Shown here: piece after piece, positions 1 through 43,028 of the stretch
How the letters are laid out: each line of letters begins with the position of its first letter
Numbering within the stretch: position 1 is the first letter of the stretch
IMG/VR virus record: IMGVR_UViG_3300013004_001895
Coordinates: 1-43,028 of that record
Strand: one strand, 5' to 3'
Length of the DNA: 43,028 bases
Source of the DNA: a virus
Position numbers and translations under genes: made by a program
The notes under the pieces: model-generated
Database searches by the model: none
The model's input: only the letters and a program-made list of their open reading frames with translations
Told to the model about the DNA's origin: nothing

Positions 1-1
1 A

Positions 2-3000
2 ATGGAGAATGGGCATGTATATGCCTGTGGTGGTAATAGCTTTGGTCAATTAGGAGATGGAACAACAACAGCAAAAAATATTGCTATTTTAGCATTCTCT
101 GGGCAAACCTCTACGTGCGTTAGCATTGCTGCTGGAAGATCCACATCATACGCTATTACTGAGGATGGTAAACTATATGCTTGGGGAGCTAACACTTATG
201 GTCAGTTAGGAACGGGAGATTCTATAGATAGAACAACGCCAACTAGAGTTGGAACAGCTAGTAATTGGATCAAAGTTGTTATAGCTAATGGATCAACCGC
301 TTATCACATGTTGGCACTAAATAGTGCTGGAGAAATTTATGGATGCGGTTTAAATACTAGCGGTCAACTCGGACAGGGCGATACGGCAACAAGAAATGCA
401 TTAACGAGAATAGGAACCGATTCAAATTGGACAGATATAGCAGTTAACGAAGTAGCATCTTATGCCGTTAAATCTGATGGTACTCTATGGGCTTGCGGAG
501 GCAATACAAATGGATCACAGGGTAATGGATTATCAACTGGAAATGTATTGACTATAACCAGAATTTCTTCTTTGGTCAATATAACAAAAGTATTTACTTG
601 TAATTCTGGACTTGCTGCCGCACTTAATTCTAGTAATCAGCTATTTATTTGGGGTGGAACCAATAGCAATGCTGTATTAAGAACTACCGGAACTATTATT
701 AGTGGCCCAAGTTTAATTTCTGGGTCTTGGAAATTCTTTACAGCCAACACAACATTTTCTATTGCTATAGCTACAAATGGCGACGTTTATGCCGCTGGAA
801 CTGGCGGCGCAGTAGTTGGCAGAGGGCCAAGCGGTTCTATTGTTTTTAATAGTCCTTTAGACGATATTAAAAATGCTCAATCGGCTTCTATATCCACAAC
901 GCACTCATTTATATTAGTACAACCAACACAAAAGCTTGTATACAGTGTTGGCAAAGATGCCGGAACAACTAGCAGCACAACCATATCCACTCCATTATAT
1001 TATGGGTATCCAAGAGCCTATTTGCCAAATAACAATATTAAGCAATTCATTGTTAATAAAAGGAATGATGCTGGCGTTAATATAACATCAGATTTCAAGA
1101 TTATTTTAACGGACGATAATAAACTATATGGGTGGGGCGGAAGTGTTTATGGAGTTTTTGGTGACTATGGATATGATACCCTATTTAACCCATATAGCTC
1201 TATTCATAAAGCTCCATTTTCTTCTATATACTATAATTTTAATAATGAAGAATGGAAAAAAATTGCAGCGGGTGTTTCTCATGCTGCATACTTATCCATA
1301 GATGGAACGCTAGTACTGGCCGGTACTCAATACTATTCATCTTTGGCATATAGTACTGGTGTAGATGGTACAATACAAAATAATATATCAATAACAACAA
1401 TCTTCAATGATGTTGATTGCGGCGATTTTTTTACTATTGCAATAGGTGCAAACAATAGACTATATGGATGTGGTATCAACAACTATGGTCAAGTTGGAAT
1501 AGGAAGTGCCGGATCACAAGTTCAATCGATGACCCAATTATCGTCATCGGTACTATTTTCTAAAGTATCTTGCGGATTAAGTTTTACTTTTGGATTGTCA
1601 GTAAATAATCAACTATATACTTGGGGTAGAAATCTTTATGGTCAGCTTGGTTTAGGAAACAATAACGATCTATATTCTCCAACATTCGTTGTTACAAACA
1701 ATGATAATATAGTAGATATCGCCTGTGGCTATAATCATGGAATTGTATTAAAATCTAATGGCACAATATGGGGCTGTGGATTAAATAATGTTGGTCAATT
1801 AGGAACCGGCGTAGCCACAACATCATATACAACACTAACACAAATAGGCACCGCTTCAAACTGGGTTCAGATATTTGCTTTTGCAGATAATACAGTAGCC
1901 ATCAATTCTTTAGGTGAAATTTATATTTGCGGATCCAACGCAAGCGGTCAAATTGCTACCGGATTAAATTCACCGTCCATATACAGAAATTTAACCAAAA
2001 TATCGCAGCTATCTGTATCAAATCCAACAGTAAATCCCTCTACTTTCGCTGGAACAGCAGACGGCTGGTTCGGAACAGCATATGCTGATTCAAACATTCC
2101 TCTAACTACGACAACAACTACCACCACGGCGCAGCCATGTTTTATAAATAACTTAAATACAAGTATAAGTACAAGCGGACCAACTGGTACTATATTCGTT
2201 CAAGGTGTAGGGGGTGCATCCTCAAAAACTAAAAAAACATCATTGCAAGCTATAGATGCTGGAGTTACTGTCGGTGGGTATACCAATAACACTGGCACAT
2301 TAATAGTTTTTGATGGTGATCAATCTGGCTCTACATTTACTGTCAATGACCTAATAACATTCCCATTCTCGGTAACAGCATTTAGTCTGTCTGGCAGAGT
2401 CTCAGCAATTGCTACTTATAGAGTTAGTGCGATAGTTGATATTAGCCCTATATCCCCAAATTATCCAAACACTCAAGCATTGGCCGTTGTATGTTCTGAT
2501 GTTGCGACCACAACCACAACTACAACCACATCCACAACCGCCGGTCCCGGCGGATCTACAACTACTACCACAACAACAGCCGCACCAAATTATCCGCCCT
2601 ATGCATATGTATCAAATGCTGACTCAAATACTATAAGTATTGTAGAAGTATCAACCGGCAATTTATTTGCCAATATTAATTTGCCGGGAAGCCCGACAAG
2701 ATCATTTGTGGATGGAACTGGCAACACTGCATATGTTATCTTACAAAATAGTGGATCATTAAATAGTTCACTGTGCATAATTAATACCAGTAATGGATCA
2801 ATAAGATCTACATTAAATTTACCGTCTGGCTTTAAAGCTACATGGATATCTGTAGATACAACAAACAAAAAAGCATACATATCATCAGATTCTACTACGT
2901 CCATATTAGTATTGAATACTATAACCGGAACTATTTCTGAAGTACTTACTTATCCAACCCCGATAAGATCTACTTTGATTGATATTCCTAATGGACTTAT

Positions 3001-4186
3001 GTATTGCTGTGAAACTACAAGCGATACAGTTGGAGTATTTAATCTATCTTCTAAAACTAGAACAGCAACAATATCTGTTGGTGGATTCCCGTATGGTTTA
3101 GCATTAAATTCATCTACTAATAGGTTATATGTATCAAACTTCAACGCTAACAACATTAGTGTCATCAACACACTAAATAATACGGTTACTTCTACCATAT
3201 CTGGTGGATCTAAGCCAATACAACTTGCAATCAATCCATCCACACAAAGGCTATATGCAGTCAATTTATCAGCTAGTGGCACAGTTACGGTTATCAATAC
3301 TAGCAACGAAAGTATTGTGTCTACTATAAATATTGGATCTTATCCACAATCTATAGCTTTAGATACAACATATAATAGAGCAATTGTTACCAGCGGAGAA
3401 GATAATCAAGTTCAAATTCTGAATCTTTCTAATAATACAGTATATGGCGTTCTCAATGTTGGAAATAATCCACTATATGTTTCTATCGGTAATGTTTTAG
3501 TATCGAATACAACTACCACAACAACAACAACGGGCTTACCGGGAACAACAACAACTACGACCATAAATCCAGCGTTGGCTTGTATCCCAAGTAAACAATT
3601 TTTACGCATTCAACTCAGAAGAGGAACAAATGAAGAATTTGTTGATTCTAATTTGATCCTAGCTTCTGGCGAACCAGCGTATGCTCTAGACACAAATATT
3701 TTTAAGATCGGTGATGGCATTAGAAATTGGACGCAATTGGATCCCATCGGCGTTGATATGTCTAATCCAACCGATATATACGTTGAGCTTCAAGACATTC
3801 TAGTTGGTGGAGATAGAATATCATTTAACTATGATAACAATAATCAAAAAATTTCTATCAATTCTGCCTTAGAGCCACAAGTGTTTCAGCGTGGAGATTT
3901 TAGCCTATCTGCTAATCAAAACAATCTTAACTTAGGTATAAGTGCCGTTGTCAAAGTAATACCCAGTACAAACATAAACATTACTGGAATACTAGCTGGA
4001 CAAAATAATGAAATGAAATTAATATACAATGGCGGCAATAATAATGTAACAATGATGCACAATTCATCGTCTAGTTCAGTTGGAAATAGAATCTTCAATT
4101 ATACAAAACAAAATTTTATACTATCTCCAGATCATGGTGTAACTATAATATACGATAGTTCTATTCAATCTTGGAGACTATTCTAA
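2..4186 (+). CDS. Giant modular tail adhesin with RCC1-like and YVTN beta-propellers (5' partial)
   Basis: The reading frame is open from the window edge and begins inside a repeat, so the true start lies outside. About 13 RCC1-like repeats (pattern L-Y-x-W/C-G-x-N-x-x-G-Q-L-G-x-G) fill residues 1-680, enough with the missing part for two seven-bladed propellers. Three Thr-rich linkers (residues ~702-709, 836-859, 1170-1187) separate a small beta module, a YVTN-type propeller (~860-1168; repeats such as LYVSN, SVINT, NRAIVTS) and a C-terminal fibre module starting RIQLRRGT. That last module resembles the N-terminal domain of major tropism determinant proteins and is followed by a VGGDRISFNY tag common in environmental phage fibres. 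It is most likely a surface-exposed receptor-binding protein. No enzymatic motif is seen. The next gene repeats its terminal modules. Role is inferred from architecture. Confidence 0.8.
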   Translation: MENGHVYACGGNSFGQLGDGTTTAKNIAILAFSGQTSTCVSIAAGRSTSYAITEDGKLYAWGANTYGQLGTGDSIDRTTPTRVGTASNWIKVVIANGSTAYHMLALNSAGEIYGCGLNTSGQLGQGDTATRNALTRIGTDSNWTDIAVNEVASYAVKSDGTLWACGGNTNGSQGNGLSTGNVLTITRISSLVNITKVFTCNSGLAAALNSSNQLFIWGGTNSNAVLRTTGTIISGPSLISGSWKFFTANTTFSIAIATNGDVYAAGTGGAVVGRGPSGSIVFNSPLDDIKNAQSASISTTHSFILVQPTQKLVYSVGKDAGTTSSTTISTPLYYGYPRAYLPNNNIKQFIVNKRNDAGVNITSDFKIILTDDNKLYGWGGSVYGVFGDYGYDTLFNPYSSIHKAPFSSIYYNFNNEEWKKIAAGVSHAAYLSIDGTLVLAGTQYYSSLAYSTGVDGTIQNNISITTIFNDVDCGDFFTIAIGANNRLYGCGINNYGQVGIGSAGSQVQSMTQLSSSVLFSKVSCGLSFTFGLSVNNQLYTWGRNLYGQLGLGNNNDLYSPTFVVTNNDNIVDIACGYNHGIVLKSNGTIWGCGLNNVGQLGTGVATTSYTTLTQIGTASNWVQIFAFADNTVAINSLGEIYICGSNASGQIATGLNSPSIYRNLTKISQLSVSNPTVNPSTFAGTADGWFGTAYADSNIPLTTTTTTTTAQPCFINNLNTSISTSGPTGTIFVQGVGGASSKTKKTSLQAIDAGVTVGGYTNNTGTLIVFDGDQSGSTFTVNDLITFPFSVTAFSLSGRVSAIATYRVSAIVDISPISPNYPNTQALAVVCSDVATTTTTTTTSTTAGPGGSTTTTTTTAAPNYPPYAYVSNADSNTISIVEVSTGNLFANINLPGSPTRSFVDGTGNTAYVILQNSGSLNSSLCIINTSNGSIRSTLNLPSGFKATWISVDTTNKKAYISSDSTTSILVLNTITGTISEVLTYPTPIRSTLIDIPNGLMYCCETTSDTVGVFNLSSKTRTATISVGGFPYGLALNSSTNRLYVSNFNANNISVINTLNNTVTSTISGGSKPIQLAINPSTQRLYAVNLSASGTVTVINTSNESIVSTINIGSYPQSIALDTTYNRAIVTSGEDNQVQILNLSNNTVYGVLNVGNNPLYVSIGNVLVSNTTTTTTTTGLPGTTTTTTINPALACIPSKQFLRIQLRRGTNEEFVDSNLILASGEPAYALDTNIFKIGDGIRNWTQLDPIGVDMSNPTDIYVELQDILVGGDRISFNYDNNNQKISINSALEPQVFQRGDFSLSANQNNLNLGISAVVKVIPSTNINITGILAGQNNEMKLIYNGGNNNVTMMHNSSSSSVGNRIFNYTKQNFILSPDHGVTIIYDSSIQSWRLF
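2105..2128 (+). repeat. ACN codon repeat encoding Thr linker 1
   Basis: Eight consecutive Thr codons of mixed third base (ACT, ACG, ACA, ACC) join the RCC1-like part to the next beta module. Mixed codons argue for selection on Thr as well as for repeat slippage. Confidence 0.85.
2507..2578 (+). repeat. ACN codon repeat encoding Thr linker 2
   Basis: Two Thr runs (2507-2539, with one Ser codon, and 2558-2578) flank a short Ala-Gly-Pro-Gly-Gly-Ser spacer. They separate a small beta module from the YVTN propeller. The composition is mucin-like. Confidence 0.85.
3509..3562 (+). repeat. ACN codon repeat encoding Thr linker 3
   Basis: Two Thr runs (3509-3532 and 3545-3562) flank a Gly-Leu-Pro-Gly spacer. 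They join the YVTN propeller to the C-terminal fibre module and have the same design as linker 2. Confidence 0.85.
3605..3862 (+). repeat. Fibre module (Mtd-N-like plus DRIS tag), copy 1; copy 2 at 4205-4471
   Basis: This stretch encodes RIQLRRGT...GEPAYALDT...KIGDG...GGDRISFNYDNNN, matched in the next gene by KIKLRRGT...GEPGFETDS...KIGDG...AGDRISLDYNDND. In copy 1 it sits near the C-terminus of the adhesin; in copy 2 it opens the protein. The nucleotide sequences have diverged, so the duplication is old or came from exchange between related phages. Confidence 0.75.
4061..4186 (+). repeat. C-terminal fibre module, copy 1; copy 2 at 5846-5971
   Basis: Both adhesin genes end with the same module: S-S-S-S-(V/A)-x-NRI, then (S/Y)P(D/N)(H/N)G(V/T)T(I/V)IYD(S/N)S, and a terminal WRLF. 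A shared end of this type suggests a common fold at the fibre tip or a shared attachment surface. Confidence 0.75.
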
Positions 4187-4195
4187 GGGGGAAAT

Positions 4196-5971
4196 ATGTC
4201 TGTTAAAATTAAACTACGCCGTGGTACATTATCAGAGTGGGTTGCTGCTAATCCTGTTTTAAGAACTGGTGAGCCGGGATTTGAAACCGACTCTGGAAAA
4301 CTCAAAATAGGTGATGGAACATCTACTTGGTCGCAGTTACCATATTTAACAGGAGAAGGTGGCGGCGAAGTTGTATTAGAAGACATCGATGATAGAGTGG
4401 CAGACCTACTCGTTGCTGGAGATAGAATCTCTCTAGATTACAATGATAACGATAACTCATTGACTATTAATGCTGACGCTACATATGACGCTGCCGTAGA
4501 ATGGACAGCTAATCATACATTGGAAGACGGTACACGATACTTAGCTAATGATTTAGTTCATGTTAGTGGTAGATTATACAAAGCCAATTTTGATAATGAA
4601 AGCCTTCCAGTAACTAACACCCAGTATTGGACAGACGTTGGAGCAGGATACAGACTAAATATAGACGGTAGAGATATTCCAAATATTCCAAATATCTTTG
4701 ATCAATCTTTAAACACAACCGATACAGCAACGTTTGTTGGTGTTAATTTATCTAATGGAACAGCATTGGCACAAGGTACTTTTGATAATGGAACCGGTGG
4801 CAATAGTGGAATTAGTTTAAATTGTTATGTTGGTTATGAATTAAACTGGCAGGGCGGTCACTTAAAAAGCACACCAAATGGGGGTTTAACATCCGCCAAT
4901 ATTTGGTGCGATTCCCCAATAGAATTTCAAGGCGCAGGCGTTGATAACATGGAAATTAATGCAACTGGCATTACTTTTCCAGATGGTACAATTCAAGTGT
5001 CTGCTGTAAGTACTATATTATCTGGCACCAATATAGATGTTATAAACAATTCCGGTGACTATACCATTAATCACAATGGTGATGCATCGGTATTAAAAAC
5101 AACAGTATTCAATAAAACTGGATCTCAAATACCAAAACTAAGAGCAGTTTATATCAACGGCGGTCAAGGTGATAAACCGACCGTTACATTGGCTAGTGCT
5201 GGATCAGAAATGACCAGTAGTAAAACATATGGTATTACAGCCGAAAATATAGATCATATGGGTTCTGGCTTGGTGGTTGTGTTTGGAGCATTAACAGGAA
5301 TTAATACTGATCAATTTAATCCAACCGCTCCAGCCGGAAATGTTAATGGAACAACAGTCTGGCTTAATCCAACGGTATCTGGAGGCTTAACAACAACAAA
5401 GCCATCAGCACCAAATCATGCTGTAGCACTCGGTACTATAGTGCGTACACATCAAAATGAAGGTATAATAGAAGTAAGGGTACAGAATGGTTTCGAACTA
5501 GAAGAACTTCATAATGTTGCTGTCAGTGGAGTAACAAACGGTCAATTTCTAAATTACAATTCTGCTAGTGGCTTATGGATGCCCACAAGCAGCGGAACAT
5601 TCACTACCGTTGCGGCAACTAGTGGAACGTTTGCAACAGTCACAAATACAGCACGAAATATATCCACAATCAATCAGAATACTGTATCTTCATCTCAAAA
5701 TGACTATAATCTAGGTACAGGACCAATGAGTAGGCTTTCGGTTTCAAATGCTGGACTTACCATAACTGGTTTTAGTGGTGCCGTTAGCGATGGAGATACT
5801 AGATTGATATTTAATGCTGGCCCATACGCTATCAACATTTCTCACGATTCCAGTTCTAGTTCTGCTGCGAATAGAATTCTTATATATTCTAGCGGAACTT
5901 TTGTGCTATATCCAAACAATGGTACAACAGTCATTTATGATAATTCAAGTCAAAGGTGGAGATTATTCTAA
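4196..5971 (+). CDS. Tail fibre protein with Mtd-N-like N-terminus
   Basis: The start is preceded by AAGGGGGAAAT, a strong Shine-Dalgarno site ten bases after the adhesin stop. Residues 1-95 form the KIKLRRGT/KIGDG module and the DRISLDYNDND tag. Residues ~100-150 (Y-LANDLVHVSGRLYKAN...YWTDVG) look like a small carbohydrate-binding-type module, a tentative match. The middle part holds the motif ITFPDGTIQ seen in many phage fibres, followed by beta-rich sequence and the terminal module ending WRLF shared with the preceding gene. It is most likely a virion fibre or accessory adhesin; length (591 residues) is ordinary for such proteins. Confidence 0.78.
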   Translation: MSVKIKLRRGTLSEWVAANPVLRTGEPGFETDSGKLKIGDGTSTWSQLPYLTGEGGGEVVLEDIDDRVADLLVAGDRISLDYNDNDNSLTINADATYDAAVEWTANHTLEDGTRYLANDLVHVSGRLYKANFDNESLPVTNTQYWTDVGAGYRLNIDGRDIPNIPNIFDQSLNTTDTATFVGVNLSNGTALAQGTFDNGTGGNSGISLNCYVGYELNWQGGHLKSTPNGGLTSANIWCDSPIEFQGAGVDNMEINATGITFPDGTIQVSAVSTILSGTNIDVINNSGDYTINHNGDASVLKTTVFNKTGSQIPKLRAVYINGGQGDKPTVTLASAGSEMTSSKTYGITAENIDHMGSGLVVVFGALTGINTDQFNPTAPAGNVNGTTVWLNPTVSGGLTTTKPSAPNHAVALGTIVRTHQNEGIIEVRVQNGFELEELHNVAVSGVTNGQFLNYNSASGLWMPTSSGTFTTVAATSGTFATVTNTARNISTINQNTVSSSQNDYNLGTGPMSRLSVSNAGLTITGFSGAVSDGDTRLIFNAGPYAINISHDSSSSSAANRILIYSSGTFVLYPNNGTTVIYDNSSQRWRLF

Positions 5972-7122
5972 TGTGGATTATACGCAGCAACAGGGTTGAT
6001 ACTTGGGACGTTACGGTTAGAACAACCGCCTCAAGTCAAACTTTTAGTATTAATCTCGCTTCTGGCTCTGGCACCAATATATCGGTAAATTGGGGAGATG
6101 GTACATCACAAACATTTAATAGCCTTGGCGTCAAAACCAAAACATATGCCAACGCTGGTGACTACACTGTTAAAATAAGTGGCAGCTTTACAAGCGGTGG
6201 TAACATAAGGCTTGGTCAAAATGCTACAGAAGCGGCCAGAGTTATAGCAGTAGGCATTGTACCATATATAGCTGGAGTCAACAGTTTTGCTAATTCCATT
6301 CGTGATTGTTCTAATTTAACTACAATTCCTAGCGCATTATTTTCTAACAATCCAGCCGTAACATCATTTTTTGGTACTTTTGCAAATTGCACAAGTTTGA
6401 GCAGCGTTCCAGTTGGATTATTTGATAACAATCAATTAGCCACTAATTTTCAACAAGTTTTTTATGGTTGTTCAGCCATTAATACTTTACCGGGTGGGCT
6501 ATTTATAAATACTGCCTCAACAACGTTTCAGCAAGCATTTCAATTATGCTCATCTATCACAACATTACCAGATTCTTTATTTTCTGCTGGTGCTACTAAT
6601 TTTTCTAGCGTTTTTCAATCCTGCACATCTTTAAACAATATACCAGCTTCTATATTTGGTACAAATACATTTGCTACAAATTTTTCTAGTATATTTTATG
6701 GATGCACCTCTTTAGCGAGCATACCAACCAACTTATTCATTAATAATCAACTGATATCAACATTCCAGAGTGCTTTTTTTGGATGCTCTGCCCTATCTTC
6801 GGTTCCATCAGATATATTTAGATATACTACCGCAGTTACGACTTTTCAAACTCTATTCACCGGTTGTACATCTCTAACATCAATTCCGGTAGACTTATTC
6901 AGATATAATACACTGGTTACTAATTTTGTTAATACATTTCTAAATGATACAATAAATACAATAGACTATAGTAGATTATTAAACGAACTCAATGCATATA
7001 ATGGACAGAATAATGTAACATTTCATGGCGGAAGTAGTAAATACGATAGTTCTGCAACGTCTGCCAGAAGCAGTTTGGTTAGCAGAGGCTGGATTATAAC
7101 TGATGGAGGACTACAAACATGA
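5971..7122 (+). CDS. PKD-like plus BspA/DUF285-type repeat adhesin
   Basis: I place the start at ATG 5971, overlapping the previous stop as TAATG, with GGAG at 5957-5960; a GTG at 5956 is possible. Residues ~10-75 look PKD-like, including WGDG at 41-44 and a DYTVKISG strand. Residues 106-320 are eight tandem ~27-residue repeats of the form F-x-x-x-F-x-x-C-(T/S)-(S/A)-(L/I)-x-x-(I/L/V)-P-x-x-(L/I)-F, with one Cys each at 113, 140, 167, 193, 218, 245, 272 and 299. This is the pattern of BspA/DUF285 leucine-rich surface proteins. No signal peptide is present, which fits a virion adhesin. Position beside the fibre genes supports host binding; the function is inferred. Confidence 0.75.
   Translation: MWIIRSNRVDTWDVTVRTTASSQTFSINLASGSGTNISVNWGDGTSQTFNSLGVKTKTYANAGDYTVKISGSFTSGGNIRLGQNATEAARVIAVGIVPYIAGVNSFANSIRDCSNLTTIPSALFSNNPAVTSFFGTFANCTSLSSVPVGLFDNNQLATNFQQVFYGCSAINTLPGGLFINTASTTFQQAFQLCSSITTLPDSLFSAGATNFSSVFQSCTSLNNIPASIFGTNTFATNFSSIFYGCTSLASIPTNLFINNQLISTFQSAFFGCSALSSVPSDIFRYTTAVTTFQTLFTGCTSLTSIPVDLFRYNTLVTNFVNTFLNDTINTIDYSRLLNELNAYNGQNNVTFHGGSSKYDSSATSARSSLVSRGWIITDGGLQT
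6286..6930 (+). repeat. Eight tandem ~81-bp coding repeats (BspA/DUF285-like)
   Basis: The repeats encode ~27-residue units with a conserved Cys spaced 25-27 residues apart. Codons differ strongly between units, so this is a protein-level repeat rather than a recent DNA tandem duplication. Confidence 0.75.
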
Positions 7123-7331
7123 TATCTATAGAATATCCACAGAATACCATTTATTGGATTTTAACAAATGGTTCCATATTTGTAAAGGGCGAAACTCTCC
7201 CAGAACAAATTACTTCCGCAAACGATGATTGGTCCATACATTTACAAACTAATGATATCAGCGAATGGCAAAGTGAATGCGTATCATTAGGTATATGGGA
7301 AGATGAAACAACCACACCAGAAGGAGTATAA
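7119..7331 (+). CDS. Hypothetical small protein, 70 aa
   Basis: The ATG overlaps the preceding stop as ATGA, and TGGAGGA lies eight bases upstream, so the gene is translationally coupled to the repeat adhesin. The protein is acidic and soluble, with no membrane segment and no recognised domain. Its position at the end of the fibre operon suggests a fibre accessory or chaperone, but nothing in the sequence shows this. Confidence 0.65.
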   Translation: MISIEYPQNTIYWILTNGSIFVKGETLPEQITSANDDWSIHLQTNDISEWQSECVSLGIWEDETTTPEGV

Positions 7332-7333
7332 TT

Positions 7334-7555
7334 ATGCCTCTTACAACAACAGATGTAGTAACAAACGTAATCAGTGGAAATGAAACACCTAAAAATGCCA
7401 CAACGGTTGTTTATTGTCAAAGAACGGGAGAATATGGTCTAGCCAATGCTACTTACGAGCAGAGCATGACCTATGGTACACTAGAAGATAAATATACAGA
7501 ACGATTTTATAACAATATTGATAGTTTAAGAACAGTTGACGGTGGAACCCCATGA
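7334..7555 (+). CDS. Hypothetical small protein, 73 aa
   Basis: It starts two bases after the preceding stop with GGAG upstream and ends by overlapping the lipoprotein gene. The product is soluble and Thr/Asn-rich, with a single Cys. I do not recognise it. Strict spacing with its neighbours supports a real gene in the same transcript. Confidence 0.62.
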   Translation: MPLTTTDVVTNVISGNETPKNATTVVYCQRTGEYGLANATYEQSMTYGTLEDKYTERFYNNIDSLRTVDGGTP

Positions 7556-7893
7556 GCAAATATAGATACTATTTAGCTGGTTGCATAGTCAGTTTATTTG
7601 TTCTAGGATGTAATACTGAATGTTTTCTAAATCCAGAAGACATCACCAATATGTATTCATCATACGTAGAACAATGGACCAGAGAAGTTAAAACCAGTTT
7701 CGATGATGCTGAAAAAGAAGTATTTAACAAAATTCCTAAACCCGACGTTATAATTAAGCCGGATCCAGATCCAGCCAAATGTATTTGCAAAGGAACAGGA
7801 ATTATTGTACAGGGCGATGGTCATAAAACACAGTGCGAGTATCACGGGAAAAAAGAAGTCCAACAAAAAAGTGTCAATATAATTAGAAGATGA
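7552..7893 (+). CDS. Putative phage-encoded lipoprotein with Cys motif
   Basis: Residues 1-20 form a lipoprotein signal: basic start, hydrophobic stretch and lipobox-like VLGC with the lipidated Cys at about residue 20. A helical middle is followed by a Pro/Asp-rich piece, then CICKGTG...CEYH. The CxCxGxG part recalls the zinc-binding repeats of DnaJ, and C-x-C-x(n)-C-x-x-H could bind a metal. The ATG overlaps the preceding gene. A lipoprotein next to small membrane proteins could be an outer-membrane spanin or a superinfection-exclusion protein; the sequence does not decide between these. Confidence 0.65.
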   Translation: MSKYRYYLAGCIVSLFVLGCNTECFLNPEDITNMYSSYVEQWTREVKTSFDDAEKEVFNKIPKPDVIIKPDPDPAKCICKGTGIIVQGDGHKTQCEYHGKKEVQQKSVNIIRR

Positions 7894-7903
7894 AAGGAAT
7901 GAT

Positions 7904-8185
7904 ATGTTAGAGATGTATTTAAAATACGGAGCGATTGTTGCTGGAGTACTATTGGTATTGTGGAATTTTGTAGACTCAAAATACATCATTTCCAAATTAT
8001 TTAAGCAAAAGACTACACCAACACCAAGTACCAAAACTGGAAACAAAGAAACGGACTTCTTAGAGATAGTTTCATTATGGTATCAACTAAAATCAAAATG
8101 TGACGAGTGCAAACTTTCTGTAGCATCCAATAAACTAGACGAGGTATTCCCTCTCCTCAATGGAGTACTTGAAGATGAAAATTAA
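7904..8185 (+). CDS. Small single-span membrane protein, 93 aa
   Basis: AAAGGAATGAT precedes the ATG. Residues ~6-24 form one hydrophobic span (GAIVAGVLLVLWNFV), followed by a basic stretch, a Thr/Pro linker and a soluble helical tail with a C-x-x-C pair. One N-terminal membrane anchor with a cytoplasmic or periplasmic domain is likely. A holin-like role is possible from size and location but there is no specific motif. Confidence 0.62.
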   Translation: MLEMYLKYGAIVAGVLLVLWNFVDSKYIISKLFKQKTTPTPSTKTGNKETDFLEIVSLWYQLKSKCDECKLSVASNKLDEVFPLLNGVLEDEN

Positions 8186-8618
8186 ACCAACACTATTACT
8201 AGGAGTTGCGTTAATACTTGTTGGCCTTTTTATTGGTAATGCCAAAAAAGTAGACAATAAGCTTAAACTTTTAGAAATAGATCAACCAAGTGCAGAGATT
8301 ATATCCCTTGTCGAACCGATTGGTAGCCTAGTGACCAATCCAGACGATAAAGCCAAGATGGCATTGTTTAATTTCGAATTCTCTAAAAGAATATCGTCAT
8401 ATGACGCAGACATACAACAAGTAAACGATGTATATGTTTTAGCGGCACAAAAGTTTTTCCAAGACTCTATGGATGATAAGTATAATAATCTTGATGTGAA
8501 AATAGTAGATCTTATTAGATCAGTCACATCCGAAGAAAATCATACATTAACAGATGCGGAAAAGTTAGCATTATCGCAAAGATTTAGTGGACTATCATGG
8601 ACCCTTATTAATAAGTGA
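8175..8618 (+). CDS. Membrane-anchored or exported helical protein
   Basis: I prefer ATG 8175 (GGAG at 8162-8165) over ATG 8160. It overlaps the end of the preceding gene. Residues 5-21 (PTLLLGVALILVGLFIG) form a signal-anchor; the rest is soluble and predicted helical, with no cysteine and no known domain. It appears to be part of the four-gene envelope cassette from 7552 to 9250. Confidence 0.62.
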   Translation: MKIKPTLLLGVALILVGLFIGNAKKVDNKLKLLEIDQPSAEIISLVEPIGSLVTNPDDKAKMALFNFEFSKRISSYDADIQQVNDVYVLAAQKFFQDSMDDKYNNLDVKIVDLIRSVTSEENHTLTDAEKLALSQRFSGLSWTLINK

Positions 8619-9250
8619 ATAACATGCCCTTACATCATCAAATTAAAAATATCATAGACTCCATCTTTTCAGAAGGTGGTTATAACATTCAAAAATTCAA
8701 TGTTAAATTTCCATACCCTCTTGATATAAGCATCATAAAGGACAAAGATGGTAGCATTGATTTAACATTTACTAAAGCGCTACCACACGTTAGCTGGAAG
8801 AAGTTCATTACTTTATCGGCTAGAGTAGACGGGATTACCTTAAAAGAAAACGGCGGAATTCTAAAACTGAAATTTTTTCCAGATATCCCATTTGGATATG
8901 ATGATGAGCCTACAAGCCTTGAAGCCCCAAGTTATGATTTTTCTTCTGTGGCTTCCGATATCAATAGCGAGTATTCTGATCCAGAACGAAGATTTTTAGC
9001 AAACAAGTGTTTGCATTACGCAAGCGAGTGGGCTACAATAGCTAGTCAAGGATGCGACTTCGCTTGTGCGTCGAGCAGCGACAAGAAGCGTTTAAAAAGA
9101 GATTGTAAAAATTTCGTAATGGAGAATATCAAAAAAGATACCGAATTGCAGGCCGGTAGTGTTGTATTGACATTCTTATTCTTTTACGTTGTATTGCCAG
9201 TTGTTTTAAAGTTTATTCTTGAGAGAGTATTCAAGAAGCTCTTTTCTTGA
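8615..9250 (+). CDS. C-tail membrane-anchored protein
   Basis: The start is GTG 8615 (overlapping the previous stop) or ATG 8624; neither has a clear Shine-Dalgarno site, so translation is probably coupled. The N-terminal half is beta-rich and soluble. Residues ~145-170 carry Cys-rich sequence (GCDFACASSSDKKR...DC). A strong C-terminal span (VVLTFLFFYVVLPVVLKFIL) ends in a short basic tail. No family is recognised. The topology, a soluble head on a C-terminal anchor, is unlike that of its two upstream neighbours. Confidence 0.62.
   Translation: MNNMPLHHQIKNIIDSIFSEGGYNIQKFNVKFPYPLDISIIKDKDGSIDLTFTKALPHVSWKKFITLSARVDGITLKENGGILKLKFFPDIPFGYDDEPTSLEAPSYDFSSVASDINSEYSDPERRFLANKCLHYASEWATIASQGCDFACASSSDKKRLKRDCKNFVMENIKKDTELQAGSVVLTFLFFYVVLPVVLKFILERVFKKLFS
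9231..9250 (+). terminator. Possible weak terminator hairpin before nrdA
   Basis: TCAAGAA (9231-9237) and TTCTTGA (9244-9250) form a perfect 7-bp AT-rich stem with a 6-base loop, followed by TTATTTTC. It overlaps the stop codon of the upstream gene. The low GC makes it weak. Confidence 0.25.
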
Positions 9251-9290
9251 TTATTTTCGCGGTTTCTAAAAAATCACAGAAGGATTGTAT

Positions 9291-11519
9291 ATGCAGGTTT
9301 TAAAGAGAAATGGTTCATTTGAAAAGTACAATGTCGAAAAGATTCATAAGGTAGTTGAGTGGGCGATAGGTGGAATAAATAACGTCTCTTGGTCAGACAT
9401 AGAAATGAACGCCCATCTATCTTTACATGATGGGATAAGCACCAGAGATATCCACCAGATTCTAATCAAGTCAGCAAACGATCTGACTTCTCCAAGTAAA
9501 CCAAACTACCAGTACGTAGCCTCTCGCCTGCTTAATATGTCTTTGCGAAAAGATCTATGGGAGAGATACGATAATCCTCCATCATTATCCGACCACATAA
9601 CCAAAAATGTTAAACTTGGTATATATGATCAAAATCTATTAGATCAATGGACTAGTGATCAATTAAATGAATTGAATAATGTAGTAGATCATGATAGAGA
9701 CTATCTATTTACTTATGCTGGACTACAACAACTAATAGACAAGTATTTGGTCAAGAATCGTGCAACCGGTGAAATTTATGAAACTCCTCAGTTTGCATAT
9801 ATGGCAATCGCCATGTCTTTGTTTCATAGCGTTGAAGAAGTAAAGGAAGCATACGAATGTTTTTCTACATTCAAAATCAATCTTCCGACTCCAATTATGG
9901 CTGGAGTAAGAACTAAAATTAAACAGTTTGCAAGTTGTGTTCTTGTGGACGTTGATGATGATCTAAATTCTATTTTTTCTAGCGTACACGCCGTTGGAAA
10001 ATATACGGCACGACGGGCTGGTATCGGTCTAAACATTGGACGAATTAGGCCAATTAATTCTAGTATTCGTGGTGGAGAAGTAATTCATACTGGTCTTATC
10101 CCATACTTAAAGATATTTGAATCTACCGTCAAGGCCACAAGTCAGAATGGTATTCGCGGCGGGTCTGCCACAGTACACGTTCCCTTTTGGCATTATGAAA
10201 TTGAGGACATTGTTGTTCTCAAGAATAACGCTGGCACGGATGATAACAGAGTAAGAAAACTGGACTATTCTGTACAATTCAGCAAGATTTTTTATGAAAG
10301 ACTAATAAAGAACGAAGATATCACACTATTTAGTCCAGCAGAAGTTCCAGATCTATATGAAAATTTTGGTAATAATACTGCATTCAATGAACTATATGAA
10401 AGATATGAAAAATCTAGAAATATCAAGTTTAAGAAAAAGATCAACGCTAGGAAACTGGCAGAGATATTTACCAAAGAAAGATTGGAAACTGGTAGAATTT
10501 ACGTTATGAACATAGATAATGCTAATGAACACGGATCTTGGGATGTTCCGGTTTATATGTCCAATCTATGTCAAGAAATTATCCATCCAACCAATCCTAT
10601 AAAGTCTATCGATGACGCAGAGGGCGAAATAGGTATTTGTATTCTTTCCGCTCTAAATCTATTGGAGTTAGATACAGATGAGGATATCGAAAAGGCTTGC
10701 TCTATAGCCGTGCGTAGCCTAGAGTCAATCATAGACTATCAAGATTATCCAGTTGTTGCTGGAGAAAATTTTACTAAGAATAGAAGATCTCTTGGCATCG
10801 GAGTTACAAACTTTGCTGGATTTTTGGCAAAGAATAAACTAAAGTACGATGATCCAGAAACTCTAAAATTAGTTCACACCACTATGGAAAAGATCCAGTG
10901 GCATTTATTAAATGAATCCTGTAAGTTAGCGGAGCAATATGGACCCTGCAAGAAATTCAATGACACAAAATATGCCCAAGGTCTTTTGCCGATTGATTGG
11001 TACAAAAAAACAGTTGACGAACTAGTTAAGCCAGAGTATACTATGGATTGGGAGGCTCTACGCTCTAGGATTCAATCTTATGGGCTAAGACACTCCACTC
11101 TCACAGCTATTATGCCCTGTGAGTCCTCAAGCGTCATTCAAAACAGCACAAACGGCATAGAGCCTGTAAGAAATTTGATGTCCTATAAAAAAGCTAAAAA
11201 TGGGGTTTTAAAACAACTGGTGCCAAATTATGCATCACGTAAAAACTATTATACTTTAGCTTGGGATATGGAGGACAACAAAGCTATCCTAAACATTTGT
11301 GCCACCCTGCAAAAGTTCGTGGATATGAGTATTAGTGTTAATCTGTACTACAATTATTCCCATTATCCTGACGGCAATATACCCTTGAGTATTTTAATTA
11401 AGGATCAAATTTACGGGTATAAATATGGTGTAAAGAATTTTTATTACTGCAATACTCCTGACGGTGACGGTCAAACTGAAAAATCCTCTGGTTGTGAATC
11501 TGGTTCGTGTGCAATATAG
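9291..11519 (+). CDS. nrdA: Ribonucleoside-diphosphate reductase, class I alpha subunit
   Basis: This subunit reduces ribonucleotides to deoxyribonucleotides for phage DNA synthesis. Start ATG 9291 is chosen because AGAAGGA sits six bases upstream; the TTG at 9285 would be too close. An ATP-cone lies at the N-terminus (VLKRNGSFEKYNVEKI). Catalytic features are visible: first redox Cys in ASCVLV, SNLCQEI (the thiyl-radical Cys with its Asn and Glu), the second redox Cys in GICILSALNL, the radical-transfer YY pair in FYYCNT, and a C-terminal CESGSC pair for thioredoxin or glutaredoxin. The finger motif NGIEPVRN is intact. At 742 residues it is the size of E. coli NrdA. nrdB follows eight bases later. 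Confidence 0.96.
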   Translation: MQVLKRNGSFEKYNVEKIHKVVEWAIGGINNVSWSDIEMNAHLSLHDGISTRDIHQILIKSANDLTSPSKPNYQYVASRLLNMSLRKDLWERYDNPPSLSDHITKNVKLGIYDQNLLDQWTSDQLNELNNVVDHDRDYLFTYAGLQQLIDKYLVKNRATGEIYETPQFAYMAIAMSLFHSVEEVKEAYECFSTFKINLPTPIMAGVRTKIKQFASCVLVDVDDDLNSIFSSVHAVGKYTARRAGIGLNIGRIRPINSSIRGGEVIHTGLIPYLKIFESTVKATSQNGIRGGSATVHVPFWHYEIEDIVVLKNNAGTDDNRVRKLDYSVQFSKIFYERLIKNEDITLFSPAEVPDLYENFGNNTAFNELYERYEKSRNIKFKKKINARKLAEIFTKERLETGRIYVMNIDNANEHGSWDVPVYMSNLCQEIIHPTNPIKSIDDAEGEIGICILSALNLLELDTDEDIEKACSIAVRSLESIIDYQDYPVVAGENFTKNRRSLGIGVTNFAGFLAKNKLKYDDPETLKLVHTTMEKIQWHLLNESCKLAEQYGPCKKFNDTKYAQGLLPIDWYKKTVDELVKPEYTMDWEALRSRIQSYGLRHSTLTAIMPCESSSVIQNSTNGIEPVRNLMSYKKAKNGVLKQLVPNYASRKNYYTLAWDMEDNKAILNICATLQKFVDMSISVNLYYNYSHYPDGNIPLSILIKDQIYGYKYGVKNFYYCNTPDGDGQTEKSSGCESGSCAI

Positions 11520-11527
11520 GAGTAAAT

Positions 11528-12607
11528 ATGAAAACAATATTAAATAAGCATAACGTTGATTACCTTTCGCAGCCACTATTTCTGGGCGAAGACTTGTCTC
11601 TACAAAGATATGACAAGTTCAAATATCCTGTATTTTTTGATCTATACAAAAAGCAGCTAGAATTTTTCTGGAGGCCAGAGGAAATAGAACTCAAAAAAGA
11701 CAGAAACGATTTCAAAAATGATGACATTATGTCAGAAAATGAACGTTTCATCTTTACATCAAATCTAAAATATCAGACTATGATGGATAGTGTTATCTGC
11801 CGTGGCGTCCCTACGCTTACTCAGTATGTTTCTAATCCAGAATTAGAAGCATGTATGAACGTGTGGCAATTCTTTGAACAGATTCATAGTTATAGCTACA
11901 CCTATATTATTAAAAATGTCTACAGTAACCCAAGCGATATATTGGATAGCTGTTTAACAGATAAAGAAATTCTTAAAAGAGCCAACGTGGCGATCAAAGA
12001 GTACAACGCTCTTAGAGATATAGGATATTCCGGCAAGCTTAAAGATATCAAAAAGCAGATTTACCTAACTCTAATCAGCGTTAATATTTTGGAAGCTGTT
12101 CGTTTTTATGTTTCTTTTATTTGTGCATTTGCGTTTGCTGAAAACAAAAAAATGATCGGAAATGCAGATATTATCAAATTGATCAAGAGGGACGAAGCTC
12201 TACATTTGTATAACACTCAAGAGATAATTAAAATCTTACATTCCAATGAAGACGAGGGCTTCGTCAAAATAGCAGAAGAGTGCGAAGAGGATGCCATTGC
12301 AATGTTTGAATCGGCAGCGTCAGAAGAAAAGGCTTGGTCAGAGTATCTCTTTAAAGATGGCTCTATCATTGGTCTAAATGAAAAAGTGATGGCAGAATAT
12401 ATTGATTGGTTATGCATGACAAGAAGAAAAAATATAGGATTGCCATATGACAAGGGGTGCAAAAATCCCATTTCTGGATGGACAGACCCTTGGATGAATA
12501 GTGAATCGGTACAAGTAGCACCACAAGAACATGAGATCACATCGTATAAAATTGGTGCTAGTAAAAATGATCTAGAGGAAGTTGACCTAGGAGGATTAGA
12601 CATATGA
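11528..12607 (+). CDS. nrdB: Ribonucleoside-diphosphate reductase, class Ia beta subunit
   Basis: This is the diiron-tyrosyl radical subunit that partners NrdA. ATG 11528 follows AGGAG (11518-11522). Ligand motifs match E. coli NrdB: Asp in LKYQTMMDS, Glu and His in EQIHSYSYTYI (with the radical Tyr in the same motif), and Glu/His in RDEALHLYN. The acidic C-terminus ending DLGGLDI is the type that docks into NrdA. Length is 359 residues, normal for the family. The next gene overlaps its stop as ATGA. Confidence 0.95.
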   Translation: MKTILNKHNVDYLSQPLFLGEDLSLQRYDKFKYPVFFDLYKKQLEFFWRPEEIELKKDRNDFKNDDIMSENERFIFTSNLKYQTMMDSVICRGVPTLTQYVSNPELEACMNVWQFFEQIHSYSYTYIIKNVYSNPSDILDSCLTDKEILKRANVAIKEYNALRDIGYSGKLKDIKKQIYLTLISVNILEAVRFYVSFICAFAFAENKKMIGNADIIKLIKRDEALHLYNTQEIIKILHSNEDEGFVKIAEECEEDAIAMFESAASEEKAWSEYLFKDGSIIGLNEKVMAEYIDWLCMTRRKNIGLPYDKGCKNPISGWTDPWMNSESVQVAPQEHEITSYKIGASKNDLEEVDLGGLDI

Positions 12608-13065
12608 CCATTTATGAAAATCTTGATGGAAGTTCAGAAGTAAACACCGTACAAGTAAAATTAGTTCACGGCAATGCTCAGAAACCGACTAGAGCTAATG
12701 AAAATGATGCTGGATGGGATTTATATTCGACCATTCATACCGTCATACCGCCAAAACAACGAAAGACTGTCAACACAGGAATATCACTACAAATGCCAGA
12801 GCATTTTGCTGGACTGATTTGGCCTAGATCCGGCCTATCAGTTAAAAGCGGCATAGATGTTCTAGCTGGAGTAGTGGATAGTGGTTATAGAGGAGAAATA
12901 ATGGTATGTCTTTACAACACTTCTGATGAAAATGTTGCGATACATATCGGGGATAGAATCGCTCAGATTATATTCCAAGAGGTTCCTCGCGTAAATATGG
13001 AGGTCCATGAAACGTTAGGTTCCTCGCAACGAGGAGACAACGGCTTTGGCAGCACAGGAAAATAA
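12604..13065 (+). CDS. dut: dUTP diphosphatase (trimeric dUTPase)
   Basis: It hydrolyses dUTP to dUMP, keeping uracil out of phage DNA and supplying dUMP. All five family motifs are visible: AGWDLYS, the PRSGLSVKSGI loop, VLAGVVDSGYRGEI with the catalytic Asp, GDRIAQIIF, and the C-terminal arm RGDNGFGSTG that closes over the substrate. Length (153 residues) is typical. AGGAGG precedes the overlapping ATG. The last 20 bases, encoding the C-terminal arm, also encode the start of PhoH in another frame. Confidence 0.95.
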   Translation: MTIYENLDGSSEVNTVQVKLVHGNAQKPTRANENDAGWDLYSTIHTVIPPKQRKTVNTGISLQMPEHFAGLIWPRSGLSVKSGIDVLAGVVDSGYRGEIMVCLYNTSDENVAIHIGDRIAQIIFQEVPRVNMEVHETLGSSQRGDNGFGSTGK

Positions 13066-13738
13066 CAATTCGAATAACCCATATTCAAAGAAGAATAAGA
13101 AGAACAAGGCCACAAAAGATAATGTACTAGTAGCAAAAACTGAAAATCAAAAAGATTATATCAGATCTATAATAGATAATCACATTACTTTTTGTACCGG
13201 ACCATCTGGAACTGGCAAATCGTTTATTGCTGCTGGAATAGCGGCTGAACACTTGCAAAAAGACAAGATTGAGAGTATCATAGTAACGAGGCCACTAGTT
13301 TGTACCGGAAAAGACATAGGATCTTTACCGGGAGAATTAAATGAAAAGATCAAACCCTACCTACAGCCAATGGAAGAGAATCTAAAATACTTCCTTGGTA
13401 GAGATAAGTTTGGTTTATATTTTAACACCAGAAGAATTCGTTTTGAACCACTAGAAACCATGAGAGGATCAACGTTCCATAATGCATATATGATTTTAGA
13501 TGAAGCTCAGAATTGTACACTAGAACAGATAAAAATGTTCATTACAAGAATGGGAGAAAATTCTAAAGTCATTATCAATGGCGATACCAAACAAACGGAT
13601 CTATTTCGTGACAACGGATTACCGTATTGCCTAGATAGATTAAAGAATCTTAATGGCGTTGGAATTTGTAAGTTAGATTACTCGGATATTCAAAGAAATG
13701 GAATACTTGGTGCAGTTCTATATGCACTAGAATCTTGA
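13046..13738 (+). CDS. phoH: PhoH-like ATPase
   Basis: This is a PhoH-family P-loop ATPase, common in phage genomes and of uncertain role (possibly RNA-associated). Walker A is GPSGTGKS (residues 52-59), and Walker B is ILDEAQN. The start is a TTG at 13046: GAGGAG lies at 13031-13036, and there is no in-frame ATG before the Walker A region. A charged Asn/Lys-rich N-terminal tail of about 30 residues precedes the domain. The gene begins inside the end of dut. Confidence 0.92.
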   Translation: MAAQENNNSNNPYSKKNKKNKATKDNVLVAKTENQKDYIRSIIDNHITFCTGPSGTGKSFIAAGIAAEHLQKDKIESIIVTRPLVCTGKDIGSLPGELNEKIKPYLQPMEENLKYFLGRDKFGLYFNTRRIRFEPLETMRGSTFHNAYMILDEAQNCTLEQIKMFITRMGENSKVIINGDTKQTDLFRDNGLPYCLDRLKNLNGVGICKLDYSDIQRNGILGAVLYALES

Positions 13739-13745
13739 GGACAAT

Positions 13746-14099
13746 ATGTTATATGACTATAAGTGTGATGCCTGCCTGCACGAAATGAAAGATGTTTATC
13801 AGTCTATCAAGGATGAGGCACTCACTGAATGTCCTAAATGTGGAAAACCAGCCCTCTGTAGAGTAATATATGGAGGGCTAGGTTCTTTTATGAAGGACGC
13901 CAAAACCATAGGGCAGCTAGCGGACAAAAATTGGTCCAAATTAGGTAGCTATGAAAAATCTGAAATAGAATCCAAACGTAAGAGCGAAGTATCTCAGCAA
14001 GATCAAAATTTTAGTAAGTTTGGTAATGCTACCAAAAAAGAAATCAATAAGATGACACAGACCCAAAAGGAAAGATACATTATAACAGGTGAAAAATGA
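13746..14099 (+). CDS. FmdB-type zinc-ribbon protein
   Basis: The N-terminus matches the FmdB-like zinc ribbon: YDYKCDACLHE, about twenty residues on ECPKCGKPA, then a Gly-rich turn. The first pair is C-x-x-C, and so is the second. The rest is charged and probably unstructured. GAGGA precedes the start. The family is found widely in phages and bacteria; it may be a nucleic-acid-binding regulator, but the target is unknown. Confidence 0.75.
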   Translation: MLYDYKCDACLHEMKDVYQSIKDEALTECPKCGKPALCRVIYGGLGSFMKDAKTIGQLADKNWSKLGSYEKSEIESKRKSEVSQQDQNFSKFGNATKKEINKMTQTQKERYIITGEK

Positions 14100-14431
14100 A
14101 GTTTATAGATAAGCCTACCGACACAATATCTAAAAATAGCTCAGAAGCTATTTATAATCAAAGTGGAAATCTAGACTCAGAAACCACGAAGATATTTGCT
14201 AAATCATTGTTTATTGATCTCGGTGATAATAAGACCCAAAAGAAGTTCTTTATCAGAACATATAATAACACACCATTTGACCCAAACGGGCCAGAAGCAA
14301 GGCGAGAAATTTGGAATAGAACAGAATTAAAATCTGTATCTCAATCCACATTTGATCTATATGTAAAATATCTTAATACTAAGAATTCTTTGTATATGAC
14401 CAGAACTCAGAGGAGTTATATCAATGGCTAG
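14096..14431 (+). CDS. Hypothetical protein, 111 aa
   Basis: The ATG overlaps the previous stop (ATGA). The product is polar, with no Cys, membrane segment or known motif. The pattern FDPNGPEARREIWNRTELKSVS is distinctive and may allow distant relatives to be found. It lies among small probable regulatory genes upstream of the recombination genes. Confidence 0.6.
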   Translation: MKFIDKPTDTISKNSSEAIYNQSGNLDSETTKIFAKSLFIDLGDNKTQKKFFIRTYNNTPFDPNGPEARREIWNRTELKSVSQSTFDLYVKYLNTKNSLYMTRTQRSYING

Positions 14432-14747
14432 TAAACGAGGACCATTAAGTAGGGCCGAAGTGTTCTATATTCAAGAACACGTAAAGTCTGGGAAAAATAT
14501 TGATGAAATCGCTTCAGATCTTGATAGGCCAGCAAAGTCTATAGAAAAATGCGTTACTCAAGCCCAAAAGGCTAATGCTCCAAAAAGACTTACCGCCGGT
14601 GATCAATTTGCAAGAAAAAGTGGATCTGTTGTAATGACAGAAAATGCAGCGACTATTGCCGACGCTCGCAGAAAAACCAGAGTACCAAGCGATGCCAAGA
14701 ATTGTGTAACAAAGGTAAAGAATGATCAAGATAATAACAGCCTGTGA
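14424..14747 (+). CDS. Small putative HTH DNA-binding protein, 107 aa
   Basis: Residues ~7-48 (LSRAEVFYIQEHVKSGKNID, then EIASDLDRPAKSIEKCV) have the spacing of a helix-turn-helix like that of sigma-70 region 4 or GcrA: an initial helix, a turn with a small residue, and a recognition helix. The remainder is basic and probably disordered. GAGG lies upstream and the start overlaps the previous gene. A transcription-regulator role is plausible but not shown. Confidence 0.6.
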   Translation: MASKRGPLSRAEVFYIQEHVKSGKNIDEIASDLDRPAKSIEKCVTQAQKANAPKRLTAGDQFARKSGSVVMTENAATIADARRKTRVPSDAKNCVTKVKNDQDNNSL

Positions 14748-15351
14748 CAATAAATTAAATCACATATCTGAGTTAAACAAGCCGATAGTAGAACAATATT
14801 GCAACACCAATGGTTATCAGCTAGTTAGCAAAACTATTGAAAATTTTGATAGGCCAGCTTCTTGGTTTAAAGTCGGAGCTATTTTATCTGAATTTGAAAA
14901 AAATGATTGCGATCATATTTTATGGTTAGATACAGACACCTTAATTCTCAAGCAATCCTTTAAATTAGAGTCTCTACTAAAACAGGATAAATATTTTTAC
15001 CTATGTAAAGATGCGAATGGGATTAATTGTGGGGTATTCTTAATGTCTAATGTTCCGCTTATGAAGGACATGTTGTCCGCTGTAGATGCTTTGTATCCCA
15101 AATATCAGAATCACGGATGGTGGGAACAAGCTGCTATTATGGAACTAATACGTAGAAATCATTTAAATATTAATTCGCACATAGAGTATGTTCCTCAGAA
15201 TATTCTCAATGCATATGATTCAAAACTGGTACATACCATCAACAACGGATATGTTAATCAAGATTCTTTTATATTGCATCTACCATCTATAAACAACACC
15301 ACAAGATATAATGTGATTAAGCAATATATCTCAGAATACTATGGATATTAA
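14722..15351 (+). CDS. Glycosyltransferase, GT34-like or other GT-A fold
   Basis: The motif ILWLDTDTLIL holds the DxD metal- and sugar-nucleotide-binding signature of GT-A enzymes. The sequence resembles the GMA12/MNN10 or GT8 type, with a conserved GWWEQAAIM stretch in place of the usual acceptor-side motif. At 209 residues it is compact. It begins within the previous gene and overlaps the following methyltransferase, away from the main glycan cluster. Substrate is not predictable. Confidence 0.72.
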   Translation: MIKIITACDNKLNHISELNKPIVEQYCNTNGYQLVSKTIENFDRPASWFKVGAILSEFEKNDCDHILWLDTDTLILKQSFKLESLLKQDKYFYLCKDANGINCGVFLMSNVPLMKDMLSAVDALYPKYQNHGWWEQAAIMELIRRNHLNINSHIEYVPQNILNAYDSKLVHTINNGYVNQDSFILHLPSINNTTRYNVIKQYISEYYGY

Positions 15352-15880
15352 TCATATAGCTATAGATCAAAACCATATAGAATTGATATATGGTCTGATT
15401 ATTAGCCACAAGCCAAAAACAATATTGGAGCTTGGTATCGGCAGTGGCTTTTTAACAAAAAGAATGATAGAAGCTTTTAAATACAATGAATATCAAGTAG
15501 ATATCGATTGTGTAGATAATTTTTTTGATTGGCATGGAAAAATTCCAGAGCATATAGCCAAACTACAGGATATTAATCTAATTGTACAATCTGAGAAAGC
15601 CTTTCTTGATTCATCCAGCAAAGCATATGATTTTATTGTGTCCGATGCTGATCATTTTAATTGCCACAAATGGATAGAATTGACCCATTCAAAGTTAAAT
15701 AATGATGGGATATTAGTATATCACGACATAACCAATCCCTCATTCCCAAATCTTATGTCGATAAAAATGTATTATGACACAGTACCACACCAGTTTTCAT
15801 CAATGCTATTTTCTAAAAATAGCAAACAAGGTGAGCGATGCGATAGAGGACTTTTAGTTTTACAAAAGAGACAATCATGA
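15341..15880 (+). CDS. Class I SAM-dependent methyltransferase
   Basis: Motif I is ILELGIGSG (residues ~28-36), followed by an acidic residue (CVDN) at the end of strand 2 and an aspartate-rich SDADHF motif, matching the Methyltransf_24 type. No DNA-methyltransferase catalytic motif (DPPY or PC) is seen, so a small-molecule or sugar substrate is likelier. It overlaps the upstream glycosyltransferase by 11 bases, suggesting that the two act on the same product. Confidence 0.75.
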   Translation: MDINHIAIDQNHIELIYGLIISHKPKTILELGIGSGFLTKRMIEAFKYNEYQVDIDCVDNFFDWHGKIPEHIAKLQDINLIVQSEKAFLDSSSKAYDFIVSDADHFNCHKWIELTHSKLNNDGILVYHDITNPSFPNLMSIKMYYDTVPHQFSSMLFSKNSKQGERCDRGLLVLQKRQS

Positions 15881-16308
15881 TTACTTCATACGAACAATGG
15901 TTACAAGAATATAGAAAAGATAAATACAAGATTTGGATAAGGGCTACATTGTCCAATAATCAAGAATACTATCTGCCAGATGTAAAAGATTGGAAAGATC
16001 TTAAAGAAATTTGTAAGACCAACAAATTGAAAGTAAAGAAGGTTGGCCTACAATACCGATCACACTCCATAGAGGTTGACACATCAGACACCGATGGTGT
16101 ATACTTGATCAAGTCTGTAATTGGCATGATCGGAGAAACCACAAAGCAAACAGTAACCATAGGTAAGTTATATGGTGACACAATTTATAAAAGTATGTGG
16201 ATTACTCCAGAATTGATAGAAGAACTAAAAACCAAAGATTCAGTTGCGGATTCATTTGAGGAAGTATTGATTTATGACTACCAAAAAGAACAGACCAGAA
16301 CTATTTAA
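15877..16308 (+). CDS. Hypothetical protein, 143 aa
   Basis: ATG overlaps the methyltransferase stop. The sequence is mixed alpha/beta and basic, with no Cys and no known motif. It ends inside the next gene. No domain is recognised. Confidence 0.6.
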   Translation: MITSYEQWLQEYRKDKYKIWIRATLSNNQEYYLPDVKDWKDLKEICKTNKLKVKKVGLQYRSHSIEVDTSDTDGVYLIKSVIGMIGETTKQTVTIGKLYGDTIYKSMWITPELIEELKTKDSVADSFEEVLIYDYQKEQTRTI

Positions 16309-16792
16309 TCAGCAGTATCAAAAAGAATGGTCAGAAACACATAAGTATAAGCACATCCACACTGGCGAATATTGCACATTTGAGGCTTATGTAGCAGAAT
16401 TTATAGTATTGCGAAGATCTGAAAAATTGAACTTAGGCAAACCATCTTATAAGTTTTGGACCAAGGGCGATCCATTGCACTGGCTGTGGAAGAAACAATA
16501 CGGTGCCGCCATACAATTGAAAAAGAAATATAGCGAAGAAGCTATCCTTAATGCCATAAAATCTAAAGATTTTGATAATCTATTAGTTATTGGTATTCAA
16601 AATGGCAGGGGATACAAAGTAAATCCATTAGCCGAAAAAGTCATTATCAAACATCAAGCTATATTGGATAAACAGCAAACCAAAATCGAAGTTAATCTTG
16701 AAGAAAATGTTGAAAGTAGACCAGTTGAAACTAGGGCTACGCAGAGCTATAATACAAAAAGGACTACCATGAACAAGTTGAGGAATCTATGA
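16274..16792 (+). CDS. Hypothetical protein upstream of recA, 172 aa
   Basis: GAGGAAG precedes the ATG, and the end overlaps the recombinase start. The N-terminal 60 residues are rich in Tyr, Trp, Lys and His (KYKHIHTGEY, KFWTKGDPLHWLWKKQYG), a look often seen in nucleic-acid-binding phage proteins. The C-terminus is charged and probably disordered. Its tight link to the RecA-like gene suggests a recombination accessory role; this is inference. Confidence 0.6.
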   Translation: MTTKKNRPELFNQQYQKEWSETHKYKHIHTGEYCTFEAYVAEFIVLRRSEKLNLGKPSYKFWTKGDPLHWLWKKQYGAAIQLKKKYSEEAILNAIKSKDFDNLLVIGIQNGRGYKVNPLAEKVIIKHQAILDKQQTKIEVNLEENVESRPVETRATQSYNTKRTTMNKLRNL

Positions 16793-17892
16793 GCAAAACC
16801 AAAAAGCCCACAAAGTTTTCGGAAGATAGCGTAAGCAGTTCCATCATTTCCAAATATGGGGATGTTGTTAGGAGCGGAACTGAGGTTCTAGAAAATATCA
16901 ATAGCCTAAATGTAATTGGGGTATCTCCAGCGTTGGATATCGCACTTGGCGGTGGAATTAGAGAAGGTTCTGTTGTTGTTATGACAGGAGATCCAAAGAG
17001 CGGAAAGACCACTACAGCACTACATTTTGCCTCCAAGTGTCAACAAAAGGGGAAGCGTGTTATTTATGTCAATACGGAGGGTAGGTTATCAAGACAAAAC
17101 TTTGATGGCATCAAGAACCTAAATGCAGACAACATTCTTATTATAGAGTCAACAGATGAAAGAGTATTATCAGCAGAAGACTTCCTAAACATTATAGAGT
17201 ATTATATCAATAATGATCCCGGCTGTCTGATTATAGCGGATTCTTTATCCAATATGGTTCCAGCCGTAGAGCTTGAGGGAGAAGTACGAACAGGAGTTAG
17301 AAATGCTCTACCAAGACTTTTATCTATGTTTTTCAAGAGAATTAGCGGAACCCTCATGAAGAACAAGGTGATGTTGATTTGTATCACACATAATATTGCA
17401 AATACTGGAGGATCTCCATACGCTCCTCAAAAGATGGCAGATTGTGGAAATATGTTGCAGTATCAAGCTGGTACAAATATGGTTATCACCCATCGTGGAA
17501 AGTGGCAGGTGCCAAAAGATACTGGTCCACACGTTGGACAAATCGCCAACTGGTCTATAAAAACTTCTAATGCTGGCGGTCGCCCGAATAGCACAGCAGA
17601 AGGGTGGATACGATATGGAATCGGAGTAGATGAAGTACAAGAAATCATCCAGATAGCTTGTGAATTTCGTCTAATTAAATCTGCCGGTGCTTGGTATACT
17701 ATACAGTGTGCGGTAGATGAACCTTCCCATCCAATAGTCGCTAAAGTTATAGCCGACAATAACGTTGGATCTTCAACAGAAGAACTTGAGAAGTTCTTTA
17801 AGTTTCAAGGCGTAAATAACGTGGCGGAATATCTTAACTCCACACCATCTATAGCTGAATTTATATACCAAAAAATCAAGGAGCTACATTGA
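16789..17892 (+). CDS. RecA-like recombinase (UvsX/RecA family)
   Basis: This ATPase should form filaments on ssDNA and catalyse strand exchange. Walker A is GDPKSGKT (residues 67-74) and Walker B is CLIIADS (146-152). The VNTEG motif follows strand 2 and the ITHN stretch occupies the sensor position. GAGG precedes the start. At 367 residues it is close to bacterial RecA in length but diverged. It is followed without a gap by a nuclease-fold protein. Confidence 0.88.
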   Translation: MSKTKKPTKFSEDSVSSSIISKYGDVVRSGTEVLENINSLNVIGVSPALDIALGGGIREGSVVVMTGDPKSGKTTTALHFASKCQQKGKRVIYVNTEGRLSRQNFDGIKNLNADNILIIESTDERVLSAEDFLNIIEYYINNDPGCLIIADSLSNMVPAVELEGEVRTGVRNALPRLLSMFFKRISGTLMKNKVMLICITHNIANTGGSPYAPQKMADCGNMLQYQAGTNMVITHRGKWQVPKDTGPHVGQIANWSIKTSNAGGRPNSTAEGWIRYGIGVDEVQEIIQIACEFRLIKSAGAWYTIQCAVDEPSHPIVAKVIADNNVGSSTEELEKFFKFQGVNNVAEYLNSTPSIAEFIYQKIKELH

Positions 17893-18311
17893 AAGTCGTT
17901 GGTATCAATGGAAAAGAATATACTTGGAATTTAACAGGCTACGATGTATTCAATGATGACAAACGCAAAAGATCAAAGTTTCATATAAGAGCCAGAGTAT
18001 TACTGAAAGAATTATTCAATAGCTATAGAATACTTGAAGAAGTAAAACTGCCGGGAAGCACAGAACTTCATAGAAAATCTGTACTGTACCTTGACTTTTA
18101 CATACCTTCGATTAAACTAGCCATAGAGGTTCATGGTCAACAGCATTACGAGTTTTGTCCATTCTTCCACAAAAGTAAAGCAGATTTTCTCAAAGGCCAA
18201 ACTAGAGATGATGATAAAATAGAGTGGTGCAGACTTAACGATATCAGATTAGTAACTCTTAAATACACAGAAAGCGACGATGAGTGGCGACAAAGAATTA
18301 AAAGCGTCTGA
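17889..18311 (+). CDS. PD-(D/E)XK nuclease-fold protein next to recA
   Basis: The start is TTG 17889, overlapping the recA stop, with AAGGAG at 17878-17883. The core YLDFYIPSIKLAIEVHGQQH has the D-x(n)-E-x-x-G-x-x-H arrangement of Vsr/DUF559-type PD-(D/E)XK nucleases, followed by RDDDKIEWC and a VTLKY strand. The usual E-x-K is E-V-H here, as in some members. It likely cuts DNA in recombination or repair. Its core resembles that of the endonuclease at 38328. Confidence 0.7.
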   Translation: MKVVGINGKEYTWNLTGYDVFNDDKRKRSKFHIRARVLLKELFNSYRILEEVKLPGSTELHRKSVLYLDFYIPSIKLAIEVHGQQHYEFCPFFHKSKADFLKGQTRDDDKIEWCRLNDIRLVTLKYTESDDEWRQRIKSV

Positions 18312-18756
18312 AAAACTAGCAGAACATATTGAAGCAATAAATGACTACATAAATAGTAGTAATACAAAATTCTCCTCGTTTAGAGAGGAATATTTATTAG
18401 TCTCTGATTTATCATCTGATCAACTTAAAAGACTTACTCAGCAAGAACTATTTGATGCCGCGTATCTTATTTATGGTTATGCAACCTATATTCAAGATGA
18501 AATCAATAAGAATAAGGTAGCACTGAGTTGGTGTCATGATCAAATGGAAAAACTAATAGTCAAGCACAGTCAGGATTTTGGTCAATATACCAAGCATGAA
18601 TCCAAAAAGTATATTCTTTCACAGAACAATTCATATGCTTCATCTTTAGAAAACATGCGGGAAGTAGCAGAAGCTAGACTGCAATCTCTTGATGGCAAAG
18701 TTTATGAACTAAAAAGAAAAGCGGACATATTACTTGAGAGGGGCAAACGACAATGA
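18280..18756 (+). CDS. Hypothetical helical protein, 158 aa
   Basis: Almost entirely predicted helical and charged, with heptad-like stretches near the C-terminus (MREVAEARLQSLDGKVYELK) that could form a coiled coil. It overlaps both neighbours. No motif identifies it. Location between recombination and helicase genes suggests a replication accessory such as a helicase loader, without direct evidence. Confidence 0.6.
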   Translation: MSGDKELKASEKLAEHIEAINDYINSSNTKFSSFREEYLLVSDLSSDQLKRLTQQELFDAAYLIYGYATYIQDEINKNKVALSWCHDQMEKLIVKHSQDFGQYTKHESKKYILSQNNSYASSLENMREVAEARLQSLDGKVYELKRKADILLERGKRQ

Positions 18757-19190
18757 GTGACTTTGATGCATTTATCTCTTCCCTATCGGAAGAACAAAAG
18801 ACAGCACTGCTTAATATTCTAACATCTACTAAAAATGACACACCTGCCAAGTCGGCACCAAAAAGGGCTGTCAAGAAAACCAAGAAAAATAAAAGCACTA
18901 AACCATCTGAATCTACAGAATCCGCCGATGTAGATTCTGATTTCACAATGAAGAGGGCGGAAAGTTCCAATAATCGGAGAAGAGAACCCGTGAAGGCTAA
19001 AAAGAATCAATGGGTAGACGAGGGTGAATTCAAAGACTTTGATACAAAGTATGGAGAAAGAACACCACGAAATAGACCCGCACCTAAGAAGGTGGATGTA
19101 GATTGTTCGGTTTGTGGAAGATCATTTAAGGTAGATCCGCGTTATGTCTATGGAGAATATCACCGCTGTAGCAGGTGTGCAGGAAAGTAA
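18753..19190 (+). CDS. Zinc-ribbon protein with Lys-rich tail, 145 aa
   Basis: Residues 1-30 are helical, 30-100 are Lys/Ser/Glu-rich low-complexity sequence, and the C-terminus is a zinc ribbon with C-x-x-C, 17 residues, then C-x-x-C (CSVCGRS...HRCSRC). GAGAGGGG precedes the ATG. It stands directly before the helicase gene; a nucleic-acid-binding role is likely. Confidence 0.66.
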   Translation: MSDFDAFISSLSEEQKTALLNILTSTKNDTPAKSAPKRAVKKTKKNKSTKPSESTESADVDSDFTMKRAESSNNRRREPVKAKKNQWVDEGEFKDFDTKYGERTPRNRPAPKKVDVDCSVCGRSFKVDPRYVYGEYHRCSRCAGK

Positions 19191-19193
19191 TAT

Positions 19194-20666
19194 ATGGAAA
19201 CAAAACTAACCGATATTGGATCAGAACGTGCAGTTCTGGCTGGAGTACTACAGCATGGCATAGATGGATATGTTGCTATATCTGATATTATCAACAGCGA
19301 AAGCTTTGGTCATGTCAATAATCAAGTTCTCTACAAGTGCATAGAGAAAGTAATTAATAATGACCAAAAGGTTGATATACCAGCTATATTAGCCGCTGCT
19401 GATCATTTGAATTTGGGCGACAGTATAAATACTCCACAGGAGTTGAAATACATAAAGTCTTTGTTTGATTTTCCAGTTAACAAAGATAATATTTTTAGTT
19501 TTGCACTGCAAGTCAAAAAGTTTGAATTTGCACGTAAAATCAAAAAGCTAACCGCCAAGATTCATAAGGATGTAGATGATGTTACCGGATCAGAAACCAT
19601 TAATGATATCATACAGATCCTAGAGAATCCCGTCACGGAATTTTTACGAGAAGATGACGGCGGGGATACGCCAGAAAAGATAGGAAAGGATATCGCAACT
19701 TATGTAGATTTCTTAGAAAATAACAAGTGCGATGTTATTGGTATTCCAACTGGATTTTCCCGTTACGATGAGGCTATCGGTGGAGGATTAAGGAGAAAGT
19801 GCGTAGACCTTGTGGCTGCAAGACCAAAAGTTGGCAAAAGCGTATTTGCTGATAATGTAGCATTAAATGTAGCTACCAGAAATGTTCCAGTGTTGATGCT
19901 TGATACGGAAATGAGCAAAGAGGACCATCTTAATAGATTGTTATCTGGCATTAGTGGTATACCAATTAATGAAATTGCAACCGGTAAATTTGTTGACGAT
20001 GATGAAAAAAGGTCTTGCGTTCGCGGGGCTATGGAAATTTTAAGCTCTATACCGTATTCATACATTAGCGTTGCTGGCAAACCATTTGATCAGATTTTGA
20101 ATCTAATCAAAAGATGGATTGTGCAAGAAGTCAAAACAGATGATACTGGCAAAACTAATGACTGCCTTATCATATATGATTATTTAAAACTAATGTCATC
20201 TAGCTCCATTACTAACAATATACAAGAGTATCAAGCACTAGGTTTTCAGATTACATCTCTACATAATCTGTGTGTTAAGTTGGATATTCCATGTCTTTCT
20301 TTCGTACAGCTAAATAGAGATGGCATTACAAAAGAAAGCACAGACGCTGTATCTGGTTCCGATAGATTAATCTGGTTATGCACATCTTTTTCCATTTTTA
20401 AGATCAAATCTCCAGAAGAATTAGCAGAGGATGGTCCCAATGCTGGTAACAGAAAATTAGTACCCATTGTTTCAAGACACGGTGGCGGATTAGACGATGG
20501 TGATTATATCAATATGATTATGCAAGGTTCCCATGCAAAACTAAGAGAGTTAAAAACAAGGAATGAGTTTAAGAATCAGCCAGTTGGCGATACAGGATTA
20601 ATAGATAAAAATACACTAGATAAGGTAAACGATGGACTTGCAGAAGATCAAGAAGACTCTGAATGA
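19194..20666 (+). CDS. dnaB: DnaB-like replicative helicase
   Basis: This hexameric helicase unwinds the fork ahead of the phage polymerase. An N-terminal DnaB-type helical domain (residues ~5-110; ERAVLAGVLQHG) is followed by a linker and a RecA-fold ATPase with Walker A ARPKVGKS (209-216), the DTEMSKE motif (237-243), Walker B LIIYDYLKLM, and the FVQLNRD region with sensor Gln. Length is 490 residues, normal for the family. The primase gene begins within its 3' end. Confidence 0.93.
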   Translation: METKLTDIGSERAVLAGVLQHGIDGYVAISDIINSESFGHVNNQVLYKCIEKVINNDQKVDIPAILAAADHLNLGDSINTPQELKYIKSLFDFPVNKDNIFSFALQVKKFEFARKIKKLTAKIHKDVDDVTGSETINDIIQILENPVTEFLREDDGGDTPEKIGKDIATYVDFLENNKCDVIGIPTGFSRYDEAIGGGLRRKCVDLVAARPKVGKSVFADNVALNVATRNVPVLMLDTEMSKEDHLNRLLSGISGIPINEIATGKFVDDDEKRSCVRGAMEILSSIPYSYISVAGKPFDQILNLIKRWIVQEVKTDDTGKTNDCLIIYDYLKLMSSSSITNNIQEYQALGFQITSLHNLCVKLDIPCLSFVQLNRDGITKESTDAVSGSDRLIWLCTSFSIFKIKSPEELAEDGPNAGNRKLVPIVSRHGGGLDDGDYINMIMQGSHAKLRELKTRNEFKNQPVGDTGLIDKNTLDKVNDGLAEDQEDSE

Positions 20667-21651
20667 AAATGCAGAGAAGATATTCTCTAAGCTTGGAATG
20701 AAGTACGAGGTATTCGGGGATAATATTTATTCAACGTGTCCAGTTCATGAATCTAGCGACAACCCAAGAGCATTCTCATTCTCTGTAAATAAAGGCATCT
20801 GGAAATGCTGGACCAGAGATTGTCAGCATCAATATAAAAACGATCTATTTGGCTTGATCCGTGGGGCATTATCCCAATCTCGCGGAGAGGATGTTACCTT
20901 TGGAGATGCTCTCAAATGGGCCTGCGACACGATAGAATTGAAAAGATCAACAACAACCAGTACTCCACCACCAAATCAAATAACGGATTTTGAACGCCTT
21001 GTGTCCTTTCTAAATCAGAAGGATGAAAAGGTAATACACCGATCTATTATTTTAGAAGAGGGAATACACTATCCATCTAAATATTTTCTAAGCCGTGGAT
21101 TTGAGGCATCAACATTGAAATATTTTGAAGTTGGAGATTGCACAAACAAGAAGTCCAAAATGTATGATAGATCTATTATACCCATTCATGATGACGAGGG
21201 TAAACTGGTTGCTATGATAGGCAGAGCTATCAAAGAGTATAAGTCACCAAAGTTTTTGTTCGATCCAAAGGGTTTTAACAAGGCAGACCTGTTTTATAAC
21301 TACCACAGAGCTATAAATAAGATAGTAGAAACGCACTCTGTCTTTTTGGTCGAGGGTCAGGGGGATGTATGGAAGCTATATGAAGCTGGCATACATAACG
21401 CCTTGGGTCTATTTGGGAAAACCATCAGCAAAGAACAAGAACTAAAGCTGAATAAATTACCCATCACACACATTGTTGTGCTAACAGATAATGACCAAGC
21501 GGGCAGAGAATCAAAAATACAAATACAAAGACAGTTTAGCAGATTTTATAAACTAAGCTTCCCAAAGCTAAACAAAAAAGATATTGGCGATATGACAGTT
21601 GAACAGATTAAAACATTGATACTACCACAGATAAAAGGGTTATCTCTATGA
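20632..21651 (+). CDS. dnaG: DnaG-like DNA primase
   Basis: It synthesises RNA primers. The N-terminal zinc finger has ligands C36, H39, C59 and C64. A Toprim domain follows, with the catalytic Glu in FLVEGQGDVWK and the D-x-D in VVLTDNDQAG; the basic RNA-polymerase region (MIGRAIKEYKSPKFLF) comes before it. At 339 residues it lacks the C-terminal helicase-binding domain of bacterial DnaG, as is common in phage. It overlaps the helicase gene by 35 bases, fitting co-expression of helicase and primase. Confidence 0.92.
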   Translation: MDLQKIKKTLNENAEKIFSKLGMKYEVFGDNIYSTCPVHESSDNPRAFSFSVNKGIWKCWTRDCQHQYKNDLFGLIRGALSQSRGEDVTFGDALKWACDTIELKRSTTTSTPPPNQITDFERLVSFLNQKDEKVIHRSIILEEGIHYPSKYFLSRGFEASTLKYFEVGDCTNKKSKMYDRSIIPIHDDEGKLVAMIGRAIKEYKSPKFLFDPKGFNKADLFYNYHRAINKIVETHSVFLVEGQGDVWKLYEAGIHNALGLFGKTISKEQELKLNKLPITHIVVLTDNDQAGRESKIQIQRQFSRFYKLSFPKLNKKDIGDMTVEQIKTLILPQIKGLSL

Positions 21652-22391
21652 AGATTATTGGCATAGCTGGCAGAAAGCAAGCTGGCAAGAATACGGTAGC
21701 AAATTATATCAATGGTCATGTGCTTAAGCATAAAAACATGATCAATGATTTTGCTATTGATTCCAACGGTATGCTTGTAGTAAACACACAAGATATTACT
21801 GGTCAGTCTGGTTTTGGCATTTTTGACGTTACTAGAAAAGATAGTATCTTTGTAGATTATGCAGAAAGAGATTTATGGCCTTACGTCAAAGTTTATCATT
21901 TTGCAGACCCTCTTAAAGAAATGGCGGTAGGGTTATTTGGATTAAAACCATCTGAAGTTTATGGAAGCGATGATCAAAAGAATTTAGTAACGAATATTAA
22001 TTGGGAATCAATGCCAGATTGTCCACCAGATAAAGCTGGGCCGATGACAAATAGAGAGTTCCTAGAACATTTTGGAACTAAGATAGTGCGTAAAATTAAA
22101 AGAGACGCTTGGTCAGAATATGCAATAAACAAGGTCGTGGCAGAACAATCAGAAATAGCTATTATACCAGATGTAAGATTTCCCAACGAAGTAGAGTCAA
22201 TACAAAAGAACGGTGGAGTAGTAATCAGATTGACACGCAATGCTTTTAACAGCAACGCAGAAGCAGAAAAAGCACTAGATAAAGAAAATTTTGATTGGAA
22301 GAAGTTCGATTTAGTAATCGACAATCATGCAATGTCATTAACAGATTTGTGTGATTATCTCAAGAACCATTCTCATTTTTGGGGGTATTGA
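21648..22391 (+). CDS. Deoxynucleoside monophosphate kinase (T4 gp1-like)
   Basis: A P-loop kinase that phosphorylates dNMPs for DNA synthesis. Walker A is GRKQAGKNT (residues 8-16). The motifs HFADPLKEM, GTKIVRK and IPDVRFPNEVE...GGVVIRLTR are typical of the phage dNMP-kinase family. At 247 residues it matches T4 gp1 in length. It fits with RNR and dUTPase upstream. Nothing in the window makes hydroxymethyl-dCMP, so I do not infer modified cytosine. Confidence 0.88.
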   Translation: MKIIGIAGRKQAGKNTVANYINGHVLKHKNMINDFAIDSNGMLVVNTQDITGQSGFGIFDVTRKDSIFVDYAERDLWPYVKVYHFADPLKEMAVGLFGLKPSEVYGSDDQKNLVTNINWESMPDCPPDKAGPMTNREFLEHFGTKIVRKIKRDAWSEYAINKVVAEQSEIAIIPDVRFPNEVESIQKNGGVVIRLTRNAFNSNAEAEKALDKENFDWKKFDLVIDNHAMSLTDLCDYLKNHSHFWGY

Positions 22392-23410
22392 TGTTAGTCA
22401 CATATATTAGATCATCAAGTTACAATAATTACTCGTATTGTCAAATGCAATATTTTATTACCTATGTCCTTGGTCATCAGCCAGACAGCGGTAAGAAAGC
22501 GGAGCTTGGTACAATTGTACACAAAGTAATGGAGACTCTAGCAAAATTAAAGAAATATCAACAAGATAATCCAAAAAAGACTAAGTTGATAATTACTGAT
22601 GAAGCTGTTGGCGAAATTAATATCAAAAAGGCAGACCTCTTCACCGATGATTGCGTAAAGGATATTATACAAAAGAGTTTCAATTTTTATACCTCTGACT
22701 CAAAGCACAACTTTACAAAGGGCGATAATGAAAGCTGTGCAGATTTGGTATGGAATACTCTAAGCTATAATGACGGACAATTTGATCCACGATATAGGAA
22801 CATAGTTGCCGCAGAACCCCATTTCGATATTCCAATTGATGAAGATTGGGCGCATTTTGATTATAAGGTTGGAGATAAAACAATAAAGGGTCAATTGGCT
22901 ATTAAAGGCACCATAGACCTAGTTACAGAATCCTCAGATGGCATAATAGAGGTTATAGATTGGAAAACTGGTAGACGGCTGGATTGGGCAACGGGGGAGG
23001 AAAAAACATACGAAAAACTATGCTCAGATCCACAGCTATTACTTTATAATTATGCTATATCTAAGCTTTTTCCAGAGTATAAACAGTCGATAATGAGCAT
23101 CTTTTTTATTAAGGACGGCGGTCCATTTTCTATGTGTTTTGACAGGGATGACGAGAAAAGATTTCTAAATATGCTTAAAAACAAGTTCGAAGATATCAAA
23201 AAGAACAATACTCCACAGCCAATCTCTCAGAATCGTGACAACTGGAAATGTACCAAATTATGCCACTATTGTAAGAATAACTGGCCGGGAACCGATACCA
23301 ATATGTGTATATACATAGAGAATAGCCTCAAATCCAAAGGAATGGATGAGACTATCAAACATTGCACAAAACCCGGATTTGATATTGGGTTTTATTCCGC
23401 TCCCGGTTGA
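22391..23410 (+). CDS. Cas4/RecB-like PD-(D/E)XK exonuclease with Fe-S cysteines
   Basis: Start ATG 22391 overlaps the kinase stop (TGATG), with GGGGG upstream; the TTG at 22379 is less likely. Nuclease motifs are GTIVHKVME, GTIDLV with the metal-binding Asp, and EVIDWKTG with E-x-x-D-x-K. An early Cys (YCQMQYF, residue 17) and the C-terminal CTKLCHYC...MC could bind an iron-sulfur cluster, as in Cas4 and AddB. It probably resects DNA ends for recombination along with the RecA-like protein. Confidence 0.85.
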   Translation: MLVTYIRSSSYNNYSYCQMQYFITYVLGHQPDSGKKAELGTIVHKVMETLAKLKKYQQDNPKKTKLIITDEAVGEINIKKADLFTDDCVKDIIQKSFNFYTSDSKHNFTKGDNESCADLVWNTLSYNDGQFDPRYRNIVAAEPHFDIPIDEDWAHFDYKVGDKTIKGQLAIKGTIDLVTESSDGIIEVIDWKTGRRLDWATGEEKTYEKLCSDPQLLLYNYAISKLFPEYKQSIMSIFFIKDGGPFSMCFDRDDEKRFLNMLKNKFEDIKKNNTPQPISQNRDNWKCTKLCHYCKNNWPGTDTNMCIYIENSLKSKGMDETIKHCTKPGFDIGFYSAPG

Positions 23411-23418
23411 GATATATC

Positions 23419-24273
23419 ATGGATAAACTATTAACTATAGGTATGGCTACGTATGATGATTTTGATGGAGTGTTTTTCTCCATCCAAGCACTACGTATGT
23501 ATCATTCGATATGCAATACAAAATATGTAGAGTTTATTGTATTAGACGGTAATAGTACTAGCCCACACGGAAATGCCTGTAAAACATTTGTCGAAGGTGC
23601 TGTGCATGGAAAATATATACCTTACACGGGACAACCTAGTTCCTTCAATAAGTATAAAATAGCTGATTATGCTACTGGTAAATATGTACTAATTATAGAT
23701 TGTCACGTATTGATAGAAAATCGTGGCATAGATAATCTATTAAACTATTTTCATCAAAATCCTAATTGTAAAAATTTGGTTCAAGGCCCACTAATATATG
23801 ATGATCTTGTAAATGTAAGCACCCATTTTGATCCAAAGTGGAGCGGTCATATGTATGGCGTTTGGTCTACAAACAAAGAGGCATATGATAAGAATGAGCC
23901 TTTTGAAATACCAATGCAGGGCATGGGCTTATTGAGCTTTGAAAAAAGTGCTTGGCAAGGAATCAATCCACATTTTAAGGGGTTTGGTGGAGAAGAAGGA
24001 TATATAGCTGAAAAATTTAGACGATGGGGAGGGAAGAATATATGCCTACCATCTCTTAAATGGAATCATAGATTTGGTAGACCTAATGGGGTACACTATC
24101 CATTAATTCTAGAAGATAGAATTTGGAACTACTTCATTGGTTGGCTAGAAATTACACAAGATCCAGATCATGAAATGGTAAGATCAACATATGATTATTT
24201 CAAAGACAAAATTCCACCAAACAGTATCGACAACATCTTGACACTAGCCCTACAACAAACTGGATTAAAATAA
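23419..24273 (+). CDS. GT2-like glycosyltransferase
   Basis: ATG 23419 is preferred over TTG 23407. The GT-A/GT2 layout is visible: N-terminal TIGMATYDDFDGV, the FIVLDGNS strand, IIDCHVLIE in the D-x-D position (D-C-H, so the motif is degenerate), and the acceptor-side region GGEEGYIAEKF. At 284 residues it is a typical single-domain GT2. It stands immediately before the radical SAM gene, joined as TAATG, so the two may work on the same product. Confidence 0.72.
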   Translation: MDKLLTIGMATYDDFDGVFFSIQALRMYHSICNTKYVEFIVLDGNSTSPHGNACKTFVEGAVHGKYIPYTGQPSSFNKYKIADYATGKYVLIIDCHVLIENRGIDNLLNYFHQNPNCKNLVQGPLIYDDLVNVSTHFDPKWSGHMYGVWSTNKEAYDKNEPFEIPMQGMGLLSFEKSAWQGINPHFKGFGGEEGYIAEKFRRWGGKNICLPSLKWNHRFGRPNGVHYPLILEDRIWNYFIGWLEITQDPDHEMVRSTYDYFKDKIPPNSIDNILTLALQQTGLK

Positions 24274-25256
24274 TGGATATTCTTGAAAACATCAGAGGAT
24301 TATTTAAGCAACACAAGATTAGAAATATGCAGCTTGATCCTAATGGATCGTGTAATGCCGGATGCTGGTTTTGTCCAGTAAGATATGTTGGTAATCCAGA
24401 AGAAGCCAAAAATCAAATGGATCCAGAGTTGCTAGAAAAAATCTTCTACAACATTGTTCAAGAAAGAGATAATAATGGATTGGTAGACCCTGCTTTTAAT
24501 GGTTTCTATACTTCTCACTACAATGAAGTTCTTTTATATAGACACTTTGAAGATTTACTAAAAGTAGCCAGAAAGTACAAAATGATTTTTATGGTACTTT
24601 CTAATGGTACAACTCTGACTCCACAAAAGACTGATCTTATATTAGAGTACCGCGATGTTATATCTGGCATATGCTTAAATGTTCCATGTTTTGAAGATGA
24701 ACTTTGGTCTAAAAGAGTAAATCTCCCAAAACAACTTTTCCCAAAGCTAATCAGTAATATTCAATACTTTTTAGATACTCATCCCATGATGCTATCTATA
24801 CAAGTAAATGGCTGGAGTGCAGACAACACATGGCTACAAAAGGGAGAAAATTTTCCTGTAGATTTGTCTGATGATGAAAACGAAAAACAATTTCAATTAG
24901 CAAAATCAATGTTTCCAAAAGCTAATGTATTTAAAATGCCACACTTGGTAGATCGTGCTGGTGCTATTGGGGATGTAATAACCAATCTACATGCTATAAA
25001 AACATATCATGCAAATAAAAAAGTTGTCGGCTGCTTAAACTCCAGAGAAACCGGTGGAAGACCGGTAGGCTGGATTCATGTTAATGCAAATGGAGAATGC
25101 TTTTTGTGCTGCAATGACTATGACATGGAAATAAAGTTTGGTGACTTCAAGACTCAATCTTTAAAAGATTTTTGGGGTAGTGAAGATCATGTAAATAAAA
25201 TTAAGGAATCTTACGAAGGAATCTGTACAAAGTGCGCTTCCGCACAGTTCGAATAA
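24273..25256 (+). CDS. Radical SAM/SPASM-domain protein
   Basis: C27, C31 and C34 (CNAGCWFC, a C-x3-C-x2-C cluster) bind the 4Fe-4S cluster that cleaves S-adenosylmethionine. The C-terminus is SPASM-like: GCLN, WIHVNANGECFLCCND, a GDFKTQSLKDFWGS strand-helix pair, and GICTKCAS, giving seven or more cysteines for auxiliary clusters. Such enzymes modify peptides, nucleotides or sugars. The neighbours, a GT2-like gene and a Cys-containing acidic protein, leave the substrate open. Length is 327 residues. Confidence 0.85.
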   Translation: MDILENIRGLFKQHKIRNMQLDPNGSCNAGCWFCPVRYVGNPEEAKNQMDPELLEKIFYNIVQERDNNGLVDPAFNGFYTSHYNEVLLYRHFEDLLKVARKYKMIFMVLSNGTTLTPQKTDLILEYRDVISGICLNVPCFEDELWSKRVNLPKQLFPKLISNIQYFLDTHPMMLSIQVNGWSADNTWLQKGENFPVDLSDDENEKQFQLAKSMFPKANVFKMPHLVDRAGAIGDVITNLHAIKTYHANKKVVGCLNSRETGGRPVGWIHVNANGECFLCCNDYDMEIKFGDFKTQSLKDFWGSEDHVNKIKESYEGICTKCASAQFE

Positions 25257-25268
25257 CAGGAGAAAAAT

Positions 25269-26288
25269 ATGCCTATTCCATCTAGAAAATCCGGTGAAGA
25301 TAAAGATGCATTTGTGTCCAGATGCATGGGTAATGAAACCATGAAAAAAGACTATCCAGACCAACAACAGAGAGTAGCTATCTGTATTGGTCAAGCAACA
25401 GCAGATTGCGATTGTGTAGAAGCTGCTGATTATGAATTACAGATGGAAGCTGGATATGCAGAAGAACTTACCGAAGATAATTTCTATGTTCCACTAGAAG
25501 CAGAATATGAAGACTTTGGCGAAGAAACAGAACAGTGGGATGTAGCCACAGCAAAGCCCGGATTATGGGAAAATATTCGTAAGAAAAGAGAACGAGAAGG
25601 TAAGAATTATAAACCAGCAAAGCCGGGAGATCCAGATAGACCAAGCAAAGACGCTTGGAAAAAAGCTCAATCTGACGGCGGCGATGAAATGGCTTTAGAG
25701 CAAATCCAAAAGATGCATGATCAGCTTATGGAAATTGTTATGAAGCTTAAAGATATGTCTTTATCGGTTGAATTTCAAGATTGGACAAAAGACATGATTT
25801 CTAAGGCTGAAATTTATATACAAAATGTATATGACTTTGTAAAGTATTATGAACCCGGTAAATATGAAGATGAATATACTGGCGATGAAGAAGAACCATC
25901 AGATCCAGAGACAGAAGAACCAAAAATGGAAACAGAAGATGGAAGCTATGAATATCAAGATCCACAAACTGGTGAAATTTATACATATAGACGCAAGGGA
26001 TATTATGAAAAGAACGGACGAGTTCTTATGTATATGGGACAAGCGGTTGAATATCAAGGACGCAAAGTGACATTGAATAAACCATTTAGAACATCAAATG
26101 GTCCAAAGAAGTTTGCAGTATACGTCAAGAACGAAAGTGGCAATGTTGTTATTGTAAGATTTGGTGACCCAAATATGAAGATAAAGAAGAATATTCCAGA
26201 GCGACGAAAGAGCTTTAGGGCTAGACACAACTGTGATAATCCGGGTCCAAAGTGGAAAGCTAGGTATTGGGCCTGTAAGAGTTGGTAA
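25269..26288 (+). CDS. Acidic composite protein with phage prohead-type motifs
   Basis: AGGAG precedes the ATG. Three short modules, each seen in many large-phage head or scaffold proteins, appear in one chain: an N-terminal DAFVSRCMGNETMKKDYPDQ...AICIGQA, a middle KPGLWENIRKKREREG...KPAKPGD, and a basic C-terminus RARHNCDNPGPKWKARYW with CKSW. Between them lie an acidic helical part and a Tyr-rich part. The family assignment is from memory of similar phage proteins, so the structural role is moderate-confidence. It ends just before the only sizeable + strand intergenic region. Confidence 0.6.
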   Translation: MPIPSRKSGEDKDAFVSRCMGNETMKKDYPDQQQRVAICIGQATADCDCVEAADYELQMEAGYAEELTEDNFYVPLEAEYEDFGEETEQWDVATAKPGLWENIRKKREREGKNYKPAKPGDPDRPSKDAWKKAQSDGGDEMALEQIQKMHDQLMEIVMKLKDMSLSVEFQDWTKDMISKAEIYIQNVYDFVKYYEPGKYEDEYTGDEEEPSDPETEEPKMETEDGSYEYQDPQTGEIYTYRRKGYYEKNGRVLMYMGQAVEYQGRKVTLNKPFRTSNGPKKFAVYVKNESGNVVIVRFGDPNMKIKKNIPERRKSFRARHNCDNPGPKWKARYWACKSW

Positions 26289-26299
26289 TAATTTGTGTG

Positions 26300-26328
26300 C
26301 GATGGGGGGAAATTGAGTACCCCCATTG
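26300..26328 (+). other. G6/C5 hairpin, terminator or operator
   Basis: CGATGGGGG and CCCCCATTG pair (one G-U) across an 11-base loop. No T-run follows directly, and the hairpin touches the -35 of the promoter downstream, so it could be a weak terminator for the upstream genes or an operator. Confidence 0.45.
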
Positions 26329-26354
26329 TACTCTTTGATCGTAGACGCTATAAT
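26326..26354 (+). promoter_or_regulatory. Candidate sigma-70-type promoter of the polymerase operon
   Basis: TTGTAC at 26326-26331 and TATAAT at 26349-26354 are separated by 17 bases. The -10 is perfect; the -35 matches only three of six. Transcription would begin near 26361, about 28 bases before the polymerase ATG. The region 26289-26388 is the longest non-coding stretch on the + strand block. Confidence 0.55.
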
Positions 26355-26388
26355 ACATTGATTGAGTCTCTAGTTGCGAGGAAAATAT

Positions 26389-28017
26389 ATGGCTTGGTTT
26401 CCATTGAAAAACTACACACACTATAGTCTATTAAAAGGCTATTCGAAGCCAGACGAACTGGCTTTTAAGTGCAAAGAAAATAATTATTTAGCCTGCGGTA
26501 TTTGTGACTATAAAACAATATCTGGTGCTGTGTCCTTCTACAAGGCTTGCAAGAAAGCTGGCATTAAGCCAATCATAGGCTGCTCATTTGATAAATTCTC
26601 TCTATTCGCCAAGAATAAGGCGGGGTGGCACGATTTAATAGAATTAGTCTCATCACTTGATGAAAATGATAATGTCCCAGAATCTATATTGTCTAATATT
26701 TTGAAGAAGAATAATCTTATCAAGTTGTCAGACTCTTATTCTAAGTCTATGCCTATTAGTTATTATACAAATAGGGCGGATGCCAAACTACACAGAGTTT
26801 TACTTTGCTCTGATATGAAGACAACTCTGCCAAAAGTAACTAAATGTATCAGACAAGATAAAAATGGCAGCATAAATGTTGATTCCTATTTGGCACAAAA
26901 TCATGCTGATAAAGTTCAATACTTCATGCATGATACTTATTATGTTCTGGATAAAGACGAATCCAAAGATTTGGACTCTACTGAACTAGATAAGATCTAT
27001 AGTCAATGCGAAGATTACGACATTTTAAACAAGCCAATGCTACCAAAGTTTAGCTGTCCAAACGGAGCCACAGAAGAAGATTATCTTAAAGAACTGTGCC
27101 GCGAGGGGTGGAAAAATCTTTTGATAGCACAAAATAAAGTATCTAATGAAGATGATAAACAAAGATATCTTGATAGATTCAAAGAAGAATTCGACGTTAT
27201 TAAAAATGCTAACCTATTCGGTTATTTTTTGATTGTTCGTGATATCATAAACTATGTGAATAGCAGGGGATGGCTTTCTGGCCCCGGTAGAGGTTCAGCG
27301 GCTGGATGCTTAATCTCATATCTTGTCGGAATTACTAAAATCGATCCTCTAGAATTTGATCTTCTATTTGCTCGTTTTTATAATGCTGGACGAAATACTG
27401 CTGACCATATATCTTTACCAGATATTGATATGGACGTTCCCGGCAAGCATAGAGATGAAATTATTGGGTACATTAAGGACAAGTATGGTCATGATCGCGT
27501 CAGTCAAATGTTAACGTTTGGTAGACTACAAGGAAAGAGTGCTATCAAAGAAGTTCTACGTATTAATGAGGCTTGTTCTTTTGCTGAAATGAATGCTATA
27601 AGCAATTGCATTCCAGATGAAGCTAAAATCTCAGATCAACTAGCAGAAATGGACGATGAAGATCGATCTATCATTAGATGGGCATTGATCAACAATGCTG
27701 ATGAACTGAGGGACTTTTGTAGAATTAATGATAATGGTGAACTTGAGGGCGAATATGCTGATTATTTTGATCAAGCTATCAAAATCGAAGGCACATTTAA
27801 AACGCAAGGAAAACATGCCGCCGGTGTTGTGATCTCTGCCGAACCTTTACAAAAAGTTTGCCCAATGGTAAAACAGAAAGGATCGCATGAAAAAATTGCT
27901 GGGTTAGAAATGAGTGATCTAGAGGCGTTGGGTCATGTAAAATTTGACGTTCTAGGAATCAATTTGCTAGATAAAATCATGAAGATACAAGAAATAACAG
28001 GAGTTGCAAATGGCTAA
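26389..28017 (+). CDS. dnaE: DNA polymerase III alpha, N-terminal half (PHP plus catalytic palm)
   Basis: Start ATG 26389 follows GAGG (26378-26381). A PHP-type domain covers residues ~1-200 and ends in sequence typical of DnaE, including KKAGIKPIIGC. The palm motif SGPGRGSAAGC, the Asp pair in PDIDMDVPG and the third catalytic Asp in KFDVLG are all present. The chain stops 21 residues after KFDVLG, before the fingers, so it cannot be a complete polymerase. The PHP metal ligands are missing. The remainder of the enzyme is encoded at 28680-30251, after an exonuclease gene. The two halves should associate to give one active polymerase. Confidence 0.9.
   Translation: MAWFPLKNYTHYSLLKGYSKPDELAFKCKENNYLACGICDYKTISGAVSFYKACKKAGIKPIIGCSFDKFSLFAKNKAGWHDLIELVSSLDENDNVPESILSNILKKNNLIKLSDSYSKSMPISYYTNRADAKLHRVLLCSDMKTTLPKVTKCIRQDKNGSINVDSYLAQNHADKVQYFMHDTYYVLDKDESKDLDSTELDKIYSQCEDYDILNKPMLPKFSCPNGATEEDYLKELCREGWKNLLIAQNKVSNEDDKQRYLDRFKEEFDVIKNANLFGYFLIVRDIINYVNSRGWLSGPGRGSAAGCLISYLVGITKIDPLEFDLLFARFYNAGRNTADHISLPDIDMDVPGKHRDEIIGYIKDKYGHDRVSQMLTFGRLQGKSAIKEVLRINEACSFAEMNAISNCIPDEAKISDQLAEMDDEDRSIIRWALINNADELRDFCRINDNGELEGEYADYFDQAIKIEGTFKTQGKHAAGVVISAEPLQKVCPMVKQKGSHEKIAGLEMSDLEALGHVKFDVLGINLLDKIMKIQEITGVANG
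28004..28013 (+). repeat. Direct repeat TTGCAAATGG, left copy (right copy 28662-28671)
   Basis: The same ten bases occur at the start of the exonuclease gene (where they include its ATG) and near its end. They bracket the segment that interrupts the polymerase gene, as expected from duplication at insertion or from recombination at a short homology. A chance match is possible. Confidence 0.55.
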
Positions 28018-28690
28018 CAGAGACTTTATTATATTTGACTTTGAAACGGGATCAAGAAATCCACACAGAACACAACCAACACAAATTGCCGCCATAGCAC
28101 TAGATGGTAGAACGCTATCAATGAAGGGGCAATTCAATAGTGAGATAAAACCGATCTTTGATGAAGCGGAAGCCGTTGCCGCTGGTGTTGACCCAATCGA
28201 AGATGAAGCACTTAAGATTACTAAGAAGACAAGAGAACAGCTAGAAAAAGCTCCATCATTAAAATCTGTATGGTCCAAGTTTACTAAATTTGTTGATCAG
28301 TATAATTGGAAGGGCGACACATTTTTTAATCCAATTCCAGTTGGGTTTAATATTATTGGATTCGATATGATTATAGTCAATAGGCTATGTAGAGAATTTG
28401 GGCCTTGGGATAAAGATCGTGAGCAACAAAAGTTATTCAGCAAGGTTTATAAGTTTGATATCATGGACTCTGTTTTTGCTTGGACAGAGAGCGATCCAAG
28501 TATTAGATCTATAAGCATGGATGCATTGAGAGAACGTATGGGCTTAAGTTTTGACAATGCACACGATGCTTTGCAGGACGTAAAAGATGAAGCAAATATC
28601 TTTATCAAACTGATGAAAACACACAGAGCAGTATATCAAAATATTAAATTTGAGAAAGCCTTTGCAAATGGGGAATTGTATGTTAAATGA
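28010..28690 (+). CDS. DnaQ-like 3'-5' proofreading exonuclease nested in the split polymerase
   Basis: This is a DEDD-family exonuclease like the epsilon subunit of PolIII. Motif I is FDFETG (D-x-E), motif II GFNIIGFD, and motif III NAHDALQDVKDE with the catalytic His and Asp, so it is the DEDDh type. Start ATG 28010 has CAGGAG six bases upstream and overlaps the polymerase stop. The 3' end overlaps the second polymerase gene by 11 bases. It should proofread for the split polymerase, whose PHP domain looks inactive. Its C-terminal ANGELYVK may derive from former polymerase sequence. Length is 226 residues. Confidence 0.92.
   Translation: MANRDFIIFDFETGSRNPHRTQPTQIAAIALDGRTLSMKGQFNSEIKPIFDEAEAVAAGVDPIEDEALKITKKTREQLEKAPSLKSVWSKFTKFVDQYNWKGDTFFNPIPVGFNIIGFDMIIVNRLCREFGPWDKDREQQKLFSKVYKFDIMDSVFAWTESDPSIRSISMDALRERMGLSFDNAHDALQDVKDEANIFIKLMKTHRAVYQNIKFEKAFANGELYVK
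28662..28671 (+). repeat. Direct repeat TTGCAAATGG, right copy
   Basis: Right-hand partner of the repeat at 28004-28013, 658 bases apart, lying just before the start codon of the C-terminal polymerase half. Confidence 0.55.
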
Positions 28691-30251
28691 TTTGGATTAT
28701 CACGACAAGCCCACTTGGCAATTGTTTGCAGATGGTAAGACCAAGGGTATCTTTCAGCTAGAAAGTAATCTTGGTAAGTCTTGGTCTAAAAAACTGGCTC
28801 CAACTAACATTGAGGAACTGTCTGCCTTAATTGCTATTATTAGGCCGGGAACATTAAAAGCATATGTCGATGGAAAGAGTATGACACAGCACTATGTTGA
28901 TAGAAAGCATGGTAGGGAAGAAGTTACATACTTACATCCAGCACTTGAAGAAATATTGAAGCCAACATATGGCGTTCTGGTTTATCAAGAGCAATCCATG
29001 CGTATAGCAGAAAAGATTGCCGGTTTTAATTTGCAAGAAGCCGACGTTCTTAGAAAAGCTATCGGTAAGAAAAAAGCAGACCTTATGAACGAGGTTAAAA
29101 AGTCTTTTATTGCTGGTGCAGAAAAAGTTGGCATAGTAAACAAGGAAGAAGCAGAGCAAATCTTCGGATGGATCGAAAAGTCATCCAGATATGCCTTCAA
29201 TAAGTCTCATAGCGTCTCTTATGCAATATGTTCTTATTGGAGTGCATATTTTAAGGCCCATTATCCACTTCAATTTTTCTTATCGTATCTTTATTATGCT
29301 AACGAAAAACAAGACCCTCATCAAGAGATTTACGAATTAATTTCTGAGGCAAAACTGTTTGACATAGAAACAAAGACCCCAAATCTATCTAATTTTGATA
29401 AGAAGTTCAATATCAAGAACAAGAAGATATATTTCGGTATTAAAGATGTCAAATCTCTTACTGGAGCAACTGGCGATAAATTGATTACTGTTATAGACGA
29501 AGCCCAAAAAGAGTTGGGTAAGCCAATTAAGGACTTTACTTGGTTAGAAATTCTACTCTTTGTTTCGTCTAAGATTAGCTCTACTGCTTTTAAGTCATTA
29601 GCATCCATTGGATTTTTTAGAAACTTTAGTGGAAAGATCACTAGGAATAAAGCACTATATGATTATGAGATCTATAGAACTTTGACAAAGGCTGAACAAA
29701 ATTGGATTATTGAGAATTATCCTACTAAGCAATGGTCTAGTTTCGTTGATTGTTTAAAGGACTTAGCACCAACTAAAAAAGAGGGTGGAGGAACTTCCAA
29801 AATAGATCGTAAGCAGGCAATCGAAAATGAGATTCAACTATTGATTAATCCGCCATACGATCTAGAAGACGATCCAAGCTGGGTCATTGATCAAGAAGTA
29901 AAGTTCTTGGGGTGTCCAGTGAGTATGGCTAGAGTGGAAACGTCCGACACTTCGGCAGCAAATACAACATGTAGGGAAATCGTAAATGGGAAACGCGGAA
30001 AAGATATTTGCGTTGTCGCCAACGTACAAAGGGTTTCTGATTATACTATCACCAAGGGTGAATCTAAGGGGCAATTGATGTCATTTTTAACAATAGAAGA
30101 TGATTCATGTATGTTAGATAGCGTGATAGTATTTCCAAAAGTAAGGGAAAAGTATAAGTACGTCCTATACGAAGGAAACAATCTCATATTTTGTGGATCG
30201 GTAGAAAAGAACGATAACTCTTTTATCGTCAATCAAATTCACGAAATCTAG
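28680..30251 (+). CDS. dnaE: DNA polymerase III alpha, C-terminal half (fingers to OB fold)
   Basis: The start is ATG 28680 (GGGGA five bases upstream) or ATG 28668; it lies in the end of the exonuclease gene. Sequence resumes where the upstream half ends: KGIFQLES, IIRPGTLKAYVDG, DRKHGREEVTYLHP, YQEQSMRIA, the RKAIGKKKADLM fingers motif and NKSHSVSYA, which binds the incoming nucleotide. A helix-hairpin-helix region (~residues 230-270) and a C-terminal OB fold (~435-523) follow. It lacks all three catalytic Asp residues and must work with the N-terminal half. Length is 523 residues. Confidence 0.9.
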   Translation: MLNDLDYHDKPTWQLFADGKTKGIFQLESNLGKSWSKKLAPTNIEELSALIAIIRPGTLKAYVDGKSMTQHYVDRKHGREEVTYLHPALEEILKPTYGVLVYQEQSMRIAEKIAGFNLQEADVLRKAIGKKKADLMNEVKKSFIAGAEKVGIVNKEEAEQIFGWIEKSSRYAFNKSHSVSYAICSYWSAYFKAHYPLQFFLSYLYYANEKQDPHQEIYELISEAKLFDIETKTPNLSNFDKKFNIKNKKIYFGIKDVKSLTGATGDKLITVIDEAQKELGKPIKDFTWLEILLFVSSKISSTAFKSLASIGFFRNFSGKITRNKALYDYEIYRTLTKAEQNWIIENYPTKQWSSFVDCLKDLAPTKKEGGGTSKIDRKQAIENEIQLLINPPYDLEDDPSWVIDQEVKFLGCPVSMARVETSDTSAANTTCREIVNGKRGKDICVVANVQRVSDYTITKGESKGQLMSFLTIEDDSCMLDSVIVFPKVREKYKYVLYEGNNLIFCGSVEKNDNSFIVNQIHEI

Positions 30252-30302
30252 ATTGTTTTTTGGACTTGTTGTTGCTAAAATACTAAGATCAAGGAGAATG
30301 AT

Positions 30303-30614
30303 ATGAATGTGTGTTCTTTTACGGGGTATCTTGTTGAAAACCCTAGGATATCAATGGAAGGCGATGTGGTGAAAGCTGAGTTTACGATGGTGGTATATAC
30401 TTATCGTAAAACAAGAAGCGGTGAGAAGAATAGAATACCTACCTATTTGCAGTGCGAAGCGTGGCATACTGGTGCAGAAACTTTAGAAAAATATGCTACA
30501 AAAGGAACTAAATTGAACGTTCACGCTTCTGCTAAAAATGTATCTAAAGATAATAAGTCAGTTATTTTTAGAATAAACGAGTTTGACTTCTGCAACCAAG
30601 AGTACGACTATTAA
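30303..30614 (+). CDS. ssb: Single-stranded DNA-binding protein
   Basis: A compact OB-fold SSB: N-terminal VCSFTGYLVENPR, central AEFTMVVYTYRKTRSGEK and TYLQCEAWHTGAETLEKYATKG match the bacterial SSB pattern. There is no acidic C-terminal tail of the DDDIPF type; it ends CNQEYDY instead. CAAGGAG lies upstream. It follows the polymerase genes by 51 bases and completes the replisome set. At 103 residues it is shorter than bacterial SSB. Confidence 0.9.
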   Translation: MNVCSFTGYLVENPRISMEGDVVKAEFTMVVYTYRKTRSGEKNRIPTYLQCEAWHTGAETLEKYATKGTKLNVHASAKNVSKDNKSVIFRINEFDFCNQEYDY

Positions 30615-30615
30615 T

Positions 30616-32280
30616 ATGAGAAAAAAACGCATACTATTTTGTAGCGAAGCTACATTTTTAAATACTGGATATGCTACTTATACCAGAGAGATATTGAACT
30701 ATCTACACAATACTGGTAAATATGAACTAGCAGAAATGGCATCATATGGTGAGCGAAAAGACAAGCGGGCCGCTTCTATACCTTGGAAATATTACGGAGT
30801 AGTACCGGATAGTTCTTGCTCAGAAGATGAAAAGAAGCAATATGCAGAACATCCAATAGCACAATTCGGTGAACTATTATTTGAATCTGTTTGCTTAGAT
30901 TTTCAGCCAGATGTCGTGTGCGATATCAGAGATTTCTGGATGTTGGACTTTCAAGAGCGTTCTCCGTTTAGGCCATTTTACAAATGGTGCATTATGCCAA
31001 CCGTTGATGCTAAACCACAGGCTAGGCAATGGATTGCAACATACGAGTCTGCTGATGCTTGTCTAACATACTCTGAGTGGGCTGGAGAAGTAATCAAAGA
31101 ACAATCTGGTGGTAAAATAAAATATTTGGGAATAGCACCACCCTCTGCACATCCAGCATATCAACCCATTGATGACAAGTTATCTTTGAGACAATCTTTT
31201 GGCATTAATCCAAATGCAAAGATAGTTGGCACCGTAATGAGAAATCAAAGGCGCAAATTATATCCAGATCTATTTTCAGCATTTAGGTTATTATTGGATA
31301 AGACTAATAATGATCCAGACTTAATGTTATATTGTCACACAAGTTATCCAGACCTTGGTTGGGATATACCGGAGCTATTACAAGAATACGGTCTTTCTTC
31401 TAGAGTTTTATTTACATATATCTGTGGTCAAACTGGTAAGCCCTTCGTTTCTTTATTTAGGGGTGCGGTAGCACAGTCACCTTATTCAAATAAATATGGT
31501 GCCGTATTATCAAATGTTAAGAACGGTCTAGAGTATGAGGATCTTGCAAAGATTATCAACTTATTCGATCTATATGTTCAGTATGCAAACTGTGAAGGCT
31601 TTGGGTTGCCACAAGTAGAAGCTGCTGCATGTGGCGTTCCAGTAATGTCAACGGATTATTCTGCTATGGAAAGTGTTGTTAGAAACTTAGGTGGAATACC
31701 GATTACACCAAAAGCTCTGTATAAAGAACTAGAAACCGGATGTCTAAGAGCAGTGCCAGACAATGAATTGGCATCTAGTCTAATGTTAGCATTCTTCAAT
31801 ATGCCAAAAGATCAACGGCTTAATTGGGGTGCAAAAACAAGAGAATCTTTCTTAAAGCATTATAGGTGGGAACAAAGCGGGAAAATGTGGGAAGATTATT
31901 TTGATAGTGTCGAGATTATACCTGACCACTTGGGCTGGAAATCTCCATCTAGAATCAGAAAACCACAAGCTAAACCAGAGAATATAAATAAGCAATTTTC
32001 TCATGAAGATTTGGCCCGCTGGTTGATAACGTCTGTATTGTGTGAGCCAGAAAAGATAAATTCATTTATGGAAGCTAGGCTTGTACGAGATTTGATGTAT
32101 AAGAGTACAACTTCTACAACGGGCGGAATGTATTTTAATGAAAGTTCAGCCGCCTTTGATGGTAAACAGGGAAGATCATTTTTTGATTTTGATATGGCAT
32201 ACAACCAGATGTTAGCACTATGCAATAGAAGAAATTATTGGGAACAAAAGCGATTAGACGCTATAAGGAATATTAAATGA
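30616..32280 (+). CDS. GT-B glycosyltransferase (GT4-like), 554 aa
   Basis: ATG 30616 is chosen over the TTG at 30583 that lies inside ssb. The N-terminal Rossmann half starts RILFCSEATFLNTGYATYTRE; the C-terminal half has the donor-binding GT4 motif EGFGLPQVEAAACGVPVMST (E-x7-E type). Residues after ~400 form an extra helical extension with KSTTSTTGGMYFNE. It opens the glycan cluster running to 38331. Sugar and acceptor cannot be told from sequence. Confidence 0.85.
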   Translation: MRKKRILFCSEATFLNTGYATYTREILNYLHNTGKYELAEMASYGERKDKRAASIPWKYYGVVPDSSCSEDEKKQYAEHPIAQFGELLFESVCLDFQPDVVCDIRDFWMLDFQERSPFRPFYKWCIMPTVDAKPQARQWIATYESADACLTYSEWAGEVIKEQSGGKIKYLGIAPPSAHPAYQPIDDKLSLRQSFGINPNAKIVGTVMRNQRRKLYPDLFSAFRLLLDKTNNDPDLMLYCHTSYPDLGWDIPELLQEYGLSSRVLFTYICGQTGKPFVSLFRGAVAQSPYSNKYGAVLSNVKNGLEYEDLAKIINLFDLYVQYANCEGFGLPQVEAAACGVPVMSTDYSAMESVVRNLGGIPITPKALYKELETGCLRAVPDNELASSLMLAFFNMPKDQRLNWGAKTRESFLKHYRWEQSGKMWEDYFDSVEIIPDHLGWKSPSRIRKPQAKPENINKQFSHEDLARWLITSVLCEPEKINSFMEARLVRDLMYKSTTSTTGGMYFNESSAAFDGKQGRSFFDFDMAYNQMLALCNRRNYWEQKRLDAIRNIK

Positions 32281-33394
32281 AAGCATTATTCATATCACAC
32301 TACAATGAAGGTAGCGGGTGGTCAAATTGCGGAATCGATCTAATCAAATCTATGCACAGGTCAGGAATAGACACTGTATGTAGAAGCATTAGACTTGGAG
32401 CGGCAAGGCCACTAGCAGACGAAGAAATAAGTACCTTAGAATCAAAATCTCTATCTAATATAGATGTGTGCATACAGCATGTTTTGCCACATCATTTTGT
32501 AAAGACAAATAAGTTCAAAAAGAATATAGGATATTTTGTTGCTGAATCAACCAATATCAATTCTGTTTCTTGGTTTAATAACCTAGAGCTTATGGATGAA
32601 ATATGGGTTCCTAATCAAACGCTACAACAGTCATTAGTATCTAGCGGTTTTAAGAAAAAGATTAGAGTTATCCCACATGCTTTTGATTTGTCAAAATACT
32701 CCAAAAATTATGGCAAGGTGGACTTTGGAAACAATAAGCATAAATTCAAGTTTTATTTCATAGGTGATCTCAATGATCGCAAAAATATAGTATCTATTAT
32801 TAGATCTTTTCATTCTGAGTTTCATGCGTCCGAACAAGTTGCTCTTGTGCTAAAAATCAAAAGACATGGAACGAATCCACAGGATGTTCAAAAGTATATT
32901 GGCAATTTATGTCGAAGCATTAAAGAGCAGATGAGATTATATCCTAATATAAACCAGTACCACAAAGAGTTGGTTATAACAGAAGAAATAGACAATAATC
33001 ACATTAATATGCTGCATTCATCATGTGATTGTTTTATTGGTCCAACCCACGGAGAGGGCTGGTTTATACCAGCATTTGACGCATGTGCTTTGGAAAAACA
33101 CCAATATGTAGCAATGAGGGTGGTCCAAAAGAATTCATAGATCTACATAATACCAGCACTGGCTGGCTCGTAAATGGAGTATATGGAGTTTGTAATCATG
33201 GCGATCCAGCGTTTCCAGAATTATTTACTGGTACTGACGAATGGTTTATACCAAGTGAATCAATAATTAAAAAAGCCATGAGATTCTATTATGAAAATAG
33301 GGGTTCTGTAGATAGAGCCGCTGGACTAAAAAGAGCCTCATTATTTTCTTATGAATCCGTTGGGAACATGATAAAGGAAGCACTCAATGATTAA
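32277..33394 (+). CDS. GT-B glycosyltransferase interrupted by a -1 frameshift
   Basis: Frame one runs 32277-33140 and carries the GT4 donor-site motif GPTHGEGWFIPAFDACALEK. Downstream homology continues in the -1 frame (TPICSNEGGPKEFIDL, then TGWLVNG) to 33394. The change falls at the five-A run 33094-33098 (codons GAA AAA CAC). Slipping back one base on AAA would give ...ACALEKTPICSNEGG, a good match to the family pattern, and a 372-residue protein. Possible causes are programmed slippage, a real disabling deletion or a sequencing error. The stop overlaps the next gene normally. Confidence 0.75.
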
Positions 33395-34385
33395 TAACTC
33401 TGTAAAAAGATTGATATCTATGGCTAATAGTACCAAGCCAGAGAAGTTTAATATTTTGACATTTCCAACTCACGAAAGATATGAGTCTCAGCTTTGTAAA
33501 ACAGGGCATAATTTCTTCTCTTTCACGGTTCCAAATGCCAAGAAATGGAATACAAATCAATTAGCACCCCCAGAAAATTACTATAGTTTGCCAGAATCAA
33601 ATCCGTGCGGGTTTCTAAATTACGACATGATTCTGGTGCAAAGTAAATTTTGGCAATTCCAAGTTGCTCAACAAATCAACCAGCAACTAAGTCTACCAAT
33701 AATATGCTTAGAGCATACTTTACCAACCCCACAAACATTAAGTCAACAAAATATAGAAGCTATGAAAAACATGCTTGGAGATATTAATATTTTTATCTCA
33801 GAGTATTCCAAAAAGTCTTGGGGTGTTGAGTATAACTCTTTGGTGATTCATCACGGAATAGACTCAGAAACATTTGCTCCGCTTGACATAGAAAAGAAAC
33901 CATATGTATTAACGGTTGCTAATGATTTTGTTAATCGTGACTATTGTTTAAATTATTCTGGATGGAAGAGAGTAACAGACGGCCTTACCACTAGATTAGT
34001 TGGGGATACAGATGGCCTGTCAAAATCAGCATCCTCAACAGAAGAACTGGTAAAAGAATATAATAGCTGCGGAGTATATTTTAATAGCTCCACACTTAGT
34101 CCAATACCAACATCTTTACTTGAAGCAATGTCTTGTGGGTGTGCTATTGTATCGACAGCCACCTGTATGATTCCAGAAATAATTACTAATGGTTATAATG
34201 GTTATATTTCTAATGACGAAGAAGAATTAAAAAAATATTTGCAGATTGTACTTAATGACGAAAAAGTGAGACAAGAGCTTGGGGCTAATGCGAGAAAGAC
34301 TATTGTAGAGAGGTTCTCACAAGATAAGTTTCTTTCACAATGGAACGGTATATTCAATATGGTATATGAGGTTTCTACACGATGA
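33387..34385 (+). CDS. GT-B glycosyltransferase, 332 aa
   Basis: A two-domain GT-B protein. The N-terminal half is diverged (NILTFPTHERYESQL...). The C-terminal half has IHHGIDSETFAP, then SPIPTSLLEAMSCGCAIVST and NGYNGYIS, the GT4 donor-site signature, in which the first Glu of E-x7-E is replaced in the sequence S-P-I-P-T-S-L-L-E. The ATG overlaps the preceding stop by eight bases. Confidence 0.85.
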   Translation: MINNSVKRLISMANSTKPEKFNILTFPTHERYESQLCKTGHNFFSFTVPNAKKWNTNQLAPPENYYSLPESNPCGFLNYDMILVQSKFWQFQVAQQINQQLSLPIICLEHTLPTPQTLSQQNIEAMKNMLGDINIFISEYSKKSWGVEYNSLVIHHGIDSETFAPLDIEKKPYVLTVANDFVNRDYCLNYSGWKRVTDGLTTRLVGDTDGLSKSASSTEELVKEYNSCGVYFNSSTLSPIPTSLLEAMSCGCAIVSTATCMIPEIITNGYNGYISNDEEELKKYLQIVLNDEKVRQELGANARKTIVERFSQDKFLSQWNGIFNMVYEVSTR

Positions 34386-34810
34386 ATATTCAAATTACAG
34401 AAAAACTAGATAAAACAATCGACGGGTTTGTAACTATTCCTATTCTATATGGTAAAATAGATCTTGGGGTTGTGCCAGACAACGCCGCATTTAATATAGT
34501 CGCGGCTAATGCGTTAGATAGCATCCCGCATAATCTTCTAAATGAATTCGTCTCATCAGTTTGTAAAAAGATGAGATTTGGTGCTAGATTATTTTTAGGC
34601 GGCGTAGAGCTATCTTCTGTAGCAAGAGATGTAACAAGCGGAAAAATGCCTAGTGCAGCTTTTAATGAGCTTATCTTTACAAAACGTGGACTATATAATG
34701 TGAGGGACATTGTAGAGTTACTAGAATCACACGGATTAAATATTGAACAAGCAAACATACAAGGACATATTTATGAAATCACAGCTTCAAGACCGAAGGC
34801 TACAAACTAG
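34382..34810 (+). CDS. Methyltransferase-like fragment lacking the SAM-binding motif
   Basis: The sequence VAANALDSIPHNLLNEFVSS with KMRFGARLFLGGVEL corresponds to the middle and C-terminal part of class I methyltransferases (strand 4 to strand 5, the xxNxLxHIP and LKxGGxL region). The glycine-rich motif I is absent and there is no room for it. It may be a catalytically dead or regulatory partner in the glycan cluster. Length is 142 residues. The next gene overlaps its end. Confidence 0.55.
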   Translation: MNIQITEKLDKTIDGFVTIPILYGKIDLGVVPDNAAFNIVAANALDSIPHNLLNEFVSSVCKKMRFGARLFLGGVELSSVARDVTSGKMPSAAFNELIFTKRGLYNVRDIVELLESHGLNIEQANIQGHIYEITASRPKATN

Positions 34811-35513
34811 TTGTAAAAGTTGCGTCTTTGCAACCTATGATGATAAAACGCAAGTTGGGTGCTTACACGAAAGAATAGAAAAATTTAGACCCAACGTTAT
34901 AGAAGCGTATGACGAAGAAAAAGAATTCTACGTCATTAATGGCCTATGCAATCTGTATCGTAATAGTAAATGGAATGATGGTGAACCAGATATCGATAAA
35001 TCTATGGCCGAATCCAGCCTATCATTCGATTGTTTTATTGATTGCTCAAATATAAATGATGAAGCAACCGACACTATCATCAATTTTGTATCAAATGCAA
35101 CATATTATGATAAAAAAATAAACTGGTATTTGTTTCACCTAGACTCAGAAACTCAGGCGGTAAAGAATAATGTGCTACGTATTTTCATGAGCTTGCACAA
35201 AATTTCACCGAAAATATCTGTTTGTATTCATAAAAGCATTTATCTAAACGAATTTGTTACTAAATCGAATAGTACATATCATGCCGTATTAAATGCAACA
35301 AATATGCATGATTTAGGCATCTTTACCTCTGTAAATAATGCAATAAATAGGGATATCAAAAAGTTCATTATAGGACACATACACAATACCGATTTCATAT
35401 CGAATATAGCTTATAGAATAGAATTCATCAAGAATCAAAACATCGATTATTATGCTAACGTGAATAGTATAATAGAACAATCCAAAAATGTGGGGATGTA
35501 TTTTGAAATCTAA
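34773..35513 (+). CDS. Cys-motif protein of the glycan cluster, 246 aa
   Basis: ATG 34773 with AAGGA at 34761-34765 is preferred over TTG 34743. The N-terminus has CKSCVFATYDDKTQVGC and, further on, NGLCNLYR: four cysteines that could bind zinc or an Fe-S cluster. The remainder (~100-246) is alpha/beta, with FDCFIDCSNINDEATD followed by WYLFH, suggestive of a divergent GT-A-like fold but without a D-x-D. Function is not recognised. Confidence 0.62.
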   Translation: MKSQLQDRRLQTSCKSCVFATYDDKTQVGCLHERIEKFRPNVIEAYDEEKEFYVINGLCNLYRNSKWNDGEPDIDKSMAESSLSFDCFIDCSNINDEATDTIINFVSNATYYDKKINWYLFHLDSETQAVKNNVLRIFMSLHKISPKISVCIHKSIYLNEFVTKSNSTYHAVLNATNMHDLGIFTSVNNAINRDIKKFIIGHIHNTDFISNIAYRIEFIKNQNIDYYANVNSIIEQSKNVGMYFEI

Positions 35514-36264
35514 GATAAAAAGTAAACGAACGGTTGCTATCAAAAGAGGTCCGAAGGCGACCGTCGTTGATGCACCAGATTTAATTACTATTGTGCTATT
35601 GTGTGATTCACCGGGATATAGAATGAAATCTTACGGTGCGTTGCCTCTTATTGCAATTAATGAAAAATACAAACTGATAGATTTGCAGATACATGCTATT
35701 CAACAAGCATTCAAAAATTTTGAAATTATACTGTGCATTGGATTTGATGCAGAAAAAATATGTAAATACGTGAGATCTAAGTATAATAAACTGAATATTC
35801 GTATAGTAGAGAATCAATTGTTTGAATCTTCTAATTCGTGCGAGTCTACCAGAGTAGCTATCAATAATACTTTTAACCATAAACTATTGATTTGTGATGG
35901 TAATCTACTATTGAATAAGCAGGTGCTATCTTTAATAGATGACAAGGATTCATGCATATTGGTAGAAAACAAGCCATCAGACAACCTAGAAATTAAGGTT
36001 AATGTTGATGATAAGCATCAAGCACAATATTTTTCATTTGGCGCTCATAGAACTTGGTCCGAAATAGTATTCCTAAATACTCAAGAATCGATAGAGATAT
36101 TTAGAAAATTTTTATCGTCACATGATAATAAAAATAAGTTTATATTTGAAGCATTAAATGAGCTTGTTAGATCCAGAGTATCTCTTAGATGCATATATAA
36201 TGAAAATACATTACACAAGATAAGCAACATTAAAACATATAGATCTATAAAGGAATTAACATGA
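35503..36264 (+). CDS. Nucleotidyltransferase-like protein, possibly inactive
   Basis: Start TTG 35503 has GGGGA (35492-35496) six bases upstream; the in-frame ATG at 35488 has no such site. The N-terminus LLCDSPGYRMKSYGALPLIAI copies the sugar-nucleotidyltransferase loop (LAAGxGxRM...PKxL) but the catalytic Lys is Leu. LICDGNLLL is in the place of the metal-binding Asp strand. It may be an altered sugar-phosphate nucleotidyltransferase. It sits between cluster genes and overlaps the end of its neighbour. Confidence 0.62.
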   Translation: MKSKIKSKRTVAIKRGPKATVVDAPDLITIVLLCDSPGYRMKSYGALPLIAINEKYKLIDLQIHAIQQAFKNFEIILCIGFDAEKICKYVRSKYNKLNIRIVENQLFESSNSCESTRVAINNTFNHKLLICDGNLLLNKQVLSLIDDKDSCILVENKPSDNLEIKVNVDDKHQAQYFSFGAHRTWSEIVFLNTQESIEIFRKFLSSHDNKNKFIFEALNELVRSRVSLRCIYNENTLHKISNIKTYRSIKELT

Positions 36265-37145
36265 AATTTGTCATATTGAATTACGGATCACGCACCCAAA
36301 CAGAACCATATTACTTGAATATGGCATTCAATCTTTTGGGAGGTTGTAAGTCTATGATATGGGATCCAAAAGAGGTAAGTGCTTATGATTTATTTGACAC
36401 TGTTAAACCAGACGTATTTATAACACATATTTCTGGAGTAACGACAGACGCTGTGTCCTACTTGAAAGAAAACAAGCACATACAAATGATTGTTAATATT
36501 ACAGGTGGAAATGCAGCCGCAGTATCTTCTCTGGAACAAATATTTTTAGAAGCCAAGCTTAATTGTCCATTCTTTTTTCTCAACGGAGATTCCGCTACAG
36601 AATCTAAAAAAATCAAGGTTCTAAACCTAGGCTTTGGTAGCGATGTATTTTTAAATGAAGGATCTCTGAAGTATAATATAGAGAATGGAATTTTTGTGAG
36701 TGATTATAATGAAATCAAATCGATTGGAAACACATACCACACCATTTCTTCTAAAGAAAAACTAGAAAGCAAGGTGGACATTGTATTGCCAATTACTCAA
36801 CTTGCTAACATCTACAAAAACTATAACAATTTTATTTTTAGATCGGGTTTTGAATTTATACCACAGGTTTTATTAGACGCAATTTTCTATGGAAATAGAG
36901 TCTGGTTCGATATAGATAGCGAAGAAGAAAGAAAGATAGTATCAGATAAAATAAAGAAGTCATTTAGAACAGATATGGACATAACTGATCCTAGTGGTAT
37001 TGACCCAACTCAACTTAAAAAGTGCGTTATAAAGAGACATACATGTTTGCATAAGGCCAAGTCTTTACTATCTCAGTTTTCATGCAAAGATCAACTTGGG
37101 GAACTTGACAAATTAATAGAACTATACACAAAGGATAAAGTATGA
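36261..37145 (+). CDS. Probable GT-B-like protein, 294 aa
   Basis: N-terminal FVILNYGSRTQTEPYYL and the layout of alternating strands and helices (PDVFITHISG, MIVNITGG, KVLNLGFGSD, FIFRSGFEFIPQVLLDAIFYG) suggest a GT-B-type glycosyltransferase that has lost the canonical E-x7-E donor motif. The call rests on fold-like pattern and on its position between clear cluster genes. Confidence 0.5.
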   Translation: MKFVILNYGSRTQTEPYYLNMAFNLLGGCKSMIWDPKEVSAYDLFDTVKPDVFITHISGVTTDAVSYLKENKHIQMIVNITGGNAAAVSSLEQIFLEAKLNCPFFFLNGDSATESKKIKVLNLGFGSDVFLNEGSLKYNIENGIFVSDYNEIKSIGNTYHTISSKEKLESKVDIVLPITQLANIYKNYNNFIFRSGFEFIPQVLLDAIFYGNRVWFDIDSEEERKIVSDKIKKSFRTDMDITDPSGIDPTQLKKCVIKRHTCLHKAKSLLSQFSCKDQLGELDKLIELYTKDKV

Positions 37146-37897
37146 GCGTAACAATGGTTATGAGCGGATTCAAAAGACCGCACACTTTACGAGAGCAATT
37201 CAACGCGATCAAGAATCAAACATATCAAGATCTAGAAATTATTCTTTGGGTTAATCTAGTCGATGATTTAGCCAAATTTGATCCAGAAGTAATCAATTCT
37301 TGTAGAAGCATTATATCTAATTCTGATTACGGAAGCTGGGGAAGATTTTCAGCCGCACTAAATGCTAGAACGCAATATGTGTGCGTAATAGATGATGATA
37401 CTATCCCCGGTAAAAAGTGGATAGAGAACTGCATGAATACTATGAAGACCCACGCTGGCGTATTAAGCACAAGGGGCGTATTAGCCCATAAGGAACACGA
37501 TCTGACCTATCCAGCACCAAAGAGCTATACAGCGATTGGTTGGTGTAATCCAAATGAAACCACCACTAGGGTAGACATGGGATGCCATTCATGGTTTTTT
37601 GAAAAAGTTTGGCTAAGAGCATTTTGGGCTGAGATGCCAGATGTTATCCCAATGAGATACGGTGAAGATACCCACCTATCATATGCTGTCAAAAAGCATT
37701 TTGGATTAAATACTTATGTTCCTCCACATCCAAAAGAAGATATGGATCTTTGGGGATCTATGCCAGATACTGCAATTAGATATGGCGAAGAGCCTGTAGC
37801 TATATCTATGGATTATATGGCAAACGTTGGCATGAATCGTTATTGGAATTATGTTAGACAAAATGGATACAAGATAGTAGAGGAAGAACAATCATGA
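37142..37897 (+). CDS. GT2 family glycosyltransferase
   Basis: A typical short GT2: TMVMSGFKRPHTLREQFNAI at the nucleotide-binding end, then CVIDDDTIPGKKWIENC with the D-x-D (DDD), and EDTHLSYAVKKHF as the catalytic-base region (E-D-x-x). At 251 residues it has only the GT-A domain. The start overlaps the upstream gene (ATGA). Confidence 0.85.
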   Translation: MSVTMVMSGFKRPHTLREQFNAIKNQTYQDLEIILWVNLVDDLAKFDPEVINSCRSIISNSDYGSWGRFSAALNARTQYVCVIDDDTIPGKKWIENCMNTMKTHAGVLSTRGVLAHKEHDLTYPAPKSYTAIGWCNPNETTTRVDMGCHSWFFEKVWLRAFWAEMPDVIPMRYGEDTHLSYAVKKHFGLNTYVPPHPKEDMDLWGSMPDTAIRYGEEPVAISMDYMANVGMNRYWNYVRQNGYKIVEEEQS

Positions 37898-38331
37898 ATA
37901 TAGGGATTTATATAGACAGTTTATCAGACACAAAGCAACTTGAAGCTATAAATAACTTTGTTGCCAACTCGCTCCAGCATAATGGTGTTCACGATGTTAG
38001 CTTATTCTATAACGGAATAGGGTTTAACCCATTTAACATCAAGTGCGGAATGTTTAATAGCACAGATTTGTGGAATTTCAAAGGTAAGTTAGTTGTATCC
38101 TCTTTGAATTGTTTGGTTAGCTCCAAAAATATAGTCAATAATTTAGAACTATATTACTATTACGGATGGGAACAAAATATAAAGGTGCTGGATATTTTGC
38201 AGATTATGCAGGACAAAATACCTATTATATGTAGGTCAGTAGCGGATCAAGAGTTTATCTATAGGGTTACTGGTGTCAATCCACTCGCGGTTTCTAATAA
38301 CTTCGACAATTTACTGGAACACATATTATGA
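37894..38331 (+). CDS. Hypothetical glycan-cluster protein, 145 aa
   Basis: ATG overlaps the GT2 stop. The sequence is alpha/beta, starting GIYIDSLSDTKQLEAINNFV and including KLVVSSLNCLVSS and IPIICRS strands, as in the N-terminal half of a GT-B protein. No donor-site motif is present. It may be a truncated glycosyltransferase or an unknown family. Confidence 0.55.
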   Translation: MNIGIYIDSLSDTKQLEAINNFVANSLQHNGVHDVSLFYNGIGFNPFNIKCGMFNSTDLWNFKGKLVVSSLNCLVSSKNIVNNLELYYYYGWEQNIKVLDILQIMQDKIPIICRSVADQEFIYRVTGVNPLAVSNNFDNLLEHIL

Positions 38332-39095
38332 ATGCCGAAAAAATAGTAAGAATGTATGTTGAAGAGAACAAAAGTACATACGAAATTGCGGAGGCTATGG
38401 GAACTTATCCAAATAAGATAAGACGTATTCTCATCAAGAACGGTGTGAATCTGAAAAATAAAAGTGAAGCACAAAAAAATGCCATCGAAAGCGGAAATGC
38501 AAAACATCCCACGTTGGGCAAAGAAAGAACTTATGAGGAAAAAATCAAGATCAGTTCTGGCTTAAAAAATTATTGGGAAAATATGGACGATGCGGAATAC
38601 CAAAAGAAAATTAAGCAAGCAAAAAAACGATGGGAAGAAATGTCAGAGATTGATAAGAGCAATATGTTGGAGTCTGCTATCAAAAGCATTCAATTAGCTG
38701 GTAAAGAAGGATCAAAGTTAGAAAAGTTTATATACGAAGCCTTAGAAGCTAGCGGATATAAAGTAGATTATCATAAAAAATATCTTATCCAAAATGAAAA
38801 TCTTGAAATCGATATGTACGTGCCGTCGATCAAGACTATAATAGAAGTAGACGGACCATCCCACTTCTTGCCCATATGGGGAGAGGAAAAACTACAAAAA
38901 CAAATCAAGGCAGATTTTCATAAAACTGGTTTGATTCTAAGCAAGGGTATGGTAATAGTCAGAATAAAACATTTAGCTGACTCCATGTGTTTGGCCGATA
39001 AAGAAAAATTGAGGGTTGACATTCTGAAATGTTTGGATACAATCAAGAAGAAGTTTCCCAAAGAATCAGAAAGGTATATTGAGATAGAAACATGA
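38328..39095 (+). CDS. HTH plus PD-(D/E)XK (Vsr-like) homing-type endonuclease
   Basis: Residues 1-45 form a helix-turn-helix (YEIAEAMGTYPNKIRRILIK). Residues ~55-100 hold a basic helical linker like the NUMOD modules of homing endonucleases (GKERTYEEKIKISSGLKNYW). The nuclease core is EIDMYVPSIKTIIEVDGPSH, then QIKADFHKTG and VIVRIKH: the Vsr/DUF559 type of PD-(D/E)XK fold. It resembles free-standing phage homing enzymes. It sits at the border between the glycan cluster and recombination genes, overlapping both neighbours. Its core is similar to that of the nuclease at 17889. Confidence 0.75.
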   Translation: MNAEKIVRMYVEENKSTYEIAEAMGTYPNKIRRILIKNGVNLKNKSEAQKNAIESGNAKHPTLGKERTYEEKIKISSGLKNYWENMDDAEYQKKIKQAKKRWEEMSEIDKSNMLESAIKSIQLAGKEGSKLEKFIYEALEASGYKVDYHKKYLIQNENLEIDMYVPSIKTIIEVDGPSHFLPIWGEEKLQKQIKADFHKTGLILSKGMVIVRIKHLADSMCLADKEKLRVDILKCLDTIKKKFPKESERYIEIET

Positions 39096-39862
39096 ATATG
39101 AATACAATAGAAGTAACAGAAAACTTGTTTGAAGAAGTAGAACTTGCAACACCTAGTAATACAAATACCAAGACCAAAGACGTTATAAACTCTAATATGC
39201 CGTCTATGCTTTCGCCAGAATGGCATGATTATGCCATGACTTTGTTCCATGAATCAGAAATGGTTGATGGTCATCCTCTGGTTGCTGGTCTTCGTAGAGT
39301 ATCAGAAGTTGTTTTAGGACCAATTGTTTTTAGTGGTCCGACTCAAGTATTCCCTGTGCAACGTGAAGATCATCACGGTCGTGCTACCGTGGTATTTACA
39401 GTAGAATTTGCTAACGGCATGAGATATTCCGAAGTAGCAGATTCTTGGGAGGGTAATACTGACGATATGTTCTGCGCTTTTGCCGTAGCTATTGCTAGCA
39501 CAAGGGCAGAAGCTAGAGCTTTGAGAAAGGCACTTAAGATTAAGGGTGTCGCGGCAGAAGAACTCACAAAGAAAGATACTGCTAAGATTGTCCGTGATAT
39601 TTCATCAACAAAGACTAGCAGTGAAGGTGAATATAATGAGCAAAGCCGAATGAGTGATGCTCAACTAAACTTTATCGATGTTAAGTGTAAGCAACTTAAT
39701 ATTGATGGACAGAAACTATTTAAGCAATTTAATGCTGATAGTGCGAAGAAAGTATCTAAGAAAGTCGCTAGTGATATTATTGATGCTCTCAATGATTACC
39801 AGCGGGACAAGAGTGTAATTCCAAAAGAAATCCTTGGCTACCAACAGGAGTGGCGTAATTAA
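39092..39862 (+). CDS. Possible ssDNA-annealing or recombination protein
   Basis: ATG 39092 overlaps the endonuclease stop. The middle, including VVFTVEFANG and AIASTRAEARALRKALKIKG, has the strands-then-helix arrangement and the A-x-T-R-A-x-x-R-A-L-R signature of Rad52/Erf-type annealing proteins. The C-terminal 80 residues form a helical domain that could bind DNA. It is a tentative match. With the RecA-like protein, SSB and Cas4-like nuclease the phage would have two routes of strand pairing. Confidence 0.45.
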   Translation: MNMNTIEVTENLFEEVELATPSNTNTKTKDVINSNMPSMLSPEWHDYAMTLFHESEMVDGHPLVAGLRRVSEVVLGPIVFSGPTQVFPVQREDHHGRATVVFTVEFANGMRYSEVADSWEGNTDDMFCAFAVAIASTRAEARALRKALKIKGVAAEELTKKDTAKIVRDISSTKTSSEGEYNEQSRMSDAQLNFIDVKCKQLNIDGQKLFKQFNADSAKKVSKKVASDIIDALNDYQRDKSVIPKEILGYQQEWRN

Positions 39863-40198
39863 ATGAAACTTACATATACTACAAAAAATGGCAGAATTAC
39901 TGGAGAAATTGAAGGAGAATCCCAAAAGGATCTATTTGCTGAACTAAGCAAGTTCCAAGAGGTCTTTGAAGAAGGGGTTTGTGGAAAATGTGGCTGCGAC
40001 GATATCAAGTTTGTGGTCCGAACGGTCGATGATAATCAGTACTACGAGCTTCGCTGCTCTAAGTGTGGTGCTAGATTAGCATTTGGCGTTCACAAGAAGG
40101 GTGGCGGGCTTTTCCCAAAGCGTAAAGATAATGATGGCAAGTGGTTGCCAGACAACGGTTGGGTAAAGTGGAATCCTAAAACGGAGCAATCTGAATGA
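39863..40198 (+). CDS. Zinc-ribbon protein, 111 aa
   Basis: Starts at the base after the upstream stop with AGGAG 12 bases away. It has CGKCGCDDIKF...LRCSKCGAR, two C-x-x-C pairs about 22 residues apart forming a zinc ribbon, then a Gly/Lys-rich loop and WVKWNPKTE. Phages often carry this small family near recombination genes; its biochemical role is not known to me. Confidence 0.72.
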   Translation: MKLTYTTKNGRITGEIEGESQKDLFAELSKFQEVFEEGVCGKCGCDDIKFVVRTVDDNQYYELRCSKCGARLAFGVHKKGGGLFPKRKDNDGKWLPDNGWVKWNPKTEQSE

Positions 40199-40512
40199 CT
40201 AATTTAGTTAAGTATATTGTATTTGCCTGTATAATGTTTGTTATGGTAGATCAAGGATATGCACAGGAAACATATGTACAAAATAATTATGCGTATGTTT
40301 CTGCACCGGCTGTACCGCAGCCAGTTCCTTATCTACAAGTAATGGTGTACCAAGCACCATACTATACAGTAACGGTTCCTGTCGTGGTGAATCCGTTGGT
40401 AGCTGAAACTAGGGTTGTTTGGGGATATCCCTATGTTCCAGTGACAGTTCCAGTACAGCAATATAGGTACTGGGGATATGATAGGAGATGTTGGCCTCTG
40501 AATAGATATTAA
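40195..40512 (+). CDS. Secreted Tyr/Pro/Val-rich protein, 105 aa
   Basis: A Sec signal peptide is clear: KYIVFACIMFVMV then QGYAQ, with cleavage likely after GYA. The mature part is strongly biased to Tyr, Pro and Val (YVSAPAVPQPVPYLQ, VPVTVPVQQYRYWGY) and ends CWPLNRY. No domain is recognised. It is the last + strand gene before the hairpin. A phage gene for an exported low-complexity protein points to envelope or biofilm interaction, or to a host-acquired gene. Confidence 0.68.
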   Translation: MTNLVKYIVFACIMFVMVDQGYAQETYVQNNYAYVSAPAVPQPVPYLQVMVYQAPYYTVTVPVVVNPLVAETRVVWGYPYVPVTVPVQQYRYWGYDRRCWPLNRY

Positions 40513-40533
40513 TAGAGGCTAAGATAGTAATAG

Positions 40534-40561
40534 CCCGTGGGCCGCATATGTAGCCCACGGG
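40534..40561. terminator. Strong hairpin between convergent operons
   Basis: CCCGTGGGC (40534-40542) and GCCCACGGG (40553-40561) form a perfect 9-bp GC-rich stem with a 10-base loop. On the + strand TCTTACTGTTTTA follows. It separates the + operon from the - strand genes and most likely terminates both; the T-rich run exists only on the + side. Confidence 0.78.
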
Positions 40562-40571
40562 TCTTACTGTT

Positions 40572-40676
40572 TTACCAACTTCTACCGTTAATTAAAAACC
40601 AAGATAAGAATCCAGCCAAGCCAAAAGCGGCTGCTGACATTGCTAGTATAAATAATCTTATATGCTTTTCTGGCAT
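40572..40676 (-). CDS. 34-residue single-span membrane microprotein
   Basis: The ATG (complement 40674-40676) overlaps the stop of the upstream virion gene as TAATG, and the frame ends with TAA at 40572-40574. The product is M-P-E-K-H-I-R-L, then a hydrophobic stretch rich in Ala, Phe, Leu and Ile (residues ~8-28), ending in a short polar tail (NGRSW). No clear Shine-Dalgarno site is seen, so translation would be by coupling. A small membrane protein of this kind could be a holin-like or host-interaction peptide. Confidence 0.5.
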   Translation of the reverse strand: MPEKHIRLFILAMSAAAFGLAGFLSWFLINGRSW

Positions 40677-41392
40677 TATAGGTATTCTAAAGTAAAGTAT
40701 AGACCGTACTGAGTCTTACTTCCAACAGTGATTGGTTCCGAACTGAGAGCAACATACCAATCGTGTCTGGCGGATTGATGTAAACTGCCTTCTGTAGAAG
40801 TAAAGCCTAAACTGGTAGCTCCAGCATCCTGAGTGTTTGTGTTCTTTCCGCTAGCACCGGGAGAGGCTGTAAATGCCATATCTGTCATAGCATCTACTGG
40901 ATCAAATTCATACCAGCTAGTTTCTGATCTAGCTCTATGGCTTAAATTAAGAACAGACTGAACTGTGGCTGGATGTCTAGCTTCATAAACATATGTTACA
41001 ACACCGCTAGCATGATTATTGATATTATTTCTATCAAATATTCTTAGGCGGCAGTTTTGAACACGTACTGGTTCTGAGTGTGTGAATCTAATATTAAGTG
41101 GGCATAGATAATTGGGTAATTTATCTAGATCAACAGCACTAGCACTATTAACGCTGACTGTGCCTTTTGTATTTAGGTTTCCACTTGATGCCCAAGCTGT
41201 ATTGTTGAGTCTTGGGCCTTCATTTGTACCAAGAGCATTGGTTACGAATGTTGTGGTTTGCTTGGCACCGATTGGTACTGAAATACCAAAACCGTTACCA
41301 TAAAAGCCAACGCCGGAACCGGCTGAATGATTGATCAATTCGCCGTCGCCGCTCTGATCTTTAATATTAGCGTAAAATTTGAGTTCAGCCAT
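40676..41392 (-). CDS. Virion structural protein, 238 aa
   Basis: GGGAGAAATTT lies before the ATG. The product is beta-rich with no signal or membrane segment. It ends with a Trp/Tyr-rich motif (HDWYVALSSEPITVGSKTQY, then LYFTLEYL) seen at the C-terminus of small structural proteins of environmental tailed phages. The segment ARHPATVQSVLNLSHRARSE precedes it. I call it structural from this pattern and its link to the adjacent large structural gene. Confidence 0.68.
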   Translation of the reverse strand: MAELKFYANIKDQSGDGELINHSAGSGVGFYGNGFGISVPIGAKQTTTFVTNALGTNEGPRLNNTAWASSGNLNTKGTVSVNSASAVDLDKLPNYLCPLNIRFTHSEPVRVQNCRLRIFDRNNINNHASGVVTYVYEARHPATVQSVLNLSHRARSETSWYEFDPVDAMTDMAFTASPGASGKNTNTQDAGATSLGFTSTEGSLHQSARHDWYVALSSEPITVGSKTQYGLYFTLEYL

Positions 41393-41425
41393 AAATTTCT
41401 CCCTATTTTAAGATAGTTCCACTAT

Positions 41426-41431
41426 ATTATA
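41426..41431 (-). promoter_or_regulatory. Candidate -10 box upstream of the small virion gene
   Basis: On the - strand the 46-base gap between the two structural genes holds a perfect TATAAT, about 30-35 bases before the ATG. No good -35 is present at 16-18 bases, so this is a weak or alternative-sigma promoter candidate. Confidence 0.35.
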
Positions 41432-41438
41432 CACGAAA

Positions 41439-43028
41439 TTAGCCTGCACTTATGGTTAATGTAACGTATTGTGCAAATCCGGGTACGAACGCATCTATTC
41501 CCTGACCTACGGTGTGTAGGATGTCATTATGGAAAAAGTAAAAAGCATCGTATTTTCCAGTTGTGTTTTCAGTGCCTAAATTGATATTAGTTACTAATCC
41601 GGCCTCTATAGCCCCAACGCCACCTCTTTGGCTACTAGAAGTAACTCTTATTGGGCCACTTGTTCTTTCTAATGGGCCAGCATCTGTGGCTAATTTATCC
41701 CAAATTATACCATTTAGAATCAAAATAGAGGCACTTTCTCCACCTTCTCCAGAGTTTGGAATAGATAATAAATATCCATATTGATTTTGATTATCTACCT
41801 TTTGAACTGTAGCAAAATCTGATGGCATAAATCCTTCGCCACGATTAGTAAATGTGAAGCTAGTAATGCCACCACCGCTAGCAATGCCAGTTATTTTAAT
41901 TTTGACACCCTTGGCAAGTTCTAGTTCTTCATTTGCCACAAACCCTTTACCAGCTTTAACTACCACTTTATTATCCGACAAGCCGATTGACCTCTTATAG
42001 TATCTAAATCCACCCATAGTCAAGAGTTGTCCTCTTCGGATCGGATTTATTCTCCATTCATTTACCGGTCTTAGTGCTTTATTGTTGCATCCAAATCTAT
42101 TTACAACAGCGTCAAGAGGAATAACTTTATTATCTATTGATGTGTCAGACGGATGACCAAAAGTTGGGACTCTAAAATCAACAGGGGTTTGTTGAACATC
42201 TACTTGTCTTTCATATTTATAATTGTTTAATACTGACACATTTTCTGGTTTTTCCCAATTTGGAATTCTCTCTCCAGCATTGAGAGTCTTAGTAAGAATA
42301 GTGTTAGGATCGCCACTGCTTACGATAGGATTGAAATGCAGAACAGAAAAATATCTACCATCATAGATTGTCTGATCATCGGGCCACTGATCAAATATTC
42401 TAACATGTAAAGCAGTTGTTCCAAAACTATTGTATTTGTCATCTGATGAACCCCACTGTGGACTAGAATTAACCCTACTAGGAGTAGATGGACCTACCCA
42501 TCCAATTCCTCCACCAATTGGCAGAATAGTTACTCCACCAGTTTGACCACCACTTACTGTTGATTTAGCTGGTAATCCAAAATATTGATCAACAGTTAAA
42601 ACAATAGAACCAAAAGCAGAAAACTTATTTTTAGCAGCAATGATACCAACAAAATTAGACTTATAATCAAAACCGCTAGTATCTGCTGCTGGTAATACAT
42701 CTAGAGGAAATCCGATAGGACCAGAAGCATTATATTTTGTATCTGGGCCTATTTTTGGAAAACTACTTTCTCTATTAGTCATATTGCCCCAAGCTGGACC
42801 AGTAACACCTTCTCTAAGATAAGATTTGAATGCATTTTTAAGTTCATCCCATTCTTTTGATGCTGTTGTTGGGGTATAATCATGGGTAGTAAATTCTACC
42901 TGTAATGGAGAAAATTGAATTTTTGATGGCTGGGTCGGACTCAATCCGTATACGTTACCACTATCTTGTACCTTATAAAGCCAATGATATCTTTGATTTG
43001 ATAGTAAAAAATCACGACAAGCATCCAT
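41439..43028 (-). CDS. Large virion structural protein, possibly 5' partial
   Basis: The first codon visible is an ATG exactly at the window edge, so the true start may lie outside. The 529 residues are beta-rich, with Gly/Ser/Thr/Asn-rich stretches and no transmembrane segment or enzyme motif. Features are PIGGGIGWVGPST, IFDQWPDDQTIYDGRY and the C-terminal strand-turn repeats KIKITGIASGGGITSFTFTN. It probably belongs to the virion (tail or decoration). It shares its operon and strand with the small structural gene. Family not recognised. Confidence 0.62.
   Translation of the reverse strand: MDACRDFLLSNQRYHWLYKVQDSGNVYGLSPTQPSKIQFSPLQVEFTTHDYTPTTASKEWDELKNAFKSYLREGVTGPAWGNMTNRESSFPKIGPDTKYNASGPIGFPLDVLPAADTSGFDYKSNFVGIIAAKNKFSAFGSIVLTVDQYFGLPAKSTVSGGQTGGVTILPIGGGIGWVGPSTPSRVNSSPQWGSSDDKYNSFGTTALHVRIFDQWPDDQTIYDGRYFSVLHFNPIVSSGDPNTILTKTLNAGERIPNWEKPENVSVLNNYKYERQVDVQQTPVDFRVPTFGHPSDTSIDNKVIPLDAVVNRFGCNNKALRPVNEWRINPIRRGQLLTMGGFRYYKRSIGLSDNKVVVKAGKGFVANEELELAKGVKIKITGIASGGGITSFTFTNRGEGFMPSDFATVQKVDNQNQYGYLLSIPNSGEGGESASILILNGIIWDKLATDAGPLERTSGPIRVTSSSQRGGVGAIEAGLVTNINLGTENTTGKYDAFYFFHNDILHTVGQGIDAFVPGFAQYVTLTISAG

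Follow-up and report, generated by a model that had tools for sequence, protein, structure and literature searches.

A 43,028-nucleotide viral DNA (IMG/VR virus record IMGVR_UViG_3300013004_001895, positions 1 to 43,028; hereafter the window) encodes a DNA polymerase III alpha subunit (DnaE) as two separate polypeptides, with the gene for a DEDDh exonuclease lying between the two halves. The best reading of this arrangement, which we regard as highly probable, is a two-protein Pol III-type replicase core whose halves assemble as a heterodimer. A first-pass annotation of the same DNA had proposed that the two polypeptides must act in trans, and the comparisons reported here support it. In these phages a replicative polymerase of two separable chains occurs naturally and has been sampled many times; intact and split versions share an operon context, and an independent split occurs in a phage of a cultured host. 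The system makes testable the assembly of palm and fingers in trans, its cost, and whether fragmentation of the gene is adaptive or the scar of a mobile element.

The locus (Table 1) belongs to a tailed-phage replication module comprising ribonucleotide reductase, a UvsX-like recombinase, a DnaB-like helicase, primase, dNMP kinase, a RecB-like nuclease and SSB. The earlier description of its three genes stands: the palm and all three catalytic Asp are located in the N-half (motifs PDIDMD and KFDVLG; Pfam PF07733), the C-half resumes at GIFQLES with the fingers and OB fold (PF17657), and an intact DEDDh exonuclease gene lies between, overlapping the N-half gene by 8 bp and the C-half gene by 11 bp. 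These overlaps, together with the Shine-Dalgarno-like GGAG/GGGGA found ahead of each internal start in the window, suggest that the cistrons are translationally coupled.

Table 1. Features of the split polymerase locus and its surroundings, in window coordinates
Feature	Coordinates	Strand	Evidence and remarks
DnaB-type replicative helicase	19194..20666	+	Same replication module; PF03796, PF00772, phrog_19
DnaG-type primase	20632..21651	+	Toprim, DNAG_N, phrog_47
RecB-like PD-(D/E)XK nuclease	22379..23410	+	Conserved upstream gene; PF12705 1.6e-21; synteny
DnaE N-half	26389..28017	+	ATG-TAA, 542 aa; degenerate PHP, palm with all catalytic Asp, thumb; PF02811 PHP, PF07733 (DNA_pol3_alpha)
Break point: N-half end beyond last palm strand, KFDVLGINLLDKIMKIQEITGVANG	27940..28014	+	Alignment to intact relatives; AF2 model
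TTGCAAATGG copy 1, judged chance	28004..28013	+	Pair missing from relatives; such repeats common
DEDDh 3'-5' exonuclease	28010..28690	+	ATG-TGA, 226 aa; PF00929 (RNase_T) 1.6e-14; phrog_192 'DNA polymerase exonuclease subunit' 2.1e-24
TTGCAAATGG copy 2, judged chance	28662..28671	+	Pair missing from relatives
DnaE C-half	28680..30251	+	ATG-TAG, 523 aa; fingers, helix-hairpin-helix-like region, OB fold; PF17657 (DNA_pol3_finger) 8.2e-49; starts MLNDLDYHDKPTW
SSB	30303..30614	+	Next gene downstream; follows polymerase in split and intact relatives; PF00436; synteny
Glycosyltransferase	30583..32280	+	Conserved flank of polymerase locus; PF00534; synteny

Pfam, alignments and Foldseek together identify the domains of the Pol III alpha (DnaE) family: PHP, a palm bearing the three catalytic Asp, the fingers and an OB region. 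What the family has as a single polypeptide is here encoded by two cistrons, both in the window and across the 117 distinct polymerases described below. The Asp residues of PDIDMD and KFD do not vary across 45 aligned rows. Each half, modelled alone with AF2, is predicted to be a well-folded unit (N-half: pLDDT 90.2, pTM 0.87, with a terminal helix at 525-537; C-half: pLDDT 91.7, pTM 0.83); the best Foldseek matches of the N-half model are Pol III alpha, which the C-half model also matches. The N-half aligns with Escherichia coli alpha to about residue 564 and then ends in a short tail, while the C-half aligns from residue 591, its first residue falling near 585. Since residues 281-432 and 510-810 of E. 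coli alpha have been treated as a single palm-fingers body (PMC4703070), the break, as placed by alignment, falls inside that unit and cuts it at the linker past the last catalytic palm strand. Once the halves are rejoined, 54 residues separate KFDVLG from FQLES, within the 49-56 seen in five intact relatives, so that by this measure no polymerase residues are lost at the break.

Relatives were collected from IMG/VR in two scans, giving 160 loci and, after removal of duplicates, 117 distinct polymerases: 36 in the window's clade (clade 1; C-halves about 72-87% identical, ~80%) and 81 in clade 2 (about 45%). A scan of bacterial genomes for related loci found no relative. The carriers are aquatic, uncultured phages that form a widespread group. 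None of the 117 has fused halves, and all 116 complete loci keep the order N-half, exonuclease, C-half. As judged from these comparisons, the split is real, old, conserved and fixed in this phage group. In nine loci the N-part is itself present as two ORFs; one of these (L063) resembles a frameshift or deletion, and the others inspected have split-intein or homing-endonuclease breaks. The PHP metal ligands are lost in the window's clade (HxH to NxT, TDHG to CDYK, DAHY to ISYY), and are mostly kept in the split clade 2, as in the intact relatives, so loss of PHP chemistry is separate from the split.

Of twelve contigs 71-204 kb long, which include that of an intact relative (L178), every one has a single palm and a single fingers domain, and neither PolA nor PolB was matched in any of them; the contigs may be incomplete. 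All the IMG/VR loci are metagenomic and possibly fragments, and the phages may replicate with a host polymerase or with a phage polymerase that has escaped recognition.

The window is itself a metagenomic contig, and split genes are often artefacts; an assembly error, frameshift or pseudogene is nevertheless a practically negligible explanation here. A separate contig (L001), 99.9% identical to the window over 13.6 kb with 10 mismatches, has the same genes and the same break, which also recurs in more than 100 divergent contigs, so that misassembly is refuted. Decay is countered by substitution rates: for both halves and the exonuclease, compared with five relatives, dN is 0.07-0.15 and pS 0.69-0.80 (synonymous sites saturated), values that indicate strong purifying selection on both halves. 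It is very improbable that ribosomal frameshifting, an intron or a split intein that escaped detection nevertheless joins the halves into a single chain. The genes do overlap in the window, and these phages do have split inteins at other polymerase sites (L029, L152, L087, L190), but in the loci read no intein motifs occur at N-half ends or C-half starts, and an Rfam comparison of the window plus four relatives gave no group I or II intron match that reached the gathering threshold. The cistrons of relatives are, moreover, held apart by other genes. Gaps in clade 1 contain an ORF of the Endonuclease VII family, further ORFs recognized by eye as HNH-like, or an FkbM methyltransferase, and those in clade 2 a conserved 60-aa ORF; the window's own gap has no free-standing homing endonuclease, while those of several relatives have EndoVII/HNH-like ORFs. 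L051 and L065 have ThyX and other genes in the 2.6-3.6 kb that separate their exonuclease from the C-half, and their two polymerase halves lie up to 4.5 kb apart, which excludes a fusion in cis in those loci.

The first-pass annotation had also noticed a 10-bp direct repeat, TTGCAAATGG, at each end of the exonuclease segment, and had read the segment as a 658-bp cassette inserted between the copies. Both copies are present, and the frame arithmetic is correct: deleting 658 bases plus one A restores a single frame. A recent insertion of the exonuclease into an intact dnaE, with excision restoring the gene, is even so an extremely remote prospect. Repeats of 10 bp within 700 bp of each other number five in this 3.9-kb stretch and 127 in the whole window, and nine related loci, examined at the two ends of their exonuclease genes, lack the TTGCAAATGG pair (L017 has the end copy only); judged by these loci, the pair is specific to the window virus and is not an insertion scar. 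The break itself is common to two clades only about 45% identical, the polymerase residues are all accounted for, and in the intact relative the exonuclease sits upstream of the polymerase.

The exonuclease has the DEDDh motifs (D-E-D-H-D, in FDFETGS, GFNIIGFD and HDALQD) and is likely a proofreading subunit. Its tail had been taken for polymerase sequence missing at the break. Instead, ELYV belongs to a conserved exonuclease terminus (ANGELYVK in the window, DGNLYVK in L005, AGQELYIK in L188), which is kept with the C-half directly adjacent (L002), at a distance of 340 bp (L005) and as part of an unsplit polymerase (L188); unsplit polymerases have nothing similar at the junction. Nor does a role for the exonuclease as a physical spacer between the halves hold up, given that other genes occupy as much as 3.6 kb between exonuclease and C-half in L051 and L065, that the polymerase of L188 is one chain and that an unrelated 49-aa ORF lies between the halves of phage phiT1 (described below).

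A pattern scan for joined genes yielded intact relatives. L178/L188 encode a single 1144-aa chain with an N region 53% identical to the window's and a 57% identical exonuclease upstream; L188/L190 have N regions 50-53% identical to the window's and the same operon genes around them, but one chain runs across the palm-fingers linker and the exonuclease precedes it. L189/L190 are joined at the palm-fingers site, yet a split intein breaks their fingers. The intact operon reads primase-dNMPK-RecB-[161 aa]-exo-pol-SSB-GT and that of the split phages primase-dNMPK-RecB-N-exo-C-SSB-GT (clade 1 with extra genes after RecB), so that the two differ in the order of N-half and exonuclease. In trees the intact pair branches beside the window's clade (support 98/98 for the polymerase, 96/100 for the exonuclease, 100/100 for both), a placement which implies either a reversal of the split or more than one origin for it. 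AU tests of a single split clade gave p = 0.0735 (polymerase), 0.067 (exonuclease) and 0.031 (both), weakly rejecting it on the joint data and not on either gene singly; the root region of the trees is unsure because of long branches (L191, outgroups), and intact genomes are few.

The order of events is most simply an early split followed by re-fusion in one branch, a direction of evolution that we infer from these trees and gene orders. Separate breaks in the window's clade, clade 2 and L191 are possible, if rather doubtful; they could come, for instance, through tandem exo-pol duplication with reciprocal truncation, or through repeated homing-endonuclease damage. The site is recurrently broken, phiT1 having split there independently, relatives show extra breaks with homing endonucleases, and the 161-aa gene beside the exonuclease in L188/L190 also occurs in split clade-1 loci (L003 and L032, downstream of the N-half). 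Against this, three events would be needed, all yielding the order RecB-N-exo-C, whereas early split and one re-fusion make two changes by tree parsimony.

Under the two-chain reading, the phage would make its own Pol III-type replicase core from the three cistrons. The N-half, comprising PHP, palm and thumb, and the C-half, comprising fingers, HhH and OB, would be translated separately, from cistrons that are probably coupled, and would associate non-covalently across the palm-fingers interface into one active alpha subunit. Physical assembly into a heterodimer is proposed from the absence of an alternative, and polymerase activity of the split enzyme is likewise presumed. The DEDDh protein would be an epsilon-like proofreader of alpha, perhaps docked on the PHP domain, against which the C-terminal helix of the E. 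coli proofreader packs (PMC4703070). The alternation between RecB-N-exo-C-SSB and RecB-exo-NC-SSB would reflect one early split re-fused later in one branch, or repeated splitting at the same loop. More broadly, we suggest tentatively, as an idea slightly more apt to fail than to hold, that a large phage lineage replicates with an obligate two-chain Pol III alpha, with the split gained and re-fused, and that bacterial-type replicases have in this linker a natural interface for assembly.

Split Pol III alpha is already known from phages, with another break; the palm-fingers arrangement is a new variation. A minimal Pol III alpha split into two stand-alone proteins, which would together reconstitute the enzyme, was predicted for the group 2.2 jumbo phages (Iyer et al. 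2021, PMC7824862). As in the window, the enzyme is phage-encoded and in two separate proteins, but there the break lies between the NTP-binding and Mg-binding subdomains, other domains are absent, the two genes lie far apart and the phages also have a family B polymerase (PMC7824862), whereas the window's group has an alpha extending from PHP to OB, broken at the palm-fingers linker and in one operon with the exonuclease, and no PolA or PolB match in the 12 contigs. Phage MIJ3 has a split-intein PolB (PMC6892783), and fractured genes with split inteins were described by Dassa et al. 2009, as cited in PMC6892783. There a phage polymerase gene is broken and the gap carries endonuclease genes, and the window's relatives are alike at other DnaE sites; at the window's break, in contrast, intein halves were not found, so the split there would be without protein splicing. 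In OM43 phages a small ORF separates the two genes of a polymerase, and the authors suspected an intron (PMC10580990); the likeness to the window is one of gene layout. A limited search of the open-access literature found no description of a palm-fingers break in phage DnaE.

A close parallel is Rossellomorea phage phiT1 (PV767480), a cultured-host isolate in which gp20 and gp18 both carry a Pol III alpha annotation. Its break is at the same palm-fingers linker, gp20 ending KFDLLGLKTLKVIQNSVDQINQGVAV and gp18 starting MFDILDIPLDDAKTYKLLCDGNTSGVFQLES, but the ORF between its halves is not an exonuclease, and the proteins are about 37-44% identical to those of the window. Because the phiT1 polymerase groups with intact enzymes (97/95), its break looks independent of the window's split. 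Microbacterium phage Kate has its polymerase broken at a different place, between PHP and palm.

The PHP domain at the start of the N-half, the PHP/palm/thumb cistron, is shortened in the window's clade (clade 1; window 26389-26800) and has lost its metal-binding residues; these are mostly retained in clade 2, the second split-polymerase group. Nearly all clade-2 loci carry between N-half and exonuclease a conserved ORF of 56-70 aa with an SCCxxxNA motif (L071:5047-5223), for which Pfam gave no match. The clade-2 C-half (fingers to OB) begins with an N-terminal extension of ~30-45 residues bearing a YPCGCSF motif (e.g. L071:5923-6050), which is not present in clade 1 and is possibly metal-binding.

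Some related IMG/VR loci have polymerase breaks outside the palm-to-fingers linker. A second break, at GPGRG/SAAG, is occupied by split-intein halves (L029:2400-3650; also L027, L058/L132, L087/L073 and L152), with a VSR-like endonuclease ORF recognized by eye within it in L029. In L160 (3150-4450), L161 and L165 the polymerase is in three pieces, with an extra break upstream of the PDIDID motif; its gap holds a LAGLIDADG-like ORF, again by eye, and no clear intein was found there. The fingers of L190, a relative joined at the linker, are interrupted at ..SYSFNR/SHS.. by a split intein (L190:3322-8005) whose parts are separated by an endonuclease-like stretch, at a position near the cyanobacterial DnaE split-intein site.

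ThyX and a DUF1559/prepilin-like gene separate exonuclease from C-half in two loci (L051:3515-4495, L065:3728-4798), the DUF1559 hinting at a planctomycete host. The L121 exonuclease frame is in two parts (5257-5935), a frameshift or sequencing error. Elsewhere in the window, the Mtd_N protein is probably tail-associated.

Other genes of the window
Feature	Position
RCC1/beta-propeller repeat protein, 1394 aa, Mtd_N (major tropism determinant) domain	2-4186
HNH homing-endonuclease-like gene, downstream	38328-39095
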